A stretch of DNA of 64,000 bases, taken from Anaerostipes hadrus ATCC 29173 = JCM 17467 (GTDB taxonomy: Bacteria > Bacillota > Clostridia > Lachnospirales > Lachnospiraceae). Positions within the stretch are counted from its first letter, which is position 1. Every line of letters begins with the position of its first letter. The notes below the pieces were generated by a model. That model made no database searches and had not been told where the DNA came from. It worked only from the letters and a program-made list of their open reading frames with translations. The stretch is from assembly GCF_030296915.1 (NCBI RefSeq), contig NZ_AP028031.1, forward strand, positions 1,793,501-1,857,500. Reading direction: 5' to 3'. The position numbers were made by a program, and so were the translations under genes. Of the stretch, positions 1 through 64,000 are shown piece after piece.

Positions 1-1
1 A

Positions 2-136
2 ATTGCCGAAATCCTCAAAATGAAACCGCAGGGACTCACTAAACTTATGAATAAAAAGAACTTCGGTTTTGAAGATGCTGCTAAAATTCTTAATGCCATG
101 GGTTATGATCTCCTTATTGATTTTCAAAAGAAATAA
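2..136 (+). CDS. XRE-like HTH protein, C-terminal part (truncated by window edge)
   Basis: Forty-four codons remain open from base 2 to a TAA stop. The remnant contains the segment KPQGLTKLMNKKNFGFEDAA and ends GYDLLIDFQKK. This is typical of the recognition helix and C-terminal tail of small Cro/CI-type (XRE) helix-turn-helix proteins. The start and most of the domain lie outside the window, so the regulatory target cannot be inferred. A hairpin with a T-tract follows 24 bases after the stop, which suggests the gene ends its transcript there and belongs to the host side rather than to the neighbouring integrated element. The HTH assignment is by pattern recognition of a short segment only. 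Confidence 0.6.
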   Translation: MAEILKMKPQGLTKLMNKKNFGFEDAAKILNAMGYDLLIDFQKK

Positions 137-159
137 CCCCGTTACAATCAAATGATCAG

Positions 160-195
160 GGATGCACCTTATACTTTTGTGTGCGTCCTTTTTTT
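160..195 (+). terminator. Rho-independent terminator
   Basis: GGATGCAC pairs with GTGCGTCC (one G-U wobble) and is followed by seven T residues. It closes the small HTH gene upstream. Confidence 0.7.
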
Positions 196-481
196 GGTGC
201 ATATAGATTCATCCTTAACGTTTCTTAGCATTTTCCCGTGTTCCCTCGGAGTTCATTCTCAACATCTTGCCTATATATATGTTTCAATCTTAACATTTCT
301 TAACTTTTTCAGTACAACCGTACCTAAAGTACGCCCCTCACTTTCGGACATTTTTGTCCAAAACGTAACTTATTACGATTTCCTATCATTCCGTATACGC
401 TTTTTCTGATCTCGTGCGTGTATCGTGTTCATTAATTACCTGCTGCCCTGCAGTATTATTTTTAATTTCATCATTGATATT
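196..481. other. AT-rich gap, probable left flank of integrated element
   Basis: No convincing gene is present. The stretch lies just beyond the integrase 3' end, where an attachment site is expected, but I could not find a direct repeat of it on the far side of the element. A motif at 319-333 (CGTACCTAAAGTACG) resembles the GGTACCAAAAGTACC repeats next to the primase gene. TTCTTA-type short repeats occur at about 215-225 and 295-305. Confidence 0.4.
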
Positions 482-1543
482 TCACCCTATTGTTAACTGA
501 TCCGCAATAGATTTTTGACTATTACCATACATATGTGAGTAAGTATCAAGAGTAGTAGAAATATTTTCATGTCCGAGTCGGTAAGATAGTGTTGCGATAT
601 CTACCTTCATATGGATCAACATTGATGCATGGGAATGTCGGAGATCATGGACTTTGATCTGTCTGATTTCTGGGTGCTTTTTGTACATTGAAAGCATTGC
701 ATCATTTAAATATGTTGAATTAACTGGAAAGATTCTATCTGTTGATTTCATTCCAGGAACTCTTTTGATATAAGCAATGAGATCAAAATACAAAAAGTCT
801 GGAATCGAGATATCTCTGACCGCTTTCTTTGTCTTAGGTGTAGTGATCATCTTTTTATTACCAACAGTTGAATACGTCTTTGTAATGCTAATCATATAGC
901 AGGTATTTTGTTGATCATAATATAGATCGTCTTGATTTATTGCCATAAGTTCACCTTTTCTCATCCCAGTATAAAATAAAGTTTCGAACATTATTTTTTG
1001 ACGAGGATTTGACAATAAATTATAAAATTCATTAAATTCTTGTTCTGTCCAGATTTGAAATTTTTTGCTGCCTTTATCTTTTAATTGATCGAGATTCCTG
1101 CAAGGATTTTCTTTTAGTCCGCAATGGCGCACAGCATATTCAAATATCGAAGATAACTGACTAGTCAATGTCTTTATATATGACCTCTTATAATTGCTTA
1201 AAATGAGGCTATTTTGCCATTTGGCAATATGTGCGCTTGTTATTTTGTCTATTTTTAACTTCTTAAAAAATGGTAAATAATGCTTTTCTATATGTCCTCT
1301 TAAATTGTATAACGTAGATTCTTTACGACGATGTCTTACATTGTCATAATATTTATCAATCAATGTTTCAAAAGTAATGTCTGGAGAAATACTAAATTGT
1401 TCCAGGAACATTCTTTCAAATTCTTGAGCATCTTTCTTTTTGATAAATCCTCGTTTACGTTTTTGTCTTCGATCACCTTTCCAATCAGTGTAATAAAATT
1501 GACAGTACCAGGTATTACGTTGTGTGTCTTTGTATGCTGGCAT
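482..1543 (-). CDS. Tyrosine recombinase / phage-type integrase
   Basis: This 353-residue protein is a site-specific tyrosine recombinase that would integrate and excise the surrounding element. The N-terminal 45 residues form an arm-DNA-binding region rich in aromatic and basic residues. A SAM-like core-binding domain spans about 55-150, and the catalytic domain covers 165-340. The full active-site set is visible: Arg195 in GMRKGEL, His299 and Arg302 in HDLRH, His325 in LGHENI, and the nucleophile Tyr335 in TLDTYSHMY. Length and layout match Tn916/phage-type integrases of Firmicutes. It lies at the end of the element with its 3' end facing the flank, the usual position next to an att site. 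All catalytic residues are intact, so the enzyme may still be active even though another element gene is broken. Confidence 0.95.
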   Translation of the reverse strand: MPAYKDTQRNTWYCQFYYTDWKGDRRQKRKRGFIKKKDAQEFERMFLEQFSISPDITFETLIDKYYDNVRHRRKESTLYNLRGHIEKHYLPFFKKLKIDKITSAHIAKWQNSLILSNYKRSYIKTLTSQLSSIFEYAVRHCGLKENPCRNLDQLKDKGSKKFQIWTEQEFNEFYNLLSNPRQKIMFETLFYTGMRKGELMAINQDDLYYDQQNTCYMISITKTYSTVGNKKMITTPKTKKAVRDISIPDFLYFDLIAYIKRVPGMKSTDRIFPVNSTYLNDAMLSMYKKHPEIRQIKVHDLRHSHASMLIHMKVDIATLSYRLGHENISTTLDTYSHMYGNSQKSIADQLTIG

Positions 1544-1659
1544 AGTATCACTCTCCTTAGCTTTAATAATTTAGAACATTTTTTATCTATTGTTATGTTC
1601 ACAATCATGTTATATACATCTGTGACTTCACAGAATCGTTTTCTAGCCATTTTATAACA

Positions 1660-2199
1660 TCAGTGCAACATTTCTCTCATGTAGTAGTAAAACGTGCTAT
1701 ATATGTTGTATCCGCTGTACTGCTTATCTATAAACTGTACTTTCAGATCATATCGCTGTTCAAAGCTCTTTAGACTGGCCATATACGCAACGGGCTTGAA
1801 ATCTGTGTTGTAGTTGTGTCTCATAATGTCGTTGTAGCCCTGCGGATTCTCAACCATTAGATGGATGCTGCAACCGTTATTCCTAGCCTTTAGAAATTCT
1901 TTCTCGAACCGATCGCGATTCTTCCCTAGGTTGCCACTCAATTCTTCAAGGCTATTCTTGCGTTCTACTACGATTTCTTTATGAAAATACAGCTCGTTAC
2001 TAGTCAAACCCTCAACCTGTGGAATCATAAAACTATAATCTCCAAACTCTAACGCCTGCCTCTTGTATGCAATCCCCTTTTTATCAAAGTAATCTGTGAT
2101 ATGATCGTTTGCTTTCTCTTTTGTATCAATCAGTATGACCATTTCTTTTGATAGCTTCTTGATCTGGTCATAACTAAACTTGCATTCAGTGATCATCAT
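1660..2199 (-). CDS. ERCC4/Mus81-type nuclease domain protein
   Basis: This 179-residue protein has an ERCC4-like nuclease fold. The segment MVILIDTKEK near residue 20 and the later GDYSF and VVERKNSLEEL segments correspond to the (V/E)ERKxxxD-type active site of XPF/Mus81 nucleases, here VVERKNS. Such single-domain nucleases occur in Firmicutes prophages and satellites. They are thought to act on branched or recombining DNA, but the role here is inference. The start is supported by a strong GGGGGAAG ribosome-binding site just upstream of ATGATG. The gene overlaps the end of the preceding small phage gene by 14 bases, indicating translational coupling inside the element's single operon. Confidence 0.8.
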   Translation of the reverse strand: MMITECKFSYDQIKKLSKEMVILIDTKEKANDHITDYFDKKGIAYKRQALEFGDYSFMIPQVEGLTSNELYFHKEIVVERKNSLEELSGNLGKNRDRFEKEFLKARNNGCSIHLMVENPQGYNDIMRHNYNTDFKPVAYMASLKSFEQRYDLKVQFIDKQYSGYNIYSTFYYYMREMLH

Positions 2200-2410
2200 T
2201 CTTCCCCCTTTCTTCCAGATCCTGAATAATAACCATCAATAGCCTGCTGCACAGATTACTATTTTTGTATTTATCCCTGACCTTTCCACATTCATTTACA
2301 AGTTCATCCCAAAACTCATTATTATCCGTTACAAAGTAAAATTTCTTGTAGACATTCCACACATCTTTAAAGACATTAAACTCTGTTTTCATCTCTTCAT
2401 TTTTTGCCAT
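2186..2410 (-). CDS. Small conserved phage-type protein of unknown function
   Basis: A 74-residue protein starting MAKNEEMKTEF, preceded by AAAGGG at suitable spacing. A longer reading frame extends 15 codons upstream without a better ribosome-binding site. It is rich in charged and aromatic residues and predicted largely helical (segments VFKDVWNVYKKFY and CSRLLMVIIQDLEERG). Proteins of this shape commonly lie between primase and nuclease genes in Firmicutes phages, but no function is known to me. It overlaps the downstream ERCC4 nuclease gene, so the two are probably co-translated. Confidence 0.65.
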   Translation of the reverse strand: MAKNEEMKTEFNVFKDVWNVYKKFYFVTDNNEFWDELVNECGKVRDKYKNSNLCSRLLMVIIQDLEERGKNDDH

Positions 2411-2514
2411 GTTTTTAAGCCCTTTAAATTTCATTTTTGATTTTGCAAATTTCAAGATTGATTTTCTCTATTTTTTGCAGTGCCGTAAAACCACGTATTT
2501 ATGCAGTTTCTAAC

Positions 2515-2612
2515 ATATCGGTACCAAAAGTACCTTTTTTAGGCGTAAACTTTTATATAAAAACTCCTATATAGAATAGTTCCCACCATAAAAGGGTACT
2601 TTTGGTACCGCC
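2515..2612. other. Candidate replication origin of the element
   Basis: GGTACCAAAAGTACC at 2520-2534 recurs as its exact reverse complement at 2595-2609. The 60 bases between are AT-rich (TTTTTT, TATATAAAAA, TATATAG). Each copy is itself partly palindromic (GGTAC..GTACC). The pair lies immediately downstream of the primase-helicase gene, where SaPI origins are known to sit: iterons flanking an AT-rich segment next to rep. Function is inferred from position and structure. A transcription terminator is an alternative because the repeats could pair across the gap. Confidence 0.5.
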
Positions 2613-4871
2613 TTATTTTTTAAATGGATTTATATAATATCCTTTAATAACATTTTTATAGTTTTTCCCATTAATTTTTAGCTGATTTCTCAATCTTCCC
2701 ATTCTTCTAAAATAGTCAGTAAATTTCGTTTTTCCTAACGCCTGATAATTATTTCTTGTACACCATTTTTCATACTCTGGATAAAGTTCTATAATCGTAA
2801 CGGATTGGCTTAAATCTTCCGTTAACTCCTCACTAATGAACGCTGCTACTCTGTCACTGTCCGTATGATAAGATTCTATTTCTTTATTCATGGATTCTGT
2901 TGTTTTCAGTCCATCTTTCAAATATTTCTGATACCCTGCAACACACCAGTTAAAAAATCCGCTAATATTCTGCCTTTTTCTTAATCTACGTTTCAAACCC
3001 TTGTCCTGCTCTTTTGCCGTAAAATGCTTCTTGAATGGAATTACTACAATTCTGCCGCTAGTAAATAACGTTTCATCTGTGATGATCGGTAAATGATTGG
3101 TATTGATCACTGTAATGAACACTGGCATGAACGTGATCTCTTCCTGATATATCTTTCTGGCTGTGATCATATCGTTACCTGTTAACTGCTTGATCAGTGC
3201 AGCATCTAGCCTCATACTCTGCGGTGGTTCTGGTGCATCGACAAACCTTACGCCTTTGAGTCTTGCTATATCACTGCTCGCAGATCTTGAATCTTTTTTA
3301 CTTAATGCCAATGATTCAGGCTGCATCGTTGTGCCGTAATCTCGCACCATTGAAAGATACGTTTCTACAAGTGTACTCTTTCCGTTTCTGGTAGATGGTC
3401 CGTAAAAAATAAATAACTTTTCTTCGTCTGTGTTCCCCATCAGTGCCAAACCTAGAATCTTTTGAATGTATTCAACATTTTCCTTGTTTCCCTGCATGAT
3501 CGTGTCCATGATCTTTTCTATTTCTGTACTTGGGGCAGCAGGATCATAATAAACGTTGCTGATCTTAGAAATATAGTCCCCTGGATTGTGTTTTTGTAAC
3601 GTTCCAGTTTCTAAGTTATATGTACCGTTCTTGCAGTTGAATAGATTTGTATTCTGGTCAAACTCTTCTGTTTTTACTGGATATTTAGACCTTGCATCTA
3701 TGATCATGTTCTTTCTTATGTGCTGTTTTCCCATTTTGATAATGTGCTTAGTATATTCTTCTCGTTTCTTGTAGTCCTCAATGGTAATCGAATAGATCAT
3801 CAAGGCATCTTGTAAGATTTTGGCTCTTTCTGCAACGATCAGATCAGAGCTATCTTCTTCCCAATATTTCCCGTTATAGCAATACCAACATCTGGCCGTG
3901 CTGTTAAACCTGCATACACCTTTAAACACATCAGCAAATAGATCTCCATTGCCTCGATCATCCAATGAATAGTTAACTTCTGGCTTTAGCTCTGCAACCT
4001 TATCCTTGATCCATTGCGGTATTTCCTTTTTCTTCTTTGGCTTGTCCACTTCCTGCCCTTGATTCTGTGGAATAGCTTCCGCTTCTCTCACTAATTTGTT
4101 GAAATCTTCGATCGTGTAGCCGTCTTGGAAGTAATCCGTTACATCTCCATGATTCCGTTCAGATGTTTTTACTACCTTGATACTGTTAACGACTCCGATC
4201 AGATCACTTATGATCCTTGCTGTTAGTTTCTCGCCTGCTTCGTCATTATCTGGCAGCAGGACCACGTCAGCCCCTGAAAAGTACTTAGAAAAGAATCTAC
4301 GCCAATCCACAGAACTTCCTGCCGTGGTTGCGATCAATCCCAGTCCTCGCAGTGTTTCAACGTCCTTTTCTCCCTCAACGTAGTAAATTGTTCGTTTTTG
4401 TGCTGCTGCCTCTCTGATCTCTGGCAGATTGTAAAGAGTCTTATGTTTTCCCTTTAATCCATATTGAAACCAGTCTTTTTCTTTGTTGAGAACTCCGTAC
4501 AGCATTTCTTTTTTGCCGTTCTCGTCCTTTTCAAATCTAATCTTGCTGTATAGGTATTTGCCGCTCTGGTCCACATAATCATAAATTTCTACGATCTTCT
4601 TTTTCTTGCTGTGTTCTAAGCGGTCTTTCCAGTCCTGCTTTATCTTTGTAACGTTACTATCATAAAATAGATCACTCTCACGAAGCCCGACAGCCTCTAG
4701 GATTGATTTTGTTTCACACCCTGCATGGCAATGTATCAAGATTCCTTTCTCGCCCTTAGATACGGTCATGCTTGCCGTGTGATCATTATGTACGGGGCAT
4801 TTGCATTGAAAACTGTTATCTTTAAATCTTGTTACTCCGTCAAAATATGTACTAGCTTCTTTTAAATTCAT
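2613..4871 (-). CDS. Phage/satellite primase-helicase (CHC2-TOPRIM-D5/P4 helicase)
   Basis: This 752-residue replication protein would prime and unwind the element's own origin. Domains in order: a CHC2-like zinc finger (CKCPVHNDH near residue 24, with CHAGC near 49); a TOPRIM primase core (YYVEGEKDVETL near 165 and LLPDNDEAGEK near 205); a D5_N/primase-C-terminal linker; and a superfamily-3 helicase with Walker A GPSTRNGKST near residue 480, Walker B GVRFVDAPEPP, and a sensor-type segment ITVINTNHLP. The C-terminal part resembles the winged-helix DNA-binding region of D5 helicases. The ATG has an AGGAGAAAGG ribosome-binding site. It is the largest gene of the element and appears intact. A candidate origin follows directly downstream. 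Confidence 0.93.
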   Translation of the reverse strand: MNLKEASTYFDGVTRFKDNSFQCKCPVHNDHTASMTVSKGEKGILIHCHAGCETKSILEAVGLRESDLFYDSNVTKIKQDWKDRLEHSKKKKIVEIYDYVDQSGKYLYSKIRFEKDENGKKEMLYGVLNKEKDWFQYGLKGKHKTLYNLPEIREAAAQKRTIYYVEGEKDVETLRGLGLIATTAGSSVDWRRFFSKYFSGADVVLLPDNDEAGEKLTARIISDLIGVVNSIKVVKTSERNHGDVTDYFQDGYTIEDFNKLVREAEAIPQNQGQEVDKPKKKKEIPQWIKDKVAELKPEVNYSLDDRGNGDLFADVFKGVCRFNSTARCWYCYNGKYWEEDSSDLIVAERAKILQDALMIYSITIEDYKKREEYTKHIIKMGKQHIRKNMIIDARSKYPVKTEEFDQNTNLFNCKNGTYNLETGTLQKHNPGDYISKISNVYYDPAAPSTEIEKIMDTIMQGNKENVEYIQKILGLALMGNTDEEKLFIFYGPSTRNGKSTLVETYLSMVRDYGTTMQPESLALSKKDSRSASSDIARLKGVRFVDAPEPPQSMRLDAALIKQLTGNDMITARKIYQEEITFMPVFITVINTNHLPIITDETLFTSGRIVVIPFKKHFTAKEQDKGLKRRLRKRQNISGFFNWCVAGYQKYLKDGLKTTESMNKEIESYHTDSDRVAAFISEELTEDLSQSVTIIELYPEYEKWCTRNNYQALGKTKFTDYFRRMGRLRNQLKINGKNYKNVIKGYYINPFKK

Positions 4872-4964
4872 TCTTGGTCCTTTCTCCTGCTGTCTGTATT
4901 TGCCTGATCTGGCAGCAGCCTTATAGATGCTTGTGTTAACCCTGTATCTTTTCTAATCATTTGA

Positions 4965-5168
4965 TTACTCAACGCCTGTCAGCTCATTCAAATATTGATC
5001 AATCTTAACCCTGTCCCATAATGTTCGTCTACCAATCTTGATTTTTGCTCCTGCTTCAATTCCTAGCTTTGTAGCCATGTTTTTTCCTAAATTGGTATAG
5101 GCTCTAAGCTCTGTTGTGTCCATTAATCTAGATTCTCCTTTAATCGAAATATTTTCTCTACTATTCAT
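4965..5168 (-). CDS. Excisionase / AlpA-like HTH protein
   Basis: A 67-residue protein starting MNSRENISIKG with GCGAGG upstream. A longer frame to 5231 lacks a better signal. The C-terminal part (MDTTELRAYTNLGKNMATK, then IKIGRRTLWDRVKIDQYL) has the layout of MerR-type winged HTH excisionases: an 'element + L/Y + GLGK' helix-turn-helix followed by an I-x-I-G-R-R wing and an anchoring Lys/Asp helix. Such proteins direct integrase toward excision or regulate satellite genes. It stands directly upstream of the primase in the same orientation, the usual place for Xis/AlpA genes in small islands. Assignment rests on sequence pattern and context. Confidence 0.7.
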   Translation of the reverse strand: MNSRENISIKGESRLMDTTELRAYTNLGKNMATKLGIEAGAKIKIGRRTLWDRVKIDQYLNELTGVE

Positions 5169-5386
5169 GTAGATACCTCGCTTTCTTGTGTATGATTGTC
5201 CGTTGCCTTTGTTATGGCTATATTTCAACACGGTTTTGATTTGTTTGCAAATTGGTATTAATCAACATTTTTTTCCATAAAGCAAAATAGCTGAAATAAC
5301 TGAAATACATAATAAAGTTTAATAAAATTTGTTAAAATCTGAATAGATATATATTTTATTTATTAATCAACCGTCTGTCATAACTT

Positions 5387-5729
5387 TTATGAATATCCAC
5401 AAAAAGAAGCCCTTTTTAGGACTCCATACACTTGTTTTTTTATCTTAGGATTTTTTAGGCAGTACTCTATCATTTTCCAACATTCGATATGCTCCTGATG
5501 CTGCTGTTTGATAACTACATCTATATGCTTTTTGATATGCTTTCACAGCATTAAAACAACGTACATAATAAATGCAAAAAAGCCGCTGTTTATCAGTTAA
5601 TTCAGGATTTTCTATAACCTGTTTAACTTCTTCAACACCGGCTTTGGTTTGGCTATTATTTTTTTGTTTGGAGTACTCCGATAAATAAAAATATCTTTTC
5701 CGTAACAGATTATTACATTGATTATATTT
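5387..5729 (-). pseudogene. Phage terminase small subunit, degenerate fragment
   Basis: An open frame of 94 codons (5729 down to a TAA at 5445) has no start codon and follows a TAG. It encodes LRKRYFYLSEYSKQ and then LTDKQRLFCIYYVRCFNAVK and AYRCSYQTAA. This is the characteristic N-terminal HTH of phage terminase small subunits (LTxKQ..F...Y....NA..A...AG.S..TA). The expected following segment appears in another frame as CLKNPKIKKQV, ending at TAA 5387. The gene is therefore frameshifted near its middle and also lacks a usable start. TerS is the packaging subunit that satellites carry to redirect helper-phage packaging. Its decay implies loss of that function. The hairpin AGTCC-TAAAAA-GGGCT with TCTTTTT near 5402-5424 may be a terminator. 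Confidence 0.8.
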
Positions 5730-5823
5730 CTAATATTCGTTTGTTTCATAAAAATTGAATACCTGATAATTTACGTATATAATTTAATTGGCGATCGCAG
5801 ATCAAATAAGGAGGTTTTGGAAA

Positions 5824-6078
5824 ATGGAAAAACATCTTGAATTAAAAGAAAAATTCGATCAGCTAATGAAACAAGATATGGATGTATCAGAACATGAACA
5901 GGAATGGTTTGAATTACTGAATGATATGCATGAGTATTTAAAGGACAAAACAATTCCGAGAAACATTCGTAGGCAGTTTGAACCATTGGGAATGTTAGAA
6001 GTAACTATGAAAATCTGTGACGGAATCCATTATGCAAATGGAACTGGACGATATGCAAAGATGAAAGAAGAAAAATGA
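5824..6078 (+). CDS. Hypothetical protein, 84 residues
   Basis: I do not recognise this protein. It starts at ATG (MEKHLELKEKFDQ) after an excellent AAGGAGG seven bases upstream. It is highly charged and mostly helical (acidic and basic residues alternate), has no membrane segment and no cysteine cluster, and ends KMKEEK. It is divergent from the terminase remnant and lies at the right border of the integrated element, so it may be either an element gene or a host gene. A GTGGTACAAAAAGTGGTAC repeat follows 14 bases after its stop. Confidence 0.6.
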   Translation: MEKHLELKEKFDQLMKQDMDVSEHEQEWFELLNDMHEYLKDKTIPRNIRRQFEPLGMLEVTMKICDGIHYANGTGRYAKMKEEK

Positions 6079-6135
6079 TAATTTTCAAAATGTGGTACAA
6101 AAAGTGGTACACTAGCCAACCTTTATATATAAAAA

Positions 6136-6168
6136 TCCCCCATTCTATGCCAACATAGAGTGAGGGAA
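6136..6168 (+). terminator. Imperfect hairpin downstream of the 84-residue ORF
   Basis: TCCCCCATTCTATG pairs with CATAGAGTGAGGGA (one wobble, one mismatch) around a CCAA loop. The T-tract is interrupted (CTTCTTAAATC), so it may be a weak terminator or a structured boundary of the element. Confidence 0.45.
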
Positions 6169-6247
6169 CTTCTTAAATCTTTATTAAATCTTTTTTTGTG
6201 CTATACTAAAGATAACAAAGTATATCTTACATACACGAGGTAATCAT

Positions 6248-7729
6248 ATGTCAACAAATGAAAAAAACAGATTCAGCACCCTGCTTGAAGAATTAATAAG
6301 TATCTCCGGTGTAAAAAATTCCGGTCTTGCAAAGGCATTGCAGTATGATGCCAGTTATATCAGCAAATGGGTCAGTGGACGCCTGCTCCCAACAGAAAAA
6401 ACAAAGAAAAAGATTCTCTCTGGTCTAAGTCATGAAATTGTAAGCCAAAGTACTTCTGAAGGACTTGAAAATTTATATGCTAATTACCAGGTTTCATTTC
6501 CAGAAGAACTTGAAAATGTTATTTATGATAACTTAGAAATCGAATATGACTATGTTACAGATCTTCAAAATACTTGTGGTTCCTTAATCGCACCTGATGT
6601 GAGCTTCTTTGCATCTTTAAGCCCCGCCCAGTATATTACAAAGATGCAGCACCCTGTACTTAGACGAGTAAAAATGCTTGATATTATGGCAGAGATGGAT
6701 CTTTTAAAATTAAACCACGAATACCGCTTACAGATTATGCAAGGTGATGTCCATCGAAAGTTATTACATACCTACCCGGATGTTCATTTCTCTCTTGTTA
6801 TTGACTTGTCTCTTAATAAAATTGATGACATTTATGATTCAATCTTCATAATGAACATGCTTTCTGCCATGTCTCAGGTGGATTTTTATTTGTACCAGAA
6901 TCAGCAAGCTTCTGGACGAATGATCTTTACAGTCAAAAATGATTTTATGATTTCCGCTCTTCTTGTAAATCCTGACCGTTGCATGTCAGTTACAATCAGC
7001 AGTAATGAGAAAAACTGCAACCCAATCTATCACGGAATAAAAGACAGATGTACCAGAGAATCTTTACTCTGCCGAAGAACAAGCATGAAAGAGATGCTTT
7101 CCTCTCACGATTATATGCATTCCATCTTGTCTCTTCATTCAAAATGGGGAATTGGTCACATGACAGAGCATTTCCTGCCAGATGATCTGTTTCATGAAAT
7201 TCTTGATTTGCTTAAAAGCAGTAACGACGAATTGTTCTTTGATGAAGATCACCTTTGTTATCTTCATTCTATGACACAAAGAACACTCGCAGAATCAGAA
7301 ATTGATCTTTTTATCCACTGCCAGGCATTATCAGATCTTGTAGTTGATGGAAATCTTGATTTTTACGACCAGAAAGTTCATCTTACTTTATCGCAGAGAA
7401 AAAAGTACTTCAATCATTTACTACATGTATTTGAGACGAATTCCAACCTTACCTTTAAGCTTGCAAAAGAACCAATGATCCTTGATTTCAAATATCAAAC
7501 TAATCAATGTATCTTTTTGTCGGACCAGTTTTCTTATATTCGATTAAACACATATAACTGGGCAAATAATCTTGCGATCATTAATCATCCAAACCTTAAA
7601 CATATGTTTGACCGTTTCTTTAACGCGGTATGGAATGATGCGACTAGTGAACTTCTCTCTGATTACAGTGAAATACATTCATTTTTCATCCATATCATTC
7701 AACAAATCAATATTTTATCAGAAATATAG
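6248..7729 (+). CDS. HTH-domain regulator with large unknown C-terminal region
   Basis: This 493-residue protein has an N-terminal XRE-like HTH (residues about 8-60: SGVKNSGLAKALQYDASYI followed by SKWVSGRLLPTEKTKKKIL). About 430 residues without a recognisable family signature follow. The C-terminal region has no clear membrane segments and only scattered cysteines, and could be a ligand-binding or protein-binding domain. The start ATG follows CACGAGG. It is followed by a strong terminator and then, in the same direction, by an atypical AMP-forming ligase gene, so local control of that gene is plausible but not shown. Similar long HTH proteins next to single enzyme genes occur in Lachnospiraceae. 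The function of the C-terminal region is unknown. Confidence 0.7.
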   Translation: MSTNEKNRFSTLLEELISISGVKNSGLAKALQYDASYISKWVSGRLLPTEKTKKKILSGLSHEIVSQSTSEGLENLYANYQVSFPEELENVIYDNLEIEYDYVTDLQNTCGSLIAPDVSFFASLSPAQYITKMQHPVLRRVKMLDIMAEMDLLKLNHEYRLQIMQGDVHRKLLHTYPDVHFSLVIDLSLNKIDDIYDSIFIMNMLSAMSQVDFYLYQNQQASGRMIFTVKNDFMISALLVNPDRCMSVTISSNEKNCNPIYHGIKDRCTRESLLCRRTSMKEMLSSHDYMHSILSLHSKWGIGHMTEHFLPDDLFHEILDLLKSSNDELFFDEDHLCYLHSMTQRTLAESEIDLFIHCQALSDLVVDGNLDFYDQKVHLTLSQRKKYFNHLLHVFETNSNLTFKLAKEPMILDFKYQTNQCIFLSDQFSYIRLNTYNWANNLAIINHPNLKHMFDRFFNAVWNDATSELLSDYSEIHSFFIHIIQQINILSEI

Positions 7730-7752
7730 ATCATAACTTACTTTTTATGTAG

Positions 7753-7801
7753 CTGCAACATGCGATAAAATCGTTATTTTTTTATGTTGCAGTTGCTTTT
7801 T
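7753..7801 (+). terminator. Rho-independent terminator after HTH regulator
   Basis: CTGCAACAT pairs with ATGTTGCAG and is followed by TTGCTTTTT. It separates the regulator gene from the ligase gene, which therefore probably has its own promoter in 7805-7930. Confidence 0.7.
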
Positions 7802-7945
7802 GTATAAAAATCAAAAAACGTCATTTTTTTTCAAGTCTATTCTTTTCAATTCATTCTTTTCTATGATAAACTAGAATTCAGCATTTAATTAATTATTATT
7901 TTTATATAAATGAATTAATGCAAAAACTAAAAAAAAGAGGTTGTT

Positions 7946-9682
7946 ATGATGAGTATAAAACAAAAATTGACTGGAAAACCAAGTATTGATCGTCCATGGA
8001 TGCAATATTATCCACAGGAGATGATTGAAAATCTTACTGTTCCAAATTCTACAATTTATGAATATTTAATGTATAATTGTCCAGGTGATGATGTTGTTGC
8101 CATTCACTATTACGGACGTGACATCACATGGAAACAGATAAAAGAAGAAACAGACAAGGTTGCACGTGCTTTAAAGGCTGTTGGTTTTGGTGAAAACGAT
8201 GAAATTCCTATGTTCCTAAGATCTGTGCCTGAATTTATCTTCCTGCTTTTAGGTGCAGAAAAAATCGGAGCTTCTCTACTTTGTCGAGATAATACAATTG
8301 AAGAAAATGTTGCAGCTGTCAAGAAAGCTGGAGCAAAAATAATTTTTGCTCATGATTTTCTTTCACAGGAAGATTTTAACAAATTCCGCGCTTGTGGTGT
8401 CCGTGAAGCAATCCTTTTAAGCCCACTGCGCAGTGCTGACAAATCAACTCTTCCTGATTACAGCTGGGATTTCTTAAATTCCCAATATACAGATTATCCT
8501 GCTTATGGTCCTTGTACTATGACATGGGATGACTTCCTTGCATTAGGCGAAAACTACACCGGGGAAGTAGAAGCACCTAAAGACATCCATCGTCCTTTAT
8601 TCCGTGCATACACAAGTGGATCTACAGGTCCATCTAAACAGGTAGTCCATTCTGCGTTTTCTATGGTTGGTGTCGTACAGCAAATGAATTTCTACGGTTC
8701 TTCTGATCAATTTCGTCCAACATGGATGGTAACATTATTGCCACCATCTCTGGTTGCTGTTGTTGTTTCTATGGTATTGTTGCCACTTGCATCCAACAAA
8801 CTATTGATTCTTTGTCCATTTGTTGCAGCTGAGGACGTTGACCTTGAGATGATGCGCTATCGTCCAAACTGCTGGCCACTGATTCCGATGTTTATCGAGC
8901 TTGTTATGCGCAATGGAAGAGTTCCTGACGACTATGATATGTCTCATTTAATCTCTGCTGGTGCAGGATGCGAAGCATACAATAACAACCAGTTAGAACG
9001 TGCCCAGAAGTTCTTAAATGACCATAACTGTAAAACACGTTTTACCGCTGGATATGGGTGCAGTGAAGCAGGATCTAACATGAGTCTTCCTATGTCCGCT
9101 CATCCAATTGGAAATGGAAACGTTGGAATTCCTATGCCATTGACTACAATCTCCATCTTCCAACCAAATACAGAGGAAGAATGTACATATAATCAGTTAG
9201 GTGAGATTTGCCAGTCTGGTCCTGGAACAATGCTTGGATATGACAATAAGAAAGCAACTGATAACGCAATCAAACTCCATTCTGACGGTAAAAAATGGCT
9301 GCATACAGGCGATATTGGTTATATGACAGAAGATGGAACCATCTTTGAATTGACACGAGGAAGCGCTCCTCGTTATGGTGGAGGAGATCTTGCGACACTT
9401 CCAATGGAAAATCTGCTTGCTGATGCGAAAATTGAAGGAATTGATGACGAATTCTTTGTAATCATTCCTGATGAGGAACATCATCGTTGCTTCCTACCAT
9501 ATCTATTTGTAGTTTTAGAAGATGGTTATTCAGTTGACGATATCCGCGAAAAGGTTACCGAATGTCTGGAGCCATATATGTATCCTGTTGATATCATCGA
9601 ACTTGAAGAACGTCCATTCTTCCATTTCAAAACAAATCGTATTGGTTTAACAAATGATATCTTAAATGGCAAATTCGAATAA
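7946..9682 (+). CDS. AMP-forming acyl-CoA synthetase-like ligase, atypical C-terminus
   Basis: This 578-residue protein belongs to the ANL superfamily (acyl/aryl-CoA synthetases and adenylation enzymes). Adenylation motifs are visible: the P-loop-type A3 motif YTSGSTGPSKQ near residue 222, the A5 motif GYGCSEAG near 368, and A7 HTGDIGYM near 452. The C-terminal part departs from the family. The usual A8 hinge GRxDDxxK is replaced by TRGSAPRYGGGDL, and the usual A10 P-x-T-x-x-GK-catalytic segment is replaced by FHFKTNRIGLTNDI, where the Lys of FKTNR is the only nearby candidate. The acid substrate is not deducible from sequence. The ATG follows AGAGG. It is a single-gene transcript closed by a bidirectional terminator. 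It could activate a carboxylate that the upstream HTH protein senses, but this is only context. Confidence 0.8.
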   Translation: MMSIKQKLTGKPSIDRPWMQYYPQEMIENLTVPNSTIYEYLMYNCPGDDVVAIHYYGRDITWKQIKEETDKVARALKAVGFGENDEIPMFLRSVPEFIFLLLGAEKIGASLLCRDNTIEENVAAVKKAGAKIIFAHDFLSQEDFNKFRACGVREAILLSPLRSADKSTLPDYSWDFLNSQYTDYPAYGPCTMTWDDFLALGENYTGEVEAPKDIHRPLFRAYTSGSTGPSKQVVHSAFSMVGVVQQMNFYGSSDQFRPTWMVTLLPPSLVAVVVSMVLLPLASNKLLILCPFVAAEDVDLEMMRYRPNCWPLIPMFIELVMRNGRVPDDYDMSHLISAGAGCEAYNNNQLERAQKFLNDHNCKTRFTAGYGCSEAGSNMSLPMSAHPIGNGNVGIPMPLTTISIFQPNTEEECTYNQLGEICQSGPGTMLGYDNKKATDNAIKLHSDGKKWLHTGDIGYMTEDGTIFELTRGSAPRYGGGDLATLPMENLLADAKIEGIDDEFFVIIPDEEHHRCFLPYLFVVLEDGYSVDDIREKVTECLEPYMYPVDIIELEERPFFHFKTNRIGLTNDILNGKFE

Positions 9683-9684
9683 AT

Positions 9685-9733
9685 AAAAAAGTCGAAACAC
9701 TTTGATTTTATATCATAAGTGTTTCGGCTTTTT
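9685..9733. terminator. Bidirectional terminator
   Basis: AAAAAGTCGAAACACTT pairs with AAGTGTTTCGGCTTTTT. It serves the ligase gene on the plus strand and the surface protein on the minus strand, which converge here. Confidence 0.85.
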
Positions 9734-9745
9734 CATTTATTATAT

Positions 9746-12700
9746 TTATTTTACTGTAATTTTCACTCGTGCTTTCTTTTTACCTCCAATCACTGTAATC
9801 ACACAAGTTCCCCTTTTTTTTGCTGTAATCTTTCCTTGGTTACTTACTGTTGCAATCTTGCTCCTAGATGTTTTATAAATAATTTTTTCATTAGCTTTCG
9901 CCGGGATTTTCTTAACTTTCAGTTGATAGTTTTTTCCTATTCCACGCAAAACTACAGTTTTTACATTAGGTTTTAATTTCTTAATCGCAACTTTTTTTTG
10001 TACTGTAACTTTGACTTTCGCACTAGCTCCACTCTTCATTATTACTGTGATATAACAAGTACCTTTAGATTTCGCAGTTATTTTTCCATTTCTATCCACT
10101 GTTACAACCTTCTTATTCGATGAAATCCATTTGGATATAGAATCTGAACGAATCTTTTTAATAACTGTTAATTTATATGTATTCTTAGCAATAAGCGTAA
10201 GAGTCTTTTTAGATAATGAAACATATGCTTTTTCTACCGTCACTACACAACTTAATTTCATATTGCTCTTTGTTGTTACTGTAATGATCACTTTCCCTGG
10301 TTTTTCTCCGTAAATCTCATTTCCCTTAACACGGACAATTCCATTCTTTGCTGCTTTTAAAGATTTTATATAATCATTAGGATAATTAGAATTTAAATCT
10401 ATTTCTTTCCCTTCTGTAACATGGACAGTTAATTTCGTCTCTTCAAGAGATACATCTGGCGTAAGCCTTGCTATCATCTTTGCACGATTATCATTATAGA
10501 AATTTCCTTGGAATTTACATTTTGCTGTATATTCTTCTATTCCTTCTTCAATACAGTTGCTTTTCTTGATCACTTTAGATGTTATTTCGCATTCAACCTT
10601 CTCTATATTTCCACACGATGAACAAACAAAAGAAGCCTCACAGCTTTTCTTATCATCACTCCATATAAATTTCGGCTTCTTATAGTTATGTTCCAACGCA
10701 TCAGAAATCACCTGATTACAGAATGTACAACGGTATTTTTTTACTTGAGAATCATAGATATAATGATGATCTACTTTATCATCTGTCACTTTACAAGTGC
10801 TTTCTTTAATTCTTCCACAAACTTTGCAACGTTCTTCACTAAATCCTTTCCGTAAGCAAGTCGGATCTACTTTCACCGTCTCATACTCATGATCATCACC
10901 AATCAAATGCGCCATATCAATCATTTCTTTTGCATTCGCACATTTTTTAAATTGTGCATTATTACATACGATTGTTTCTCCCAAGGATCCATAATAAGGA
11001 ACATAATTTAATGCTTCTCTCTCATAAGAATACATACCACTTAAATTAGTTGCAAGAGATACATACATCTTCCCATCATCCTTAATCGAAAGACCTGCAA
11101 TTGGATGTTCTACAAAATTGTAATTTGTATTATCTCCGGCTTTATCTGTCAAAAAAAAGCCTTCTCTGATTGGTGATATTGTATTATCTTTTTTAATATA
11201 TAATTTATTATATTCCTTAATCTTTACTACACTTGCATCTTTCAGAGAATAAGCATAAATCTTATTTCCAAGATTAAAATATAAACTTCCATTATATAAG
11301 CTGGCACTATGCTGCAATGCTGGGTAAACCTTATTATAAACAATATCTCTTTGATATTCTTCTTTGATTTCCTCATTCGTTTCCATCAAAGTACCATCTG
11401 TGTTATAAACCTGTCCTGATTCATAATCAATTAAAGTTTGCATTTTTCCATTCTCTCTCTGGCGCATTACAAGTTGGTCTTTTTTATCAATATACTTATA
11501 ATTTCCAATAACTCCAGACACTTGGCTTTCCGGAACCACCTGAGGTTTTACATAATACCAAGCTTGATCATCATGAGATATCTCTGAAGAAACATTCGTA
11601 TACCATTGATTACTATAATTAGTATCTACACATTTTTCCTTGTATGCACCATCAATCTTATTTGAAGATAGGTTCAACCAAGTTTCCATATTATCTTCTG
11701 TATACAAGAAAAATCTATGGCTGCAATTTCCATCTGTTTGAGTTCTTAATCTAGCAACCTCATCAATCTTGCTATCATCAAAACTTGGGTCTAAATAATA
11801 CCAATTACCATTTATTTTAACAACATTCATATAATGAGGATTTCCATTCGTGTACTTAGAATAATCTATAATGTAATCATCATCAACTTCTTCCTTTGTC
11901 TTCCATGTTCCATCTGCATGTTTATAAATCTCCGGATGCATATTTTGAACTAGATAAGCATATGCTGCAGCATACCCTAAACAAATCGCTTTCTTATTAT
12001 TTAATGCACCAAAAACTGTGCTAGATAAAAATCCACTACCACCATTTCCGTTTTCTTCTAAATAATCTGTATCAAACGAAGTACGATTTGCCAACGCATC
12101 ATGTATAACAAGTAGTTTCTCAATTTCTGACATATCATCATCTGTCTTGGAAAGAATTTCATCTTTAATTTTCAAAAGATTCTCCCCATAATTCTTTACA
12201 TACATTTCAAGGCTATATTTTATGCCTAATATTGTCTGATCTAACTGATTCAAATTCAAATTATTTTCATCAAGCTCAGCCAATTCTATGATTGCCCCCA
12301 ATGGAGTCTCTTCCGTATCTTTATCTGCAAAATACGGAACTGCAACACCAAAATAATCTGGATTCGCCTCATAATACTTCTGCAATTCGACATAATCACT
12401 GATTACCTGTTGTTTTAGTTTCTCTTGTGAATCATCCGCATCTGTCTTTTCCTCTATCTCATTAATTTCACTGATCACAGATTTTAAACTTTCATCTGTC
12501 TGTACTTTGATTGTCTGTACAGAACCACTCTCATCTGTTTGATAAGTACATTCCATCAAGCCTATTGTTCCGTAATCTTTTTGAAGTTCCGTTACTATTT
12601 GCTTTGTTTCAGTTTTATTAAGCTGATATTGTGAAACATCTATCGACGTCTTTCCATCTTTTCCAAACAACTGCTGCTCAATTACTTCTTTCGCTTCAAC

Positions 12701-12799
12701 ACTTGCCTGTACATTCACATGAGTATTTGGAAAATTTAAAGATAAAAAGACAAACAATACCATCATAATCCCCTTTTTTATGATTTTACTTAGTTTCAT
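9746..12799 (-). CDS. Secreted transglutaminase-like surface protein with Big_2-type repeats
   Basis: This 1017-residue exported protein begins with a Sec signal peptide (MKLSKIIKKG, hydrophobic core to about residue 30). An N-terminal module related to that of the next gene upstream (segment YFGVAVPYFADKD near 145) leads into a transglutaminase-like domain with the Cys-His-Asp triad in AICLGYAAAY, NPHYMNVVKI and YYLDPSFDD (about 270-345). A beta-rich middle region follows, then a Cys-rich region with repeated CxxC pairs (ERCKVCG, RCTFCN, VCSSCG) near 660-750. Two to three bacterial Ig-like (Big_2) repeats end the protein (ATVSNQGKITAKKRGTCVIT). No LPXTG sorting signal is visible. Its cell-surface role (cross-linking or peptidase-like) is inferred. 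It is co-oriented with its paralogue upstream, separated by a hairpin. Confidence 0.85.
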   Translation of the reverse strand: MKLSKIIKKGIMMVLFVFLSLNFPNTHVNVQASVEAKEVIEQQLFGKDGKTSIDVSQYQLNKTETKQIVTELQKDYGTIGLMECTYQTDESGSVQTIKVQTDESLKSVISEINEIEEKTDADDSQEKLKQQVISDYVELQKYYEANPDYFGVAVPYFADKDTEETPLGAIIELAELDENNLNLNQLDQTILGIKYSLEMYVKNYGENLLKIKDEILSKTDDDMSEIEKLLVIHDALANRTSFDTDYLEENGNGGSGFLSSTVFGALNNKKAICLGYAAAYAYLVQNMHPEIYKHADGTWKTKEEVDDDYIIDYSKYTNGNPHYMNVVKINGNWYYLDPSFDDSKIDEVARLRTQTDGNCSHRFFLYTEDNMETWLNLSSNKIDGAYKEKCVDTNYSNQWYTNVSSEISHDDQAWYYVKPQVVPESQVSGVIGNYKYIDKKDQLVMRQRENGKMQTLIDYESGQVYNTDGTLMETNEEIKEEYQRDIVYNKVYPALQHSASLYNGSLYFNLGNKIYAYSLKDASVVKIKEYNKLYIKKDNTISPIREGFFLTDKAGDNTNYNFVEHPIAGLSIKDDGKMYVSLATNLSGMYSYEREALNYVPYYGSLGETIVCNNAQFKKCANAKEMIDMAHLIGDDHEYETVKVDPTCLRKGFSEERCKVCGRIKESTCKVTDDKVDHHYIYDSQVKKYRCTFCNQVISDALEHNYKKPKFIWSDDKKSCEASFVCSSCGNIEKVECEITSKVIKKSNCIEEGIEEYTAKCKFQGNFYNDNRAKMIARLTPDVSLEETKLTVHVTEGKEIDLNSNYPNDYIKSLKAAKNGIVRVKGNEIYGEKPGKVIITVTTKSNMKLSCVVTVEKAYVSLSKKTLTLIAKNTYKLTVIKKIRSDSISKWISSNKKVVTVDRNGKITAKSKGTCYITVIMKSGASAKVKVTVQKKVAIKKLKPNVKTVVLRGIGKNYQLKVKKIPAKANEKIIYKTSRSKIATVSNQGKITAKKRGTCVITVIGGKKKARVKITVK

Positions 12800-12820
12800 C
12801 TATAAACCTCCACAAACAAA

Positions 12821-12851
12821 CTCCGATCACAACAAATAAGTGTAATCGGAG
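12821..12851 (-). terminator. Intergenic hairpin between the two surface-protein genes
   Basis: CTCCGATTACAC pairs with GTGATCGGAG, followed on the minus strand by TTTGTTTG. It ends 21 bases before the next start codon. It could be a partial terminator that lowers expression of the second gene or an RNA-processing hairpin. Confidence 0.55.
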
Positions 12852-12866
12852 CATGTTCATCTCATG

Positions 12867-15800
12867 TTATTTTTTAATTTTAACTGATTTTTGTTTGCTC
12901 CATGCACTATAATATGTTACATTAGAGACTTTCTTGTAAGATCTGATTCTTACTTTATACGTCTTACCTTTTTTCAATTTGCTAATTGTCTTTGTCTTAG
13001 CTTTTGATGAAGCTTTAACTGTCTTAGCTTTTGATTTACCAGTTACATATTTAATCTGATATCCTGTAGACTTAGGATTCTTCGTCCATTTAATGTAAGC
13101 CTTCTTACCTTTTTTATTTGTAAGACTTGAGACTTTCATTGTACTTAAACGATATCCTGTCTTAACAGATGAATCTGCACTTGATACTGTCTGGTTTCCA
13201 TTATAATATGTTACAACTTTGTATACATATTTCTGGCCATTCTTTGTTGCTTTCTTATCACTGTATTTTGCTGCATTTGCAGATTTTACAGTTGCAATCT
13301 TCGTGAATTTCTTACCATTAGTACTGCGGTATACATAATATCCACTTGCTTTGTTAACTTTGTTCCAAGATACTGTCATGTAACTTGTTGCATTTGCAAC
13401 AGTTGTTATCTTAGCAGTCTGTGGAACGATCGTAAGTGTTGCTATGTTACTTGTTACTCCTGCATCAGCAGTTACTTTTACATAGTATACACCTGGATCA
13501 GTTGGTTCACTGATTTCATTCTTACAAGCATTATCAGAATAGTAGCTATATTTTAAGTCTTTAACGTCTCCAACAACTTTTGGTGCATCGATTGAAATTG
13601 GTTTTCCTGTGTAAACTTCTTTCTTGGATGTTAAAGTGATTGTTGGTCTCTTGTGTCCACATACTGTACAAACACCATTGTTGTCATATTTATGACCAGT
13701 TTTCTTCACTGTCTCAACTTTTGTTTCTGTATATGATTCACCCTGGAATTTAACAACTGCTTTATATGTGTATGTTCCATCTTCTGTACATGTAGGTTCT
13801 ACTTTTTCAACTGTGATCGTACCATTATCTGTTGTAGCATTTTCTTTCACTGGCACAGGAGGTTCTTCTTTTTTACATTTTTCACATGTAAATTTTGCTA
13901 CACAAATCATATTTCCTTTGTCATCTTTGCTCCAACTATAAGATGGTTTTCCATATGTATGCTGGCCTGCTTCTACAGTCACTGTTTTCTCTACTTCATA
14001 TTCTTTTCCATCGATTGTTGCAGTTGCTACATAAGTAACATTTCCACCTTTTTCACAATCAAAATCGTCTGGCTTCTTTACTTTGATATCTTTTGTCTCT
14101 GCAGTTTTTATAAGTTCTTGTGTATCTTTGTTCTGATCATCTAATAAAGCGTCTAATTCTTTATCTTGACATACAGTACAAGAAACTGTTACATCTGCTT
14201 TTGTATTGTCATCATTCCATGTTGCTTTTGCATTTCCATATGTATGTTCTGCTGTTTCACCATCTGGAAGAGATGACTGTGCATCTAAACAATTTGTACA
14301 TAAATAGTAGGTACCAGACTTTCTATTACCAGCATCATCTTTTGTATAATAAAGATCATTTGCTTTGATATAATGATGTCCTGTTGCTTTCTGATCTGTA
14401 TCTTCTTTCGTGTCAGCTTTGACAATGCCACAGTCTGCATCTGTACAACGTTCTTCTGTGAATCCGTTTGCATCACAAGTTGGATTGACTGTTACTTTAT
14501 CAAAATGATGTGCTGATTCATCTGTTGAAGAAACTTTTGACATATCCAGTGTATCTACAAAATTTGCACTCCACATAAATTCCTGGTTGTCGTTATCTCC
14601 ACCTCTTTTGATTGTCTGATTGCCCATCTTATAGTTCATGTATTCACTATTGTAGTTTGTTTCTTCATATTTATAATCAGATGCATAACAATAGTTTGTT
14701 GCAATAGATACATACATCTTTCCATCATCTTTGATTGCTAATGCAGCAATTGGATGATTCTTTACTGTATGAACCGTCTTGTCTTTGTCAGTTGTTACTG
14801 TAAATGACATTCCTGTGAATTCATTATCTTCATCCTGCTGTGCGGAAACTGTATTGTATTCTTTAACTTCTGTAATCTTATCTGACTCTAAATCATATTT
14901 AAAAATCTTATTATTAACATTAAAGTATAATGCACTGTTATAATAACCTACAGAATGTGTAATTCCAGCATATTTTTTTGAATTCACATCATTATCTACT
15001 GCAAATTCTTTTTTAACAAGTTCTGCAGCTTCTTTATTATCACTCTTTGTGTCTCCTGTAGATAAGTTAAGAAGAACCTCTTCTCCATCACTTGAAGTTA
15101 ATCCGGATTTGCGAGGAACTCGAACAATCTGTTCTTCTCCCTTTTTATATCCATCTGACTGGCTGTAGCTAGATGTATTCTTTATATAATAATAATATGT
15201 ATCATCATAAGAAACCGGTCCCTGCGCCTTGTTTACCCATGAATCTTCATATGTAGTATCTGTCGCAACATTTTCATATAATGTATCAATGTAATCAAAG
15301 TTTCCTTTAAACTGATCTCTTAAAGTTGTATCACTTACTAAGAAATAAGAATGAGTCATATTACCATCAGTCTCAACTCTATTACGCTGCATGCATTCTA
15401 CATAAATGTCATTGTAGCAAGAATCTACATAGTACCATTTTCCATCAACTTTTGCTGCACTAAAGAAATGAGGGTTATTGAAAGTAGATGTTTCTCCTAA
15501 CATTTCTACTTCAGACTTCCACTGAATTCTAACAAAATCCACCATATAATCAGGTGTTCCACCTTCTTCATAGATTTCATTTCCCTGATCGTCTTTAACC
15601 GGATTTCCATCTTCATCTTTCTTCAGTACTTTTGTTATATACTGTTTGTTTCCTTCACTATCTAAGATAGCGTTACCATCAGCATCTGTCTTCAGTTCTA
15701 ATTTACCGTTAACTTCATCTTTTGTCTTCCATGTTCCATCAGAGTTTTGGTAAACTTCTGGGAATGCGCACTGCACAAGATAATTATAAGCTGCTGTATA

Positions 15801-16898
15801 TGACATACATACAGATTTTCTATTTGTAAGAGTTCCAAATGCTGTTGATTTATATAATTCTGCAAATGGATCATCTGCTGCTTTCTGAACTTTTGCTTCA
15901 ACTGCCTGTTTGCTTGTATCTTCTGAACCAGAATCCTTTTTCTGATTCTTCATGATATCAGCCATATCAAAATTACTGTAATTACCTAACCAGTCATTCA
16001 GTACTAGTAATTTCTCAGCTGTTGTCATGCCAGCCTTAATATGGGACAGTGCCTGTTTTCTAGCAGCTAACAGCTCTTTTCCATGAGCCTGAACCAATCC
16101 TGGCAATGCCTGTTTAAATCCATCAACTAACTGTTGAACATCCTTGATCGTTACTCCACCTTCAACTCCGATTGCTGCTCTTGGAATATCAGCAACAGAA
16201 AGTAAGGCACTGATTGGTCCTTCTTTTGCATCTTTTGATGTGAAGTATGGTACTGCAATACCAAAGTACTCTGGCTGAGATTCATAGTATGATTGAAGTT
16301 CAGCATAACTTTTCTCTACTTCTTCCATTGTAACTTCTGAAGCCTTATCCTCATCACTAGCAGCATCGTTGATTGCTTCTAATTCATCAACTGCCATTAA
16401 ATAAGTTGCATCCGTCTCAACATTTACAGTTTCGACTTTTCCTTCAGAATTTGTATCATAAGTAACATCTGTTAATTTAGACAGACTATTATCTTTTAAT
16501 ACTTTGTTTGTAGCTTTCTTTACTTCTGCTTTTGACGCATCATAATCAGATACATCGATCTTTGTCTGGTCACGATCTTTGACGATTCCTTCTTCAATCG
16601 TATCCTGTAAACTCTGTGTTGAAGCTACAGATTTTGATTTGCTCTCTGCTTTCTTCGTTTCTGTTGTTACTTTCTTTGCTGTTGTCGTAGCTGCTGCTTT
16701 TGTTGCGCTTTCTACAGCTTTCTTTGCTACTTCTTGCGCCTGTGTTGCTTCTTTAGTTGCATCAGAAGTTGTTGTCTCTTCATTTGATGCTGTAGAAGCG
16801 TCTGTAGCAGTAGCAGCTGCTACTGTTGGCATAGGCATCATGCTGACATTAACTGTCAAGACTGTTAACCATGCCAGAATCTTCTTCATCTTCCTCAT
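12867..16898 (-). CDS. Secreted transglutaminase-like surface protein with fibronectin-III C-terminus
   Basis: This 1343-residue exported protein has a signal peptide (MRKMKKILAWLTVLTV, cleavage probably after VAAA). An Ala/Thr/Lys-rich low-complexity stretch to about residue 95 follows. The N-terminal module is shared with its neighbour (YFGIAVPYFTSKD near 210). The transglutaminase-like domain has the triad in SVCMSYTAAY, NPHFFSAAKV and YYVDSCYND. CxxC-rich repeats (ERCTDADCG, YLCTNC, CTVCQ, CEKCKK, CTVCG) extend to about 1120. Two fibronectin type III-like repeats and a Lys-rich tail (YYSAWSKQKSVKIKK) end the protein. Such C-termini are common on Lachnospiraceae surface proteins and may bind wall or carbohydrate. 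The ATG follows GGAGGAAC. The protein has no sorting motif. Its function is inferred from domain architecture only. Confidence 0.85.
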   Translation of the reverse strand: MRKMKKILAWLTVLTVNVSMMPMPTVAAATATDASTASNEETTTSDATKEATQAQEVAKKAVESATKAAATTTAKKVTTETKKAESKSKSVASTQSLQDTIEEGIVKDRDQTKIDVSDYDASKAEVKKATNKVLKDNSLSKLTDVTYDTNSEGKVETVNVETDATYLMAVDELEAINDAASDEDKASEVTMEEVEKSYAELQSYYESQPEYFGIAVPYFTSKDAKEGPISALLSVADIPRAAIGVEGGVTIKDVQQLVDGFKQALPGLVQAHGKELLAARKQALSHIKAGMTTAEKLLVLNDWLGNYSNFDMADIMKNQKKDSGSEDTSKQAVEAKVQKAADDPFAELYKSTAFGTLTNRKSVCMSYTAAYNYLVQCAFPEVYQNSDGTWKTKDEVNGKLELKTDADGNAILDSEGNKQYITKVLKKDEDGNPVKDDQGNEIYEEGGTPDYMVDFVRIQWKSEVEMLGETSTFNNPHFFSAAKVDGKWYYVDSCYNDIYVECMQRNRVETDGNMTHSYFLVSDTTLRDQFKGNFDYIDTLYENVATDTTYEDSWVNKAQGPVSYDDTYYYYIKNTSSYSQSDGYKKGEEQIVRVPRKSGLTSSDGEEVLLNLSTGDTKSDNKEAAELVKKEFAVDNDVNSKKYAGITHSVGYYNSALYFNVNNKIFKYDLESDKITEVKEYNTVSAQQDEDNEFTGMSFTVTTDKDKTVHTVKNHPIAALAIKDDGKMYVSIATNYCYASDYKYEETNYNSEYMNYKMGNQTIKRGGDNDNQEFMWSANFVDTLDMSKVSSTDESAHHFDKVTVNPTCDANGFTEERCTDADCGIVKADTKEDTDQKATGHHYIKANDLYYTKDDAGNRKSGTYYLCTNCLDAQSSLPDGETAEHTYGNAKATWNDDNTKADVTVSCTVCQDKELDALLDDQNKDTQELIKTAETKDIKVKKPDDFDCEKGGNVTYVATATIDGKEYEVEKTVTVEAGQHTYGKPSYSWSKDDKGNMICVAKFTCEKCKKEEPPVPVKENATTDNGTITVEKVEPTCTEDGTYTYKAVVKFQGESYTETKVETVKKTGHKYDNNGVCTVCGHKRPTITLTSKKEVYTGKPISIDAPKVVGDVKDLKYSYYSDNACKNEISEPTDPGVYYVKVTADAGVTSNIATLTIVPQTAKITTVANATSYMTVSWNKVNKASGYYVYRSTNGKKFTKIATVKSANAAKYSDKKATKNGQKYVYKVVTYYNGNQTVSSADSSVKTGYRLSTMKVSSLTNKKGKKAYIKWTKNPKSTGYQIKYVTGKSKAKTVKASSKAKTKTISKLKKGKTYKVRIRSYKKVSNVTYYSAWSKQKSVKIKK

Positions 16899-17198
16899 AG
16901 TTCCTCCTTCTCATGAACTCATGTGTTAATTTTTTTGTTCTATGGTTATATAACTCATCGAGTCCTATAACCCCCCTATAATACAAATATCAAAAATATA
17001 TGCGATATCTTCCTAACCTAAGGAAAATATCACAAACAAATTGCGATCATTTGTATTCATCATCACATGTATATTATACATTTATTGGTACTTTTCGTCA
17101 ATCACTTCTTCTGTTTTAAATACACTCTCCTTTTTAATAGGTAAATTCTTTTCATTCATATGAACTTATTAAGTTTTTATAAAATACCACATTCTCAT

Positions 17199-17227
17199 TT
17201 GACTTCACACATATTCCGTGTTAAAAT
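17199..17227 (+). promoter_or_regulatory. Sigma-A promoter of glmS
   Basis: TTGACT (-35) and TAAAAT (-10) are separated by 17 bases, about 65 bases upstream of the glmS ribozyme cleavage site. Confidence 0.7.
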
Positions 17228-17298
17228 CACTAACGTTAAAAACTTTGGGTTTTGGGTTTTTGACAAAATATGTTCGAAGGGAGTTTTACAGAATTTAA

Positions 17299-17470
17299 GC
17301 GCCATGCACCTTCCTGATACGGAAACAGACCGATGAGGGTCTGATAGGAAGGTTAACGAGGAGGAAAGTAATCGAAAGATTCGGCGGATGCTTTCCCGCA
17401 GCTCCAGACTACGTGATATACTGAGTAAACCCATGAGTGATCATGAAACAGAGGCAGTATAATCTGGACA
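17299..17470 (+). ncRNA. glmS ribozyme (glucosamine-6-phosphate riboswitch)
   Basis: The leader contains the invariant glmS ribozyme pieces in order: AAGCGCC at the cleavage site (cleavage expected before G17299), GGTTAACGAGGAGGAAAG, ATCGAAAGATTCGGCGG, and TGCTTTCCCGCAGCTC. P1/P2 are formed by ACCTTCC/GGAAGGT, and a P2a-type hairpin CAGACC/GGTCTG lies between. Binding of glucosamine-6-phosphate triggers self-cleavage and destabilises the mRNA, giving feedback control of glmS. The 3' limit (P3-P4 region) is approximate. This region would otherwise look like an N-terminal extension of the glmS frame. Confidence 0.95.
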
Positions 17471-17577
17471 AAACCGCATATGATTTAGAAAAAGAAAACA
17501 AAAGATTTATTTGGAAGTTTTTTACATATCTATACTTCCTTTTATTTTCTTTGCGCAATTTTAAGGAGATTTATATT

Positions 17578-19398
17578 ATGTGTGGAATTATTGGATTTAC
17601 TGGAAATTTACAGGCACCTGGAATTTTAGTTGATGGATTACAGCAGTTAGAATACAGAGGATATGACAGTGCCGGAATCGCAGTAAATAATGGATCAGAA
17701 ACTAAGATCGTAAAAACAACTGGAAAAGTTGCAACACTTCGTGAGAAAGTTGAAGCTACTGCTGACCTTGCTGGAACATGCGGTATCGGACATACTCGCT
17801 GGGCAACTCATGGTGGTGTTACAGAAGTTAACGCACATCCTCATGTATCTGGAAATGTAACTCTGATCCATAACGGAATCATTGAAAACTACAAAGAATT
17901 AGCTGCTTCCTTAAAAACAAAAGGATTTACTGCTATTTCCGAAACTGATACAGAAGTAGCTGCTATGTTGATCGATTCTTTATATGATGGAGATCCATTT
18001 GCAGCATTAAAAGAAGCAGATCAAATGCTAGAAGGAGCTTATGGTTTCTGTGTTATGTTTAAAGATCATCCAGGCGAGATCTACTGCATGAGAAACGCCA
18101 GTCCTTTAGTTGCTTCCCATACAGAAGACGGATCTTTTATCGCTTCTGACATGGTTGCATTATTAAAATACACAAAAGATTATTTTGTTGTACCAGAAGA
18201 ACATATCGTTGTCATGAAAGCTGACAGCATTACATTATATACAATGGACGGTGGGGTTGAAGAACCTAAGATGCTTCATGTTGACTGGGATACAACAGCT
18301 GCCCAGAAAGGCGGATATGATTTCTTTATGCAGAAAGAGATCTATGATCAGCCAGAGGCTCTTCATAATACAATCATGCCTCGTATCCATAATGGTCACG
18401 CTGACTTTAGTGCAGATAACATCTCTGATGATATCTTTAAAGGTGTAAACCGTGTGATCGTAACAGCTTGTGGTACTGCATGGCATGCAGGATTAGTTGG
18501 AAGACATCTGATCGAAGCTATGATCCGTATTCCTGTAACCGTTGAATTAGCTTCTGAATTCCGTTACATGAATCCGATCTTAGATGAACATACTTTAGTT
18601 GTTGTCATCACACAGTCTGGTGAAACAGCTGATTCCCTTGCTGCACTTCGTCTTGCAAATGAACGTGGAGCAAAAACGATCTCTATCGTTAACGTAAAAG
18701 GATCAAGTATCGCTCGTGAAAGTGATTATGTATTATATACACATGCAGGTCCAGAGATCGCTGTTGCAAGTACAAAAGCGTTCTCTGTACAGTGTGCAGG
18801 TATGTATCTGATCGCATTAAAACTTGCAGAAGTTAACAACTTAATGACAGATGAACAGATGAAAGATTTCTGTGATAAATTTGAACAGGCGATCGGAACC
18901 GTTGAAGAAGTCTTAAAGATGGATGATTATATCAAAGGAATCTCAGAAAAGATCAAAGATACATTCTCTGCTTTCTATCTTGGAAGAGGATTAGATTACG
19001 GTATTGCTTGTGAAGCCTGCTTAAAATTAAAAGAAATCTCTTATGTAAATGCAGAAGCATACTGTGCCGGAGAATTGAAACATGGAACAATTTCTCTGAT
19101 TACAGAAGGTGTACCTATTATTGCGATCGCTACACAGGAAAATGTCTTACCAAAATTAATGGCAAACGTTGAAGAAGTAAAAGCTCGTGGTGCTCATGTG
19201 ATCGTAGTAACAGATAAAGATATGAGTAATTACGAAGGAATCTATGATGATTTGATTCAGGTTCCTGCAACAGACGACCTGTTTGCAACATTTGCTTCTA
19301 CCGTTGCATTACAGTTACTTGCTTATCATGTCACAGTATTTAGAGGATATGATGTAGACCAGCCAAGAAACCTGGCTAAATCTGTAACTGTAGAGTAG
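17578..19398 (+). CDS. glmS: Glutamine-fructose-6-phosphate aminotransferase
   Basis: This 606-residue enzyme makes glucosamine-6-phosphate from fructose-6-phosphate and glutamine, the first committed step toward UDP-GlcNAc and peptidoglycan. The true start is MCGIIGFTG, with RBS AAGGAG, so that Cys2 becomes the N-terminal glutaminase nucleophile. A longer open frame upstream is ribozyme sequence. The glutaminase domain (1-220) contains GHTRWATHG and HNGIIENY. Two SIS sugar-isomerase domains follow (TACGTAWHAG near 300, TQSGETADS near 345) and the C-terminus is DQPRNLAKSVTVE, as in all GlmS. Expression is controlled by the ribozyme directly upstream. Single-gene transcript ending at a strong bidirectional terminator. 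Confidence 0.97.
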   Translation: MCGIIGFTGNLQAPGILVDGLQQLEYRGYDSAGIAVNNGSETKIVKTTGKVATLREKVEATADLAGTCGIGHTRWATHGGVTEVNAHPHVSGNVTLIHNGIIENYKELAASLKTKGFTAISETDTEVAAMLIDSLYDGDPFAALKEADQMLEGAYGFCVMFKDHPGEIYCMRNASPLVASHTEDGSFIASDMVALLKYTKDYFVVPEEHIVVMKADSITLYTMDGGVEEPKMLHVDWDTTAAQKGGYDFFMQKEIYDQPEALHNTIMPRIHNGHADFSADNISDDIFKGVNRVIVTACGTAWHAGLVGRHLIEAMIRIPVTVELASEFRYMNPILDEHTLVVVITQSGETADSLAALRLANERGAKTISIVNVKGSSIARESDYVLYTHAGPEIAVASTKAFSVQCAGMYLIALKLAEVNNLMTDEQMKDFCDKFEQAIGTVEEVLKMDDYIKGISEKIKDTFSAFYLGRGLDYGIACEACLKLKEISYVNAEAYCAGELKHGTISLITEGVPIIAIATQENVLPKLMANVEEVKARGAHVIVVTDKDMSNYEGIYDDLIQVPATDDLFATFASTVALQLLAYHVTVFRGYDVDQPRNLAKSVTVE

Positions 19399-19460
19399 GC
19401 ATTGAGTTGACGTGTTCAACACGCCACAACCTAGATTCACAGAACAAAGAAACTTATATA

Positions 19461-19513
19461 AAAAGAAGTGATAGAGTTTAAGGCTTCCGCACCAAATTCT
19501 ATCACTTCTTTTT
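19461..19513. terminator. Bidirectional terminator between glmS and gldA
   Basis: AAAAGAAGTGATAGA pairs with TCTATCACTTCTTTT, with A/T-tracts on both sides. The two genes converge on it. Confidence 0.9.
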
Positions 19514-19563
19514 ATTCATATATCATTTAGTTCTGATTCGAAAAAACATATTCTATTACAATT

Positions 19564-20655
19564 CTACTCTTCCGTATAATATCTGCCCAAAGCATCCGCA
19601 CCCATGATCGCAGCATACAGATCTTCTGGTTCCACATCAAATGGCATATTCCCCATTGTATCATCTGGTGCACATGCAAGACGTGCCACTTCCATGATCT
19701 GCTCTGGTTTCACTTCCTCGATTCCTAATCCTTTTAATGTTACAGGAAGTCCAATTTCACTGCAGAAATCAATCACTTCCATGATCTCATCTTCTCCCGC
19801 ATCTTCTAATACCAGCTGAACCAGTGTTCCGAATGCCACCTTCTCTCCATGATACATCTTATGTGTTTCTGGAATCGCTGTAAATCCGTTGTGGATTGCA
19901 TGAGCCCCTGCTAATCCTCCACTCTCAAATCCAATTCCTGATAAATAAGTATTAGCTTCAATAACATTCTCCACAGCTTTTGTACAAATTCCTTCTTTAG
20001 CTGCTATCATTGCCTGTACTCCATTTTCCATTAATGTATCATAGCATAATTGAGCAAGATTCATTGCTGCCAATGTACATTTACCTCCAACACAGTTACT
20101 TGCATCAGATCTTTTACATGCTCTCGCTTCAAAATATGTCGCTAAAGCATCTCCCATTCCTGAGATCAACAGTCTTACTGGTGCTTTACAGACGATATCG
20201 GTATCTACCATGACCATATCTGGGCTTGATGGCAAGAACAGATATTTTTCAAAAACACCTTCATCTGTATAGATAACAGATAATGCACTGCATGGTGCAT
20301 CCGTAGATGCGATCGTTGGCACGATGATCACTGGTTTCTTTGTATAATAGGCAACCGCTTTTGATGTATCATGAATCTTACCACCGCCAATTCCAATGAT
20401 CACATCACTTCCTGCTTCTTCCACGATCTTTATAATTCGGTTGATCTCCGTCATACAGCATTCTCCATTGAATACATCATAAACAAGATTGCTGTCTTTA
20501 TTTCCTTCATTGATCGCCGGTTCTACTCTTTTTCTTCCAGATGCACTCGTCAGAATAAAGAGATTCTTTCCAAATTTATCTGCATAAGAACAAAGATTCT
20601 TCATCTCTCCTTTACCTTGAATGTAGCGTGTTGGACTTCCAATAATTGCTGCCAT
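19564..20655 (-). CDS. gldA: Glycerol dehydrogenase-type iron/zinc alcohol dehydrogenase
   Basis: A 363-residue enzyme of the GldA family, which oxidises glycerol to dihydroxyacetone with NAD+. The start MAAIIGSPTRYIQG is chosen because GGAGGG lies directly upstream; an ATG 12 codons earlier lacks a ribosome site. The NAD-binding segment GIGGGKIHDTSKAVA (near 95) and PTIASTDAPCSA (near 120) are typical. Metal ligands are in SGMGDALATYFEA (Asp), GAHAIHNG (His) and YHGEKVAFG (His). Length matches the family. It is monocistronic. Some homologues act on other small hydroxy ketones, so the exact substrate is not certain. Confidence 0.9.
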   Translation of the reverse strand: MAAIIGSPTRYIQGKGEMKNLCSYADKFGKNLFILTSASGRKRVEPAINEGNKDSNLVYDVFNGECCMTEINRIIKIVEEAGSDVIIGIGGGKIHDTSKAVAYYTKKPVIIVPTIASTDAPCSALSVIYTDEGVFEKYLFLPSSPDMVMVDTDIVCKAPVRLLISGMGDALATYFEARACKRSDASNCVGGKCTLAAMNLAQLCYDTLMENGVQAMIAAKEGICTKAVENVIEANTYLSGIGFESGGLAGAHAIHNGFTAIPETHKMYHGEKVAFGTLVQLVLEDAGEDEIMEVIDFCSEIGLPVTLKGLGIEEVKPEQIMEVARLACAPDDTMGNMPFDVEPEDLYAAIMGADALGRYYTEE

Positions 20656-20952
20656 AATATTTCCCTCCATATCAACTCTATTTCTCATCATGATACCATG
20701 GTCAAAATACCATTTGATATCAACATCTCGTTATTATTATAACACTCTTTTTGTTATATTTAAACATAAATATATTTATATTCATTCTTTTTTTATCTGT
20801 TTTTACCCGTAAGTTTATCATTTTTTTATTTCTCACGTTAATATATTGTCAAATTTTCGTTTAGATTTTTTCTATTTTCTTGCCTTTTTTATCATTTTTC
20901 CATATACTTATACATACTGAATACAAAATCCGACAAAAGGAGACATTTACAA

Positions 20953-22251
20953 ATGATGATCAAAACTTTATTTTTGCTAAGCTTTCTCTTCTTTATCTAC
21001 TCATTTATCGGCTGGATCTTAGAAGTGGTACAATCAGCATTTCATCAGAAACGTTTGGTAAACCGTGGTTTTATCAACTCACCGCTTTGTATTTCCTATG
21101 GAATCGGAGCTATCGTTATTACGATCAATACGCATCAGATGAGCGGCCTATGGATCTTTGCTGCCGCCATGATCGATGCCACAGTCATTGAATGGTTTGG
21201 CGGACATTTTATTGAACATTTTTACCATGAACGCTGGTGGGATTATTCCAAAAATAAATGGAATCTTGATGGCTACATCTGCCTGTCCCATTCGGTTTTC
21301 TGGGGACTTTTAGGATATATCGGAGTAAAGTTTGTCAATCCACTGCTCTTTAAATTTTATCATCTGATTCCACCATTTATCCGGCATCTTATCATTTTTA
21401 TCCTTCTTGCAGTCCTGATCATTGATATTTTAGCAACCACGATCGTTGTCTTTGGAAAAAATATCGATAAACGACGTTGGGAATCTGCGGATGCTTATCT
21501 TACAAAGATCAGCGTGAAATTGAGTTCGTTGATAACATCTTATGTGGATCGTCGTGTTGAACGTGCTTATCCACAGCGTAAATTAAAACTGCCAACGATC
21601 CCAAAGACTGGTGTATTTGCCCAGGGATGCGGTTTTTATAAGGTGTTTTTGTTATTTTCCATCGGTTCTTTGCTTGGAGATATCATTGAAACGATCTTCT
21701 GTCGTTTGAAGATGGGCGTCTGGATGAGCAGGAGCAGCCTTGTATGGGGTCCTTTTAGCATTGTGTGGGGATTTGCCTTTGCTGGTGTTACATTGCTTCT
21801 ATACCGCTATAAAGATCGTTCAGACAGCTTTCTATTTTTAACTGGTACTTTTCTTGGCGGCGCCTATGAATATCTCTGCAGCGTTTTAAGTGAAATCGTC
21901 TTTGGAAAGGTTTTCTGGGATTACAGTAAAATGCCTTTTAACTTGAATGGAAGAATCAATCTTCTTTATTGTTTCTTCTGGGGAATTGCAACCGTTGTCT
22001 GGTTTAAGAGGATTTATCCTTTCTTATCCAATCTGATCGAGAAACTTCCGATTGCATTTGGAACTGTATTTACATGGATCATTGTCGTTTTCATGGTATT
22101 AAATATGTTCATGTCACTATCTGCCTTGATCCGTTATGATCAGCGTGGCAAAAAAATACCTGCTTCTAATTTCTTTGAACGATATCTGGATACCCATTAT
22201 AACGACCAGAAAATGAAACTCATCTATCCTAAAGCAAAGAAAGTGCATTGA
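20953..22251 (+). CDS. CmpB-type putative ABC-transporter permease (tandem domains)
   Basis: This 432-residue membrane protein consists of two homologous halves of the ABC_trans_CmpB family. The first begins FIYSFIGWILEVV and NRGFINSPLCISYG, and the second FSIGSLLGDIIETIF and MSRSSLVWGPFSIVWG. Each half ends with the W-D-Y-S-K motif and a following L-N-G/L-D-G segment (WWDYSKNKWNLDG and FWDYSKMPFNLNG). About ten membrane helices are expected. The family is named as a putative ABC permease, but no ATPase gene is adjacent and the substrate is unknown. The ATG at 20953 follows AAGGAGA. It ends at its own terminator. Confidence 0.8.
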   Translation: MMIKTLFLLSFLFFIYSFIGWILEVVQSAFHQKRLVNRGFINSPLCISYGIGAIVITINTHQMSGLWIFAAAMIDATVIEWFGGHFIEHFYHERWWDYSKNKWNLDGYICLSHSVFWGLLGYIGVKFVNPLLFKFYHLIPPFIRHLIIFILLAVLIIDILATTIVVFGKNIDKRRWESADAYLTKISVKLSSLITSYVDRRVERAYPQRKLKLPTIPKTGVFAQGCGFYKVFLLFSIGSLLGDIIETIFCRLKMGVWMSRSSLVWGPFSIVWGFAFAGVTLLLYRYKDRSDSFLFLTGTFLGGAYEYLCSVLSEIVFGKVFWDYSKMPFNLNGRINLLYCFFWGIATVVWFKRIYPFLSNLIEKLPIAFGTVFTWIIVVFMVLNMFMSLSALIRYDQRGKKIPASNFFERYLDTHYNDQKMKLIYPKAKKVH

Positions 22252-22283
22252 TTGAGATACTTTTACAAAAACTTCTGATGCAG

Positions 22284-22327
22284 AAAAAGGGAATGAAACT
22301 AACATTTTGTTGTTTCATTCCCTTTTC
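22284..22327. terminator. Bidirectional terminator
   Basis: AAAAAGGGAATGAAAC pairs with GTTTCATTCCCTTTTC between the CmpB-type gene and dapB, which converge. Confidence 0.9.
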
Positions 22328-22351
22328 TTATCTTTTCTTTAAAATATGATC

Positions 22352-23107
22352 CTATCCGATCACATCACTCATATCATACATACCTGCTTCTTTTCCTGCA
22401 AGATAAAGAGCTGCACTGACTGCTCCCTTTCCAAAAATAGCTCTGCTGTATGCAGTATGTTTTAACTCAATAACTTCATCCTGTCCTGCAAAAATGATCT
22501 CATGTTCTCCAACGATCGTTCCACCACGGACTGCTGAGATTCCAATCTCTTTCTTTGGACGCTGTTCTCTTCTCTGGCTTCTGTCATATACGAATTCATA
22601 TTCGTTATTCAACGGCTCATTGACAGCTTCTGCAAGCGCGATTGCTGTTCCAGATGGTGCATCTAACTTTCTTCTGTGATGTTTCTCCACGATATCAATA
22701 TCAAATCCTGCATCTGCTAATAACTTTGTCATAGATTTTAATACTTTGAATAATGTGTTAACTCCTAATGACATATTCGCAGAACGAAGAACTGCTGTCT
22801 TCTTACTTGCTTCATGAACTCTTTCTAACTGTTCATCGCTTAATCCTGTTGTACATAACACAACTGGAATCTGTCTCTCTACTGCAAAATCCAGTAAACC
22901 ATCAACGGCTGGTGCTGCGGAAAAGTCGATGATCGCATCAACTTCTACATCACACGCATTGATATCTGTAAATACAGGATAATCGTTGTGCCCATCATCC
23001 ACACGGTCAACACCGCATGCCATAACAGCTCCTTCTGTCTCTTCTACGATCTTGCTGATCACCTGTCCCATGACTCCATTGCAGCCATGCATCATAATCT
23101 TAACCAT
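22352..23107 (-). CDS. dapB: 4-hydroxy-tetrahydrodipicolinate reductase
   Basis: A 251-residue NAD(P)H-dependent enzyme of lysine and diaminopimelate synthesis. The N-terminal Rossmann motif is GCNGVMGQ. The substrate-binding and catalytic segment EKHHRRKLDAPSGTA near residue 145 contains the conserved HHRxKxDAPSGT signature. DapB acts directly after DapA, whose gene lies 13 bases upstream in the same operon. With dapL elsewhere in the window this gives the short aminotransferase route to meso-diaminopimelate. Length is normal. No anomaly is visible. Confidence 0.96.
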   Translation of the reverse strand: MVKIMMHGCNGVMGQVISKIVEETEGAVMACGVDRVDDGHNDYPVFTDINACDVEVDAIIDFSAAPAVDGLLDFAVERQIPVVLCTTGLSDEQLERVHEASKKTAVLRSANMSLGVNTLFKVLKSMTKLLADAGFDIDIVEKHHRRKLDAPSGTAIALAEAVNEPLNNEYEFVYDRSQRREQRPKKEIGISAVRGGTIVGEHEIIFAGQDEVIELKHTAYSRAIFGKGAVSAALYLAGKEAGMYDMSDVIG

Positions 23108-23120
23108 CTTTTGTAACTCC

Positions 23121-24005
23121 TTAAAGAATTCCTGCTTCTTTCATTGACTGAATTAATACCTGTGCGTGATCCTCTTCCATCTCTGTTAATGGACGGCGAA
23201 CGATATTTTTACAATATCCCATCTCTGCTACTGCACGTTTTGCAGGAATTGGGTTTACTTCGCTAAATAAGTTATGGATCACATCCATGTATTTTAACTG
23301 GATATCTAAACTTCCTTTGACGTCCCCTTCTAAGAACTTCATTACCATATCATGAGTTTCTCTTGGTGCTACATTGGATAATACAGAGATGACACCTTTT
23401 CCACCTAATGCTAAAAGAGGTACAACCTGATCATCATTTCCTGAATAAATATCTAAGCATCCGTCTGCTAATGCTGCAAGAGTTGCTACCTGACCGATAT
23501 CTCCGCTTGCTTCTTTGATCGCTACGATATTATCAACACTCTTCGCGATCTTCACTGCTGTAGCTGGCTGGATGTTTGTTCCTGTTCTTCCTGGCACATT
23601 GTACATGATGATTGGAATGTCTACAGAATTACCAACTGTTGTATAATATTCTTCCAAACCTTTCTGTGTTGCTTTGTTATAGTATGGTGTTACGACTAAC
23701 AGTCCGTCTGCTCCTGCTTTCTCTGATCTCTTGGCAAGGTTCAGTGCTTCATCTGTGCAGTTCGCTCCTGCTCCTGCGATAACTGGAACTCTTCCATTGA
23801 CATGAGAAACACATGCACTGACTACTTCGATCTGCTCGTCATGAGACATTGTAGAAGCCTCTCCTGAAGTTCCACAGATAACGATACTGTCTGTTCCGTT
23901 ATCGATCTGGAAATCAATAAATTTCTCTAACTGATCATAATCCACCGATAAATCTTCTTTGAATGGTGTCACTAATGCAACACCTGCACCTGTAAAAATT
24001 GACAT
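23121..24005 (-). CDS. dapA: 4-hydroxy-tetrahydrodipicolinate synthase
   Basis: A 294-residue class I aldolase that condenses pyruvate with aspartate semialdehyde. The Schiff-base lysine is in IVAIKEASGD near residue 162. The catalytic Tyr is in PIIMYNVPGRTG near 135, and the substrate loop is GTSGEASTM near 45. It is followed 13 bases later by dapB and preceded by cobO. No lysine riboswitch is seen in the 36-base gap upstream, so expression probably depends on the upstream typA/ssb/cobO region. Confidence 0.96.
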   Translation of the reverse strand: MSIFTGAGVALVTPFKEDLSVDYDQLEKFIDFQIDNGTDSIVICGTSGEASTMSHDEQIEVVSACVSHVNGRVPVIAGAGANCTDEALNLAKRSEKAGADGLLVVTPYYNKATQKGLEEYYTTVGNSVDIPIIMYNVPGRTGTNIQPATAVKIAKSVDNIVAIKEASGDIGQVATLAALADGCLDIYSGNDDQVVPLLALGGKGVISVLSNVAPRETHDMVMKFLEGDVKGSLDIQLKYMDVIHNLFSEVNPIPAKRAVAEMGYCKNIVRRPLTEMEEDHAQVLIQSMKEAGIL

Positions 24006-24041
24006 TTTTCTTTCCTCCTATCATCCTATGTAGCATCAACA

Positions 24042-24530
24042 TTAAGATTCTTTGATCGTACTAATCTCATATACTGCATCTGCATATGGAATCAATGCTT
24101 CTGGAATCTGCCGTCCTGTCATGATGATCGTCTGGTCATCACTACGATTTTCTAACATCTCCACCAGTTCTTCGGTCTTTAATAGTCCAAGGTCCAAAAG
24201 TCCAAGCACTTCATCTAAAACGACCATGTCGCACTGTCTCGTATCTATGACTTTATGTGCATATTTTAATCCATTATAAATAAAATGATCTTGTTCTTTC
24301 TTCTCTTCTTCATTCAGATCCTCATACAATCTCTCGTACTTTTCAAAACGAAACAACTGTACTTCTGGTTCTAAACGTTTGAAAAAGCTTAATTCTTCGG
24401 TCTCCTTTCCTTTCAGGAACTGAACCATAATGATCTGCTTTTCCTGCCCGGCTGCTTTCACACACTGGCCGATCGCACAGGATGTCTTCCCTCTGCCCTG
24501 GCCACAGTATATTTCCACTCGTCCTTCCAT
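24042..24530 (-). CDS. cobO: Cob(I)alamin adenosyltransferase, CobA/CobO family
   Basis: A 162-residue enzyme that transfers the adenosyl group of ATP to cobalamin, giving coenzyme B12. The family-specific P-loop is YCGQGRGKTSCAIG at residue 9, and the Walker-B-like VVLDEVLGLLDLG is near 105. These match the BtuR/CobO family, which lacks the PduO fold. It is somewhat shorter than enteric BtuR, with the N-terminal helix missing, as is common in Clostridia. It lies in a compact minus-strand run with dapA-dapB downstream and the OB-fold gene upstream; no other B12 genes are in the window. Confidence 0.9.
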   Translation of the reverse strand: MEGRVEIYCGQGRGKTSCAIGQCVKAAGQEKQIIMVQFLKGKETEELSFFKRLEPEVQLFRFEKYERLYEDLNEEEKKEQDHFIYNGLKYAHKVIDTRQCDMVVLDEVLGLLDLGLLKTEELVEMLENRSDDQTIIMTGRQIPEALIPYADAVYEISTIKES

Positions 24531-24611
24531 CTTTTCACCTCAAAGAATCTTCCTTTTGTAGTAATATATTTGGTTTAGGATATTATATCATTTCTGATAC
24601 TATAAATACAA

Positions 24612-25247
24612 CTATTCTTCATCCTTTTCATGAAACTCCAGTTTGTTTACTGATACCTCATATGCAACTCGTCTGATCAGTTCATTTTCTGAAACTCTTT
24701 TCTGATATTCTCTGCTTTGAATTCTTCCGATCAGCTGAATTCTTGAACCGATTTCAAGATTCCCTGCAAATCTCGCATTCCTTCCCCAGCAGATGCATGG
24801 TATGTAGTCGGATTTGCCATAGGAACGGTTCACTGCAAGCAAGATGTCACAAATCTCTCTTCCCAGCGGTGTCATCCGATATACTGGCTGCTTACAGATA
24901 AATCCATCTAAAATGATCTGATTCGGTCTGACTCCATCCATGCTTTCTATAAATTCCAGATCCCTGACGAATACAGATAAGATCAAATGATTACGATTCT
25001 CCTCGTGCTTGTTGAAGGAACGGAATTGACCGCAAGCTCTTACAAGCATTCCTTTGTAATCTTTTGTCACATCAACGAGCCTCTCTGATATTAATAATGG
25101 TATCTCGTCTGTTGCTTCACTTAATCTGTTTACTAAAAGTTTGACTGTATAAAATCCTTCTCCGAAAATCTCATGGCTGTATTCAAACGCTGAATTAATT
25201 CGTCCGCAAACCTCCACTTGATTATGATTGATTCCCTGCTCTGTCAT
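24612..25247 (-). CDS. Tandem OB-fold single-stranded-DNA-binding protein-like
   Basis: A 211-residue protein with two SSB-type OB-fold halves. The first half (HNQVEVCGRINSAFEYSHE to about residue 110) and the second (NQIILDGFICKQPVYRMTP to KLEFHEKDEE) both follow the SSB pattern. GREICDILLAVNRSYGKSDYI, CICWG and GSRIQLIGRIQSREY correspond to SSB strand motifs. It lacks the acidic C-terminal DDDIPF-type tip of housekeeping SSB, so it is probably an accessory ssDNA-binding protein. The start MTEQGINHNQ is chosen for its GGGAGAAAG ribosome site; a 20-codon upstream extension is unlikely. Function in repair or replication is inferred. Confidence 0.75.
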   Translation of the reverse strand: MTEQGINHNQVEVCGRINSAFEYSHEIFGEGFYTVKLLVNRLSEATDEIPLLISERLVDVTKDYKGMLVRACGQFRSFNKHEENRNHLILSVFVRDLEFIESMDGVRPNQIILDGFICKQPVYRMTPLGREICDILLAVNRSYGKSDYIPCICWGRNARFAGNLEIGSRIQLIGRIQSREYQKRVSENELIRRVAYEVSVNKLEFHEKDEE

Positions 25248-25386
25248 ACTCTTTCTCCCTTCTTGTGTTCTATTAGTATACTTTAAATCGTATTCCAATT
25301 TTGACACAATTAGAAGAAAAATCCTTCGACAAAGTTAGTCACACTTTTTCGACATGTTTTAAACGGCTTTCATACCGTGCATGATC

Positions 25387-27207
25387 TTATGAGAATTTTG
25401 CACGTTTTCTCATTGTTGGATCTAAGATCTTCTTGCGGATACGGATATTCTCTGGAGTGATCTCAAGTAATTCATCCGTATCGATAAACTCTAATGCCTG
25501 CTCTAAGCTTAAGATCTTTGGAGGAGATAATTTTAATGCATCATCTGATCCTGAAGCACGTGTATTTGTAAGCTTCTTGCTGCGGCATACGTTGATCTCG
25601 ATATCTTCTGTTTTACCAGTCTGTCCGATGACCATTCCACCGTATACTTTCTCACCAGGTCCTACAAATAAAGTACCTCTCTCCTGTGCATTAAACAGAC
25701 CATATGTGATCGTTTCTCCTGCTTCATATGCGATCAATGATCCCTGTTTACGATACTGGATATCCCCTTTGTATGGTCCATATCCATCAAACAGTGTATT
25801 TAAGATACCATTTCCTTTTGTATCTGTCATAAATTCTCCACGATACCCGATCAGTCCTCTGGATGGGATAGAGAATTCAAGTCTTGCATAACCTCCATTG
25901 GCTGCTGTCATATTCTGAAGTTCACCTTTTCTCTGGCTTAACTTCTCAATAACTGCCCCTGTAAATTCTTCTGGAACATCAATGACGGCAATCTCCATTG
26001 GCTCTAATTTCTTACCATTCTCATCATAATGATATAATACTTCTGCTTTACTGACTGCAAATTCATATCCTTCACGACGCATGTTCTCGATCAATACAGA
26101 TAAATGTAATTCTCCACGTCCAGATACTTTATAGCTGTCCTGATTCTCACTTTCTTCCACACGAAGGCTGACATCCGTATTCAATTCTCTGAACAATCTG
26201 TCTCTGATATGTCTTGATGTAACATATTTACCTTCCTGACCTGCAAGAGGGCTGTCATTTACCATAAACTGCATAGAGATCGTTGGCTCTGAGATCTTCT
26301 GGAATGGAATTGCTTCTGCTCCATCCACATCACAGATCGTATCTCCAATTGACAGATCTGAGATTCCTGAGATCGCTACAATAGATCCTATCTGTGCATT
26401 CTTTACATCTACTTTATCAAGTCCTTCAAATTCATATAATTTTGTGATGCGGACTTTTTCTTTACGTTCTGGGTCATGAGCATTCACTACGATGCATTCT
26501 TTGTTGACCGCGATCTCGCCATTATCTACTTTACCGATTCCGATACGTCCAACATATTCATTGTAGTCGATCGTACTGATCAATACCTGTAATGGTTTCT
26601 CTGGATCACCTTCTGGTGCTTCGATATGTTCAATGATCGTCTCAAATAATGGTTTCATATCTTTCTTCTCACCATCAAGATCTAATGTTGCGAATCCCTC
26701 TTTGGCTGATGCAAATACAAATGGACAGTCAAGCTGTTTATCCCCTGCATCTAATTCCATTAATAGTTCTAATGTCTCATCAACAACTTCATCTGGTCTT
26801 GCTTCTGGACGGTCTACTTTATTGACACATACGATCACAGACAGATCAAGCTCTAATGCTTTCTTTAATACAAACTTTGTCTGTGGCATTGGTCCTTCAA
26901 ATGCATCAACAACTAATACAACACCATTTACCATCTTCAGTACACGTTCTACTTCTCCACCAAAGTCAGCATGCCCCGGTGTATCGATGATATTGATCTT
27001 GATTCCATTATACATAACTCCTGTATTCTTAGACAGAATCGTGATTCCTCTTTCTTTCTCGATGTCATTTGAGTCCATGACTCTCTCTGCGACTTCCTGA
27101 TTGTCACGGAAGATTCCGCTCTGTTTTAACATCTCGTCTACTAATGTTGTCTTACCATGATCGACATGGGCAATGATTGCAATATTTCTCACATCTTCGC
27201 GCTTCAT
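25387..27207 (-). CDS. typA: Ribosome-associated GTPase TypA/BipA
   Basis: A 606-residue translational GTPase. G1 is AHVDHGKTTL near residue 14, G2 region ERGITI, G3 DTPGHADFG, and G4 NKVDRPEARPD. EF-G-like domains and the BipA-specific C-terminal domain (GRGELHLSVLIENMRREG and later SRGLIGYRGEFMTDT) complete the protein. Length is standard. It binds ribosomes and helps assembly and stress adaptation, especially in the cold. It is the first gene of the minus-strand run that continues with the SSB-like gene, cobO, dapA and dapB, divergent from hydE. Confidence 0.97.
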   Translation of the reverse strand: MKREDVRNIAIIAHVDHGKTTLVDEMLKQSGIFRDNQEVAERVMDSNDIEKERGITILSKNTGVMYNGIKINIIDTPGHADFGGEVERVLKMVNGVVLVVDAFEGPMPQTKFVLKKALELDLSVIVCVNKVDRPEARPDEVVDETLELLMELDAGDKQLDCPFVFASAKEGFATLDLDGEKKDMKPLFETIIEHIEAPEGDPEKPLQVLISTIDYNEYVGRIGIGKVDNGEIAVNKECIVVNAHDPERKEKVRITKLYEFEGLDKVDVKNAQIGSIVAISGISDLSIGDTICDVDGAEAIPFQKISEPTISMQFMVNDSPLAGQEGKYVTSRHIRDRLFRELNTDVSLRVEESENQDSYKVSGRGELHLSVLIENMRREGYEFAVSKAEVLYHYDENGKKLEPMEIAVIDVPEEFTGAVIEKLSQRKGELQNMTAANGGYARLEFSIPSRGLIGYRGEFMTDTKGNGILNTLFDGYGPYKGDIQYRKQGSLIAYEAGETITYGLFNAQERGTLFVGPGEKVYGGMVIGQTGKTEDIEINVCRSKKLTNTRASGSDDALKLSPPKILSLEQALEFIDTDELLEITPENIRIRKKILDPTMRKRAKFS

Positions 27208-27398
27208 TTATATCCTTCTTTCTAGTATCTTTCTGTATCAGTTTCCATGGCATTTATAAAGCATGCCAAGATTAACTTTCTTATTCTATCACACTCAATG
27301 AAAAGTTGCAATTTTATTATTTTGTACCAACGATATTCTTTGGCTTTTCTTCTATTATATGTTATATTTCTTATAGACCAGAAAAGGAGTTGGACATT

Positions 27399-28442
27399 AT
27401 GAATTTACACGAACTAATTGATCGTTTGCATAAAGAGCATACATTGACAAAAGAAGAATTTATCACACTTATTAAAGAACGGAACGAAGAAAGCGCATCT
27501 TATCTTGCCTCTCTTGCCAGAGAAGAAGCTGTAAATATCTATGGAAATGGTGTTTTCCCACGTGGATTGGTAGAATTTACGAATTACTGCAAAAATAACT
27601 GCTATTACTGCGGAATTCAAGGCAGCAATCCAAATGCAAATCGTTACCGTCTGTCAAAAGAGGAAATCCTTTCTGCCTGTGAGAATGGTTACCAGCTTGG
27701 ATATCGAAGCTTTGTTCTTCAAGGCGGTGAGGATCCTCATTATACAGATGAAGTTATGGTTCCTATCGTGGCAGAGATCAGAAAGCGCTACCCTGATTGT
27801 GCCATCACACTTTCTCTTGGGGAACGCTCCAAAGAAAGTTATCAAAAATTATATGATGCAGGTGCTGATCGTTATCTGCTTCGACATGAAGCTGCTGACC
27901 CAGAGCTATACCAGAAACTCCACCCAGAAAGTCTTTCTTTAGAAAACCGGATCCAGTGTCTGTGGAATCTAAAAGAAATCGGCTATGCTGTAGGAACTGG
28001 ATTTATGGTTGGAGCCCCTTATCAGACGGTTGAGAATCTTGCAGACGACCTGCTATTTATCAAGGAACTTGACCCACAGATGGTCGGAATCGGTCCTTTT
28101 GTTCCACATCACGATACAAGATTTAAGGAATTCCCTTCTGGAAGTGTGGAACTTACCACATACCTTGTGAGTATTCTTCGTCTGATGAATCCTCATCTTT
28201 TGCTTCCTTCCACAACAGCACTTGGTACGATTGATCCTCGTGGAAGGGAAAAAGGAATTCTTGCAGGTGCAAATGTTGTTATGCCGAACCTTTCTCCTGT
28301 TGCAGTAAGAAAAGATTATTCTTTATATGACAATAAGATCTGCACTGGTGAGGAAGCTGCTGAATGTGCTGGCTGTCTTGGAAGACGTCTTGCCAGTATT
28401 GATTATCAGCTTGTATTCAGCCGTGGAGATTATATCGAATAA
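27399..28442 (+). CDS. hydE: [FeFe]-hydrogenase H-cluster radical SAM maturase HydE
   Basis: A 347-residue radical SAM enzyme needed for building the H-cluster of [FeFe]-hydrogenase. The radical SAM cluster ligands Cys64, Cys68 and Cys71 are in TNYCKNNCYYCGI. Further family motifs are LQGGEDPHY, RHEAADPELYQ and GIGPFVPHHDT. A second Cys cluster near the C-terminus (CAGCLG) is present, as in many HydE. The start MNLHELIDR has AAAGGAG upstream; a longer open frame to 27306 lacks one. hydF and hydG are not adjacent. Presence of hydE implies hydrogen metabolism elsewhere in the genome. Confidence 0.93.
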   Translation: MNLHELIDRLHKEHTLTKEEFITLIKERNEESASYLASLAREEAVNIYGNGVFPRGLVEFTNYCKNNCYYCGIQGSNPNANRYRLSKEEILSACENGYQLGYRSFVLQGGEDPHYTDEVMVPIVAEIRKRYPDCAITLSLGERSKESYQKLYDAGADRYLLRHEAADPELYQKLHPESLSLENRIQCLWNLKEIGYAVGTGFMVGAPYQTVENLADDLLFIKELDPQMVGIGPFVPHHDTRFKEFPSGSVELTTYLVSILRLMNPHLLLPSTTALGTIDPRGREKGILAGANVVMPNLSPVAVRKDYSLYDNKICTGEEAAECAGCLGRRLASIDYQLVFSRGDYIE

Positions 28443-28508
28443 CCTGCTTATCAGCAGTTAAGAAAGAATCTTTGCATAGGAGATTCCATCGGAATTTCCT
28501 ATGATATG

Positions 28509-28546
28509 AAAAAGCGTGTAGAATCTTTGAAATCCTACACGCTTTT
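28509..28546. terminator. Bidirectional terminator between hydE and ftsZ
   Basis: AAAAGCGTGTAG pairs with CTACACGCTTTT. A second hairpin (CATAGGA.../...TCCTATG) precedes it at 28476-28504. Confidence 0.88.
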
Positions 28547-28571
28547 ATTCTGTCTTTTATCTGTTAAGAAA

Positions 28572-29741
28572 TTATCTTCTTCTGCTCTTTAATAAGAACT
28601 CTGGTATGTTGATCTTAGAGCTTTCCTGTTCGATCTCTTTCATCTCAGGTTCAGAAACATAGCTTGTTGTCTGTACTGGCTGTTCTTCCTCCATGACCTT
28701 TCCATTATGTAATGGCTGCCCTGAAAATTCCGGAGCCTGCTGTGTCTGCTGTACTGGCTTCTTCGCTGCAGCAAATCCAGTTCTTGCATTCCCTGTAATA
28801 TCTGCGGATTTGATTCCTGTTGCGATGATCGTTGCACTGATCTGATCTCCAAAATCTGCATTGACTGTACCGAAGATGACATTGACATCGTCTCCTGCTT
28901 CGTCTTTCAAGTATTCCACAGCCTGCTGTGCTTCTAACATTCCAACCGCTCCTGCGAAATTGACGATCACATCTGTAGCTCCTGCAACAGTTGTCTCAAG
29001 CAATGGACTTTCCATCGCTGTCTTGATTGCTTCAAGTTCTTCGTCTGCAACACCCATACCGATATGTGCAATACCTTTATCTCTCATAACTGTCTGAATA
29101 TCAGCAAAATCGACATTGATCAATCCTGGGTTGTAGATCATATCTGTAATTCCCTGTACACCCTGCTGCAGTACTTCATCTGCTTTCTTCAGTGCATCTG
29201 GGATCGTTGTTCTCTTATCACAGATCTGTAACAACTTGTCATTCGGAATGACGATCATTGTATCCACCTGATCCTGAAGGCGTGCAATTCCTGACATTGC
29301 ATTGTTCATACGAGGCTTTCCTTCAAATGTAAATGGTTTTGTCACAACTCCAACTGTTAAGATTCCAAGTCCTTTGGAAATCTCTGCAATGATCGGTGCT
29401 GCACCTGTACCGGTACCTCCACCCATTCCACATGTTACAAATACCATATCTGATCCCTGAACCAATTCTGTGATCTCTTCACGATTCTCTTCAACCGCTG
29501 CTTCCCCGATCTCAGGTTTTGCTCCTGCTCCAAGTCCCTTTGTCAGTTTCTCCCCGATCTGGATCTTTGTTCCTGCTTTACATAAAGATAAAGCCTGTCT
29601 ATCTGTATTCACACCCACGAGTTCAACACCCTGGACATTCTCATCTACCATTCGGTTTACCGCATTGTTTCCTGCTCCACCGACTCCTATTACTAAAATC
29701 CTTGCTTGTGTGTTCTCAACACTAGGCATAATCTCAACCAC
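28572..29741 (-). CDS. ftsZ: Cell-division GTPase FtsZ
   Basis: A 389-residue tubulin homologue that polymerises into the Z-ring at midcell. N-terminal [12 protein letters not shown], tubulin signature [10 protein letters not shown] near 110, and synergy loop [11 protein letters not shown] near 210 are present. A variable linker follows, then the conserved C-terminal peptide [12 protein letters not shown] that binds membrane tethers. A GTG start ([10 protein letters not shown]) is preferred because AAGGAGG lies 6 bases upstream; the ATG four codons later is too far from it. It is the last gene of the dcw cluster. No ftsA is adjacent. Confidence 0.97.
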
Positions 29742-29828
29742 GTTGTTCCTCCTTCACGCCATCTATGTTAAAATGACTCCCTTAAATTCTGTACACTAAC
29801 TTAATGATACCTTCTTTACTAAGTTTTT

Positions 29829-30608
29829 TCAACTCTTTTTTGGTTGAAAAACAGCAATTTTGTGGTCCTCGCTAAAGTACTTCATGTCAATAGTTCCACC
29901 TTTCCCTTTTACTTTCTTAAGCATCCCTGCTAATTCAGAAATCTTGATATCAATATCCTTTTTATTATAAAGATCAACCGTTATCTTATCGCTGATCAAT
30001 AAGGCATTTCCATCTTCTTTGATATAAATCTGATCGATCGGAAGATTATATTTATCAATTGCAGTCGTAAGTTCTAAAAGATAAGAAAAAACTTTCTCTT
30101 TCTTGACTGGGATCTTCTCCTGCATGACCAATTCATCATATTTAAGCCCTGTAACCAATGGAACATCGTCATATTTCTTTTCATAGCTTTCCAATGCATA
30201 ACCATTTTTATCAAAATAGACATATTTTCCATTATACAGAAGGCATCCAGCCCTCTTTTTTTCTTTTACCTCGACCGTGATCGTATCTGGCCGGTTGATC
30301 CTTACATGAATCGAATCTATAAATGGCAGAAGATCTGGTGACGCAATCTTACATTTTAAGAAATATGCAACCGAGTTATCAATATATCCATTCTCTACAA
30401 CTGCCTTTTTAACTTCTGCTTCTGTATAATAACTTAATCCAGAAATTTTGATCTGTTTTGTTTTACACGTCCCTGCAATGATCACAACTGTAAGGATCAA
30501 AACTGCAACGATACCAAGCAGTATTTTCTTCCCCGATAGTTTATGTACTTTATTCTTGTTTTTATGCTCATCCATACGGATGACTTTTTTTTCTTCCATC
30601 ACACTCAC
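29829..30608 (-). CDS. ftsQ: Cell-division protein FtsQ/DivIB
   Basis: A 259-residue bitopic membrane protein. A basic cytoplasmic N-terminus (about 25 residues) is followed by one membrane helix (LLGIVAVLILTVVIIAG) and an extracytoplasmic POTRA domain (IKISGLSYYTEAEVKKAV and IRINRPDTITVEVKEKK). A DivIB beta domain completes it (GLKYDELVMQ, KIAVFQPKKS). With FtsL and the septal PBP it forms part of the divisome. It follows ftsW by 2 bases and precedes ftsZ. Length and layout fit the Firmicutes DivIB form. Confidence 0.9.
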   Translation of the reverse strand: MSVMEEKKVIRMDEHKNKNKVHKLSGKKILLGIVAVLILTVVIIAGTCKTKQIKISGLSYYTEAEVKKAVVENGYIDNSVAYFLKCKIASPDLLPFIDSIHVRINRPDTITVEVKEKKRAGCLLYNGKYVYFDKNGYALESYEKKYDDVPLVTGLKYDELVMQEKIPVKKEKVFSYLLELTTAIDKYNLPIDQIYIKEDGNALLISDKITVDLYNKKDIDIKISELAGMLKKVKGKGGTIDMKYFSEDHKIAVFQPKKS

Positions 30609-30610
30609 CC

Positions 30611-31729
30611 TTATCTTATGTGAATTTTCTTAGAAATTGATAATACGATTCCCATTTCGATCATAACAACAAGGATCGATGTACCTCCATAACTGATAAA
30701 TGGAAGTGGAATTCCTGTCGGTGGGATCGTGTTTGTTACAACGGCGATATTAATGAATACCTGAATTGCGATATGTGTCATAAAACCGATCACAACCAGT
30801 GATCCAAATAAGTCTTCTGTATTCAGTGCGATCAAGAGCATCCGAAAGATCAGTGCCACAAACACAAGGATCAGACAAACTGCCCCGAACAATCCTAATT
30901 CTTCACAAATGATTGAAAAGATCATATCATTGTGTGATTCTGGAATAAATCCCATCTTCTGCATACTCTGCCCAAGTCCTTTTCCAAAAATCCCACCGGA
31001 ACCGATCGCATATAATGCCTGCATCGTCTGAAATCCCTTTTTGTGACTTTCTGGATGCAGCCAAATCTGTACACGCTCGTTTCGATAACTATTTGCCGTC
31101 AACAGATACACGAACAAGAGTATTATTCCACCGCCTGCTGTTAACATAAGTTCTTTCATCTTCGGACTTACCACAAACAGCATGACACCGATCATCGAAC
31201 ACACGACAAGTGCTGTACTTAAGTTCTGTGTAACGATCAGAGCAATGATCGGGACCGTTGGAAGAACGATCACGATACTATCTTTGAATGTTCGAATCTT
31301 ATGAGCATTTGCTGATAATCTGTTCGCGAGATAGATCACAACCAGGATCTTAGATACTTCTGATGGCTGAAACTGAAATCCTGCGATGCTGATCCAGCGG
31401 ACTGCACCCTTCTTTGCTGCACCTATGATCAACACAAGAACTAACAGTACGATACTAGCCCAATAACAGCCATTTCCAAACTTCTCACTTTTCATGATGT
31501 GGTAATCTAGTTTACAGCATACAACCATTGCAACCGCACCTAACACTATCGCAACTGCCTGCCTTAACAGCCAGTGATAGGAATTTCCATATGTGACAGT
31601 ACTCTTATATGAACTTGTACTATAGATCATAACCAGACCAAAACATATCAGAAATATTACCAAAAACAACATCGGATAATCAAAGTATCTTTTGCCGGCC
31701 ATATATTTTTCTTTGATGCGATTTGCCAC
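30611..31729 (-). CDS. ftsW: SEDS peptidoglycan glycosyltransferase FtsW
   Basis: A 372-residue polytopic membrane protein of the SEDS family (FtsW/RodA/SpoVE) that polymerises lipid II at the septum. About ten helices and the signature GGIFGKGLGQSMQKMGFIPESHNDMIF (near 220-260, ending ESHND) are visible, plus PTGIPLPFISYGGTS near 345. Its place between murD and ftsQ supports FtsW rather than RodA or SpoVE. It acts with the septal PBP encoded upstream in the same cluster. Confidence 0.92.
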   Translation of the reverse strand: MANRIKEKYMAGKRYFDYPMLFLVIFLICFGLVMIYSTSSYKSTVTYGNSYHWLLRQAVAIVLGAVAMVVCCKLDYHIMKSEKFGNGCYWASIVLLVLVLIIGAAKKGAVRWISIAGFQFQPSEVSKILVVIYLANRLSANAHKIRTFKDSIVIVLPTVPIIALIVTQNLSTALVVCSMIGVMLFVVSPKMKELMLTAGGGIILLFVYLLTANSYRNERVQIWLHPESHKKGFQTMQALYAIGSGGIFGKGLGQSMQKMGFIPESHNDMIFSIICEELGLFGAVCLILVFVALIFRMLLIALNTEDLFGSLVVIGFMTHIAIQVFINIAVVTNTIPPTGIPLPFISYGGTSILVVMIEMGIVLSISKKIHIR

Positions 31730-31732
31730 TTT

Positions 31733-33097
31733 TTAGTTCTCCTTTAATTTTCTGACACAATCTTTGAAGATATCTCCCCTGACTTCATAATTCGGGAACA
31801 TTCCCCAGCTTGCACATGCAGGTGATAATAAAACTGCTTCTCCATCTTGGGCTTTTCCTGCAATGTATGAAACTGCTTCTTCCATAGAATCAACAAACTT
31901 GATCTTATCAAATCCATGTGTTTTTGCACAATCAGCGATCTTTGGTGCTGTTACACCCATCAAGATCAGTTCTTTAACTTTTCCGTCAAATGCTTCGATC
32001 CACTCATCATATGTAGATTTCTTGTCATATCCACCACCGATCAGCCATGTTGGGCGGTTCATTGCTTTGATTCCTTTGATCGCTGCATCTGGATTCGTTC
32101 CTTTAGAATCGTTATAGTATGCAACACCTTTCACTGTATCCACATATTCAATACGATGTTCTACACCTTTAAACCTCTTGATTCCTTCTTTGATATATGA
32201 AACTGGAACCCCCATAGAATAAGTCACTGCGATCGCTGCTAAAATATTTTCATAATTATGGTCTCCTAACAGATTCACATCATCTAATGTACATACGATC
32301 TGTTTCTTTCCATTTTCTTCGATGATAAATGCATCACCTTCCATGGAAACCCCTTCTTTTATTTTATGATGCAAACTGAAAAACAGAACTGTTCCATTCG
32401 CTCTGTCTGCCATAGCTCTTGTTGTATCATCTTCATAATTTAATACCATTACCTGGTCTTTTGTCTGGTTTTTTCCAATGGATTCTTTTGTCTGTGCATA
32501 AACTTCTACTGTACCATGACGATCCAAATGATCTGGTGTGATATTAAGAACTGCACATACATCCGGTTTAAAATCAACGATCGTTTCTAACTGGAAACTG
32601 CTGATCTCTGCAGTTGTTACACTGTCCTCTTTTGTATCAAGCGCAACACTTGTATAAGGAATTCCGATATTTCCGACAACAAAACTGCTTTCATAATATC
32701 CTTTCATGATCTCTCCAGTCAGCGCTGTTGTCGTTGTCTTTCCGTTGGTTCCTGTGATCGCTGCGATTCTTCCTTTGGATGCCTGATATGCTAATTCAAT
32801 CTCACTCCATACTGGCTTTTCCTGATCACGAAACATCTGTGCGATCGGTGCATTTACTGAAATCCCAGGACTTAACACTAATAGATCGAACTTACTTACA
32901 TCTTCTTTTGTGATATTTCCTAAGATCAATGGAATCTCTTTCTTTTCATATAATTTCTCATAAAGTGCCTCTTTCTCAAGGTCTTCCTTTCCATCATACA
33001 GACTGACATCTGCACCTGTTTTTAAAAGCAGATTGACAGAACCAATTCCACTTTTTCCTGCTCCTGCTACTAAAAATTTCTTGCTTGTATCTATCAT
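31733..33097 (-). CDS. murD: UDP-N-acetylmuramoylalanine--D-glutamate ligase
   Basis: A 454-residue cytoplasmic Mur ligase that adds D-Glu to UDP-MurNAc-L-Ala. It contains an N-terminal Rossmann-like domain (GAGKSGIGSVNLL) and the Mur-ligase ATP site ITGTNGKTTT near 116. NITPDHLDRHGTVEVYAQTK holds the family H-x-x-R-H segment, and the C-terminal domain has YYNDSKGTNPDAAIKGI. Length is normal. It is 3 bases upstream of ftsW. murE, murF and murG are not in this cluster. Confidence 0.96.
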   Translation of the reverse strand: MIDTSKKFLVAGAGKSGIGSVNLLLKTGADVSLYDGKEDLEKEALYEKLYEKKEIPLILGNITKEDVSKFDLLVLSPGISVNAPIAQMFRDQEKPVWSEIELAYQASKGRIAAITGTNGKTTTTALTGEIMKGYYESSFVVGNIGIPYTSVALDTKEDSVTTAEISSFQLETIVDFKPDVCAVLNITPDHLDRHGTVEVYAQTKESIGKNQTKDQVMVLNYEDDTTRAMADRANGTVLFFSLHHKIKEGVSMEGDAFIIEENGKKQIVCTLDDVNLLGDHNYENILAAIAVTYSMGVPVSYIKEGIKRFKGVEHRIEYVDTVKGVAYYNDSKGTNPDAAIKGIKAMNRPTWLIGGGYDKKSTYDEWIEAFDGKVKELILMGVTAPKIADCAKTHGFDKIKFVDSMEEAVSYIAGKAQDGEAVLLSPACASWGMFPNYEVRGDIFKDCVRKLKEN

Positions 33098-33110
33098 TTC
33101 TTTCTCCTTA

Positions 33111-34082
33111 CTAAATCGCTACCAGTCCGATCAGGCAACAAACTGCCGTGGTGATCGCAAAGATTGCTACAACCTTTGTTTCTGGCCATCCTGACAATTC
33201 AAAATGATGATGGATCGGTGCCATTTTAAATAATCTTTTTCCTTTTGTCATTTTAAAATATAATACCTGTGCCATAACAGATAATACCTCGATCATATAG
33301 ATCAATGCAACAATTGGGATAAATAAAGACAGGCGAAGCATCAATGCTGTTGCTGCCACAAATCCCCCAAGTGCAAGCGAGCCTGTATCTCCCATAAACA
33401 CTCTCGCCGGATATACATTAAATACTAAAAAACCAAGAAGTGAGCCAACCGTCGCACAAGATACCGGCCAGATTCCAGCTGCCAGATCATTATGCCCCAT
33501 TCCAATGGCTGCCACTGTAAAAAATGTTGCGATCAATACCGTAACACTTGATGCAAGTCCATCCAATCCATCCGTAAAATTAGCTCCATTCACAGTTCCT
33601 AACAAAATGATAAAAACCGCTGGGATAAAAAATACTCCAAGGTTTAAATATTTACCATGTGTAAAAGGAATCAGCATCGAAGTTCCTATCTGCGTGTAAT
33701 TTATCAAATAATACGCAAAGATTCCTGTGACTATGATCTGCCCAAACATCTTCTGCCAGGCCCGCAGTCCCAGGTTCCTTTTCATAACTACCTTGATGTA
33801 ATCATCGATAAATCCGATAAATCCAAATCCCAGCGTCACAAACAGCACTGGGATGATCATCGGATATCTTCTAACATAAAATAACGATGCGATTACGATT
33901 CCAAGTAATATGATCAGTCCTCCCATCGTCGGAGTCCCTGATTTCTTCAGATGTGATTCGGGTCCTTCTCCCCGGATAAACTGACCGAATTTTAATTTGT
34001 GTAAATACCTGATCATCATCGGGCTAAGAAGTACGCTGATAAAAAAGGCAATTAAAACTGGTTTTACAATACCATAATTCAT
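33111..34082 (-). CDS. mraY: Phospho-N-acetylmuramoyl-pentapeptide transferase
   Basis: A 323-residue integral membrane enzyme that transfers phospho-MurNAc-pentapeptide to undecaprenyl phosphate, making lipid I. MraY motifs: GTPTMGG near 52, DDYIKVVMKRNLGL near 115, NGANFTDGLDGLASSV near 167, and APIHHHFELSGWPE near 290. About ten membrane helices. It is 14 bases upstream of murD. A standard member of the family. Confidence 0.96.
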   Translation of the reverse strand: MNYGIVKPVLIAFFISVLLSPMMIRYLHKLKFGQFIRGEGPESHLKKSGTPTMGGLIILLGIVIASLFYVRRYPMIIPVLFVTLGFGFIGFIDDYIKVVMKRNLGLRAWQKMFGQIIVTGIFAYYLINYTQIGTSMLIPFTHGKYLNLGVFFIPAVFIILLGTVNGANFTDGLDGLASSVTVLIATFFTVAAIGMGHNDLAAGIWPVSCATVGSLLGFLVFNVYPARVFMGDTGSLALGGFVAATALMLRLSLFIPIVALIYMIEVLSVMAQVLYFKMTKGKRLFKMAPIHHHFELSGWPETKVVAIFAITTAVCCLIGLVAI

Positions 34083-34110
34083 GTCGCCACCTCATTTGTT
34101 CTTGTTTCGT

Positions 34111-35847
34111 CTACGGTTCTTTTTTATCTGGCGTATATTCTTTATAAATCCCCATGTATGGAAGTGCAGTTTGAAACACACTTCTCATCACAGGGGCTGC
34201 GATCGTTCCTCCATAGTAAGTTCCATGTGGTTCATCGATCAACACGATCCCAATGATCGCAGGATTGTCTGCTTTCGCAAATCCTAAAAAAGAAGAAATA
34301 TATTTTCCATTTCCTCTTGGAAGTTTCTCACTGGTTGCCGTCTTTCCCCCAATGGAAAAACCATCCATCCGGCAGTTTCTTCCTGATCCATCGGAAACAA
34401 CTGCTTCTAACAATTCTTTCATCGTCTCCGATGTCTGTTTTTTTATGACACCTTCTTTCACTGAATAAAAAAAAGCTTTTAATCTTGTTCCATCCTGCTT
34501 CTGAACATATCTTCCAAAATGCGGTGTGATCAGCTTCCCGCCGTTGATCACCGCACTGACTGCTCTTAACAGCTGTAACGGTGTGATCTGTATGGACTGT
34601 CCAAAAGACATCGTTGCAAGTTCAACTGCACCGACATTCTTCTTTTGATGCATGATCGAAGATGCTTCTCCAGGAAGGTCGATCCCTGTTTTCTCAAACA
34701 GTCCAAGCTGGCGGAATGTCTGATACATTCCATCCACACCAACTCTGGCACCGACATCCATAAATACTGGATTACAGGAATTCATAACACCTTCTTTAAA
34801 TGTCTCACTTCCATGTCCTCCGACTTTGTGACACCGGATCTTGCGATCCTCCACAATCCGAAATCCTGGACAATTAAAATGATCATTCACGCTGACTTTC
34901 GATGATTCCAGTCCTGCAGTCGCCGTTACGATCTTAAAGACCGATCCCGGTTCATAAGTATCATTTAAACAGGAATTCCGCCACTTCTTATTGAGATATT
35001 CCTGTTGTTTCTTACTATTTGCCTTTCTTTTCTTTGCCGACAAAGAAAAAGGATCATTCAAATCATATTCTGGAACATTGACCATTGCATAGATTTCTCC
35101 ATTCTGTGGATTCATCAAGATCATGGATACCTGTTTTGCCTTCTTCTCTTTCTTCACCTTCTTACATGCCTGCACGGCATAATTTTGCAGATTCACATCA
35201 AGCGAAATATAAAGATCCCCTCCGGCAACTGGTTCTTCCCTCTCTTCATATGCTCCATCGATTTCTATGCCGCTTCCATCTGTCAGTGTCCGGATCCTTC
35301 CGGACTTTCCTTTAAGATATCGATCATAAAAAACCTCCAGTCCAATGATTCCCTGGTTATCTCCTCCTGTAAATCCAAGAACTTTCGATGCCAGGTTATT
35401 ATATGGATATACTCTTTTGTAATCTTCATCCACCTTGACCCCGTCAAGTTTAAACTTACGGATACGGTCTGCGATGTCTTTTTCTACATTACTTTTAATT
35501 TTTTCCCTTACTGAATTTTTATATACTTTTTTTCGGATCAAAGATTCTTTGATCTTAAGATTCTCAGATAAGACCTTTATTACTTTTTCCCTGTCGGTCA
35601 CCTGAGAATATATCACAGAGATCGAATAGACTGCTTTGTTCGAAGCGATCTTTACGCCATTTCTGTCGTAAATACTGCCTCTTGGCGCTTTAATCTCCCG
35701 GTCTCTTTGATGCAGGTTTCTGGCTAAACTTAAATATTTATCCGCCTGAGCGATCATCACATAAGAAAGTTTTATCGTCACAACCAAAAACCCTGTGAAA
35801 AATGCAGCCGTGACAAGCAACAGTTTTTTCTTTGCTTTCGTCCTCAT
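34111..35847 (-). CDS. Class B penicillin-binding protein (FtsI/SpoVD-like) with KTA motif
   Basis: A 578-residue transpeptidase. One N-terminal membrane helix (LLLVTAAFFTGFLVVTI) is followed by a class B dimerisation region (RGSIYDRNG near 55) and a transpeptidase domain. Active-site motifs are SVFK in EPGSVFKIV, SCN in VMNSCNPVF and, unusually, KTA in GGKTATSEK where KTG is standard. No PASTA repeats follow. It is one of two class B PBPs in tandem. By analogy with Bacillus pbpB-spoVD, one is probably vegetative and the other sporulation-related, but the sequence does not settle which. The KTA variant may alter beta-lactam or substrate interaction. Confidence 0.88.
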   Translation of the reverse strand: MRTKAKKKLLLVTAAFFTGFLVVTIKLSYVMIAQADKYLSLARNLHQRDREIKAPRGSIYDRNGVKIASNKAVYSISVIYSQVTDREKVIKVLSENLKIKESLIRKKVYKNSVREKIKSNVEKDIADRIRKFKLDGVKVDEDYKRVYPYNNLASKVLGFTGGDNQGIIGLEVFYDRYLKGKSGRIRTLTDGSGIEIDGAYEEREEPVAGGDLYISLDVNLQNYAVQACKKVKKEKKAKQVSMILMNPQNGEIYAMVNVPEYDLNDPFSLSAKKRKANSKKQQEYLNKKWRNSCLNDTYEPGSVFKIVTATAGLESSKVSVNDHFNCPGFRIVEDRKIRCHKVGGHGSETFKEGVMNSCNPVFMDVGARVGVDGMYQTFRQLGLFEKTGIDLPGEASSIMHQKKNVGAVELATMSFGQSIQITPLQLLRAVSAVINGGKLITPHFGRYVQKQDGTRLKAFFYSVKEGVIKKQTSETMKELLEAVVSDGSGRNCRMDGFSIGGKTATSEKLPRGNGKYISSFLGFAKADNPAIIGIVLIDEPHGTYYGGTIAAPVMRSVFQTALPYMGIYKEYTPDKKEP

Positions 35848-35902
35848 TTTATCTCCATGATCCCTGTCTTAATATAAAGATTATGAAAATAAAATGATGA
35901 TA

Positions 35903-37726
35903 TTACTTTTTGCTGCTTTTCGCAACATTTAATTCCTTGAGTGATCCTTCTAACACCTTCTTTGCGATCTCAACTGCAAGTCCTGTATTCGTCTGAGAAT
36001 CCCTCTGAATCTCATCGATCACAACATAAACTAACACCTGTGGATTCTCCACTGGAGCAAATCCACAAAAAGATACGATATAAGTTCCTGCACTTCTTGG
36101 AATCTTCTGTGCAGTACCAGTCTTACCACCAGCTGTATAATCTTTCATCTTTGCCTTTGTTCCAGTTCCTGAATCAACAGTTTCTTTCATGTATTTTCTT
36201 AATTTATCCGATGTCTCTTTTGAGATCGTCTGTTTCACTAACGTCGGCTCTATATTGCTGACAACTTCTCCATTACTGCTTCGAAGTTGTTTGACCACAT
36301 GCGGTTTGTAATAATTTCCTCCATTGATCAGAGAACAAAATGCACTTCCCATCTGGATCATAGAGCAGTTAAATGACTGTCCAAAAGAACTTGTGGCAAG
36401 ATCTGCAGCTGTCATATCTTTTGCATCATGAAGAAGCGATGCTGTCTGTGCTTCTCCAGGAAGATCGATCCCTGTCTTATTCCCAAAATTGAAATTCTTC
36501 TGATATCTTGCGAATACATTCTTGCCTTCTTTGGCTGCAATCTGCATCAATGCATCATTACACGATAATGAAATACTCTGAGACAACGTGATCAATCCAT
36601 GTCCGCTTCTATGAGAACAGTGAATAGTATGCGGTCCAACCTTCTGGTATCCATCACAATAATAAGTTTCATTGCCCTTTAAGATTCCTTCTTCAAGACC
36701 AGCTGCTACCGTAAATGGCTTATATGTTGAACCTGGTTCAAATGCATTTGATACAATTGGATTCTTCCAGATCTCATTAAATGCTTTTGTCTTTTCTTTC
36801 TCACTCATCTTATTAACTTGACTTTGTGAGTATTTCTTTAAGAGATTCTTATCATCTCTTGGGCTTTCCAGATTATAGGAAGTAGAATTTGCCATTGCAT
36901 AGATCTCTCCATTATTGGGATTCATCACAAGAATGCTGCTTCCCTTACTTCCATATTTCTTTTCAAACTTAGAAAGCTGATCTTCTGCCAGTTTCTGAAT
37001 ATTGGAGTCAATCGTTGTGACAACTGTTTTCCCATTCTCTGGCTCCACAATGGAGCTATCCTGTTCTAATTCTTCGTTTAAATATTTATATTTTCTTCCA
37101 TCGACGCCTGATAAAGTACTGTTATAATACTGCTCGATCCCTCCAGTTCCGATCGTACCGTCTGATACAAAGCCAATGACCTGGCTTGCCAGTGACTGAT
37201 TCGGATAACGACGTTTGTATTTTTCATTAAATACGATCCCTGAGACATTCTCTGCTTTGTCTGAAGCGATAAAATCTTTCAGATCTGCGATCTGACTATA
37301 AGAAAGTTCTTCTCGATATACAGAATAGTAAGAATCTTTATGTCTTTTTATAAATTTTAACAGCTTATCTTCATCTAACTTCATATATTTATGAAGTGCA
37401 TCAATGGTTGCTTTCTGTACCTCTTCAGATCTTAAAATATTCTTTGGTTCTAAAACCAATGTATACATCTTCTGGCTGGTTGCTAATGTATTTCCATCAC
37501 GATCTAAGATATCTCCCCTTTTATACGGAAGCGTTTCACTAGAATAATTCTGCTGTGATAATACCTGTCTTTTGTAAATTCCGTTCTTAAATATACTAAA
37601 ATAGATCAATCTTCCAATCAGTAGAACAAAAAGAAGTGCTATGATTCCGCACGCGATCATCGTACGTCGTTTCATAGCATCATTTAATCGTTTGATAGGT
37701 TTTCTTCTTTTCTTCAAGTTTGCCAC
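35903..37726 (-). CDS. ftsI: Class B penicillin-binding protein, septal transpeptidase
   Basis: A 607-residue peptidoglycan transpeptidase with one membrane anchor near residues 23-43 (MIACGIIALLFVLLIGRLIYF). The class B N-terminal domain (RGDILDRDGNTLATS near 75) and a complete active site are present: STYK in EPGSTYKPF, SCN in SLSCNDALM, and KTG in GGKTGTAQK. It follows the FtsL-like gene by 3 bases and precedes the second PBP. Its position directly after ftsL is that of FtsI/PBP2b. No PASTA domains are present. It is expected to work with FtsW at the septum. Confidence 0.85.
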   Translation of the reverse strand: MANLKKRRKPIKRLNDAMKRRTMIACGIIALLFVLLIGRLIYFSIFKNGIYKRQVLSQQNYSSETLPYKRGDILDRDGNTLATSQKMYTLVLEPKNILRSEEVQKATIDALHKYMKLDEDKLLKFIKRHKDSYYSVYREELSYSQIADLKDFIASDKAENVSGIVFNEKYKRRYPNQSLASQVIGFVSDGTIGTGGIEQYYNSTLSGVDGRKYKYLNEELEQDSSIVEPENGKTVVTTIDSNIQKLAEDQLSKFEKKYGSKGSSILVMNPNNGEIYAMANSTSYNLESPRDDKNLLKKYSQSQVNKMSEKEKTKAFNEIWKNPIVSNAFEPGSTYKPFTVAAGLEEGILKGNETYYCDGYQKVGPHTIHCSHRSGHGLITLSQSISLSCNDALMQIAAKEGKNVFARYQKNFNFGNKTGIDLPGEAQTASLLHDAKDMTAADLATSSFGQSFNCSMIQMGSAFCSLINGGNYYKPHVVKQLRSSNGEVVSNIEPTLVKQTISKETSDKLRKYMKETVDSGTGTKAKMKDYTAGGKTGTAQKIPRSAGTYIVSFCGFAPVENPQVLVYVVIDEIQRDSQTNTGLAVEIAKKVLEGSLKELNVAKSSKK

Positions 37727-37729
37727 CTC

Positions 37730-38224
37730 TTAGTCTGCTTTTGGTATCTTCCCGTACTGGCGTATGTATTCTGCATCCTGGCTCTCATAACGAAGAGTAT
37801 GTTTGGAATCTGGTTTCACCATTCCATATTTCTTTGCCGCAGTTTCTACAGTATCAAAACGAATACTCTGTTCAATCTCAAGATTCAGATCTTCATTCTC
37901 TACCTGCAGCGTGTTCAACTGTGTCTTTGCATCCGTAAGAGCCGCTTTTTGATTCAAAACTTTCGTACGCTCTGACAGATAAAAGAAACTTGCAACTGCG
38001 ATCACACAAAGTCCCGCAACTAATACCTTGATAAAGGCCAGATCGATCGACATTGCTCTCTTCTGATTCTGTCTTGTTGACTCCTTTACCTGATGTTCTC
38101 TTCTTGGTCTTGCCTTTCTTGTCTTCCTTGGCTGTCTGCGCACTGGCTCTGCAGCAAGATCTTCTATCTTCCTTGCTGTGTTGCCATAGATCATGTTATA
38201 TCGTTCTTGTCTCGTCTTGTCCAT
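37730..38224 (-). CDS. ftsL: FtsL-like septum formation protein
   Basis: A 164-residue bitopic protein. The N-terminal 60 residues are strongly basic and cytoplasmic. One membrane helix follows (LAFIKVLVAGLCVIAVASFF near 70), then a leucine-zipper-like coiled coil (ALTDAKTQLNTLQVENEDL). The C-terminus ends YIRQYGKIPKAD. FtsL proteins are poorly conserved, so the call depends on topology and on its place between rsmH and the septal PBP. The cytoplasmic extension is longer than in Bacillus FtsL. Confidence 0.8.
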   Translation of the reverse strand: MDKTRQERYNMIYGNTARKIEDLAAEPVRRQPRKTRKARPRREHQVKESTRQNQKRAMSIDLAFIKVLVAGLCVIAVASFFYLSERTKVLNQKAALTDAKTQLNTLQVENEDLNLEIEQSIRFDTVETAAKKYGMVKPDSKHTLRYESQDAEYIRQYGKIPKAD

Positions 38225-38236
38225 TGATACTCTCCC

Positions 38237-39175
38237 TTATTCTGCCCTTTCAAATACTCGAAGCTTGGAACTTTTTGCTCTCTTATTGTACTCTAGTTCT
38301 TCTTCCCCTGGAATGATTGGTTTTCTTGTTAACTGTTTTCCTTTCGATACGTTGCCACATACACATACTGGGAAGTTTGGCGGGCATGTACAAGGATTCT
38401 CATTCTTCTTAAAAGCTCGTTTGACGATACGGTCTTCTAAAGAATGGAAGGTAATGATACATAATCTTCCACCTGGATTTAAAAGATCGATCATCGCATC
38501 AATGCTGTCTTTCAATACGTCTAATTCTCTGTTACATTCGATACGGATCGCCTGAAATGTCTTCTTCGCCGGATGTCCTCCAACGGCTCTGACTTTCATC
38601 GGAATCGCACCTTTGATGACTTCTATTAACTGTCCGGTCGTTTCGATCGGACTTTCTTTTCTCTTATTCACGATATGTTTTGCAATGTTCTTTGCAAATT
38701 TCTCTTCGCCGTAGTCTCTGATTATATGGAATAGTTCCATCTCGGAATATTCATTGACAATATCTCTTGCAGTCAGTGACTGTCTCTGATCCATTCTCAT
38801 ATCAAGCGGAACATCTTCTCTGTAAGTAAATCCACGTTCCTTCTCATCTAACTGAAAGGATGATACCCCAAGATCTAACAAGATTCCATCAACATGTTCG
38901 ATTCCAAGATCATGTAACACTTTCGGCATGTTTACATAATTATCACGCACGATCGTTACTTTGTCCTTAAACGGTTCTAACCGCTTCGTGCTTGCAGCAA
39001 TCGCATCCGCATCCTGGTCGATCCCGATGTATCTTCCTTTCTCTGATAGTTTCTGGCATACATGATATGCATGTCCGCCTCCGCCCAGAGTCCCATCCAC
39101 ATAGATTCCGTCTGGTTTAATATGTAGTTCTTCGATCGTTTCGTCTAATAAAACGGAAATGTGTTTAAATTCCAT
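38237..39175 (-). CDS. rsmH: 16S rRNA (cytosine1402-N4)-methyltransferase
   Basis: A 312-residue SAM-dependent methyltransferase (MraW/RsmH) acting on 16S rRNA C1402. The SAM motif [11 protein letters not shown] is near residue 29. Further signatures are [19 protein letters not shown], and the C-terminal [16 protein letters not shown]. It is the second gene of the dcw cluster, 12 bases after mraZ. Standard length. Confidence 0.96.
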
Positions 39176-39187
39176 AATCCACCTAAC

Positions 39188-39625
39188 TTATATACTTAAT
39201 CCTAATTCCTGCATGCTGGCTGCAATATCATCCATATCCTCATAAGAATTGTTCTCAATCCACTTCTCCTTACTCCAGATTTCGATGCGGTCAGCCATTC
39301 CTGTTAATACAACTTCTTTCTTCATCTGGGCAAATTCCCGAAGTGTCGCTGGGACCAAGGTTCTTCCCTGCTTGTCCATCTCACATGGAGCTGCCCCTGC
39401 CATGAAAAATCTCGAAAACTTTCTGGCATCTTTATTAATAAGTGGCAAAGTTTTTAGCTTCCCTTGAAAACTTTCCCATTCGTTTTGTGGGAACACAAAC
39501 AGGCATCCATCCAATCCCTTTGTCATCACAAATTCCTGACCTAATTCTTCCCGGAATCGTGAAGGAATGATCAGCCTGCCTTTTGCATCAATCGTGTGAT
39601 TAAATTCCCCCATAAACATGGACAT
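39188..39625 (-). CDS. mraZ: Transcriptional regulator MraZ
   Basis: A 145-residue SpoVT/AbrB-like DNA-binding protein, first gene of the dcw cluster and repressor of it in other bacteria. Two swapped-hairpin halves are seen: GEFNHTIDAKGRLIIPSRFR near residue 5 and CEMDKQGRTLVPATLREFA near 80. Three in-frame ATGs (MSMFM) precede GEFNH; the first is listed, but the start could be 6 or 12 bases later. An upstream frame extension to 39709 runs through the operator and is unlikely. Autoregulation is suggested by boxes covering the ribosome-binding region. Confidence 0.9.
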   Translation of the reverse strand: MSMFMGEFNHTIDAKGRLIIPSRFREELGQEFVMTKGLDGCLFVFPQNEWESFQGKLKTLPLINKDARKFSRFFMAGAAPCEMDKQGRTLVPATLREFAQMKKEVVLTGMADRIEIWSKEKWIENNSYEDMDDIAASMQELGLSI

Positions 39626-39626
39626 C

Positions 39627-39653
39627 ACCACTTTCCACCACTTCTTACCACTT
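39627..39653 (-). promoter_or_regulatory. Candidate MraZ operator, three 10-bp-spaced boxes
   Basis: On the minus strand AAGTGGT occurs three times at exactly 10-bp spacing (ACCAC core at 39627, 39637 and 39647 on the plus strand), immediately before and touching the mraZ start. MraZ operators in other bacteria are arrays of short G-rich boxes with about 10-bp period (TGGGN-type in Escherichia, AAAGTG-type in Mycoplasma). Spacing, sequence and place all fit. Direct binding is inferred. Confidence 0.8.
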
Positions 39654-39747
39654 ATAAATTTCATTTTATACGATAGACTTATAAATTGCAAGGAATAATC
39701 CACAATCAAATCTTAGTTTTTTCTTAGAAATCCTTGTTTTTTTGCAC

Positions 39748-39793
39748 AAAAAAGAAGGGATTCCCTAAAAGTGGTTTTATTTCCCTTCTTTTT
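39748..39793 (-). terminator. Terminator of lgt
   Basis: AAAAAAGAAGGGA pairs with TCCCTTCTTTTT. It separates lgt from the dcw cluster, so the dcw promoter must lie between here and mraZ. Confidence 0.85.
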
Positions 39794-39798
39794 GTGTC

Positions 39799-40686
39799 TT
39801 ATTTCGTTATTTTCTTCCTTTTATATATGATAAATGCCGTTCCAAATACTGCAAGGATCAGTGCTAAAATCTGGGATACCCTGATCCCTGTAGATCCGAT
39901 CATCAGGGAATCGGTCCTTAATCCTTCAATCAAAAATCTTCCGATTCCATAACCAATACAATAAATGGCAATCAATTCTCCATCAAATTTCTTTCTCTTC
40001 GTAAAAAAGAAAATGATCAACAGTAGTAAAACAAGATTCCACATAGATTCATATAAGAATGTCGGATGTACCTGAATAAAGGTTGCTGCTTCATTTCCAG
40101 ATACAACATAAGTTGCCTTATCATACAATCCATTGGATACGATCTCATCAATCCTTCCGTGTTCAATAAAGAAATTTGTCGGAATCTGCATTGCAAATAA
40201 ACTGTTGGTATATGATCCAAACGCTTCTCTGTTAAAGAAATTGCCCCATCGTCCAAGAATCTGACCGACAAGCAGCCCTTTTACCGCCACATCTCCAAAC
40301 TGAAGCATAGATAAATGTTTCTTCTTGCAGAAGATATATAATGTGATTGCACCTGCGATCACACCTCCATAAATTGCAAGTCCTCCATTTCTGATCTGTA
40401 TGATCTCTGACAAATGATTCTTATAATAATCCCATGAAAAGATCACATAATAGAGTCTTGCTCCTACGATCGCCGGAATGATCATCGTGATCAGATAGTC
40501 AAAGACTAATTCCGGATCAAATTTATTTTCATGTTTTGCTGCGTAATAAGAAACGATCAATCCAAGCAAGAATCCTGTTGCAATGATCATTCCATAATAT
40601 TTGATCTCAAACCCTCCAATATTGATTCCATCACCGACATTTTTCAGTACGATCCCTAAATGTGGGAATCTGATTTGATGTTCCAT
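39799..40686 (-). CDS. lgt: Prolipoprotein diacylglyceryl transferase
   Basis: A 295-residue membrane enzyme that attaches diacylglycerol to the lipobox Cys of prolipoproteins. The Lgt signature GQILGRWGNFFNREAFGS is near residue 140. An N-terminal YYGMIIATGFLLG segment, about seven helices, and the late QVHPTFLYESMWN and YGIGRFLIEGLRTD motifs complete the match. The ATG at 40686 is preferred over a GTG one codon upstream because AGGAAG is 7 bases before it. It is monocistronic and ends at the terminator before mraZ. Confidence 0.95.
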   Translation of the reverse strand: MEHQIRFPHLGIVLKNVGDGINIGGFEIKYYGMIIATGFLLGLIVSYYAAKHENKFDPELVFDYLITMIIPAIVGARLYYVIFSWDYYKNHLSEIIQIRNGGLAIYGGVIAGAITLYIFCKKKHLSMLQFGDVAVKGLLVGQILGRWGNFFNREAFGSYTNSLFAMQIPTNFFIEHGRIDEIVSNGLYDKATYVVSGNEAATFIQVHPTFLYESMWNLVLLLLIIFFFTKRKKFDGELIAIYCIGYGIGRFLIEGLRTDSLMIGSTGIRVSQILALILAVFGTAFIIYKRKKITK

Positions 40687-40807
40687 CACTTTTCTTCCTT
40701 TCTAAAGCCTCGTTTTGTCTCTTCTTTGTTTTGTTACTCAAATCAAAGATATCTTATCCCATTTCTCTTTTCTTTTCAAGTCGCTTATGGTAAACTATCT
40801 ACAGTAT

Positions 40808-40836
40808 GACCTTGGATATTTTTTCAAGGTCTGTTT
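40808..40836 (+). terminator. Leader hairpin (possible attenuator) upstream of ychF
   Basis: GACCTTG pairs with CAAGGTC around a T-rich loop and is followed by TGTTTT. It sits 35 bases upstream of the ychF start, in its leader. It could act as an attenuator, or terminate transcription from the left. Confidence 0.5.
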
Positions 40837-40871
40837 TAAGAAATACCCATGAGAAAGGAAATTAATAGATT

Positions 40872-41963
40872 ATGAAATTAGGAATCGTTGGATTACCAAA
40901 CGTCGGAAAGAGTACATTATTTAACTCTTTAACAAAAGCCGGTGCTGAATCCGCTAACTATCCATTCTGTACGATCGACCCTAATGTGGGAATCGTAACA
41001 GTTCCAGATGCTCGTGTTGATTATCTGGCTGAGAAATACCATTCAAAGAAAGTGATCCCTGCAGCGATCGAATTCGTTGATATCGCAGGTCTTGTGAAAG
41101 GAGCTTCCAAAGGGGAAGGTCTTGGAAACCAGTTCCTTGCAAATATCCGTGAAGTCGATGCGATCGTTCACGTTGTTCGTTGTTTTGATGATGGAAATAT
41201 CGTTCACGTTGACGGTTCTGTAAACCCACTTCGTGATATCGAAACGATCAACTTCGAGCTGATCTTCTCTGATATCGAAGTGTTAGACCGTCGTATCGCA
41301 AAATCAACAAAAGGATCAAGAAATGATAAATCTCTTGCTCACGAAGTTGAATTCTTATCTAAGGTAAAAGCTCATCTGGAAGATGGAAAGCTTGCTAAGA
41401 CATTCGAAGTCGATGATGAAGAAGATCAGGAAATCCTAAATTCCTGCAACCTGTTAACGATCAAACCAGTGATCTTTGCTGCAAACGTTAACGAAGATGA
41501 ACTTGCTGGAGAAGATAATGATTATGTAAAAGCTGTCCGTGAGTATGCTGCAGACGTTGATGCGAAAGTATTCGTTGTATGTGCTCAGATTGAACAGGAA
41601 ATCTCTGAATTAGATGATGATGAGAAGAAAGAATTCTTAGAGGATCTTGGATTAGAAGAATCTGGTCTTGAAAAACTGATCTCTGCCAGCTACTCTCTTC
41701 TTGGACTGATCAGTTTCTTAACTTCCGGAGAAGACGAGACACGTGCTTGGACGATCAAAGAAGGTACAAAGGCTCCTCAGGCTGCTGGTAAGATCCATAC
41801 AGACTTTGAGCGTGGATTTATCTGTGCTGAAGTTGTTTCTTTTGAAGATTTGAAGGAGTATGGTACGATGCAGGCTTGTAAGGAGAAAGGGCTTGTACGT
41901 CAGGAAGGAAAAGAATATGTTGTTAAAGATGGAGATATTATTGTATTCCGCTTTAATGTTTAA
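40872..41963 (+). CDS. ychF: Obg-family GTPase/ATPase YchF
   Basis: A 363-residue P-loop NTPase of the Obg/YchF group. G1 is [12 protein letters not shown] at residue 6, G3 [14 protein letters not shown] near 70, and a non-canonical G4 (AANVNEDE) explains its ATP preference in characterised members. The C-terminal TGS domain is [26 protein letters not shown] and later [10 protein letters not shown]. Standard length. Universal ribosome- or redox-linked regulator. GAAAGGAAA precedes the start. No simple terminator follows; the long palindromic element begins 18 bases after the stop. Confidence 0.96.
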
Positions 41964-41981
41964 TTTATAGTTTCTTTACCA

Positions 41982-42238
41982 TAGACTTTGAGTATATAAG
42001 ATATCATAACAATCAAATAGTTCCCGTCCACAACACGCGTTTTATTCATCATTTTTGACCGATCGCTGATTCGCCGACATTCCTTGTATAACTCGCTTAT
42101 GGAAGTCCAAAATGACTTCCATATCGCTCAGACAATACACCATGTCGGCTGCGAATCGGTCAAAAATAATGATAAAATGCTAATCGTTGTGGACGGGAAC
42201 TATTTGATTGTTATGATATCTTACATACTTGAAGTTTA
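41982..42238. repeat. Long palindromic element, copy A (unrecognised family)
   Basis: The 257-base element folds on itself end to end. Termini TAGACTTTGAGTATAT and CATACTTGAAGTTTA are roughly complementary. An outer stem of 37 perfect base pairs follows (41998-42034 with 42184-42222). A partly paired segment then leads to a conserved inner core with CGCTGATTCGCCGAC, TTCCTTGTATAACTCGC, GCTCAGACAATACACCA and CGGCTGCGAATC. The apex is a separate hairpin ATGGAAGTC/GACTTCCAT. A second copy is at 62968-63218 with the same core and termini but wholly different outer arms. It lies between convergent genes. It has no coding potential that I credit. Function is unknown. Confidence 0.85.
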
Positions 42239-42312
42239 TTGGAAAGAACTATTGAATAATAAAATGTGTTGGTTATATCACAACTGTTTCCCTAAAACTA
42301 ATACTGTCCTCT

Positions 42313-42423
42313 TTAATGTATTATTTTATGAATCACATTTTTTACTATTTTAAATATAGCTGTATATAGTACCACTCCAATAACTACTGTGATAAGTTGT
42401 ATAATTAGATCTGGTATTAACAT
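42313..42423 (-). CDS. Hydrophobic 36-residue peptide
   Basis: A 36-codon frame starts 12 bases after the stop of the secreted 86-residue protein gene. AGGGGAAAG is its ribosome-binding site. It encodes MLIPDLIIQLITVVIGVVLY and then a basic tail FKIVKNVIHKIIH. One membrane-spanning helix with a cationic C-terminus is expected. Size and topology resemble small membrane peptides such as holin-like type I toxins, but it is encoded at the end of an operon. A regulatory or accessory membrane peptide is equally possible. I found no antisense antitoxin RNA. Confidence 0.6.
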   Translation of the reverse strand: MLIPDLIIQLITVVIGVVLYTAIFKIVKNVIHKIIH

Positions 42424-42434
42424 TTCTTTCCCCT

Positions 42435-42695
42435 CTATTTAGCTTCTTCTGCTTCCCAGATAATGATGTTTCCTTCATCTTTACCGGAGTGTTCTTTTTT
42501 TAGTTCCCTGACTTGTTGCTTTGTTACTTTTCCTTTGGCTTTGTCTTTAATCGTTACACCTTGGTATTTATTTGTTGTAACTGTGTCTTCTTTCTGCTTG
42601 GCAGAGTTGGTTTTGTTTTGTCCATAAGTTGTGCCTGCGCTGTATAGTGCAGCTGTTAGGCATACCCCTGCAAGTAGTATTGATAATTTTTTCAT
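42435..42695 (-). CDS. Small secreted protein of unknown function
   Basis: An 86-residue protein with a Sec signal peptide (MKKLSILLAGVCLTAALYSA, cleavage near residue 25). A short hydrophilic, Lys-rich mature part follows (GVTIKDKAKGKVTKQQVREL). The C-terminus ends IIIWEAEEAK. The signal peptide has a Cys at position 12 but no lipobox. I do not recognise the family. It lies 62 bases downstream of the VanZ-like gene and probably belongs to the same BlaI-controlled transcript, followed by the 36-residue peptide gene. Confidence 0.65.
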   Translation of the reverse strand: MKKLSILLAGVCLTAALYSAGTTYGQNKTNSAKQKEDTVTTNKYQGVTIKDKAKGKVTKQQVRELKKEHSGKDEGNIIIWEAEEAK

Positions 42696-42757
42696 ATCTT
42701 ATTCTCCTTAATGTTTTATACTATAGTATCTCATATTTTTCATGGAATATCAAATCC

Positions 42758-43657
42758 CTAATATCTAATAGTTTTTCGACTTATTACCGCACACACAATG
42801 GATGCAGCAAGCATTGGTATAATACTATCTTGGCTTAAAATCTGAATAAAATTTCCAATGAAGCAAACAATCATAAATATACTGATTATTTTCGCTGTTT
42901 TAGCACCATAGTCTTTTGGATGTCTATGTGCTATAGCCCAGCTGATGACTGCTAGTATTATACATGGGATCATTGTGTAGTGGATGCCGTTATATGACAA
43001 TATATATCCACTATTTCCTGACCAACTGTTGAGATTCAAACTATCCAAAATCATATCTCCAATTGACACCGTCTTCTCATAAAATGGGATACTTAAAAAT
43101 CCATTAATCATAACCAGTATCAATGCCTCTGTTCCAAATCCTAATTGCTTTTTCAAAAGAATTTTTTGCAATAGGTTCTCTAGGATATACCCGATCAGAA
43201 ATCCTAGTGTATTAAAAATGATATCATCAATATCACCAATTCTTCCTGCAAATACAACTTGTACAAACTCAATCATCAAAGATATCAATGCCCCTGCAAT
43301 TATTGCTTTTCCATAGTTCCATTTTATTTTCTTTATAAATATGGGAACAAAAAGTCCCATTGGCAGAAACATTAATGTATTTAACAGCATCAATTTCCAG
43401 CTTTCATTCACAAATGGTACAATATTCCAGGCTGTAAATCCTCCATATGACCATGATGTGATGTCTAATACTCTCGTGACCATGCCAACGGTTGCTATGT
43501 AAACCAAAAATATGTATTTTATGATCCATCCTGGCTGACATATAATCTTTTTATTATATCGTAAATAGTAAATTGTGCTTATGACTGCAAATGCAATCGT
43601 TGCCATAACAATAGCTTGAGCTAGATAACTACTCCCAAGCAGAATTTTCTCCATCAT
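42758..43657 (-). CDS. VanZ-family membrane protein
   Basis: A 299-residue membrane protein starting MMEKILLGSS after AAAGGAG; the 12 codons upstream overlap the preceding gene. The VanZ-like core spans about residues 60-165: TAWNIVPFVNES, LLNTLMFLPMGLFVP, EFVQVVFAGRIGDIDDIIFN and NTLGFLIGYILE. VanZ domains occur in teicoplanin resistance and in many Firmicutes membrane proteins of unknown role. Additional helices follow the core. It overlaps the preceding membrane-protein gene by 4 bases (translational coupling). A role in envelope stress or antibiotic response is suggested by the BlaI/BlaR1-like genes at the operon head. Confidence 0.82.
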   Translation of the reverse strand: MMEKILLGSSYLAQAIVMATIAFAVISTIYYLRYNKKIICQPGWIIKYIFLVYIATVGMVTRVLDITSWSYGGFTAWNIVPFVNESWKLMLLNTLMFLPMGLFVPIFIKKIKWNYGKAIIAGALISLMIEFVQVVFAGRIGDIDDIIFNTLGFLIGYILENLLQKILLKKQLGFGTEALILVMINGFLSIPFYEKTVSIGDMILDSLNLNSWSGNSGYILSYNGIHYTMIPCIILAVISWAIAHRHPKDYGAKTAKIISIFMIVCFIGNFIQILSQDSIIPMLAASIVCAVISRKTIRY

Positions 43658-44778
43658 GTTCTTTTCTCCTTTAATCCAATCATTCCTGCACATAACAAAA
43701 ATACTATTATCATATAAGCCACAAAATCAGAAGAATATATTTGAATTATTTTTATGTGTTTAGGAAACAAGAACCGCAAAAATACATTTGCAAATATACT
43801 CCCACTTGTACATAGGGCTACTGTTTTATATACCAATGTTTTCACTTTTCTTGTATTCACAGCCAGTACTTTATATACAACGATGAATTCTAGTAGCAAA
43901 TTTAAACTCATGAATATCAATGCTTTTTCAGTTGTCATTGGTAATAAATTATTTGATTTCCATTTCATCTGCGGTATCACATAACGATAACCTGTCTCCC
44001 TGCGTATTCTTTTTAGCAAATTACTTATTTGACGATACTCTTTCTCATTCTTATAACAAAAATAACCTGAACATTTTACTGACATTAATATTTTTTCATT
44101 CTCTTGTTTCATTGTTTTCATTTTACTTACTGTTGGCATAATCAATGTTTCATCAAGATTTAATTCCGATGACAACCTAGTATTCTTATGTAAAAACCCA
44201 ACAATTTTAAACGTACAATTTTCAGTTCCCAAATATCCTGCCTTAATTTTCTGATTCAAATGGAAAACTTTTTGATAATCATATCCTGCAATTAATGGAA
44301 TCTCTTGATTCAAAGGTCTTTGATACTCTTTTAAAGTAAAGCAACGACCTTTTTCAATATGTTGTTCTATCTTCTTTTCACTTATCATTTTCTCTGGCAT
44401 CTGAAGTACAGTTAAATTTGTAAGATATCCATCTTCCGTTTTGTCATTATATGATCCAGATGCAAGTTTTTCATTCCCACGAAAATATTCATGATAAGAT
44501 AGAATCTGTCTGGAATATTCTCTGTATAACTCTGCTTTTTCTAATTCTTTATATACTTTTTTTAAAATACTGAGAGAGTTTTTCTGATGAAGGAATTCCA
44601 TATAGCTAGAATTTCTATTATCATATTCATCTGATAACTTCCATACTCCAGGGTATTCTATCTCCACTTGTTCATTATGACGATCAATCTTATTTTGATA
44701 CGAATATATAATAATTCCCAGTAAACACCCAATGCTTAATATATAAAATACCATAAAACGAACTACATATTTCCTCAT
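43654..44778 (-). CDS. Membrane protein with FtsX/MacB-like topology, unknown function
   Basis: A 374-residue protein with one N-terminal helix (FMVFYILSIGCLLGIIIY), a large extracytoplasmic domain (residues about 35-275), and three C-terminal helices near 285-370. That is the layout of ABC permeases of the MacB/FtsX type, and the segment CFTLKEYQRPLNQEIPLIAG resembles the start of a periplasmic core. Identity is too low for me to assign a family. No ABC ATPase gene is adjacent. It starts 3 bases after the end of the extended BlaR1 frame and overlaps the VanZ-like gene. Confidence 0.6.
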   Translation of the reverse strand: MRKYVVRFMVFYILSIGCLLGIIIYSYQNKIDRHNEQVEIEYPGVWKLSDEYDNRNSSYMEFLHQKNSLSILKKVYKELEKAELYREYSRQILSYHEYFRGNEKLASGSYNDKTEDGYLTNLTVLQMPEKMISEKKIEQHIEKGRCFTLKEYQRPLNQEIPLIAGYDYQKVFHLNQKIKAGYLGTENCTFKIVGFLHKNTRLSSELNLDETLIMPTVSKMKTMKQENEKILMSVKCSGYFCYKNEKEYRQISNLLKRIRRETGYRYVIPQMKWKSNNLLPMTTEKALIFMSLNLLLEFIVVYKVLAVNTRKVKTLVYKTVALCTSGSIFANVFLRFLFPKHIKIIQIYSSDFVAYMIIVFLLCAGMIGLKEKRT

Positions 44779-44784
44779 TTATCA

Positions 44785-46182
44785 TTTCTCCACACAAATC
44801 GCTATTCCTATTTTTATTTTCTTTTTATAACGATTTTCAACGAATACTTTATATTTTCCATCTTTTTTCACATAAAAGTCATGTATAATATCGACCGCAT
44901 GCATCACATATCGTTCTTTTCCTGTCCCATCTATAACTCCTGCTACAAAATCCTTGTCGTCTCTTTATATTTCTTGAGATGAAAAAACGGTCAGTTTAAT
45001 TTTCTCGCCTTTTTTTAATTCCAGCTCTTTTGTTTCTAGCCTTGTTTTTGCGTTTAATGGCTGAACTACATCTAGTTCTTCTCCTTTTTTGATATTTTGT
45101 TTTAGTTTTGTAACTGCTAAGTTTGTCCCGATCCTTTTTGCGGTATATTCTTTCAAATCCATTGTATATTCTGTCTCTTCTTCTGGAAGATCCTCTTCTA
45201 TTTCCGTTGCCCAGACTGTTTCTACATAAATTTTATGATAGCCGATCGTGCTTAGAATAATTACCGCAACGACCACGAAAGATAATCCTATACAAAGGAA
45301 TGTTCCTGCCATTACATTCCTTGTATTTTTGTTTTCAATTGATTTAATTCTTAAAATTCGTGTCTTTAATTGACTTTTGTCTTCTCCTAATGCTGCGCAC
45401 AGATATGCTCCTTTTGCAAATGGTGATATTCCGATTTCACAGATTGTTGTAAAATATCTTTTTTTGCTTTTCATAATTGTGATTGATTCTAAATCGCAGT
45501 ATGTTTCATTCCAGCTGTCTACATCCATATCTAATTGTTTTACTAATGGATTCCACCAATGAATGACCCTTACAAGTCCGCATAACTGTTTCCACAAAAT
45601 ATCTTTATGCTTACAGTGAATCAACTCATGGATGCATATAATCTTTAATTCTTCTTTGTTATATTCTCTTTCTGGAAGCAAAATCATCGGTTTTAGAAAT
45701 CCGCAAATAATCGGTACCGCCAATCCATATACAGCTTTAATTTCTATATTTCTACGAACACCTACTTCTTCTTTCCATTGATTCTTGCAATCTAAAATAG
45801 ATCTGCTGCATACACATGCCCTCTTTCGTAATTGATTCATTTGTGCCTGAATACGTATTGTTTTCAGTATAGCTTTTAAAAATCCAATCGTCCAAATGAT
45901 TCCTACAACAAAAAATACCCATCCTACCAATGGAGACAGTGCAAACATTGTATAATCTTCTTCATATACATAATAAATGAAATAGATCAATACAATTACG
46001 ATTGGCATCAGAAATGATAAAACTGCTCCTCTTAAAACAGTAATGCACATACTGATCAATCCTTTTCGCTCTAGTTGTTGCCTTATCTTGCGAAAGCAAA
46101 GATACGAAATACTTCCCACCAAACCATTCAGCAGTATCATACTGATGACATAAATATATATTTTTTTAATCATCCAAATCAT
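44785..46182 (-). pseudogene. BlaR1-like M56 metallopeptidase sensor, interrupted by in-frame stop
   Basis: The first 405 codons (46182-44965) encode a polytopic M56/BlaR1-like protein: helices near 10-30, 50-72 and 85-105, then the zinc motif HELIH at residues 185-189. A fourth helix near 300 leads into an extracellular C-terminal domain, not a penicillin-binding sensor. The frame ends at TAA in FSSQEI*. The same frame stays open for 60 further codons (KDFVAGVIDGTGKERYVMHA, then DGKYKVFVENRYKKK) to TGA at 44782, 3 bases before the next gene. A nonsense mutation truncating the sensor domain is the simplest reading. The protease half may still work. The start overlaps blaI-like by 17 bases. 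Confidence 0.75.
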
Positions 46183-46555
46183 TGATCAAATCCTTTAATT
46201 CTTCTTTCTCTTCTTTTGATATTGTGTGTGTTAACGTCTGAACCAATTCTTTCATCGACCCATCATGCCAGAAATCCTTCATCAATTCCATCTGTTCTTC
46301 ACGATACATTTCTTCTGTGATCTTTGCTGTGATATAGCTGTAATTGCCTTTCACTTGTGTATCTACAAATCCTTTTTTCTTTAATTTTGTGATATATGTC
46401 TTTACTGTGCTTCTTGTATATTTCCTATCATATACTTGATCTAGATAATCAATAATTTCATATACCGTAATCCCATCCCCAAGTTTCCAAATACTTTTCA
46501 TGATAAGTATTTCTACTTCTGATAATTCTATTAATTTCATTGTTCTTCCTTCCAT
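46166..46555 (-). CDS. BlaI/MecI-family transcriptional repressor
   Basis: A 129-residue winged-helix repressor. The N-terminal segment LIELSEVEILIMKSIWKLG and the recognition region KYTRSTVKTYITKLKKKGFV are characteristic of BlaI/MecI/CopY repressors. The C-terminal part is the dimerisation domain that BlaR1-type proteases cleave. It heads the operon with the BlaR1-like gene. A consensus promoter with an inverted repeat just past the -10 lies directly upstream, consistent with autorepression. Confidence 0.9.
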   Translation of the reverse strand: MEGRTMKLIELSEVEILIMKSIWKLGDGITVYEIIDYLDQVYDRKYTRSTVKTYITKLKKKGFVDTQVKGNYSYITAKITEEMYREEQMELMKDFWHDGSMKELVQTLTHTISKEEKEELKDLINDLDD

Positions 46556-46562
46556 CTAAACT

Positions 46563-46627
46563 GGTTATTATTATAACCATTATATAAATCAAGCTTGTCT
46601 TTGTCAAGATTAGTGATAATTATAACG
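46563..46627 (-). promoter_or_regulatory. Promoter and candidate BlaI-type operators
   Basis: On the minus strand TTGACA and TATAAT are separated by 17 bases (46607 down to 46579). The palindrome GGTTATAATAATAACC lies just downstream of the -10 at 46563-46578. A related half-conserved dyad CGTTATAATTATCAC is at 46613-46627, just upstream of the -35. Two similar dyads bracketing one promoter suggest repression by the BlaI-like protein. Confidence 0.7.
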
Positions 46628-46736
46628 AATTTGTATACAAAAACTATCTTTGATTTTTCACTTTTGTCTTTTTCTCAGCCTTCGCATATCCATTTTTATT
46701 GACTCATACATATTCAACACGCTAAAAAAGCCAAAT

Positions 46737-46771
46737 AAAAAATCCGACCCAAGGAAGTCTGGTCAGATTTT
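46737..46771 (-). terminator. Terminator downstream of pflA
   Basis: AAAATCTGACC pairs with GGTCGGATTTT on the minus strand and is followed by more T residues. Confidence 0.75.
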
Positions 46772-46805
46772 CTAGCTTTGTTATGTTTTGTTTTTGTTTT
46801 ATGTT

Positions 46806-46835
46806 AGTTAGTCTTAACTAACTGTTATTATAATA
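46806..46835 (-). promoter_or_regulatory. Promoter-like sequence with dyad AGTTAG-N6-CTAACT
   Basis: TAGACA and TATTAT/TATAAT elements on the minus strand precede a perfect 6-bp dyad at 46806-46823. The layout resembles the pflB promoter. Transcription from here would reach the terminator after only about 80 bases. Confidence 0.45.
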
Positions 46836-46861
46836 TCCTATCCTGGATGTTTTGTCTACCT

Positions 46862-47614
46862 TTATTTTTGAGAAACTTTCTCAATACCAAGGATCTTTTC
46901 TGCCTTTGCTACAGCTTCTTCGCTTGGCGGATTTACGCCTTCTAATGGGTATTTTATCCCTAATTTTTCCCATTTAAAGAGTCCAAGTGTATGGTATGGC
47001 AAGATTTCCACTCTCTTAACTGTCTTTAGTCCATCGATGAAATGTTTTAAGTCTGCTAGTCCTTTTTCATCGTCTGTTAAATCTGGCACTAGCACGTGAC
47101 GGATCCACAGATCTACTCCGAGGTCTGAGATTTCCTGTGCCATTGCTAAAATATTACTATTTGGACAGCCTGTCAATTTCTTATGTTTTTCCTTGTCCAT
47201 TTCTTTTAAGTCTAGAATGACAAGGTCAGTGTATTTCATTAATTCTAACCATTTGCTGTGAAATGGTTCTTCTTTTGTATATGGATTAGCAGAGGTATCA
47301 AGTGCAGTATGGATTCCTTCTCGTTTTGCCAATTTAAAAAATTCGATCAAGAACTCGATCTGTAGAAGGGGTTCTCCACCGCTGACTGTAATTCCTCCAT
47401 CACTTCCCCAGTACATGCGGTAACGCAAAGCCCTCTTTAAGAGGGCTTCTGCCTGCCAGTCTTCACCGCAGTTTTCCTGCCAAGTCTCCGGATTGTGACA
47501 ATATTTGCATCTCATCCGGCAGCCTTGCATGAAAGCGATAAACCGCACACCGGGACCATCCACGAGACCAAAAGTCTCGATGGAATGGATTTTTCCGGTT
47601 ATTTTTTCATTCAT
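46862..47614 (-). CDS. pflA: Pyruvate formate-lyase activating enzyme
   Basis: A 250-residue radical SAM enzyme that installs the glycyl radical on PflB. The cluster motif CRMRCKYCHNPETW is near residue 31, with GGITVSGGEPLLQ near 75 and LLDTSANPY-like sequence (ALDTSANPYT) near 105. It follows pflB by 16 bases. Length matches E. coli PflA. Standard partner of the lyase for anaerobic pyruvate cleavage. Confidence 0.95.
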   Translation of the reverse strand: MNEKITGKIHSIETFGLVDGPGVRFIAFMQGCRMRCKYCHNPETWQENCGEDWQAEALLKRALRYRMYWGSDGGITVSGGEPLLQIEFLIEFFKLAKREGIHTALDTSANPYTKEEPFHSKWLELMKYTDLVILDLKEMDKEKHKKLTGCPNSNILAMAQEISDLGVDLWIRHVLVPDLTDDEKGLADLKHFIDGLKTVKRVEILPYHTLGLFKWEKLGIKYPLEGVNPPSEEAVAKAEKILGIEKVSQK

Positions 47615-47630
47615 AGTTTCATTCCACTAA

Positions 47631-49883
47631 TTACATTGTTGCATGGCATGTTCTGGAAATAACGTCCATCTGCTGTTCTCTTGTTAAGTCGATGAACTTA
47701 ACTGCATATCCAGATACACGGATTGTAAAGTTTGCATATTCTTCTTTTTCAGGATGTTCCATCGCATCGATCAGTTTTTCTTTACCAAATACGTTTACAT
47801 TTAAGTGGTGAGCTCCCTGATCAAAGTATCCATCCATAACATTTACAAGATTGTTGATCCTTTCGCCTTCTTCATGTCCTAATGCATCTGGGTTGATCGT
47901 CTGTGTATTAGAAATACCATCTAATGCCCATTCATATGGAAGTTTAGCTACAGAGTTTAAGGATGCTAATAATCCGTTCTGTTCTGCACCATAACTTGGG
48001 TTTGCTCCTGGTGCTAAAGGTTCTCCTGCTTTTCTACCATCTGGCATTGTTCCTGTTGCTTTTCCGTATACAACGTTAGATGTGATCGTAAGGATAGATG
48101 TTGTAGGCTCAGAGTTTCGATATGTGTGATGTTTTTTGATCTTAGCTAAGAATGTTCTTAACAGCCATACTGCGATATCATCAGCTCTGTCATCATCGTT
48201 TCCGTATTTAGGGAAGTCTCCTTCGATCTCATAGTCTACAACTAATCCATCTTCATCACGGATTGCTTTTACTTTTGCATATTTGATCGCACTTAAAGAG
48301 TCAACTGCATGAGAGAATCCTGCGATTCCTGTTGCAAATGTTCTTTCAAGTTCTGTATCCATTAATGCTAATTCCGCTGCTTCATAGTAATATTTGTCAT
48401 GCATATACTGGATCAAGTTTAATGTGTTCACATAAAGATCTACTAACCAGTCCATCATAACATCATATTTCTCCATGACTTCGTCATAGTCTAAATATTC
48501 AGACATGATTGGTTTGTAAGAAGGTCCTACCTGCTGTTTTGATTTGCAGTCCACACCACCGTTGATCGCATATAATAAGCATTTTGCAAGGTTTGCTCTT
48601 GCACCAAAGAACTGCATTTCCTTACCAGTCTTAGTTGCAGATACACAGCAACAGATTGCATAATCATCTCCCCATACTGGTTTCATAACATCATCATTTT
48701 CGTACTGTATAGAACTTGTACGAATAGAGATATCAGCTGCATATTTCTTGAAGTTTTCTGGAAGATCAGAAGAATATAATACCGTGATGTTTGGTTCTGG
48801 AGATGGTCCCATGTTCTCTAATGTATGCAAGAAACGGAAGTCAGTCTTTGTAACCATGGAACGTCCATCCACGCCGATACCAGCAAGGTCAAGTGTTGCC
48901 CATACTGGGTCTCCTGAGAATAACTGGTTGTAAGAAGGAATTCTTGCGAATTTTACCATTCTGAATTTCATTGTTAAATGATCGATCATTTCCTGAGCTT
49001 CTTCTTCTGTGATGATTCCTTTGTCAAGGTCACGCTGGATATAAATATCAAGGAATGTAGCGACACGTCCGATACTCATGGCAGCTCCATTCTGAGTTTT
49101 GATTGCTGCTAAATATCCAAAGTACATCCACTGGATTGCTTCTTTTGCAGTTTTCGCTGGTCTTGAAATGTCAAATCCATAGATCTTAGCCATTTCTTTC
49201 ATACCTTTTAATGCTTTTTTCTGTTCTGCGATCTCTTCACGAAGACGGATCACATCATCTGTCATCACACCGCATCCACAGTTTGCAAAATCATTTTCTT
49301 TTTCTTCTAATAAGTAGTCGATTCCGTATAAAGCAACACGACGGTAGTCACCTACAATTCGACCACGTCCATAAGTATCTGGAAGACCCGTGATGATCTT
49401 GTTATGTCTTGCTTTTTTCATTTCTGGTGTGTACGCATCGAAAACAGCTGTGTTATGAGTCTTTGAATATTTTGTAAAGATTTCATGCAATCTTTCGCTT
49501 GGTTCATAACCATAGTTACGACAAGATTCTTCTGCCATTTTGATACCACCATATGGCATAAATGCACGTTTTAATGGTTTGTCTGTCTGAAGACCAACGA
49601 TCTGTTCTAAATCTTTTGTTTCTTCGCTGATATAACCAGGTCCATGAGAAGTTAAAGAAGATACGATATCTGTATCCATGTCAAGAACTCCACCTTTTTT
49701 TCGTTCTTCTTTCTGAAGTCCCTGTAAGATACCCCATAGCTTATCTGTTGCTTCTGTAGATCCTGCAAGGAAGCTTTCGTCTCCATCATAAGGTGTGTAG
49801 TTTTCCTGGATGAAATCTCTTGTATTGATTTCTTCCTTCCAGATTCTACCTTTAAATCCTTCCCATTCTTCAAACTGTTTCAT
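47631..49883 (-). CDS. pflB: Formate C-acetyltransferase (pyruvate formate-lyase)
   Basis: A 750-residue glycyl radical enzyme that cleaves pyruvate with CoA to acetyl-CoA and formate, central to fermentative metabolism. The twin active-site cysteines lie in [13 protein letters not shown] near residue 410. The glycyl radical motif is RVSGYAVKF, 25 residues from the C-terminus. Length and motifs fit true PflB rather than diol dehydratases. ATG follows GGAGGAG-like sequence. A consensus promoter with an operator-like dyad lies 53-105 bases upstream. Confidence 0.97.
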
Positions 49884-49935
49884 TTTGAAAACTCCTCCAT
49901 TTCTTTTGGATTAAAATTATTATAAAAACTCCTTT

Positions 49936-49988
49936 GGTTAGCTCTATCTAACTCAATTACATTATAGCAAAAATAAAATTGAATACAA
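49936..49988 (-). promoter_or_regulatory. pflB: pflB promoter with operator-like dyad
   Basis: Minus-strand TTGTAT and TATAAT elements are 16 bases apart (49988-49961). The dyad AGTTAG-N6-CTAACC lies at 49953-49936, just downstream of the expected start of transcription. A near-identical dyad follows a TATAAT box at 46806-46832. Confidence 0.6.
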
Positions 49989-50056
49989 TATACTTAACCG
50001 ATAAACTTTCTCGTTAAATAAATAACAACTCCTGTTTTTCATATTTTTTTGCATAC

Positions 50057-50108
50057 AAAAACAGTATATGGTCCAAAAAATTATACTTCAGACCATATAC
50101 TGTTTTTT
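50057..50108 (-). terminator. Terminator of the purine operon
   Basis: AAAAACAGTATATGGTC pairs with GACCATATACTGTTTTTT. A very strong stem 30 bases past the AICAR transformylase stop. Confidence 0.92.
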
Positions 50109-50137
50109 CATGTTCAATGACTATATAAAGAAACTTT

Positions 50138-51316
50138 TTAGTGATGGAATAATCTGATTCCTGTAAATGCCATTGCCATGTTGTACTTATTACAGCAGTC
50201 AATGACAGCGTCATCTCTTACAGATCCACCTGGCTGTGCGATGTATTTTACACCACTCTTATGTGCTCTCTCAATGTTATCAAAGAATGGGAAGAATGCA
50301 TCAGATCCCAATGTAACATCTGTTAATTTATCTAACCATTCTCTCTTTTCTTCCTTTGTAAAGACCTCTGGCTTCTCAGTGAAGATGTTTTCCCATGCTC
50401 CGTCTGCTAAAACATCCATGTATTCATCTCCAATGTAAAGATCGATCGCATTATCTCTGTCTGCACGACGGATTTTTTCTTTAAATGGCAGGTTCATAAC
50501 TTTTGGACACTGTCTTAACCACCAGTTGTCTGCTTTCTGTCCTGCAAGTCTTGTACAATGCACACGTGACTGCTGCCCTGCTCCGATTCCGATCGCCTGT
50601 CCGTCTTTTACGAAACATACAGAGTTAGACTGTGTGTATTTTAATACGATCAAAGAAATCTTCATATCGATCAATGCTTCTTCTGGAATCTCTTTGTTCT
50701 CAGTCACGATATTAGATAATAATTCATCATCGATCGGAAGTTCCTGTCTTCCCTGTTCAAATGTAACACCAAATACCTGTTTATGCTCTAATGGTGCTGG
50801 TGTATAGTTCTCATCGATCTTGATGATGTTATAGTTTCCGTTTTTCTTTGCTTTTAAGATTTCCAGTGCTTCATCTGTGTATCCTGGTGCGATCACTCCG
50901 TCAGATACTTCTCTCTTGATCAGACGTGCTGTATCTGCATCACATACATCAGATAAAGAAATAAAGTCACCAAATGAAGACATACGGTCTGCACCTCTTG
51001 CTCTGGCATATGCACATGCTAATGGAGATAAATCTCCCATATCATCTACCCAGTAGATCTTCTTTAAGGTATCAGACATTGGACGTCCTACAGATGCTCC
51101 CGCAGGTGATACGTGTTTGAAAGAAGTTGCAGCAGGAAGTCCTGTTGCTTTCTTTAATTCTCTTACCAGCTGCCATCCATTAAATGCATCCAAAAAGTTG
51201 ATGTACCCTGGTCTTCCGTTTAATACTTCAATTGGAAGTTCACTTCCGTCTGCCATGTAGATTCTTGATGGTTTCTGGTTTGGATTACATCCGTACTTTA
51301 ATTCTAATTCCTTCAT
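50138..51316 (-). CDS. purH: AICAR transformylase (stand-alone, PurH C-terminal-type)
   Basis: A 392-residue protein equivalent to only the transformylase domain of PurH. It transfers a formyl group from 10-formyl-THF to AICAR. Motifs: ELKYGCNPNQ at the N-terminus, TSFKHVSPAGASVG near 65 (the catalytic Lys-His pair), KYTQSNSVCFVKDGQAIGIG near 230, and SDAFFPFFDNIERA near 345. The IMP cyclohydrolase half that is fused in most bacteria is absent. A PurO-type gene 32 bases upstream supplies it. Length fits the stand-alone clostridial form. Confidence 0.92.
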   Translation of the reverse strand: MKELELKYGCNPNQKPSRIYMADGSELPIEVLNGRPGYINFLDAFNGWQLVRELKKATGLPAATSFKHVSPAGASVGRPMSDTLKKIYWVDDMGDLSPLACAYARARGADRMSSFGDFISLSDVCDADTARLIKREVSDGVIAPGYTDEALEILKAKKNGNYNIIKIDENYTPAPLEHKQVFGVTFEQGRQELPIDDELLSNIVTENKEIPEEALIDMKISLIVLKYTQSNSVCFVKDGQAIGIGAGQQSRVHCTRLAGQKADNWWLRQCPKVMNLPFKEKIRRADRDNAIDLYIGDEYMDVLADGAWENIFTEKPEVFTKEEKREWLDKLTDVTLGSDAFFPFFDNIERAHKSGVKYIAQPGGSVRDDAVIDCCNKYNMAMAFTGIRLFHH

Positions 51317-51348
51317 TTTTCTTCTCCTTTGATCTGCTGATTGACTGA

Positions 51349-52062
51349 TTATTTGTTCTTATTTACGATTCTTGTCTCATATTCTCCTGTTGCAATATCA
51401 ATATAACGTACAAACAGAGATACTTTGTTGTCATCGTTTAAGCTGTTCCAAAGTGTATTTGTGAAGTCATCGATATCTTCTTCGATTGCTACTAATTTAG
51501 GTTCTCCTTCAAAACTTGGAAGTGGATTCCCATCATGCATATATGTGTGGATAAAACGTCCTTCTCCTGCGATTGGATTTTCATATGTATATGTAAATCG
51601 ATTGCAACTTTCTGGATTTCCATTGTTACTCTTTAAAATAGACATTGCATAGTGAAATGTCCCATCTTTAATCTTCATCAGACCAGAAATTCTTGGTGTA
51701 TAGTTTGGTCCGTCTGGTTCAAACTCACGACTTCTTAAAGATTCTTCAAAGGTAAGTCCCTTTTCTCTTCCTTCATATACTGTGTCTGTCTGATCCCCGT
51801 TCGTAACGATCGTCTCGTCTCCAAGAACACGAACTGGTGCATAAATGATCAGGCTTGGATCTTCTAGTTTAGCAGGATCAAATGCCTGTGTGCGAATTCC
51901 TTCCCCTTCTTCTACAAAGACACGATTACGGCTATTCTCACTGCGTCCCATGATAAAGTATGCAGTGACCGCTTTCTTCCCATCTTTGGATCTTCCGATG
52001 ACGATTCCTCGTCCTGGGTAAGCATTTTCCTTTAATTCCTGAGCAAGAGCTAACTTCTTCAT
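51349..52062 (-). CDS. purO: IMP cyclohydrolase, PurO-like
   Basis: A 237-residue protein of the IMP_cyclohyd family, first characterised as archaeal PurO. It closes FAICAR to IMP, the last step of purine synthesis. Family features visible are NAYPGRGIVIGRS near residue 13, VTAYFIMGRSENSRNR near 35, and ESCNRFTYTYENP near 155. It is upstream of the AICAR transformylase in a two-gene operon, so together they replace bifunctional PurH. The promoter is TTGTAT-N17-TACAAT at 52139-52111. Confidence 0.9.
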   Translation of the reverse strand: MKKLALAQELKENAYPGRGIVIGRSKDGKKAVTAYFIMGRSENSRNRVFVEEGEGIRTQAFDPAKLEDPSLIIYAPVRVLGDETIVTNGDQTDTVYEGREKGLTFEESLRSREFEPDGPNYTPRISGLMKIKDGTFHYAMSILKSNNGNPESCNRFTYTYENPIAGEGRFIHTYMHDGNPLPSFEGEPKLVAIEEDIDDFTNTLWNSLNDDNKVSLFVRYIDIATGEYETRIVNKNK

Positions 52063-52370
52063 TGGTCTTAAATCTCCTTCTTTTGAAAATCTTGTTTTTT
52101 TATTTCTTCTATTGTATATAAAAAATGGATTGAATACAAGAAAAAACTAACAATTATAAAATAAAGGGCAGGTTTCCTATATATTTTTGTAACACTGTCC
52201 TTTATTTCTATCATTTTTTACATAGTTATGCTTTTTTATTTTACAATCCTTCTTATAGCAAGCAACTCCATAAGGTAGAAATTCCGCATAATTTATTATT
52301 TTAACATACAAAAAAGAATGGAACATCAATCCCTGACATTCCATCCTTTTTCTTATTTTATATTCAAAAA
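52063..52370 (-). other. Intergenic region with promoter of purO and two hairpins
   Basis: It holds the purO promoter at 52111-52139. A hairpin AAATAAAGG/CCTTTATTT is at 52158-52207, and the dapL terminator is at 52310-52351 (12 pairs with wobbles, then a T-tract). No gene or riboswitch was recognised. Confidence 0.65.
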
Positions 52371-53585
52371 TTACATTCTCTTGATTCGTTCAATAGCTTC
52401 GACTGTATTCTCATAGTTACCGAACGCTGTAAGTCGGAAGTATCCTTCTCCGCTTGGTCCGAATCCTGATCCTGGTGTTCCAACGACGTTGGCATCTTCT
52501 AACAGATGATCGAAGAATTCCCAAGATGTCATGTTGTCTGGTGTCTTTAACCAGATGTATGGTGCATTGACACCACCAGATACTGTGTATCCTGCATCCT
52601 GTAATCCGTTAAAGATTACTTTTGCATTGTTCATGTAGTATCCAACCTGTTCTTTTAACTGAGCTTTTCCGGCTTCAGAGTAAACTGCTTCTCCAGCTCT
52701 CTGTACGATGTATGGAGCTCCGTTATATTTTGTTCCGTGACGTCTTGCCCATAACGCATGTAACTGTGTATCTCCACATTTTAAATCTTTAGGGATAACA
52801 GTATATCCTAAACGAACTCCTGTAAATCCTGCGTTCTTAGAGAAACTCTTTAATTCGATCGCACATGTTCTTGCACCTTCACATTCATAAATTGTATGTG
52901 CAACGTTATCTTCTGAGATATATGCTTCGTATGCTGCATCATAAATGATCACGCATCCGTTTTTGTTTGCATAGTCTACCCATCCCTGTAACTGGTCTTT
53001 TGTGATTGTTGATCCAGTTGGATTGTTAGGGAAGCAAAGGTAAATGATATCTGGCACTTCGCTTGGGAAATCTGGTGCGAAGTTATTCTCTGCTGTACAT
53101 GGCATGTAGATAACATCGCTCCATGTTTCTGTTGCTTTATCATATGTTCCGGCTCTTCCTGCCATAACGTTTGTATCTACATATACTGGGTATACAGGGT
53201 CACATACGGCAATCTTGTTATCCTGTGCAAAGATTTCCTGAATATTTCCAGAATCACATTTTGCTCCATCACTTACAAAGATTTCATCTGCTTTGATATC
53301 TGCTCCACGATCCTGATAATCATTCTTTGCGATTGCATTTCTTAAAAATTCATATCCAAGGTCTGGTGCGTATCCGTGAAATGTTTCTGCATGTCCCATT
53401 TCATCTACTGCTTTGTGTAAAGAGTCAATGATCGCTGGTGCCAGAGGCTGTGTTACGTCTCCAATTCCTAAACGAATAATATTTTTGTCAGGGTTTGCCT
53501 CGGAATATGCATTTACTTTTTTCGCAATTGTAGAAAATAAATAACTTCCAGGCAGTTTCAAGTAATTGTCGTTAATTTTAAACAT
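52371..53585 (-). CDS. dapL: LL-diaminopimelate aminotransferase
   Basis: A 404-residue PLP-dependent class I/II aminotransferase that converts tetrahydrodipicolinate directly to LL-diaminopimelate. The PLP lysine is in [17 protein letters not shown] near residue 248. The N-terminus [20 protein letters not shown] and the [11 protein letters not shown] segment near 185 are typical of DapL. With dapA and dapB elsewhere in the window this defines the aminotransferase branch, so dapD/dapE would not be needed. It follows the ANTAR regulator gene by 9 bases and may be in the same transcript. Confidence 0.95.
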
Positions 53586-53594
53586 AAATTCCTC

Positions 53595-54149
53595 CTAGTT
53601 TTGATATGTTAATGATTCTTTAATCATCTTTGCCATTTCGATAAGACCCACTCCACTGTTCATGCTTCTTTGTTGTATATATGCGTGGGCTTCACTCTCT
53701 GTAATCTGATTATTCTGCATCAGTAATTCTTTGACTTCTTCCAGAAGACGGACTTCTTCTCTCGTACGTTGTTTTGGACGTTGTTTTCTTCGTCTTTGCT
53801 TCTCAGAAATTTCGGTAACGATCTCTCTCGTTTTCTCGACTAATTCATACCCTTTTAACGGCATCGAAAGTCCTATGACATTCGGATACACGCAGTCATC
53901 TAAATATTGGCGAGAAGCGATCAGCAACATCTTGACCTCTTCAGAAAGATATTCTCTTAATTCACTGTAGATCATATCGGAACATTTGTATCCGCAGACG
54001 ACTAGTCCTTCTTCAACACCTTCCATACGCTGGACTACCTGTGCACCCGTTGCACATACAGCGGTCACTTCAAAACCACTTCTTACCAGAAGATTCCTAA
54101 TGCTTCTGGCGACTTCTTGTTTCGGGAATAAAACGATGACGTTTACCAA
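53595..54149 (-). CDS. ANTAR-domain RNA-binding response regulator
   Basis: A 184-residue regulator with an N-terminal receiver-like domain (VIVLFPKQEVARSIRNLLVR) and a C-terminal ANTAR domain (about 125-180: EVKELLMQNNQITESEAHAY, then IQQRSMNSGVGLIEMAKMI). ANTAR proteins bind paired hairpins in mRNA and act as antiterminators. The start is placed at a TTG because GGGAGGTGAG lies 6 bases before it. The longer frame overlaps glnA and has no such signal. Its place directly after glnA suggests control of nitrogen genes, as for other glnA-linked ANTAR proteins. No target RNA motif was recognised. Confidence 0.8.
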   Translation of the reverse strand: MVNVIVLFPKQEVARSIRNLLVRSGFEVTAVCATGAQVVQRMEGVEEGLVVCGYKCSDMIYSELREYLSEEVKMLLIASRQYLDDCVYPNVIGLSMPLKGYELVEKTREIVTEISEKQRRRKQRPKQRTREEVRLLEEVKELLMQNNQITESEAHAYIQQRSMNSGVGLIEMAKMIKESLTYQN

Positions 54150-54184
54150 GCTTCTCACCTCCCGTATCATGTATATATCAATCA

Positions 54185-55516
54185 TTAGATCTTGTATAAA
54201 TAACGATCGACTTCCCATTGTGATACGAACTTCTGATAAGACTCCCATTCAGCACTCTTAGCTTCAACATACTTGTTAAAAATATGATCTCCTAAAAGTT
54301 CTTTCATATAAGTGCTTTGTTTGAAAATCTCAAGAGCTTCTTTCATGTCTCTTGGCAGTGTATTAATCCCTGCTTCTTGTTTTTCTCCCTCAGCCATCTC
54401 ATACTGATTCTTCATGGAACCTTTTCCTGGTGTTAATTTGCGCTTGATCCCATCTAATCCTGCTGCAAGGCTGACTGCCAGTGCAAGGTAAGGATTCGCA
54501 GCAGAATCAGGGCTTCTAAATTCAAGCCTTGTTCCGCTTCCACGGGCTGCTGGTACTCTGATAAGTGGACTTCTGTTCGATGGTGACCACGAAACATCCA
54601 CAGGTGCCTCATATCCTGGCACGATTCTCTTATAAGAGTTTACCAGTGGATTTGTAATCAGGCACATCTCATTTGCATGTTCCATAACTCCAGCCATGAA
54701 GTGAAAAGCCTCCTCACTGATTCCAAGATTATTCTTAGAATCAGCAAAAATATTCTTTCCATTCTTCCATAAAGACATGTTAAGATGCATTCCTGAACCG
54801 TCCACTCCAGTGATCGGTTTTGGCATAAAACTTGCATAAAGTCCATGTCTTTTAGCAATATATTTTACGATGAATTTAAATGTGAGGATGTTATCGGCCG
54901 TTCTTAAGGCATTGTCATACTTAAAGTCGATCTCATGCTGTGCTGGTGCAACTTCATGATGAGATGCCTCGATCTCAAATCCCATATCTTCAAGATTCAA
55001 GATCATATCTCTTCTGGCACTTTCTCCTAAATCTAACGGAGCTACATCAAAATATCCGGCTTTCTCATGAGAAACCGTCGTTGGGCGGCCTTCTTCATCT
55101 GTGTGGAATAAGAAAAATTCACATTCCGGACCGACGTTAAATTTATAACCCATTTTCTGGCACTCAACCATCACTCGTTTTAATACATTTCTTGGATCTC
55201 CAGCAAATGGAAGTCCATCTTGTCCGTATACATCACAGATCAATCTTGCCACGCGGTTTCCTCCCGCATTCCACGGGAAGATTGCAAAGCTGTCAAGATC
55301 TGGATATAAATACATATCTGATTCTTCAATACGGACAAATCCATCTACACTAGATCCATCAAATGTACACTTATTATCCAACGCTTTCTCAAGCTGTCTT
55401 GCGGTGATCGCGACGTTCTTCATTGTTCCGAACAAGTCAGAAAATTGTAGTCTGATAAATTCGACATCATTTTCTCTGACGAGGTCTATCACATCCTGTT
55501 TTGTGTATCGACCCAT
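54185..55516 (-). CDS. glnA: Glutamine synthetase, type I
   Basis: A 443-residue enzyme that makes glutamine from glutamate, ammonia and ATP. Motifs: FDGSSVDGFVRIEESDMYL near residue 55, GPECEFFLF near 130, KPITGVDGSGMHLNMSL near 235, and NPLVNSYKRIVPGYEAPVDV near 295. The adenylylation tyrosine region of enteric enzymes is absent, as in Gram-positive GSI-alpha. It lies 25 bases downstream of carB and upstream of the ANTAR regulator, making a glutamine-centred operon with carbamoyl phosphate synthetase. Confidence 0.96.
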   Translation of the reverse strand: MGRYTKQDVIDLVRENDVEFIRLQFSDLFGTMKNVAITARQLEKALDNKCTFDGSSVDGFVRIEESDMYLYPDLDSFAIFPWNAGGNRVARLICDVYGQDGLPFAGDPRNVLKRVMVECQKMGYKFNVGPECEFFLFHTDEEGRPTTVSHEKAGYFDVAPLDLGESARRDMILNLEDMGFEIEASHHEVAPAQHEIDFKYDNALRTADNILTFKFIVKYIAKRHGLYASFMPKPITGVDGSGMHLNMSLWKNGKNIFADSKNNLGISEEAFHFMAGVMEHANEMCLITNPLVNSYKRIVPGYEAPVDVSWSPSNRSPLIRVPAARGSGTRLEFRSPDSAANPYLALAVSLAAGLDGIKRKLTPGKGSMKNQYEMAEGEKQEAGINTLPRDMKEALEIFKQSTYMKELLGDHIFNKYVEAKSAEWESYQKFVSQWEVDRYLYKI

Positions 55517-55541
55517 AACATCACTCCTTCTTACTTCTTAA

Positions 55542-58500
55542 TTAAATCTGTGCGATATCAACTACGCTGAGCTGATCTCTGTTTCCTGTTTCCAAACTAG
55601 TCAGTAGAGCATCTGCCGTATCAAGACTTGTAAGGCATGTTACTCCTGTTTCAATCGCGTAACGGCGGATCAGGAATCCATCTCTGCTTCGACCTACACC
55701 CTGAGATGGTGTATCAATGACTAAATCAATTTTATCATCTAAAATGAGATCTAGCAAGTTTGGAGATTCTTCTTCTAATTTATTAATCTGTTTTGCATGA
55801 ACTCCAGCTTCATTTAAGACTCTGCAAGTGCTCTTTGTTGAGAAAATCTCATATCCTAATGCTTCAAATCTGCGTCCAATATCAATCGCATCGATCTTAT
55901 CGGAGTCTTTCACTGTTAAGATCATCTTCTTATATTTTGGAAGATTGACTCCAGCTCCTAAGAACGCTTTATATAATGCTTCATGGAAGTTCTTAGAAAT
56001 ACCTAAGCACTCACCTGTAGATTTCATTTCAGGTCCAAGGCTGATCTCTGCTCCTCTTAATTTTTCAAATGAGAAGACAGGTTTCTTCACTGCATAGTAT
56101 TCAGATTCTTTCTGAAGTCCTGGTTCATATCCAAGATCTCTGATCTTTGCCCCTGTGATCACTTTCGCTGCTAATGCTACGATCGGAATACCTGTTACTT
56201 TACTGATATAAGGTACAGTACGGCTAGATCTTGGGTTTACTTCGATGACATATACTTCATCATCTGCTACGATAAACTGAATGTTGATCAGTCCGATAAC
56301 GTGTAATGATTTTGCAAGTTTTCTTGTATATTCTGCGATGATTCGTTTAATCCTGTCTGTTAAATTAATAGATGGATATACGGAAATGCTGTCTCCTGAA
56401 TGGATTCCGGCACGTTCCACATGTTCCATGATTCCTGGGATCAGAATATCTGTTCCATCACAAACAGCATCAACTTCGACTTCTTTACCAACCAGATATT
56501 TATCGATCAAGATTGGATGTTCCTGCTCGTAACGGTTGATAACTTCCATAAATGCCGTGATATCTTCATCAGATACCGCAATCTGCATTCCCTGTCCACC
56601 AAGTACATAAGAAGGTCTTACAAGCACTGGATATCCAAGTTCATGTGCAACTTTGATTGCTTCTTCGCATGTAAAGACTGTTGTTCCTTTTGGTCTTGGG
56701 ATACAGCATTCTTCTAAGATCTCGTCAAATAATTCTCTATCTTCAGCTGCATCTACATTTTCAGCACTTGTTCCAAGGATTGGTACTCCCATCTTCATCA
56801 GTGCTTCTGTTAATTTGATCGCTGTCTGTCCACCGAACTGTACGACTGCACCGTCTGGTTTCTCAAGATCTACGATACTTTCTACATCTTCTGCTGTTAA
56901 TGGCTCAAAATAAAGTTTATCAGCAACATCAAAGTCTGTAGAAACTGTTTCAGGGTTGTTGTTTACGATGATTGTCTCGTATCCTTCTTTGCTTAATGCC
57001 CATACACTGTGTACAGAACAGAAGTCGAATTCGATACCCTGTCCGATACGGATTGGTCCAGAACCAAGTACCATGACTTTTTTCTTTCCTGATGTTTCTT
57101 CGACTTCATTTTCTCCGTCATAGCAAGAATAGTAGTAAGGTGTTGCTGCATCAAACTCAGCTGCACATGTATCTACCATCTTGTAAGATGCATGAATATT
57201 ATATTCATTTCTTAATTCTTTGATCTCACGTTCTGTCTTACCTGTTAAGCTTCCGATCACTTTATCTGGGAATTCTAAACGTTTTGCTTCCTGTAATAAA
57301 GCTTTATCTAATGTATCGGCTTGTGCTAATTTCTTTTCCATCTCAACTAAGACTGCGATCTTATCTAAGAACCAGCGGTCAATCTTTGTGATGTTAAAGA
57401 TCGTATCATAGTCAAATCCACGACGAATTGCTTCTGCGATCACATAGATACGAAGGTCGTCGATCTTTTCAAGTTCTTTTAATAATTCATCATCTGTTAA
57501 TTTATCGTAATCACCGAAAATTAAGCTGTCTACATGCTGCTCTAAGGAACGGATGGCTTTCATTAACGCCCCTTCAAAGTTTGTTCCAATACTCATAACT
57601 TCTCCAGTTGCTTTCATCTGAGTTGTCAGAGTACGTTTTGCATGAATAAACTTATCGAATGGAAGTCTAGGCATTTTCACTACACAATAGTCAAGCATTG
57701 GCTCAAAACTTGCATACGTTTTCTTTGTTACCGCATTTTCGATTTCATCTAATGTATATCCAATCGCGATCTTTGCTGTTACTTTCGCAATTGGGTATCC
57801 TGTTGCTTTGGAAGCTAAGGCTGAAGAACGGCTGACACGAGGGTTTACCTCAATAACGCAGTATTCAAAGCTGTCTGGATTCAATGCGTACTGTACGTTA
57901 CATCCACCATGAACATCTAATTCTGTGATGATGTTTAATGCAGATGTACGAAGCATCTGGTATTCTTTATCTCCTAAAGTCTGAGATGGAGCTACTACGA
58001 TACTGTCTCCTGTATGAACACCAACTGGGTCGATGTTTTCCATGTTACAGATTGTAATACATGTTCCATTTTCATCACGCATTACTTCGTATTCGATTTC
58101 CTTCCATCCACCGATGTAACGTTCTACTAATACTTCACCTACACGGCTTAGACGAAGACCATTCTCAAGGATCGTCTCTAATTCTTCCTGGTTATGGGCG
58201 ATTCCTCCACCACTTCCTCCAAGTGTATATGCTGGACGAAGTACTGCTGGATATCCGATCACTTTAGCGAATTCCACACCATCTTCTACTGTTTTAACAA
58301 CCTGTCCTGCGGCGATCGGTTCCCCGATCTTTTCCATTGTCTGCTGGAATTCTAAACGGTCTTCTGCTTTTTTGATCGTAGATGGAGATGTACCGATCAA
58401 TTTCACTCCGGATTTTTCAAGGTATCCGCTCTCTACTAATTCCATGGCCAGATTTAAGGCTGCCTGTCCACCAAGTGTTGGAAGGATACTGTCTGGTTTT

Positions 58501-58742
58501 TCTTTTTCAATGATCTTTTCGATGACAGAAGCTGTTAATGGCTCGATATATACTTTATCTGCAATGTCTTTATCTGTCATGATCGTTGCAGGGTTTGAGT
58601 TTACTAAGACTACTTCCACTCCCTCTTCCTGAAGTGCTCTACAAGCCTGTGTTCCTGCATAGTCAAATTCTGCTGCCTGTCCAATAACGATCGGTCCTGA
58701 TCCGATTACAAGTACTTTCTTTATATCTTCTCTCTTAGGCAT
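55542..58742 (-). CDS. carB: Carbamoyl phosphate synthase large subunit
   Basis: A 1066-residue enzyme with two homologous ATP-grasp halves. Half one: KKVLVIGSGPIVIGQAAEFD at residue 8 and RPAYTLGGSGGGIA near 169. Half two: VMVLGSGPIRIGQGIEFD near 560 and RPSYVLGGQGMQIA near 715. An MGS-like allosteric domain ends the protein (STKSTCRVLNEAGVHAKQIN near 945). Together with CarA it makes carbamoyl phosphate for pyrimidines and arginine. It overlaps carA by 8 bases. Confidence 0.97.
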   Translation of the reverse strand: MPKREDIKKVLVIGSGPIVIGQAAEFDYAGTQACRALQEEGVEVVLVNSNPATIMTDKDIADKVYIEPLTASVIEKIIEKEKPDSILPTLGGQAALNLAMELVESGYLEKSGVKLIGTSPSTIKKAEDRLEFQQTMEKIGEPIAAGQVVKTVEDGVEFAKVIGYPAVLRPAYTLGGSGGGIAHNQEELETILENGLRLSRVGEVLVERYIGGWKEIEYEVMRDENGTCITICNMENIDPVGVHTGDSIVVAPSQTLGDKEYQMLRTSALNIITELDVHGGCNVQYALNPDSFEYCVIEVNPRVSRSSALASKATGYPIAKVTAKIAIGYTLDEIENAVTKKTYASFEPMLDYCVVKMPRLPFDKFIHAKRTLTTQMKATGEVMSIGTNFEGALMKAIRSLEQHVDSLIFGDYDKLTDDELLKELEKIDDLRIYVIAEAIRRGFDYDTIFNITKIDRWFLDKIAVLVEMEKKLAQADTLDKALLQEAKRLEFPDKVIGSLTGKTEREIKELRNEYNIHASYKMVDTCAAEFDAATPYYYSCYDGENEVEETSGKKKVMVLGSGPIRIGQGIEFDFCSVHSVWALSKEGYETIIVNNNPETVSTDFDVADKLYFEPLTAEDVESIVDLEKPDGAVVQFGGQTAIKLTEALMKMGVPILGTSAENVDAAEDRELFDEILEECCIPRPKGTTVFTCEEAIKVAHELGYPVLVRPSYVLGGQGMQIAVSDEDITAFMEVINRYEQEHPILIDKYLVGKEVEVDAVCDGTDILIPGIMEHVERAGIHSGDSISVYPSINLTDRIKRIIAEYTRKLAKSLHVIGLINIQFIVADDEVYVIEVNPRSSRTVPYISKVTGIPIVALAAKVITGAKIRDLGYEPGLQKESEYYAVKKPVFSFEKLRGAEISLGPEMKSTGECLGISKNFHEALYKAFLGAGVNLPKYKKMILTVKDSDKIDAIDIGRRFEALGYEIFSTKSTCRVLNEAGVHAKQINKLEEESPNLLDLILDDKIDLVIDTPSQGVGRSRDGFLIRRYAIETGVTCLTSLDTADALLTSLETGNRDQLSVVDIAQI

Positions 58743-59814
58743 TTTTTGCTCCTTTCATTCTATCCATAAATTCATCAAATAAGTAAGCTGTATCCTGTGG
58801 TCCAGGGCATGCTTCTGGATGGAACTGAACTGTTCGAATGTTTTTATTTTTATAGTCTAATCCTTCGATTGTTTTATCATTTACATTAATAAAGGAAACT
58901 TCTGCAACATCTGGATCAATTGTTTCTTCCTTGATCACATATCCGTGGTTCTGAGAAGAAATATAAACTCTTCCGCTCTTTAAGTCTTTCACCGGATGAT
59001 TTCCTCCACGATGTCCCCAACGCATTTTTTCTGTGTCTGCACCTGTTGCAAGTGCCATCAACTGATGTCCTAAACAGATTGCAAAGATAGGTACCTCGCT
59101 GTCATATAATTTCTTGATCTCTTTGATGATCTGTACACATTCTTTTGGATCTCCAGGTCCGTTTGATAACATGATACCGTCTGGCTGATCTCCTAAGATT
59201 TCTTCTGCTGTTGTATCTGCTGGATAAACTGTTACATCACATCCACGTTTTTCTAAAGAACGAATAATATTATTCTTTGTTCCAAGGTCTAATAATGCAA
59301 CTTTAAATCCATCTCCATTGAAATGTTCTTTTTCTGTTCTGGAAACAGTTTTTACTGCATCTGTTACTGTATATTCTTTTAATTTTGGAAGGATTTCATC
59401 TAAATTGAAATCAGGATTTGTGGTGATCATTCCACCCATGCATCCATGTTCTCTTAAAATCTTTGTGATAGCTCTTGTGTCAACACCACAAATACCTGGA
59501 ATGTCATGTTCTTTCAGATAATCTTCTAAGTCTTCTTCTCTTCTGAAGTTGCTTGAAGTTCTTGAGATTTCTCTTACGATAAAGGCTGAGTGCCAAGGTT
59601 TTTCAGATTCGATGTCCTCTAGACATACTCCATAATTTCCTATCAGTGGGTAAGTCATTACGACTCCCTGTCCCTGATAGGAAGGATCTGTTAATACTTC
59701 TAAATAGCCTGTCATGGAAGTATTAAATACGACTTCACAGATCACTTCTTTTTGGGCTCCAAAACTTTTTCCCTCAAATACGTGTCCGTCTTCCAATATC
59801 AAAAATGCGTTCAT
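58735..59814 (-). CDS. carA: Carbamoyl phosphate synthase small subunit
   Basis: A 359-residue glutamine amidotransferase subunit. The N-terminal CarA domain (EDGHVFEGKSFG) is followed by a class I GATase domain. The nucleophile Cys is in IFAICLGHQLMAL near residue 245, with the His-Glu of the triad in VQFHPEACPGP near 330. It supplies ammonia to CarB, whose gene overlaps its 3' end. ATG follows TAGGAGG. It is the first gene of the car-glnA operon. Confidence 0.97.
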   Translation of the reverse strand: MNAFLILEDGHVFEGKSFGAQKEVICEVVFNTSMTGYLEVLTDPSYQGQGVVMTYPLIGNYGVCLEDIESEKPWHSAFIVREISRTSSNFRREEDLEDYLKEHDIPGICGVDTRAITKILREHGCMGGMITTNPDFNLDEILPKLKEYTVTDAVKTVSRTEKEHFNGDGFKVALLDLGTKNNIIRSLEKRGCDVTVYPADTTAEEILGDQPDGIMLSNGPGDPKECVQIIKEIKKLYDSEVPIFAICLGHQLMALATGADTEKMRWGHRGGNHPVKDLKSGRVYISSQNHGYVIKEETIDPDVAEVSFINVNDKTIEGLDYKNKNIRTVQFHPEACPGPQDTAYLFDEFMDRMKGAKNA

Positions 59815-59860
59815 GTAATTTTTCCTCCTAAAAAGTCTCTTTCATAGGGTTGTATTTTGT

Positions 59861-60000
59861 CAGGAAGAACTAACTTCCTATTTATAAAATAAGAGTTTTG
59901 CCAAAACCCTTGATTTTATATAAAAAAAAGAAATACCCTAAAATAAAAATTACAAAGCTAAGTATTGGAAATTCAGCGATCTTGTCCTTCCAATACCCAA
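59861..60000 (-). promoter_or_regulatory. Structured leader upstream of carA
   Basis: Three hairpins lie in the 270-base gap upstream of carA. GTATTGGAA/TTCCAATAC is at 59964-59998. AGGGTTTT-GGC-AAAACTCT is near 59888-59906. AGGAAG-TTAGTT-CTTCCT is near 59864-59881. They may include the queH terminator and a control element for the car-glnA operon. I did not recognise a PyrR site or an ANTAR hexaloop pair. Confidence 0.4.
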
Positions 60001-60087
60001 GTTATTTTTTATTTCAGAAATATTTCTCTACAAATTGTAAAAATTTTATCATATATTTTTTGTCGTTGCAAGTACTTTTTTGTATTT

Positions 60088-60720
60088 TTATATGTTTTTT
60101 TCTTTATGCATCCGCTCTTCACTCTCTCTTTTAGAAAAAACACATCCGCAGAAATTCTGACGATACAAATTATATTCTTTCGATAATTGAATAGATCTCT
60201 GATAACCACCTTTCTTTTTAAAATCAGATGGAAGAAATCTAACTCCTGCTAATTCTCCTGCTTTCTGTCCAAGTTCATTCAGCCATGCAGCATTTTTTAA
60301 TGGACTAATCGTAAGGGTTGTTGTGAAATAATCATATCCACCTTCTTGGGCAAGTTTTGCCGCCTGATCCAATCTTAATTTGTAACAACGATAACATCTC
60401 TTACCACCTTCTGGTTCCTGTTCATAGCCCTTTGCCATATCAAAAAAAGTCTGCGGGGCATATCCAGCATCGATCACTTTAATAGGAAGATTCATTTCAC
60501 TGACCAGACGCTGTTGTTCGTGGACTCTTTTTTCATACTCTTCTTTGGAGTCGATATTTGGATTGTAGTAGTCAATGGTGATATCAAAATATTGGGAGAG
60601 ATATTCCATGACATAGCTGCTACATGGCGCACAGCAACTGTGGAGTAATAGGGTTGGTTTGGTTTCTCCTAAGTTTTCGATTACTTTATCTAATTGTTTT
60701 TGGTAGTTTATTTTGTTCAT
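60088..60720 (-). CDS. queH: Epoxyqueuosine reductase QueH
   Basis: A 210-residue protein of the QueH (DUF208) family, which reduces epoxyqueuosine to queuosine in tRNA and replaces QueG. Family signatures: LLLHSCCAPCSSYVMEYL near residue 25 (Cys29, Cys30, Cys33), the second pair GGKRCYRCYKLRL near 112, TTTLTISPLKN near 145, and YRQNFCGCVFSKRE near 190. Those cysteines bind an iron-sulfur cluster in characterised members. It is monocistronic, divergent from htpG. Confidence 0.93.
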   Translation of the reverse strand: MNKINYQKQLDKVIENLGETKPTLLLHSCCAPCSSYVMEYLSQYFDITIDYYNPNIDSKEEYEKRVHEQQRLVSEMNLPIKVIDAGYAPQTFFDMAKGYEQEPEGGKRCYRCYKLRLDQAAKLAQEGGYDYFTTTLTISPLKNAAWLNELGQKAGELAGVRFLPSDFKKKGGYQRSIQLSKEYNLYRQNFCGCVFSKRESEERMHKEKNI

Positions 60721-60807
60721 TGGCTGTCTCTTTCTGATTTTGTTTTTTACTGTTTTCTTTCTATTATACTAGTATTTATATAAAAAGAAAACACCGGCAG
60801 TTAATTG

Positions 60808-60834
60808 TTAGCACTCTTTTTTCATGAGTGCTAA
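60808..60834 (+). promoter_or_regulatory. CIRCE operator (HrcA binding site)
   Basis: A perfect CIRCE: TTAGCACTC, nine bases, GAGTGCTAA. It lies 8 bases upstream of TTGACT (60842) and TACAAT (60865), which are 17 bases apart and form the htpG promoter. HrcA repression released by heat or unfolded protein is expected. Confidence 0.95.
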
Positions 60835-60948
60835 TTTTTACTTGACTTTTATCAACTTTGGTTCTACAATACTCTTTGTAAAAGTTCTATTTGGCATAGA
60901 ACACTTGATTAAGATCATAATATTTTTAGATAAAGGAGTGTACAAATT

Positions 60949-62949
60949 ATGGCAGAAACAAAGGGAACTCTTTCCATTAACAGCGATAATATTTTCCCAA
61001 TCATTAAGAAATGGCTTTATTCCGATCACGATATTTTCTTCCGTGAATTAATCTCTAACGGATGTGATGCCATCACAAAATTAAAGAAATTAGATATGAT
61101 GGGAGAATACAATTTCCCAGAAGGACATAAAAACAAAGTTGAAGTTATCCTTGATCCTGAGAAGAAAACTTTAAAATTCATCGATACTGGTCTTGGTATG
61201 ACTGCTGATGAAGTTGAAAAATACATCACTCAGATTGCATTTTCTGGTGCAACTCAGTTCTTAGAACAGTACAAAGACAAAACAGAAGGTGACCAGATCA
61301 TCGGACATTTTGGTCTTGGTTTCTATTCTGCATTTATGGTAGCGGACGAAGTTACGATTGACACTCTTTCTTATAAAGAAGGAGCAGAACCTGTTCACTG
61401 GACTTGTGATGGTGGTACAGAATACACAATGGCAACAGGTACAAAAGAAACGGTTGGTACAGAGATCACTTTATTCTTAAATGAAGAAAGCACAGAATTC
61501 GCAAATGAATACCGTGCAAGAGAGATCATCGAGAAATACTGTTCTTTCATGCCAACAGAGATTTTCTTATCTGTAGAAGGTGCCGAACAAGAATTTGAGA
61601 CAATCCCAGAAGATCAGGTAAAAGACGATGATGTCGTTGTAGAACACATCCATGAAGATGCAAAAACTGAAGAAAAAGAAAACGAAGACGGTACAAAAGA
61701 AACTATAGAAGTTTCCCCTGCAAAAGATCTTGTTAAGATCAATAAACGGCCTGTTTCTTTAAGTGATACACATCCTCTTTGGAATAAACGTCCAAATGAA
61801 TGTACTGATGAAGAATACAAAAACTTCTATCACAAAGTCTTCCATGACTTTAAAGAACCATTATTCTGGATCCACCTAAACATGGATTACCCATTTAACT
61901 TAAAAGGTATCCTTTACTTCCCTCAGATCAATACAGAATATGATTCTATCGAAGGAACAATTAAATTATATAACAATCAGGTATTTATCGCCGATAACAT
62001 CAAAGAAGTCATTCCTGAATTCTTAATGTTATTAAAAGGTGTGATCGATTGTCCTGACCTTCCACTGAACGTATCAAGAAGTGCTCTTCAGAACGATGGA
62101 TTCGTGAAGAAAATTTCTGATTACATCACAAAGAAAGTTGCTGATAAGTTAACTGGTATGTGCAAGACAGACCGTGAATCTTATGAAAAATACTGGGATG
62201 ATATCAGTCCATTTATCAAATTTGGATTCATCCGTGACCAGAAATTCGCAGATAAGATCAAAGATTACATCTTATTTAAGAATATGGAACATAAATATGT
62301 AACATTAAGCGACCTGGTTCCAGCTCCTGCAAACGATGATGATGTGACAACTTTATACTATATCACAGATGAAGTTCAGCAAAGCCAGTATATCAATATG
62401 TTCAAAGAACAGGATATGGATGCTGTCATTTTAAATCATAACATTGATTCTGCATTTATCACACAGATCGAACAGCAGAATCAGCATATCAAATTTAAAC
62501 GTATCGATGCGGATGTCGAAGATGCCCTTAAAGAAGATGTAGATGAAAAAGAATTAGATGAAATCAAGACTTCTTTAACTGACCTGTTTAGAAAGACTTT
62601 AAACAAAGAAAACCTTGAAGTTCACGTTGAAAAATTAAAAGATGCAAAGATTTCTTCTATCATCACTTTATCTGAAGAAAGCAGACGTATGCAGGATATG
62701 ATGAAGATGTATGCAATGCCTGGTATGGACCCTAATATGTTTGGTGCTCCTGCACAGGTTCTGACTCTAAATGCAAATAATACACTTGTGAAATATCTGT
62801 TTGAGCATGGAGATGCCCAAAATGCAAAGATTATTTGCGAACAGCTGTATGATCTTGCCATGTTAAGTCATACAACATTAGCTCCTGAAGAAATGACAAA
62901 ATTTGTTCAGAGAAGTAATGAGATTATGGAAATGATCACGAAATTTTAA
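60949..62949 (+). CDS. htpG: Hsp90-family chaperone HtpG
   Basis: A 666-residue ATP-dependent chaperone. The GHKL ATPase domain begins FRELISNGCDAITKLKK near residue 32 (ELISN-x-x-DA motif), with DTGLGMTADEV near 85 and GHFGLGFYSAFMV near 120. The middle and C-terminal dimerisation domains follow. An acidic-lysine-rich insertion (EDAKTEEKENEDGTKETIEV) near residue 240 resembles the charged linker of eukaryotic Hsp90 and makes the protein about 30 residues longer than E. coli HtpG. AAAGGAG precedes the ATG. Control is by the CIRCE site upstream. Confidence 0.96.
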   Translation: MAETKGTLSINSDNIFPIIKKWLYSDHDIFFRELISNGCDAITKLKKLDMMGEYNFPEGHKNKVEVILDPEKKTLKFIDTGLGMTADEVEKYITQIAFSGATQFLEQYKDKTEGDQIIGHFGLGFYSAFMVADEVTIDTLSYKEGAEPVHWTCDGGTEYTMATGTKETVGTEITLFLNEESTEFANEYRAREIIEKYCSFMPTEIFLSVEGAEQEFETIPEDQVKDDDVVVEHIHEDAKTEEKENEDGTKETIEVSPAKDLVKINKRPVSLSDTHPLWNKRPNECTDEEYKNFYHKVFHDFKEPLFWIHLNMDYPFNLKGILYFPQINTEYDSIEGTIKLYNNQVFIADNIKEVIPEFLMLLKGVIDCPDLPLNVSRSALQNDGFVKKISDYITKKVADKLTGMCKTDRESYEKYWDDISPFIKFGFIRDQKFADKIKDYILFKNMEHKYVTLSDLVPAPANDDDVTTLYYITDEVQQSQYINMFKEQDMDAVILNHNIDSAFITQIEQQNQHIKFKRIDADVEDALKEDVDEKELDEIKTSLTDLFRKTLNKENLEVHVEKLKDAKISSIITLSEESRRMQDMMKMYAMPGMDPNMFGAPAQVLTLNANNTLVKYLFEHGDAQNAKIICEQLYDLAMLSHTTLAPEEMTKFVQRSNEIMEMITKF

Positions 62950-62967
62950 TTTGTAGTTGGCCAACTG

Positions 62968-63218
62968 TAGATTTTGAGTATATGATAAAAAATAAATAAA
63001 CGATCGGAAGAGCAGCTAGAGAATTTTTCTCACGTTTTTTACAGATCGCTGATCCGCCGGCTTTCCTTGCGTAACTCGCCTTCAATGATATTCAAACCAG
63101 AACTCTTTGAAGCTCAAACAACGCACCAAGCCGGCTGCGAATCCGTAAAAAACGTGGCAAAATTCTAATGCTGCTCTTCCGATCGTTTATTTATTTTTTA
63201 TCATATACCAGAAGTCTA
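62968..63218. repeat. Long palindromic element, copy B (unrecognised family)
   Basis: This 251-base element has the same architecture as copy A. Termini TAGATTTTGAGTATAT and ATATACCAGAAGTCTA form the ends. A perfect 38-pair outer stem follows, unrelated in sequence to that of copy A. The conserved core has CGCTGATCCGCCGGC, TTCCTTGCGTAACTCGC, GCTCAAACAACGCACCA and CGGCTGCGAATC, and the apical hairpin is CTTCAA/TTGAAG. The inner TGCGT/ACGCA helix corresponds to TGTAT/ATACA in copy A, so two base pairs have changed on both strands together. It begins 18 bases after the htpG stop and faces a convergent gene. Confidence 0.85.
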
Positions 63219-63388
63219 AAGTGTGGACAATTACAAGATTGAAAAACTTAAGTGGGTATGTATGTTAAACGGTATTGATTTCTAATCTATAAATGGTTCC
63301 TTCTTCACTCAGAAGAACATAAATTCTATGTGGCTGGAATTTTTTTGCTGGTGGTGCTGGGTAATAAGCATTTATAGCATACAAACAG

Positions 63389-63415
63389 GACCTGTCATCA
63401 AACAACAGGTCTTTT
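63389..63415 (+). terminator. Rho-independent terminator
   Basis: GACCTGT pairs with ACAGGTC followed by TTTT. It may end transcripts running through the palindromic element from htpG. Confidence 0.65.
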
Positions 63416-63451
63416 ATATAGATGATTCACTTATGAAAAGACCAAGGGACT

Positions 63452-63868
63452 TTAATGTCCCTTATGCTTTTCTCTTTTCTTTTGCTGTTTCAGCTCAAAC
63501 GTTCGTTGTTTTTTGGTCTCTTTTTTCTTGCGACTTTTCTCTTTACGCTTCTGTTTGTTCTGTTCCTGCTGTAATTTCAACACCTGCTGCGATTTTGTCC
63601 CAATGCCTGTTTCCAGCATCTGCTTTTTTGCTTCTCGATGCATCCGTTTCGGATTTCTTCTTAAATCCTTTACAACAGTTTCAACAGCTGGACTGAATTT
63701 CAAACGAAAATAGTGTTTTTGAATATATTCCTGCACTTCATAATCTTTTGGTTCTACACCAAACGTTACCTTCGCCACAGATAGTTTGCCGTCTTCCGTA
63801 CGCTCAAATATGCCTACCCAAAATGGCTTTTCAAAATATACCGTCAGTTTTCCATTTGTTTTGTCCAT
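63452..63868 (-). CDS. yjdF: YjdF-family protein (DUF2992)
   Basis: A 138-residue protein of the YjdF/DUF2992 family. The N-terminal half is conserved (LTVYFEKPFWVGIFER and VTFGVEPKDYEV). The C-terminal half is a highly basic Lys/Arg/Gln-rich helix (KQKRKEKSRKKKETKKQ). The molecular role is unknown. In several Firmicutes the gene is governed by the yjdF riboswitch, which responds to azaaromatic compounds, and the matching leader is present here. A hairpin AAGGGAC/GTCCCTT covers the stop codon and may be its terminator. Confidence 0.88.
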   Translation of the reverse strand: MDKTNGKLTVYFEKPFWVGIFERTEDGKLSVAKVTFGVEPKDYEVQEYIQKHYFRLKFSPAVETVVKDLRRNPKRMHREAKKQMLETGIGTKSQQVLKLQQEQNKQKRKEKSRKKKETKKQRTFELKQQKKREKHKGH

Positions 63869-63904
63869 AAGAATCCCTCCTAAAATTAATTAGGCAAAGA
63901 ATGG

Positions 63905-63985
63905 ACAACCCGGAGGGGCAGGTTACTTACCCTATTTACATAGGACGGCCGGGCTACCTACCGGCTCTGGTACATAAATGATTGT
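63905..63985 (-). ncRNA. yjdF-motif riboswitch
   Basis: The leader of yjdF, read on the minus strand, contains AGAGCCGGTAGGTAGCCCGG, CCGTCCTATG, GGTAAGTAACCTGCCCCTCC and GGGTTG in the order expected for the yjdF RNA, a complex pseudoknotted aptamer. AGGAGGG before the ATG follows within 30 bases, so ligand binding would expose or hide it. Limits are approximate. The call rests on recalled motif order and the downstream gene. Confidence 0.8.
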
Positions 63986-64000
63986 ACGTTGCGTTTTTAT

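Follow-up and report, generated by a model that had tools for sequence, protein, structure and literature searches.

MITEs, among them ERIC, RUP and Correia elements, are short, dispersed, non-coding inverted repeats, and integron attC sites are hairpins located directly after a stop codon, with a variable stem that holds conserved parts. The palindromic repeats described here resemble both in some traits. Like MITEs, they are short, non-coding and dispersed (49 copies), with inverted ends, and like attC sites, they form hairpins directly 3' of stop codons in which a variable stem carries conserved parts. What sets them apart from MITEs is that two palindromes face each other. Compared with attC sites, they are much longer, form facing pairs between genes and hold a different conserved sequence.

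REP/BIME repeats, and REPINs with their RAYT transposases, are the subject of PMC2817692 and PMC3733652. They are oriented intergenic palindromes that occur in many copies and in inverted pairs, as do the repeats reported here. Contrary to the REP and REPIN hairpins of 20–40 bp with a GTAG tag, the hairpins of this family measure about 250–300 nt (about ten times longer), bear variable arms around a different core and show GTAG at some left ends only. Both their ends and their core are conserved. No RAYT was found nearby, and none of the Y1 genes examined was flanked by the repeats.

The closest mechanism is replication template switching at quasipalindromes, the subject of PMC7202029. Homogenisation of the arms and inversion of the spacer by this process have been described in yeast (PMC8604942), and the same process has been described for RNA hairpins (PMC8794818). 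As far as the available parts of these two papers extend, they share with our case the homogenised arms, the inverted spacer and the perfect stems without G·U intermediates. However, the cases published there are mutations that arose in genes, in reporters or in genes for RNA, whereas the long palindromes described here lie between genes, form a repeat family and have locus-specific, near-perfect arms. The family is placed among the dispersed palindromic repeats, and the evolutionary mode proposed for it is known in mechanism but, within the literature searched, new as a maker of a repeat family's private arms.

Two Related Palindromes with Different Outer Arms

The window, that is, the whole stretch of 64,000 nucleotides analysed from Anaerostipes hadrus ATCC 29173, contains two palindromes, A and B, which the initial annotation had described as members of one family with a common core and wholly different outer stems. 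Both are real and related. One covariance model scores their cores at 102.6 (A) and 102.5 bits (B). Their parts are the following:

40872..41963, + strand: coding sequence upstream of A, from the open reading frame list, with its TAA stop (41961-41963) abutting A; from its sequence we take it to be a YchF-like GTPase
41964..42262, + strand: whole palindromic element A, with its imperfect outer flanks counted in and its ends approximate (RNAfold among the basis)
41972-42034/42186-42248: arms of A, 63 nt, 90% complementary
41998..42034, + strand: left outer arm of A, 37 nt, perfect
42186..42222, + strand: right outer arm of A, reverse complement of the left arm
42041..42063, + strand: inner stem of A, left side (partner 42155-42177)
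42064..42157, + strand: conserved core of A, from covariance model R1, with three internal loops (TGATYC/T; TTCCT/CCA; AACTC/TCARACA)
62944..63255, + strand: palindromic element copy B (ends approximate)
62947-62949: TAA stop of the upstream gene, inside the left end of B
62964-63027/63159-63222: arms of B, 64 nt, 88% complementary
62980..63016, + strand: left outer arm of B
63170..63206, + strand: right outer arm of B
63047..63143, + strand: conserved core of B, from the covariance model
63256..63278, + strand: box (GTGTGTATGTTAAACGGTATTGG-like), found 3' of the palindrome in many copies (on the basis of 15 copies)

Each palindrome holds a perfect outer block of 37 nt, an inverted repeat that far exceeds a chance origin. 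Between A and B these blocks bear no similarity by eye, in agreement with the initial claim. The Rfam search of the window also located a glmS ribozyme (17287-17471) and a yjdF (azaaromatic) riboswitch (63884-63997).

A Large Family in the Source Genome

The search with a covariance model of the core that the initial annotation had proposed was carried out in the source genome and its relatives. The model was built on 13 copies, in which 98.7% of the cells in the core stems are paired and 12 of the 18 pairs have changed on both sides. In the source genome (G000, 2.80 Mb) it found 49 full-core copies at E < 1e-10, together with three half copies, A and B being ordinary members, 2 of the 49. The three core loops of A are kept across the family, with each strand opposite its partner as listed, and the stems between them vary as pairs. 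Outside the core, going outwards, lie the inner stem, a further conserved asymmetric loop and the outer arms.

A and B belong to different subfamilies. A has outer arms of its own, and its nearest relative, at 711581, has the inner stem in common with it but not the outer arm (by eye). The arm type of B, in turn, occurs in 13 copies of the source genome, six of them identical to the consensus in both arms and seven with 1–6 changed positions, and a related version occurs in seven more. The idea that each copy has private arms therefore holds for A but not for B within this genome, where the sharing of the same arms by many copies, which the initial annotation had named as evidence against its reading, is what was found.

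Many copies have a paired layout, read in 15 of them: the 23-nt box lies 3' of the palindrome, and after a spacer comes the box in inverted orientation and then another palindrome that faces the first one. The core of this other palindrome is either like that of its partner or of another kind, which has about 20 places in the genome; 20 facing pairs with 203–399 bp between the matched cores were counted. Rearranged copies are also present. At 2461605 the core is flipped relative to its flanks, and the partner of 219796 keeps its arms with the core absent (both by eye). The palindrome at G000:C1:2605905-2606119 is chimeric, with a left half of the A/B type and a right part of the other palindrome type.

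Conserved Cores and Divergent Arms in a Second Genus

The separation between core and arms was measured in G025, from another genus of the same family as the source, where 25 of 30 loci were used and five were dropped because the locus was too short. Among these 25 full-length loci, the identity between copies is 0.887 for cores and 0.665 for arms, against 0.627 (sd 0.037) for shuffled arms, and core and arm identity are not correlated (0.08). The extreme case is the pair L161 and L162, with cores 98.8% and arms 58% identical. Within copies, on the other hand, 22 of the 25 have arms paired over 51–82 nt in which no more than 4 positions mismatch. The other three are L169, which is non-palindromic there, L166, paired over 35 nt only, and L187, with 64 of 73 positions paired. 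Cores alike, arms near background between copies and near-perfect arms within most of them make up a pattern as extreme as had been guessed from A and B.

Arms That Change Alike on Both Sides

G061, a congener and sister species of G025, holds at least 40 copies (40 of 91 candidates were scored in G061 and 40 of 104 in G025). Alignment of the flanks gave 12 orthologous loci. One of them, L172/L214, lies in a region that is 98–99% identical between the two genomes, compared with about 85–94% for the other flanks, and is a recent transfer or contamination; it was left out of the ortholog counts.

Several of the orthologous pairs have arms whose homology is plain and whose differences are alike on both sides. 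Counts were made in 48-nt windows of seven palindromes. In L186/L228, each arm has 14 substitutions and one indel, with no mismatch within either copy, and L194/L230 has 8 differences, again with no mismatch within either copy. L198/L215 has 5 (left) and 6 (right) substitutions plus 2 indels, with 0 and 1 mismatches, and its second pair has 7 and 6 differences with 2 and 1 mismatches. Similar figures were obtained for L174/L219 (12 and 12 differences; 0 and 4 mismatches) and L191/L240 (6 and 6 differences, 1–2 indels; 1 and 0 mismatches). In L202/L212 the mirror symmetry is broken in G061, with 6 mismatches and 3 indels, the right arm of L212 having lost its mirror.

By identity over 55 nt of arm, only 4 of 14 orthologous comparisons, which include some loci counted with two possible partners, surpass all paralogs in both genomes, and one surpasses only the G025 paralogs; the remaining arms fall short of this or are unrelated. 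L193/L217 and L196/L218 are orthologous loci with unrelated arms. When cores are compared, 12 of the 14 cases put a G025 paralog nearer than the ortholog, one is a tie and one is the reverse; in this comparison the best of some 40 paralogs gains an advantage from numbers.

The G061 sites of another six G025 loci were inspected by eye: two have no copy there, two show remnants, one keeps the arm without the core and one is a core-less perfect hairpin with other arms. L246 and L251 of G061 show, by eye, arms without a core where G025 holds the full element. Such core-less arms, and the flipped core at 2461605, are what template switching or deletion of a hairpin should leave behind.

These comparisons also bear on the proposal that each insertion receives new arms through a copying mechanism that makes a hairpin. 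The nearly identical cores and dissimilar arms of L161/L162 are what such a mechanism would produce. Nevertheless, the L161 arm and its counterpart in the sister species differ at 1 of 41 nt (by eye), and the arm is therefore older than the species split; the B arm type is common to 13 copies; and L217/L218, at different loci, are 0.839 (84%) identical in the arm and 0.940 (94%) in the core. A similar arm identity, 0.855, is found between L165 and L190, also different loci. Arm replacement at each insertion is accordingly very unlikely. Of the two mechanisms originally offered, homogenisation of each palindrome by template switching is the one supported by the mirrored changes in orthologs of two species, whereas arm replacement is not favoured, given the arms common to different loci.

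The concern that the palindromes are an assembly artefact arises from the draft state of G025 and G061, with about 130 and 60 contigs. The source genome, however, is a single contig and also has mirrored changes, and the orthologous loci are common to two separate genomes, so an artefact is hardly credible.

Arm Copying and Selection for Pairing

Near-perfect arms could also be the stems of a structured 3'-UTR RNA, in which selection for pairing maintains the stem through ordinary compensatory mutation. G·U should then be borne much better than A·C. The residual mismatches within copies were classified by type. Mismatches amount to 28/1909 positions in G025 and 45/1911 in G061 (40 of 42 copies in each, two being dropped as non-palindromic in the segment compared), and to 27/1626 in the outer arms of G000 (47 of 52 copies, five being dropped as IS-broken or chimeric). 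G·T mismatches number 10, 18 and 8 in G025, G061 and G000 (36), and A·C mismatches 11, 18 and 9 (38). G·U is thus not favoured, which makes selection on an RNA stem unlikely. Taken together, the even transition mismatches and the mirrored indels point to copying at the DNA level, of one arm onto the other.

Changes within arm types of the source genome were counted in the same sense. Type T1b has 17 mirrored changes, none changed differently and 2 in one arm, and type T1 has 7 mirrored, 2 changed differently and 6 in one arm. Types T2–T4 have 19, 19 and 4 mirrored changes and 25, 20 and 24 one-arm changes, the latter inflated by frame shifts and by the conserved loop in an ungapped count; for this reason, T1, T1b and the ortholog comparison are relied on.

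In favour of RNA stems are the sense orientation of the copies after stop codons and the covariation in the core stems. Contrary to their expectations, there is no preference for G·U, indels are mirrored, and up to 14 mirrored changes have accumulated with no unpaired intermediate remaining, which leaves pairing selection quite improbable as the keeper of the arms. Both hallmarks of palindromes homogenised by template switching, mirrored changes without wobble intermediates and inversion of the spacer, are present in the family.

Our preferred explanation, which we consider likely, is that the repeats are old and mobile-looking and that template switching, or conversion from arm to arm, homogenises their arms in place. 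Copies would have spread together with their arms, and each palindrome would later have provided its own repair template, with one arm copied onto the other, either through template switching in replication or through conversion between the arms. A mutation in one arm would then be erased or turned into a mirrored pair as a result of this repair, and arms could drift freely yet stay near-perfect. Function, or exchange among copies, would preserve the core and the internal loops, and over time each locus would gain its own perfect arms around the common core. Several results tell against this explanation: few orthologous arms surpass all paralogs in both genomes, two orthologous loci have unrelated arms, L212 has lost its mirror, type T1 has nearly as many one-arm as mirrored changes (6 and 7), the stop-codon bias weakens in G025 and G061, and neither a driver enzyme nor a clean empty site with a duplicated target emerged. 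The likeness of the cores, compared with the saturated arms, may reflect function, exchange among copies or both, and the homogenising route may be recombinational conversion or replicative template switching.

Placement at Gene Ends

Of the 49 copies in the source genome, 39 directly follow a stop codon in the sense orientation. On the opposite side the figure is 1 of 49, and for random positions drawn from these loci it is 62 of 1960 (3.2%). A copy was counted when an open frame of 100 codons or more, oriented like the copy, had its stop 83–114 nt 5' of the core, and three IS-split partial matches were dropped from the count. The bias is weaker in G025 (15/42 against 6/42 on the other side) and in G061 (17/42 against 6/42), both in a wider window of 40–130 nt. 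The stops that precede copies in the source genome include those of genes which we take to be rpoC, carB and ychF.

This placement raises the question of whether the element is mainly a transcription terminator or 3'-end processing element, copied by recombination and not transposable. It would be consistent with the copies after the presumed rpoC, carB and ychF, with nine congeners that have an ordinary terminator-like hairpin 3' of rpoC (by eye), where the source genome has a facing pair, and with some G137 copies beside apparent rRNA/tRNA genes (by eye). However, a simple scan for an intrinsic terminator (G+C stem, short loop, T run) gave no match in A or B, the facing pairs and patchy distribution look mobile, and the bias towards stop codons is weaker in G025 and G061; we thus regard this role as possible but rather unlikely. 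Under the preferred explanation, too, the element probably replaces a terminator or 3'-UTR hairpin at gene 3' ends.

Inserted Elements and Candidate Mobilising Functions

In five G025/G061 loci with two close copies, no open frame longer than 81 codons, and no autonomous element, lies between the copies, and no parental autonomous transposon was seen in the few loci examined. Among the G025/G061 orthologous sites compared, none is a clean empty site with a target duplication; the orthologous sites that lack a copy (L247, L248) also lack a homologous right flank.

Y1 transposases were considered as the driver and are not supported, as no clear association was found, and no mobilising enzyme was found. 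In the source genome, the five Y1 places listed, out of seven, are each more than 30 kb from any copy, and two Y1 genes that were checked have no core motif within about 2.3 kb. By hand count, Y1 is present in 19 of the 27 genomes with the motif and in 64 of the 118 that lack it, and G008 has 10 motifs and no Y1.

The repeats are themselves targets of insertion. L133, L113 and L123 (G000:C1 near 242115, 673846 and 1148343) hold three copies of one IS, each with a 398-aa transposase, inserted at the same point of the core, immediately before the CTC of the AACTC loop. The copy in L113 matches PF02371 and PF01548, and is of the IS110 type. REP palindromes are targeted by IS110-type elements as well, according to the available part of PMC1525189, and resemble this family in being so invaded. 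In L102 (G000:C1:28680), a copy is interrupted in the right half of its core and adjoins a DDE_Tnp_1 transposase gene (439 aa).

Database searches returned no described counterpart. No Rfam family matched the palindromes at gathering score (whole window; L103, L104, L126 and L127), the best model in a lax search of A being a microRNA at 24.5 of 160 bits, and plasmid and phage records gave no match to B. The 15 literature matches listed for the letters of the motif looked like unrelated primer sequences, and nothing matching was found in the available part of PMC2267715, on stem-loop families in bacterial genomes. The view that no such element had been described holds as far as Rfam, the plasmid and phage records (for B) and the titles and abstract openings of the literature searched extend, but the homogenising mechanism had already been published.

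Distribution among Relatives

With the covariance model, no copy was found in 10 congeners of the source, and 5 of 61 genomes, the source included, match at E <= 0.01, G039 being among them by score alone. The shorter apical motif AACTCGC-N0-14-GCTCARACA occurs in 27 of 145 relatives, five of them congeners, compared with one match for the reversed pattern. Among the places listed, there are at least six facing pairs 370–540 bp apart and one at 1.6 kb (by eye). A 1.6-kb facing pair in G145 flanks a gene that is presumably aminopeptidase-like. The motif lies 3' of ychF in two (G004, G008) of the eight congeners where the gene end was found, and some of its loci follow stop codons or adjoin apparent rRNA/tRNA genes (by eye). 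At L289–L292, on G137 contig ends, motif hairpins adjoin apparent rRNA/tRNA genes (by eye) near contig breaks.

A core pattern run over genome contigs gave 28 stretches, all of which failed an automated check for the core's second half. Three of them were read: L049, from an uncultured Lachnospiraceae, was judged a real relative, and the other two, like the sole viral match of the first pattern, were judged chance. The matches listed for the short motif lie in many viral contigs of mixed nature, which were excluded from the distribution. One such contig (L339, IMGVR_UViG_2908087089_000002) has the apical motif four times at a spacing of about 3.1 kb, and this array is a tandem unit, possibly an unrelated use of the motif.

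Implications

A broader and more speculative proposal is that of an order-wide hairpin family, recognised by the shape of its core and its loops, which would move between gene ends, replacing both the terminators and the stop contexts, with template switching freeing its arm sequence and an enzyme that recognises the hairpin driving it. We consider this unlikely, in part due to the weaker stop-codon bias in G025 and G061.

For arms homogenised in situ, the dozens of loci in two sister species amount to a natural experiment on bacterial arm-to-arm copying, so that genomes alone allow one to measure how often template switching occurs, how long its tracts are and where its limits lie. Perfect covariation alone is not proof of RNA structure, and the comparison of G·T with A·C mismatches provides a test that separates RNA pairing from arm copying. 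If the element is mobile, its placement at stop codons would mean that it reshapes the 3' ends of transcripts.
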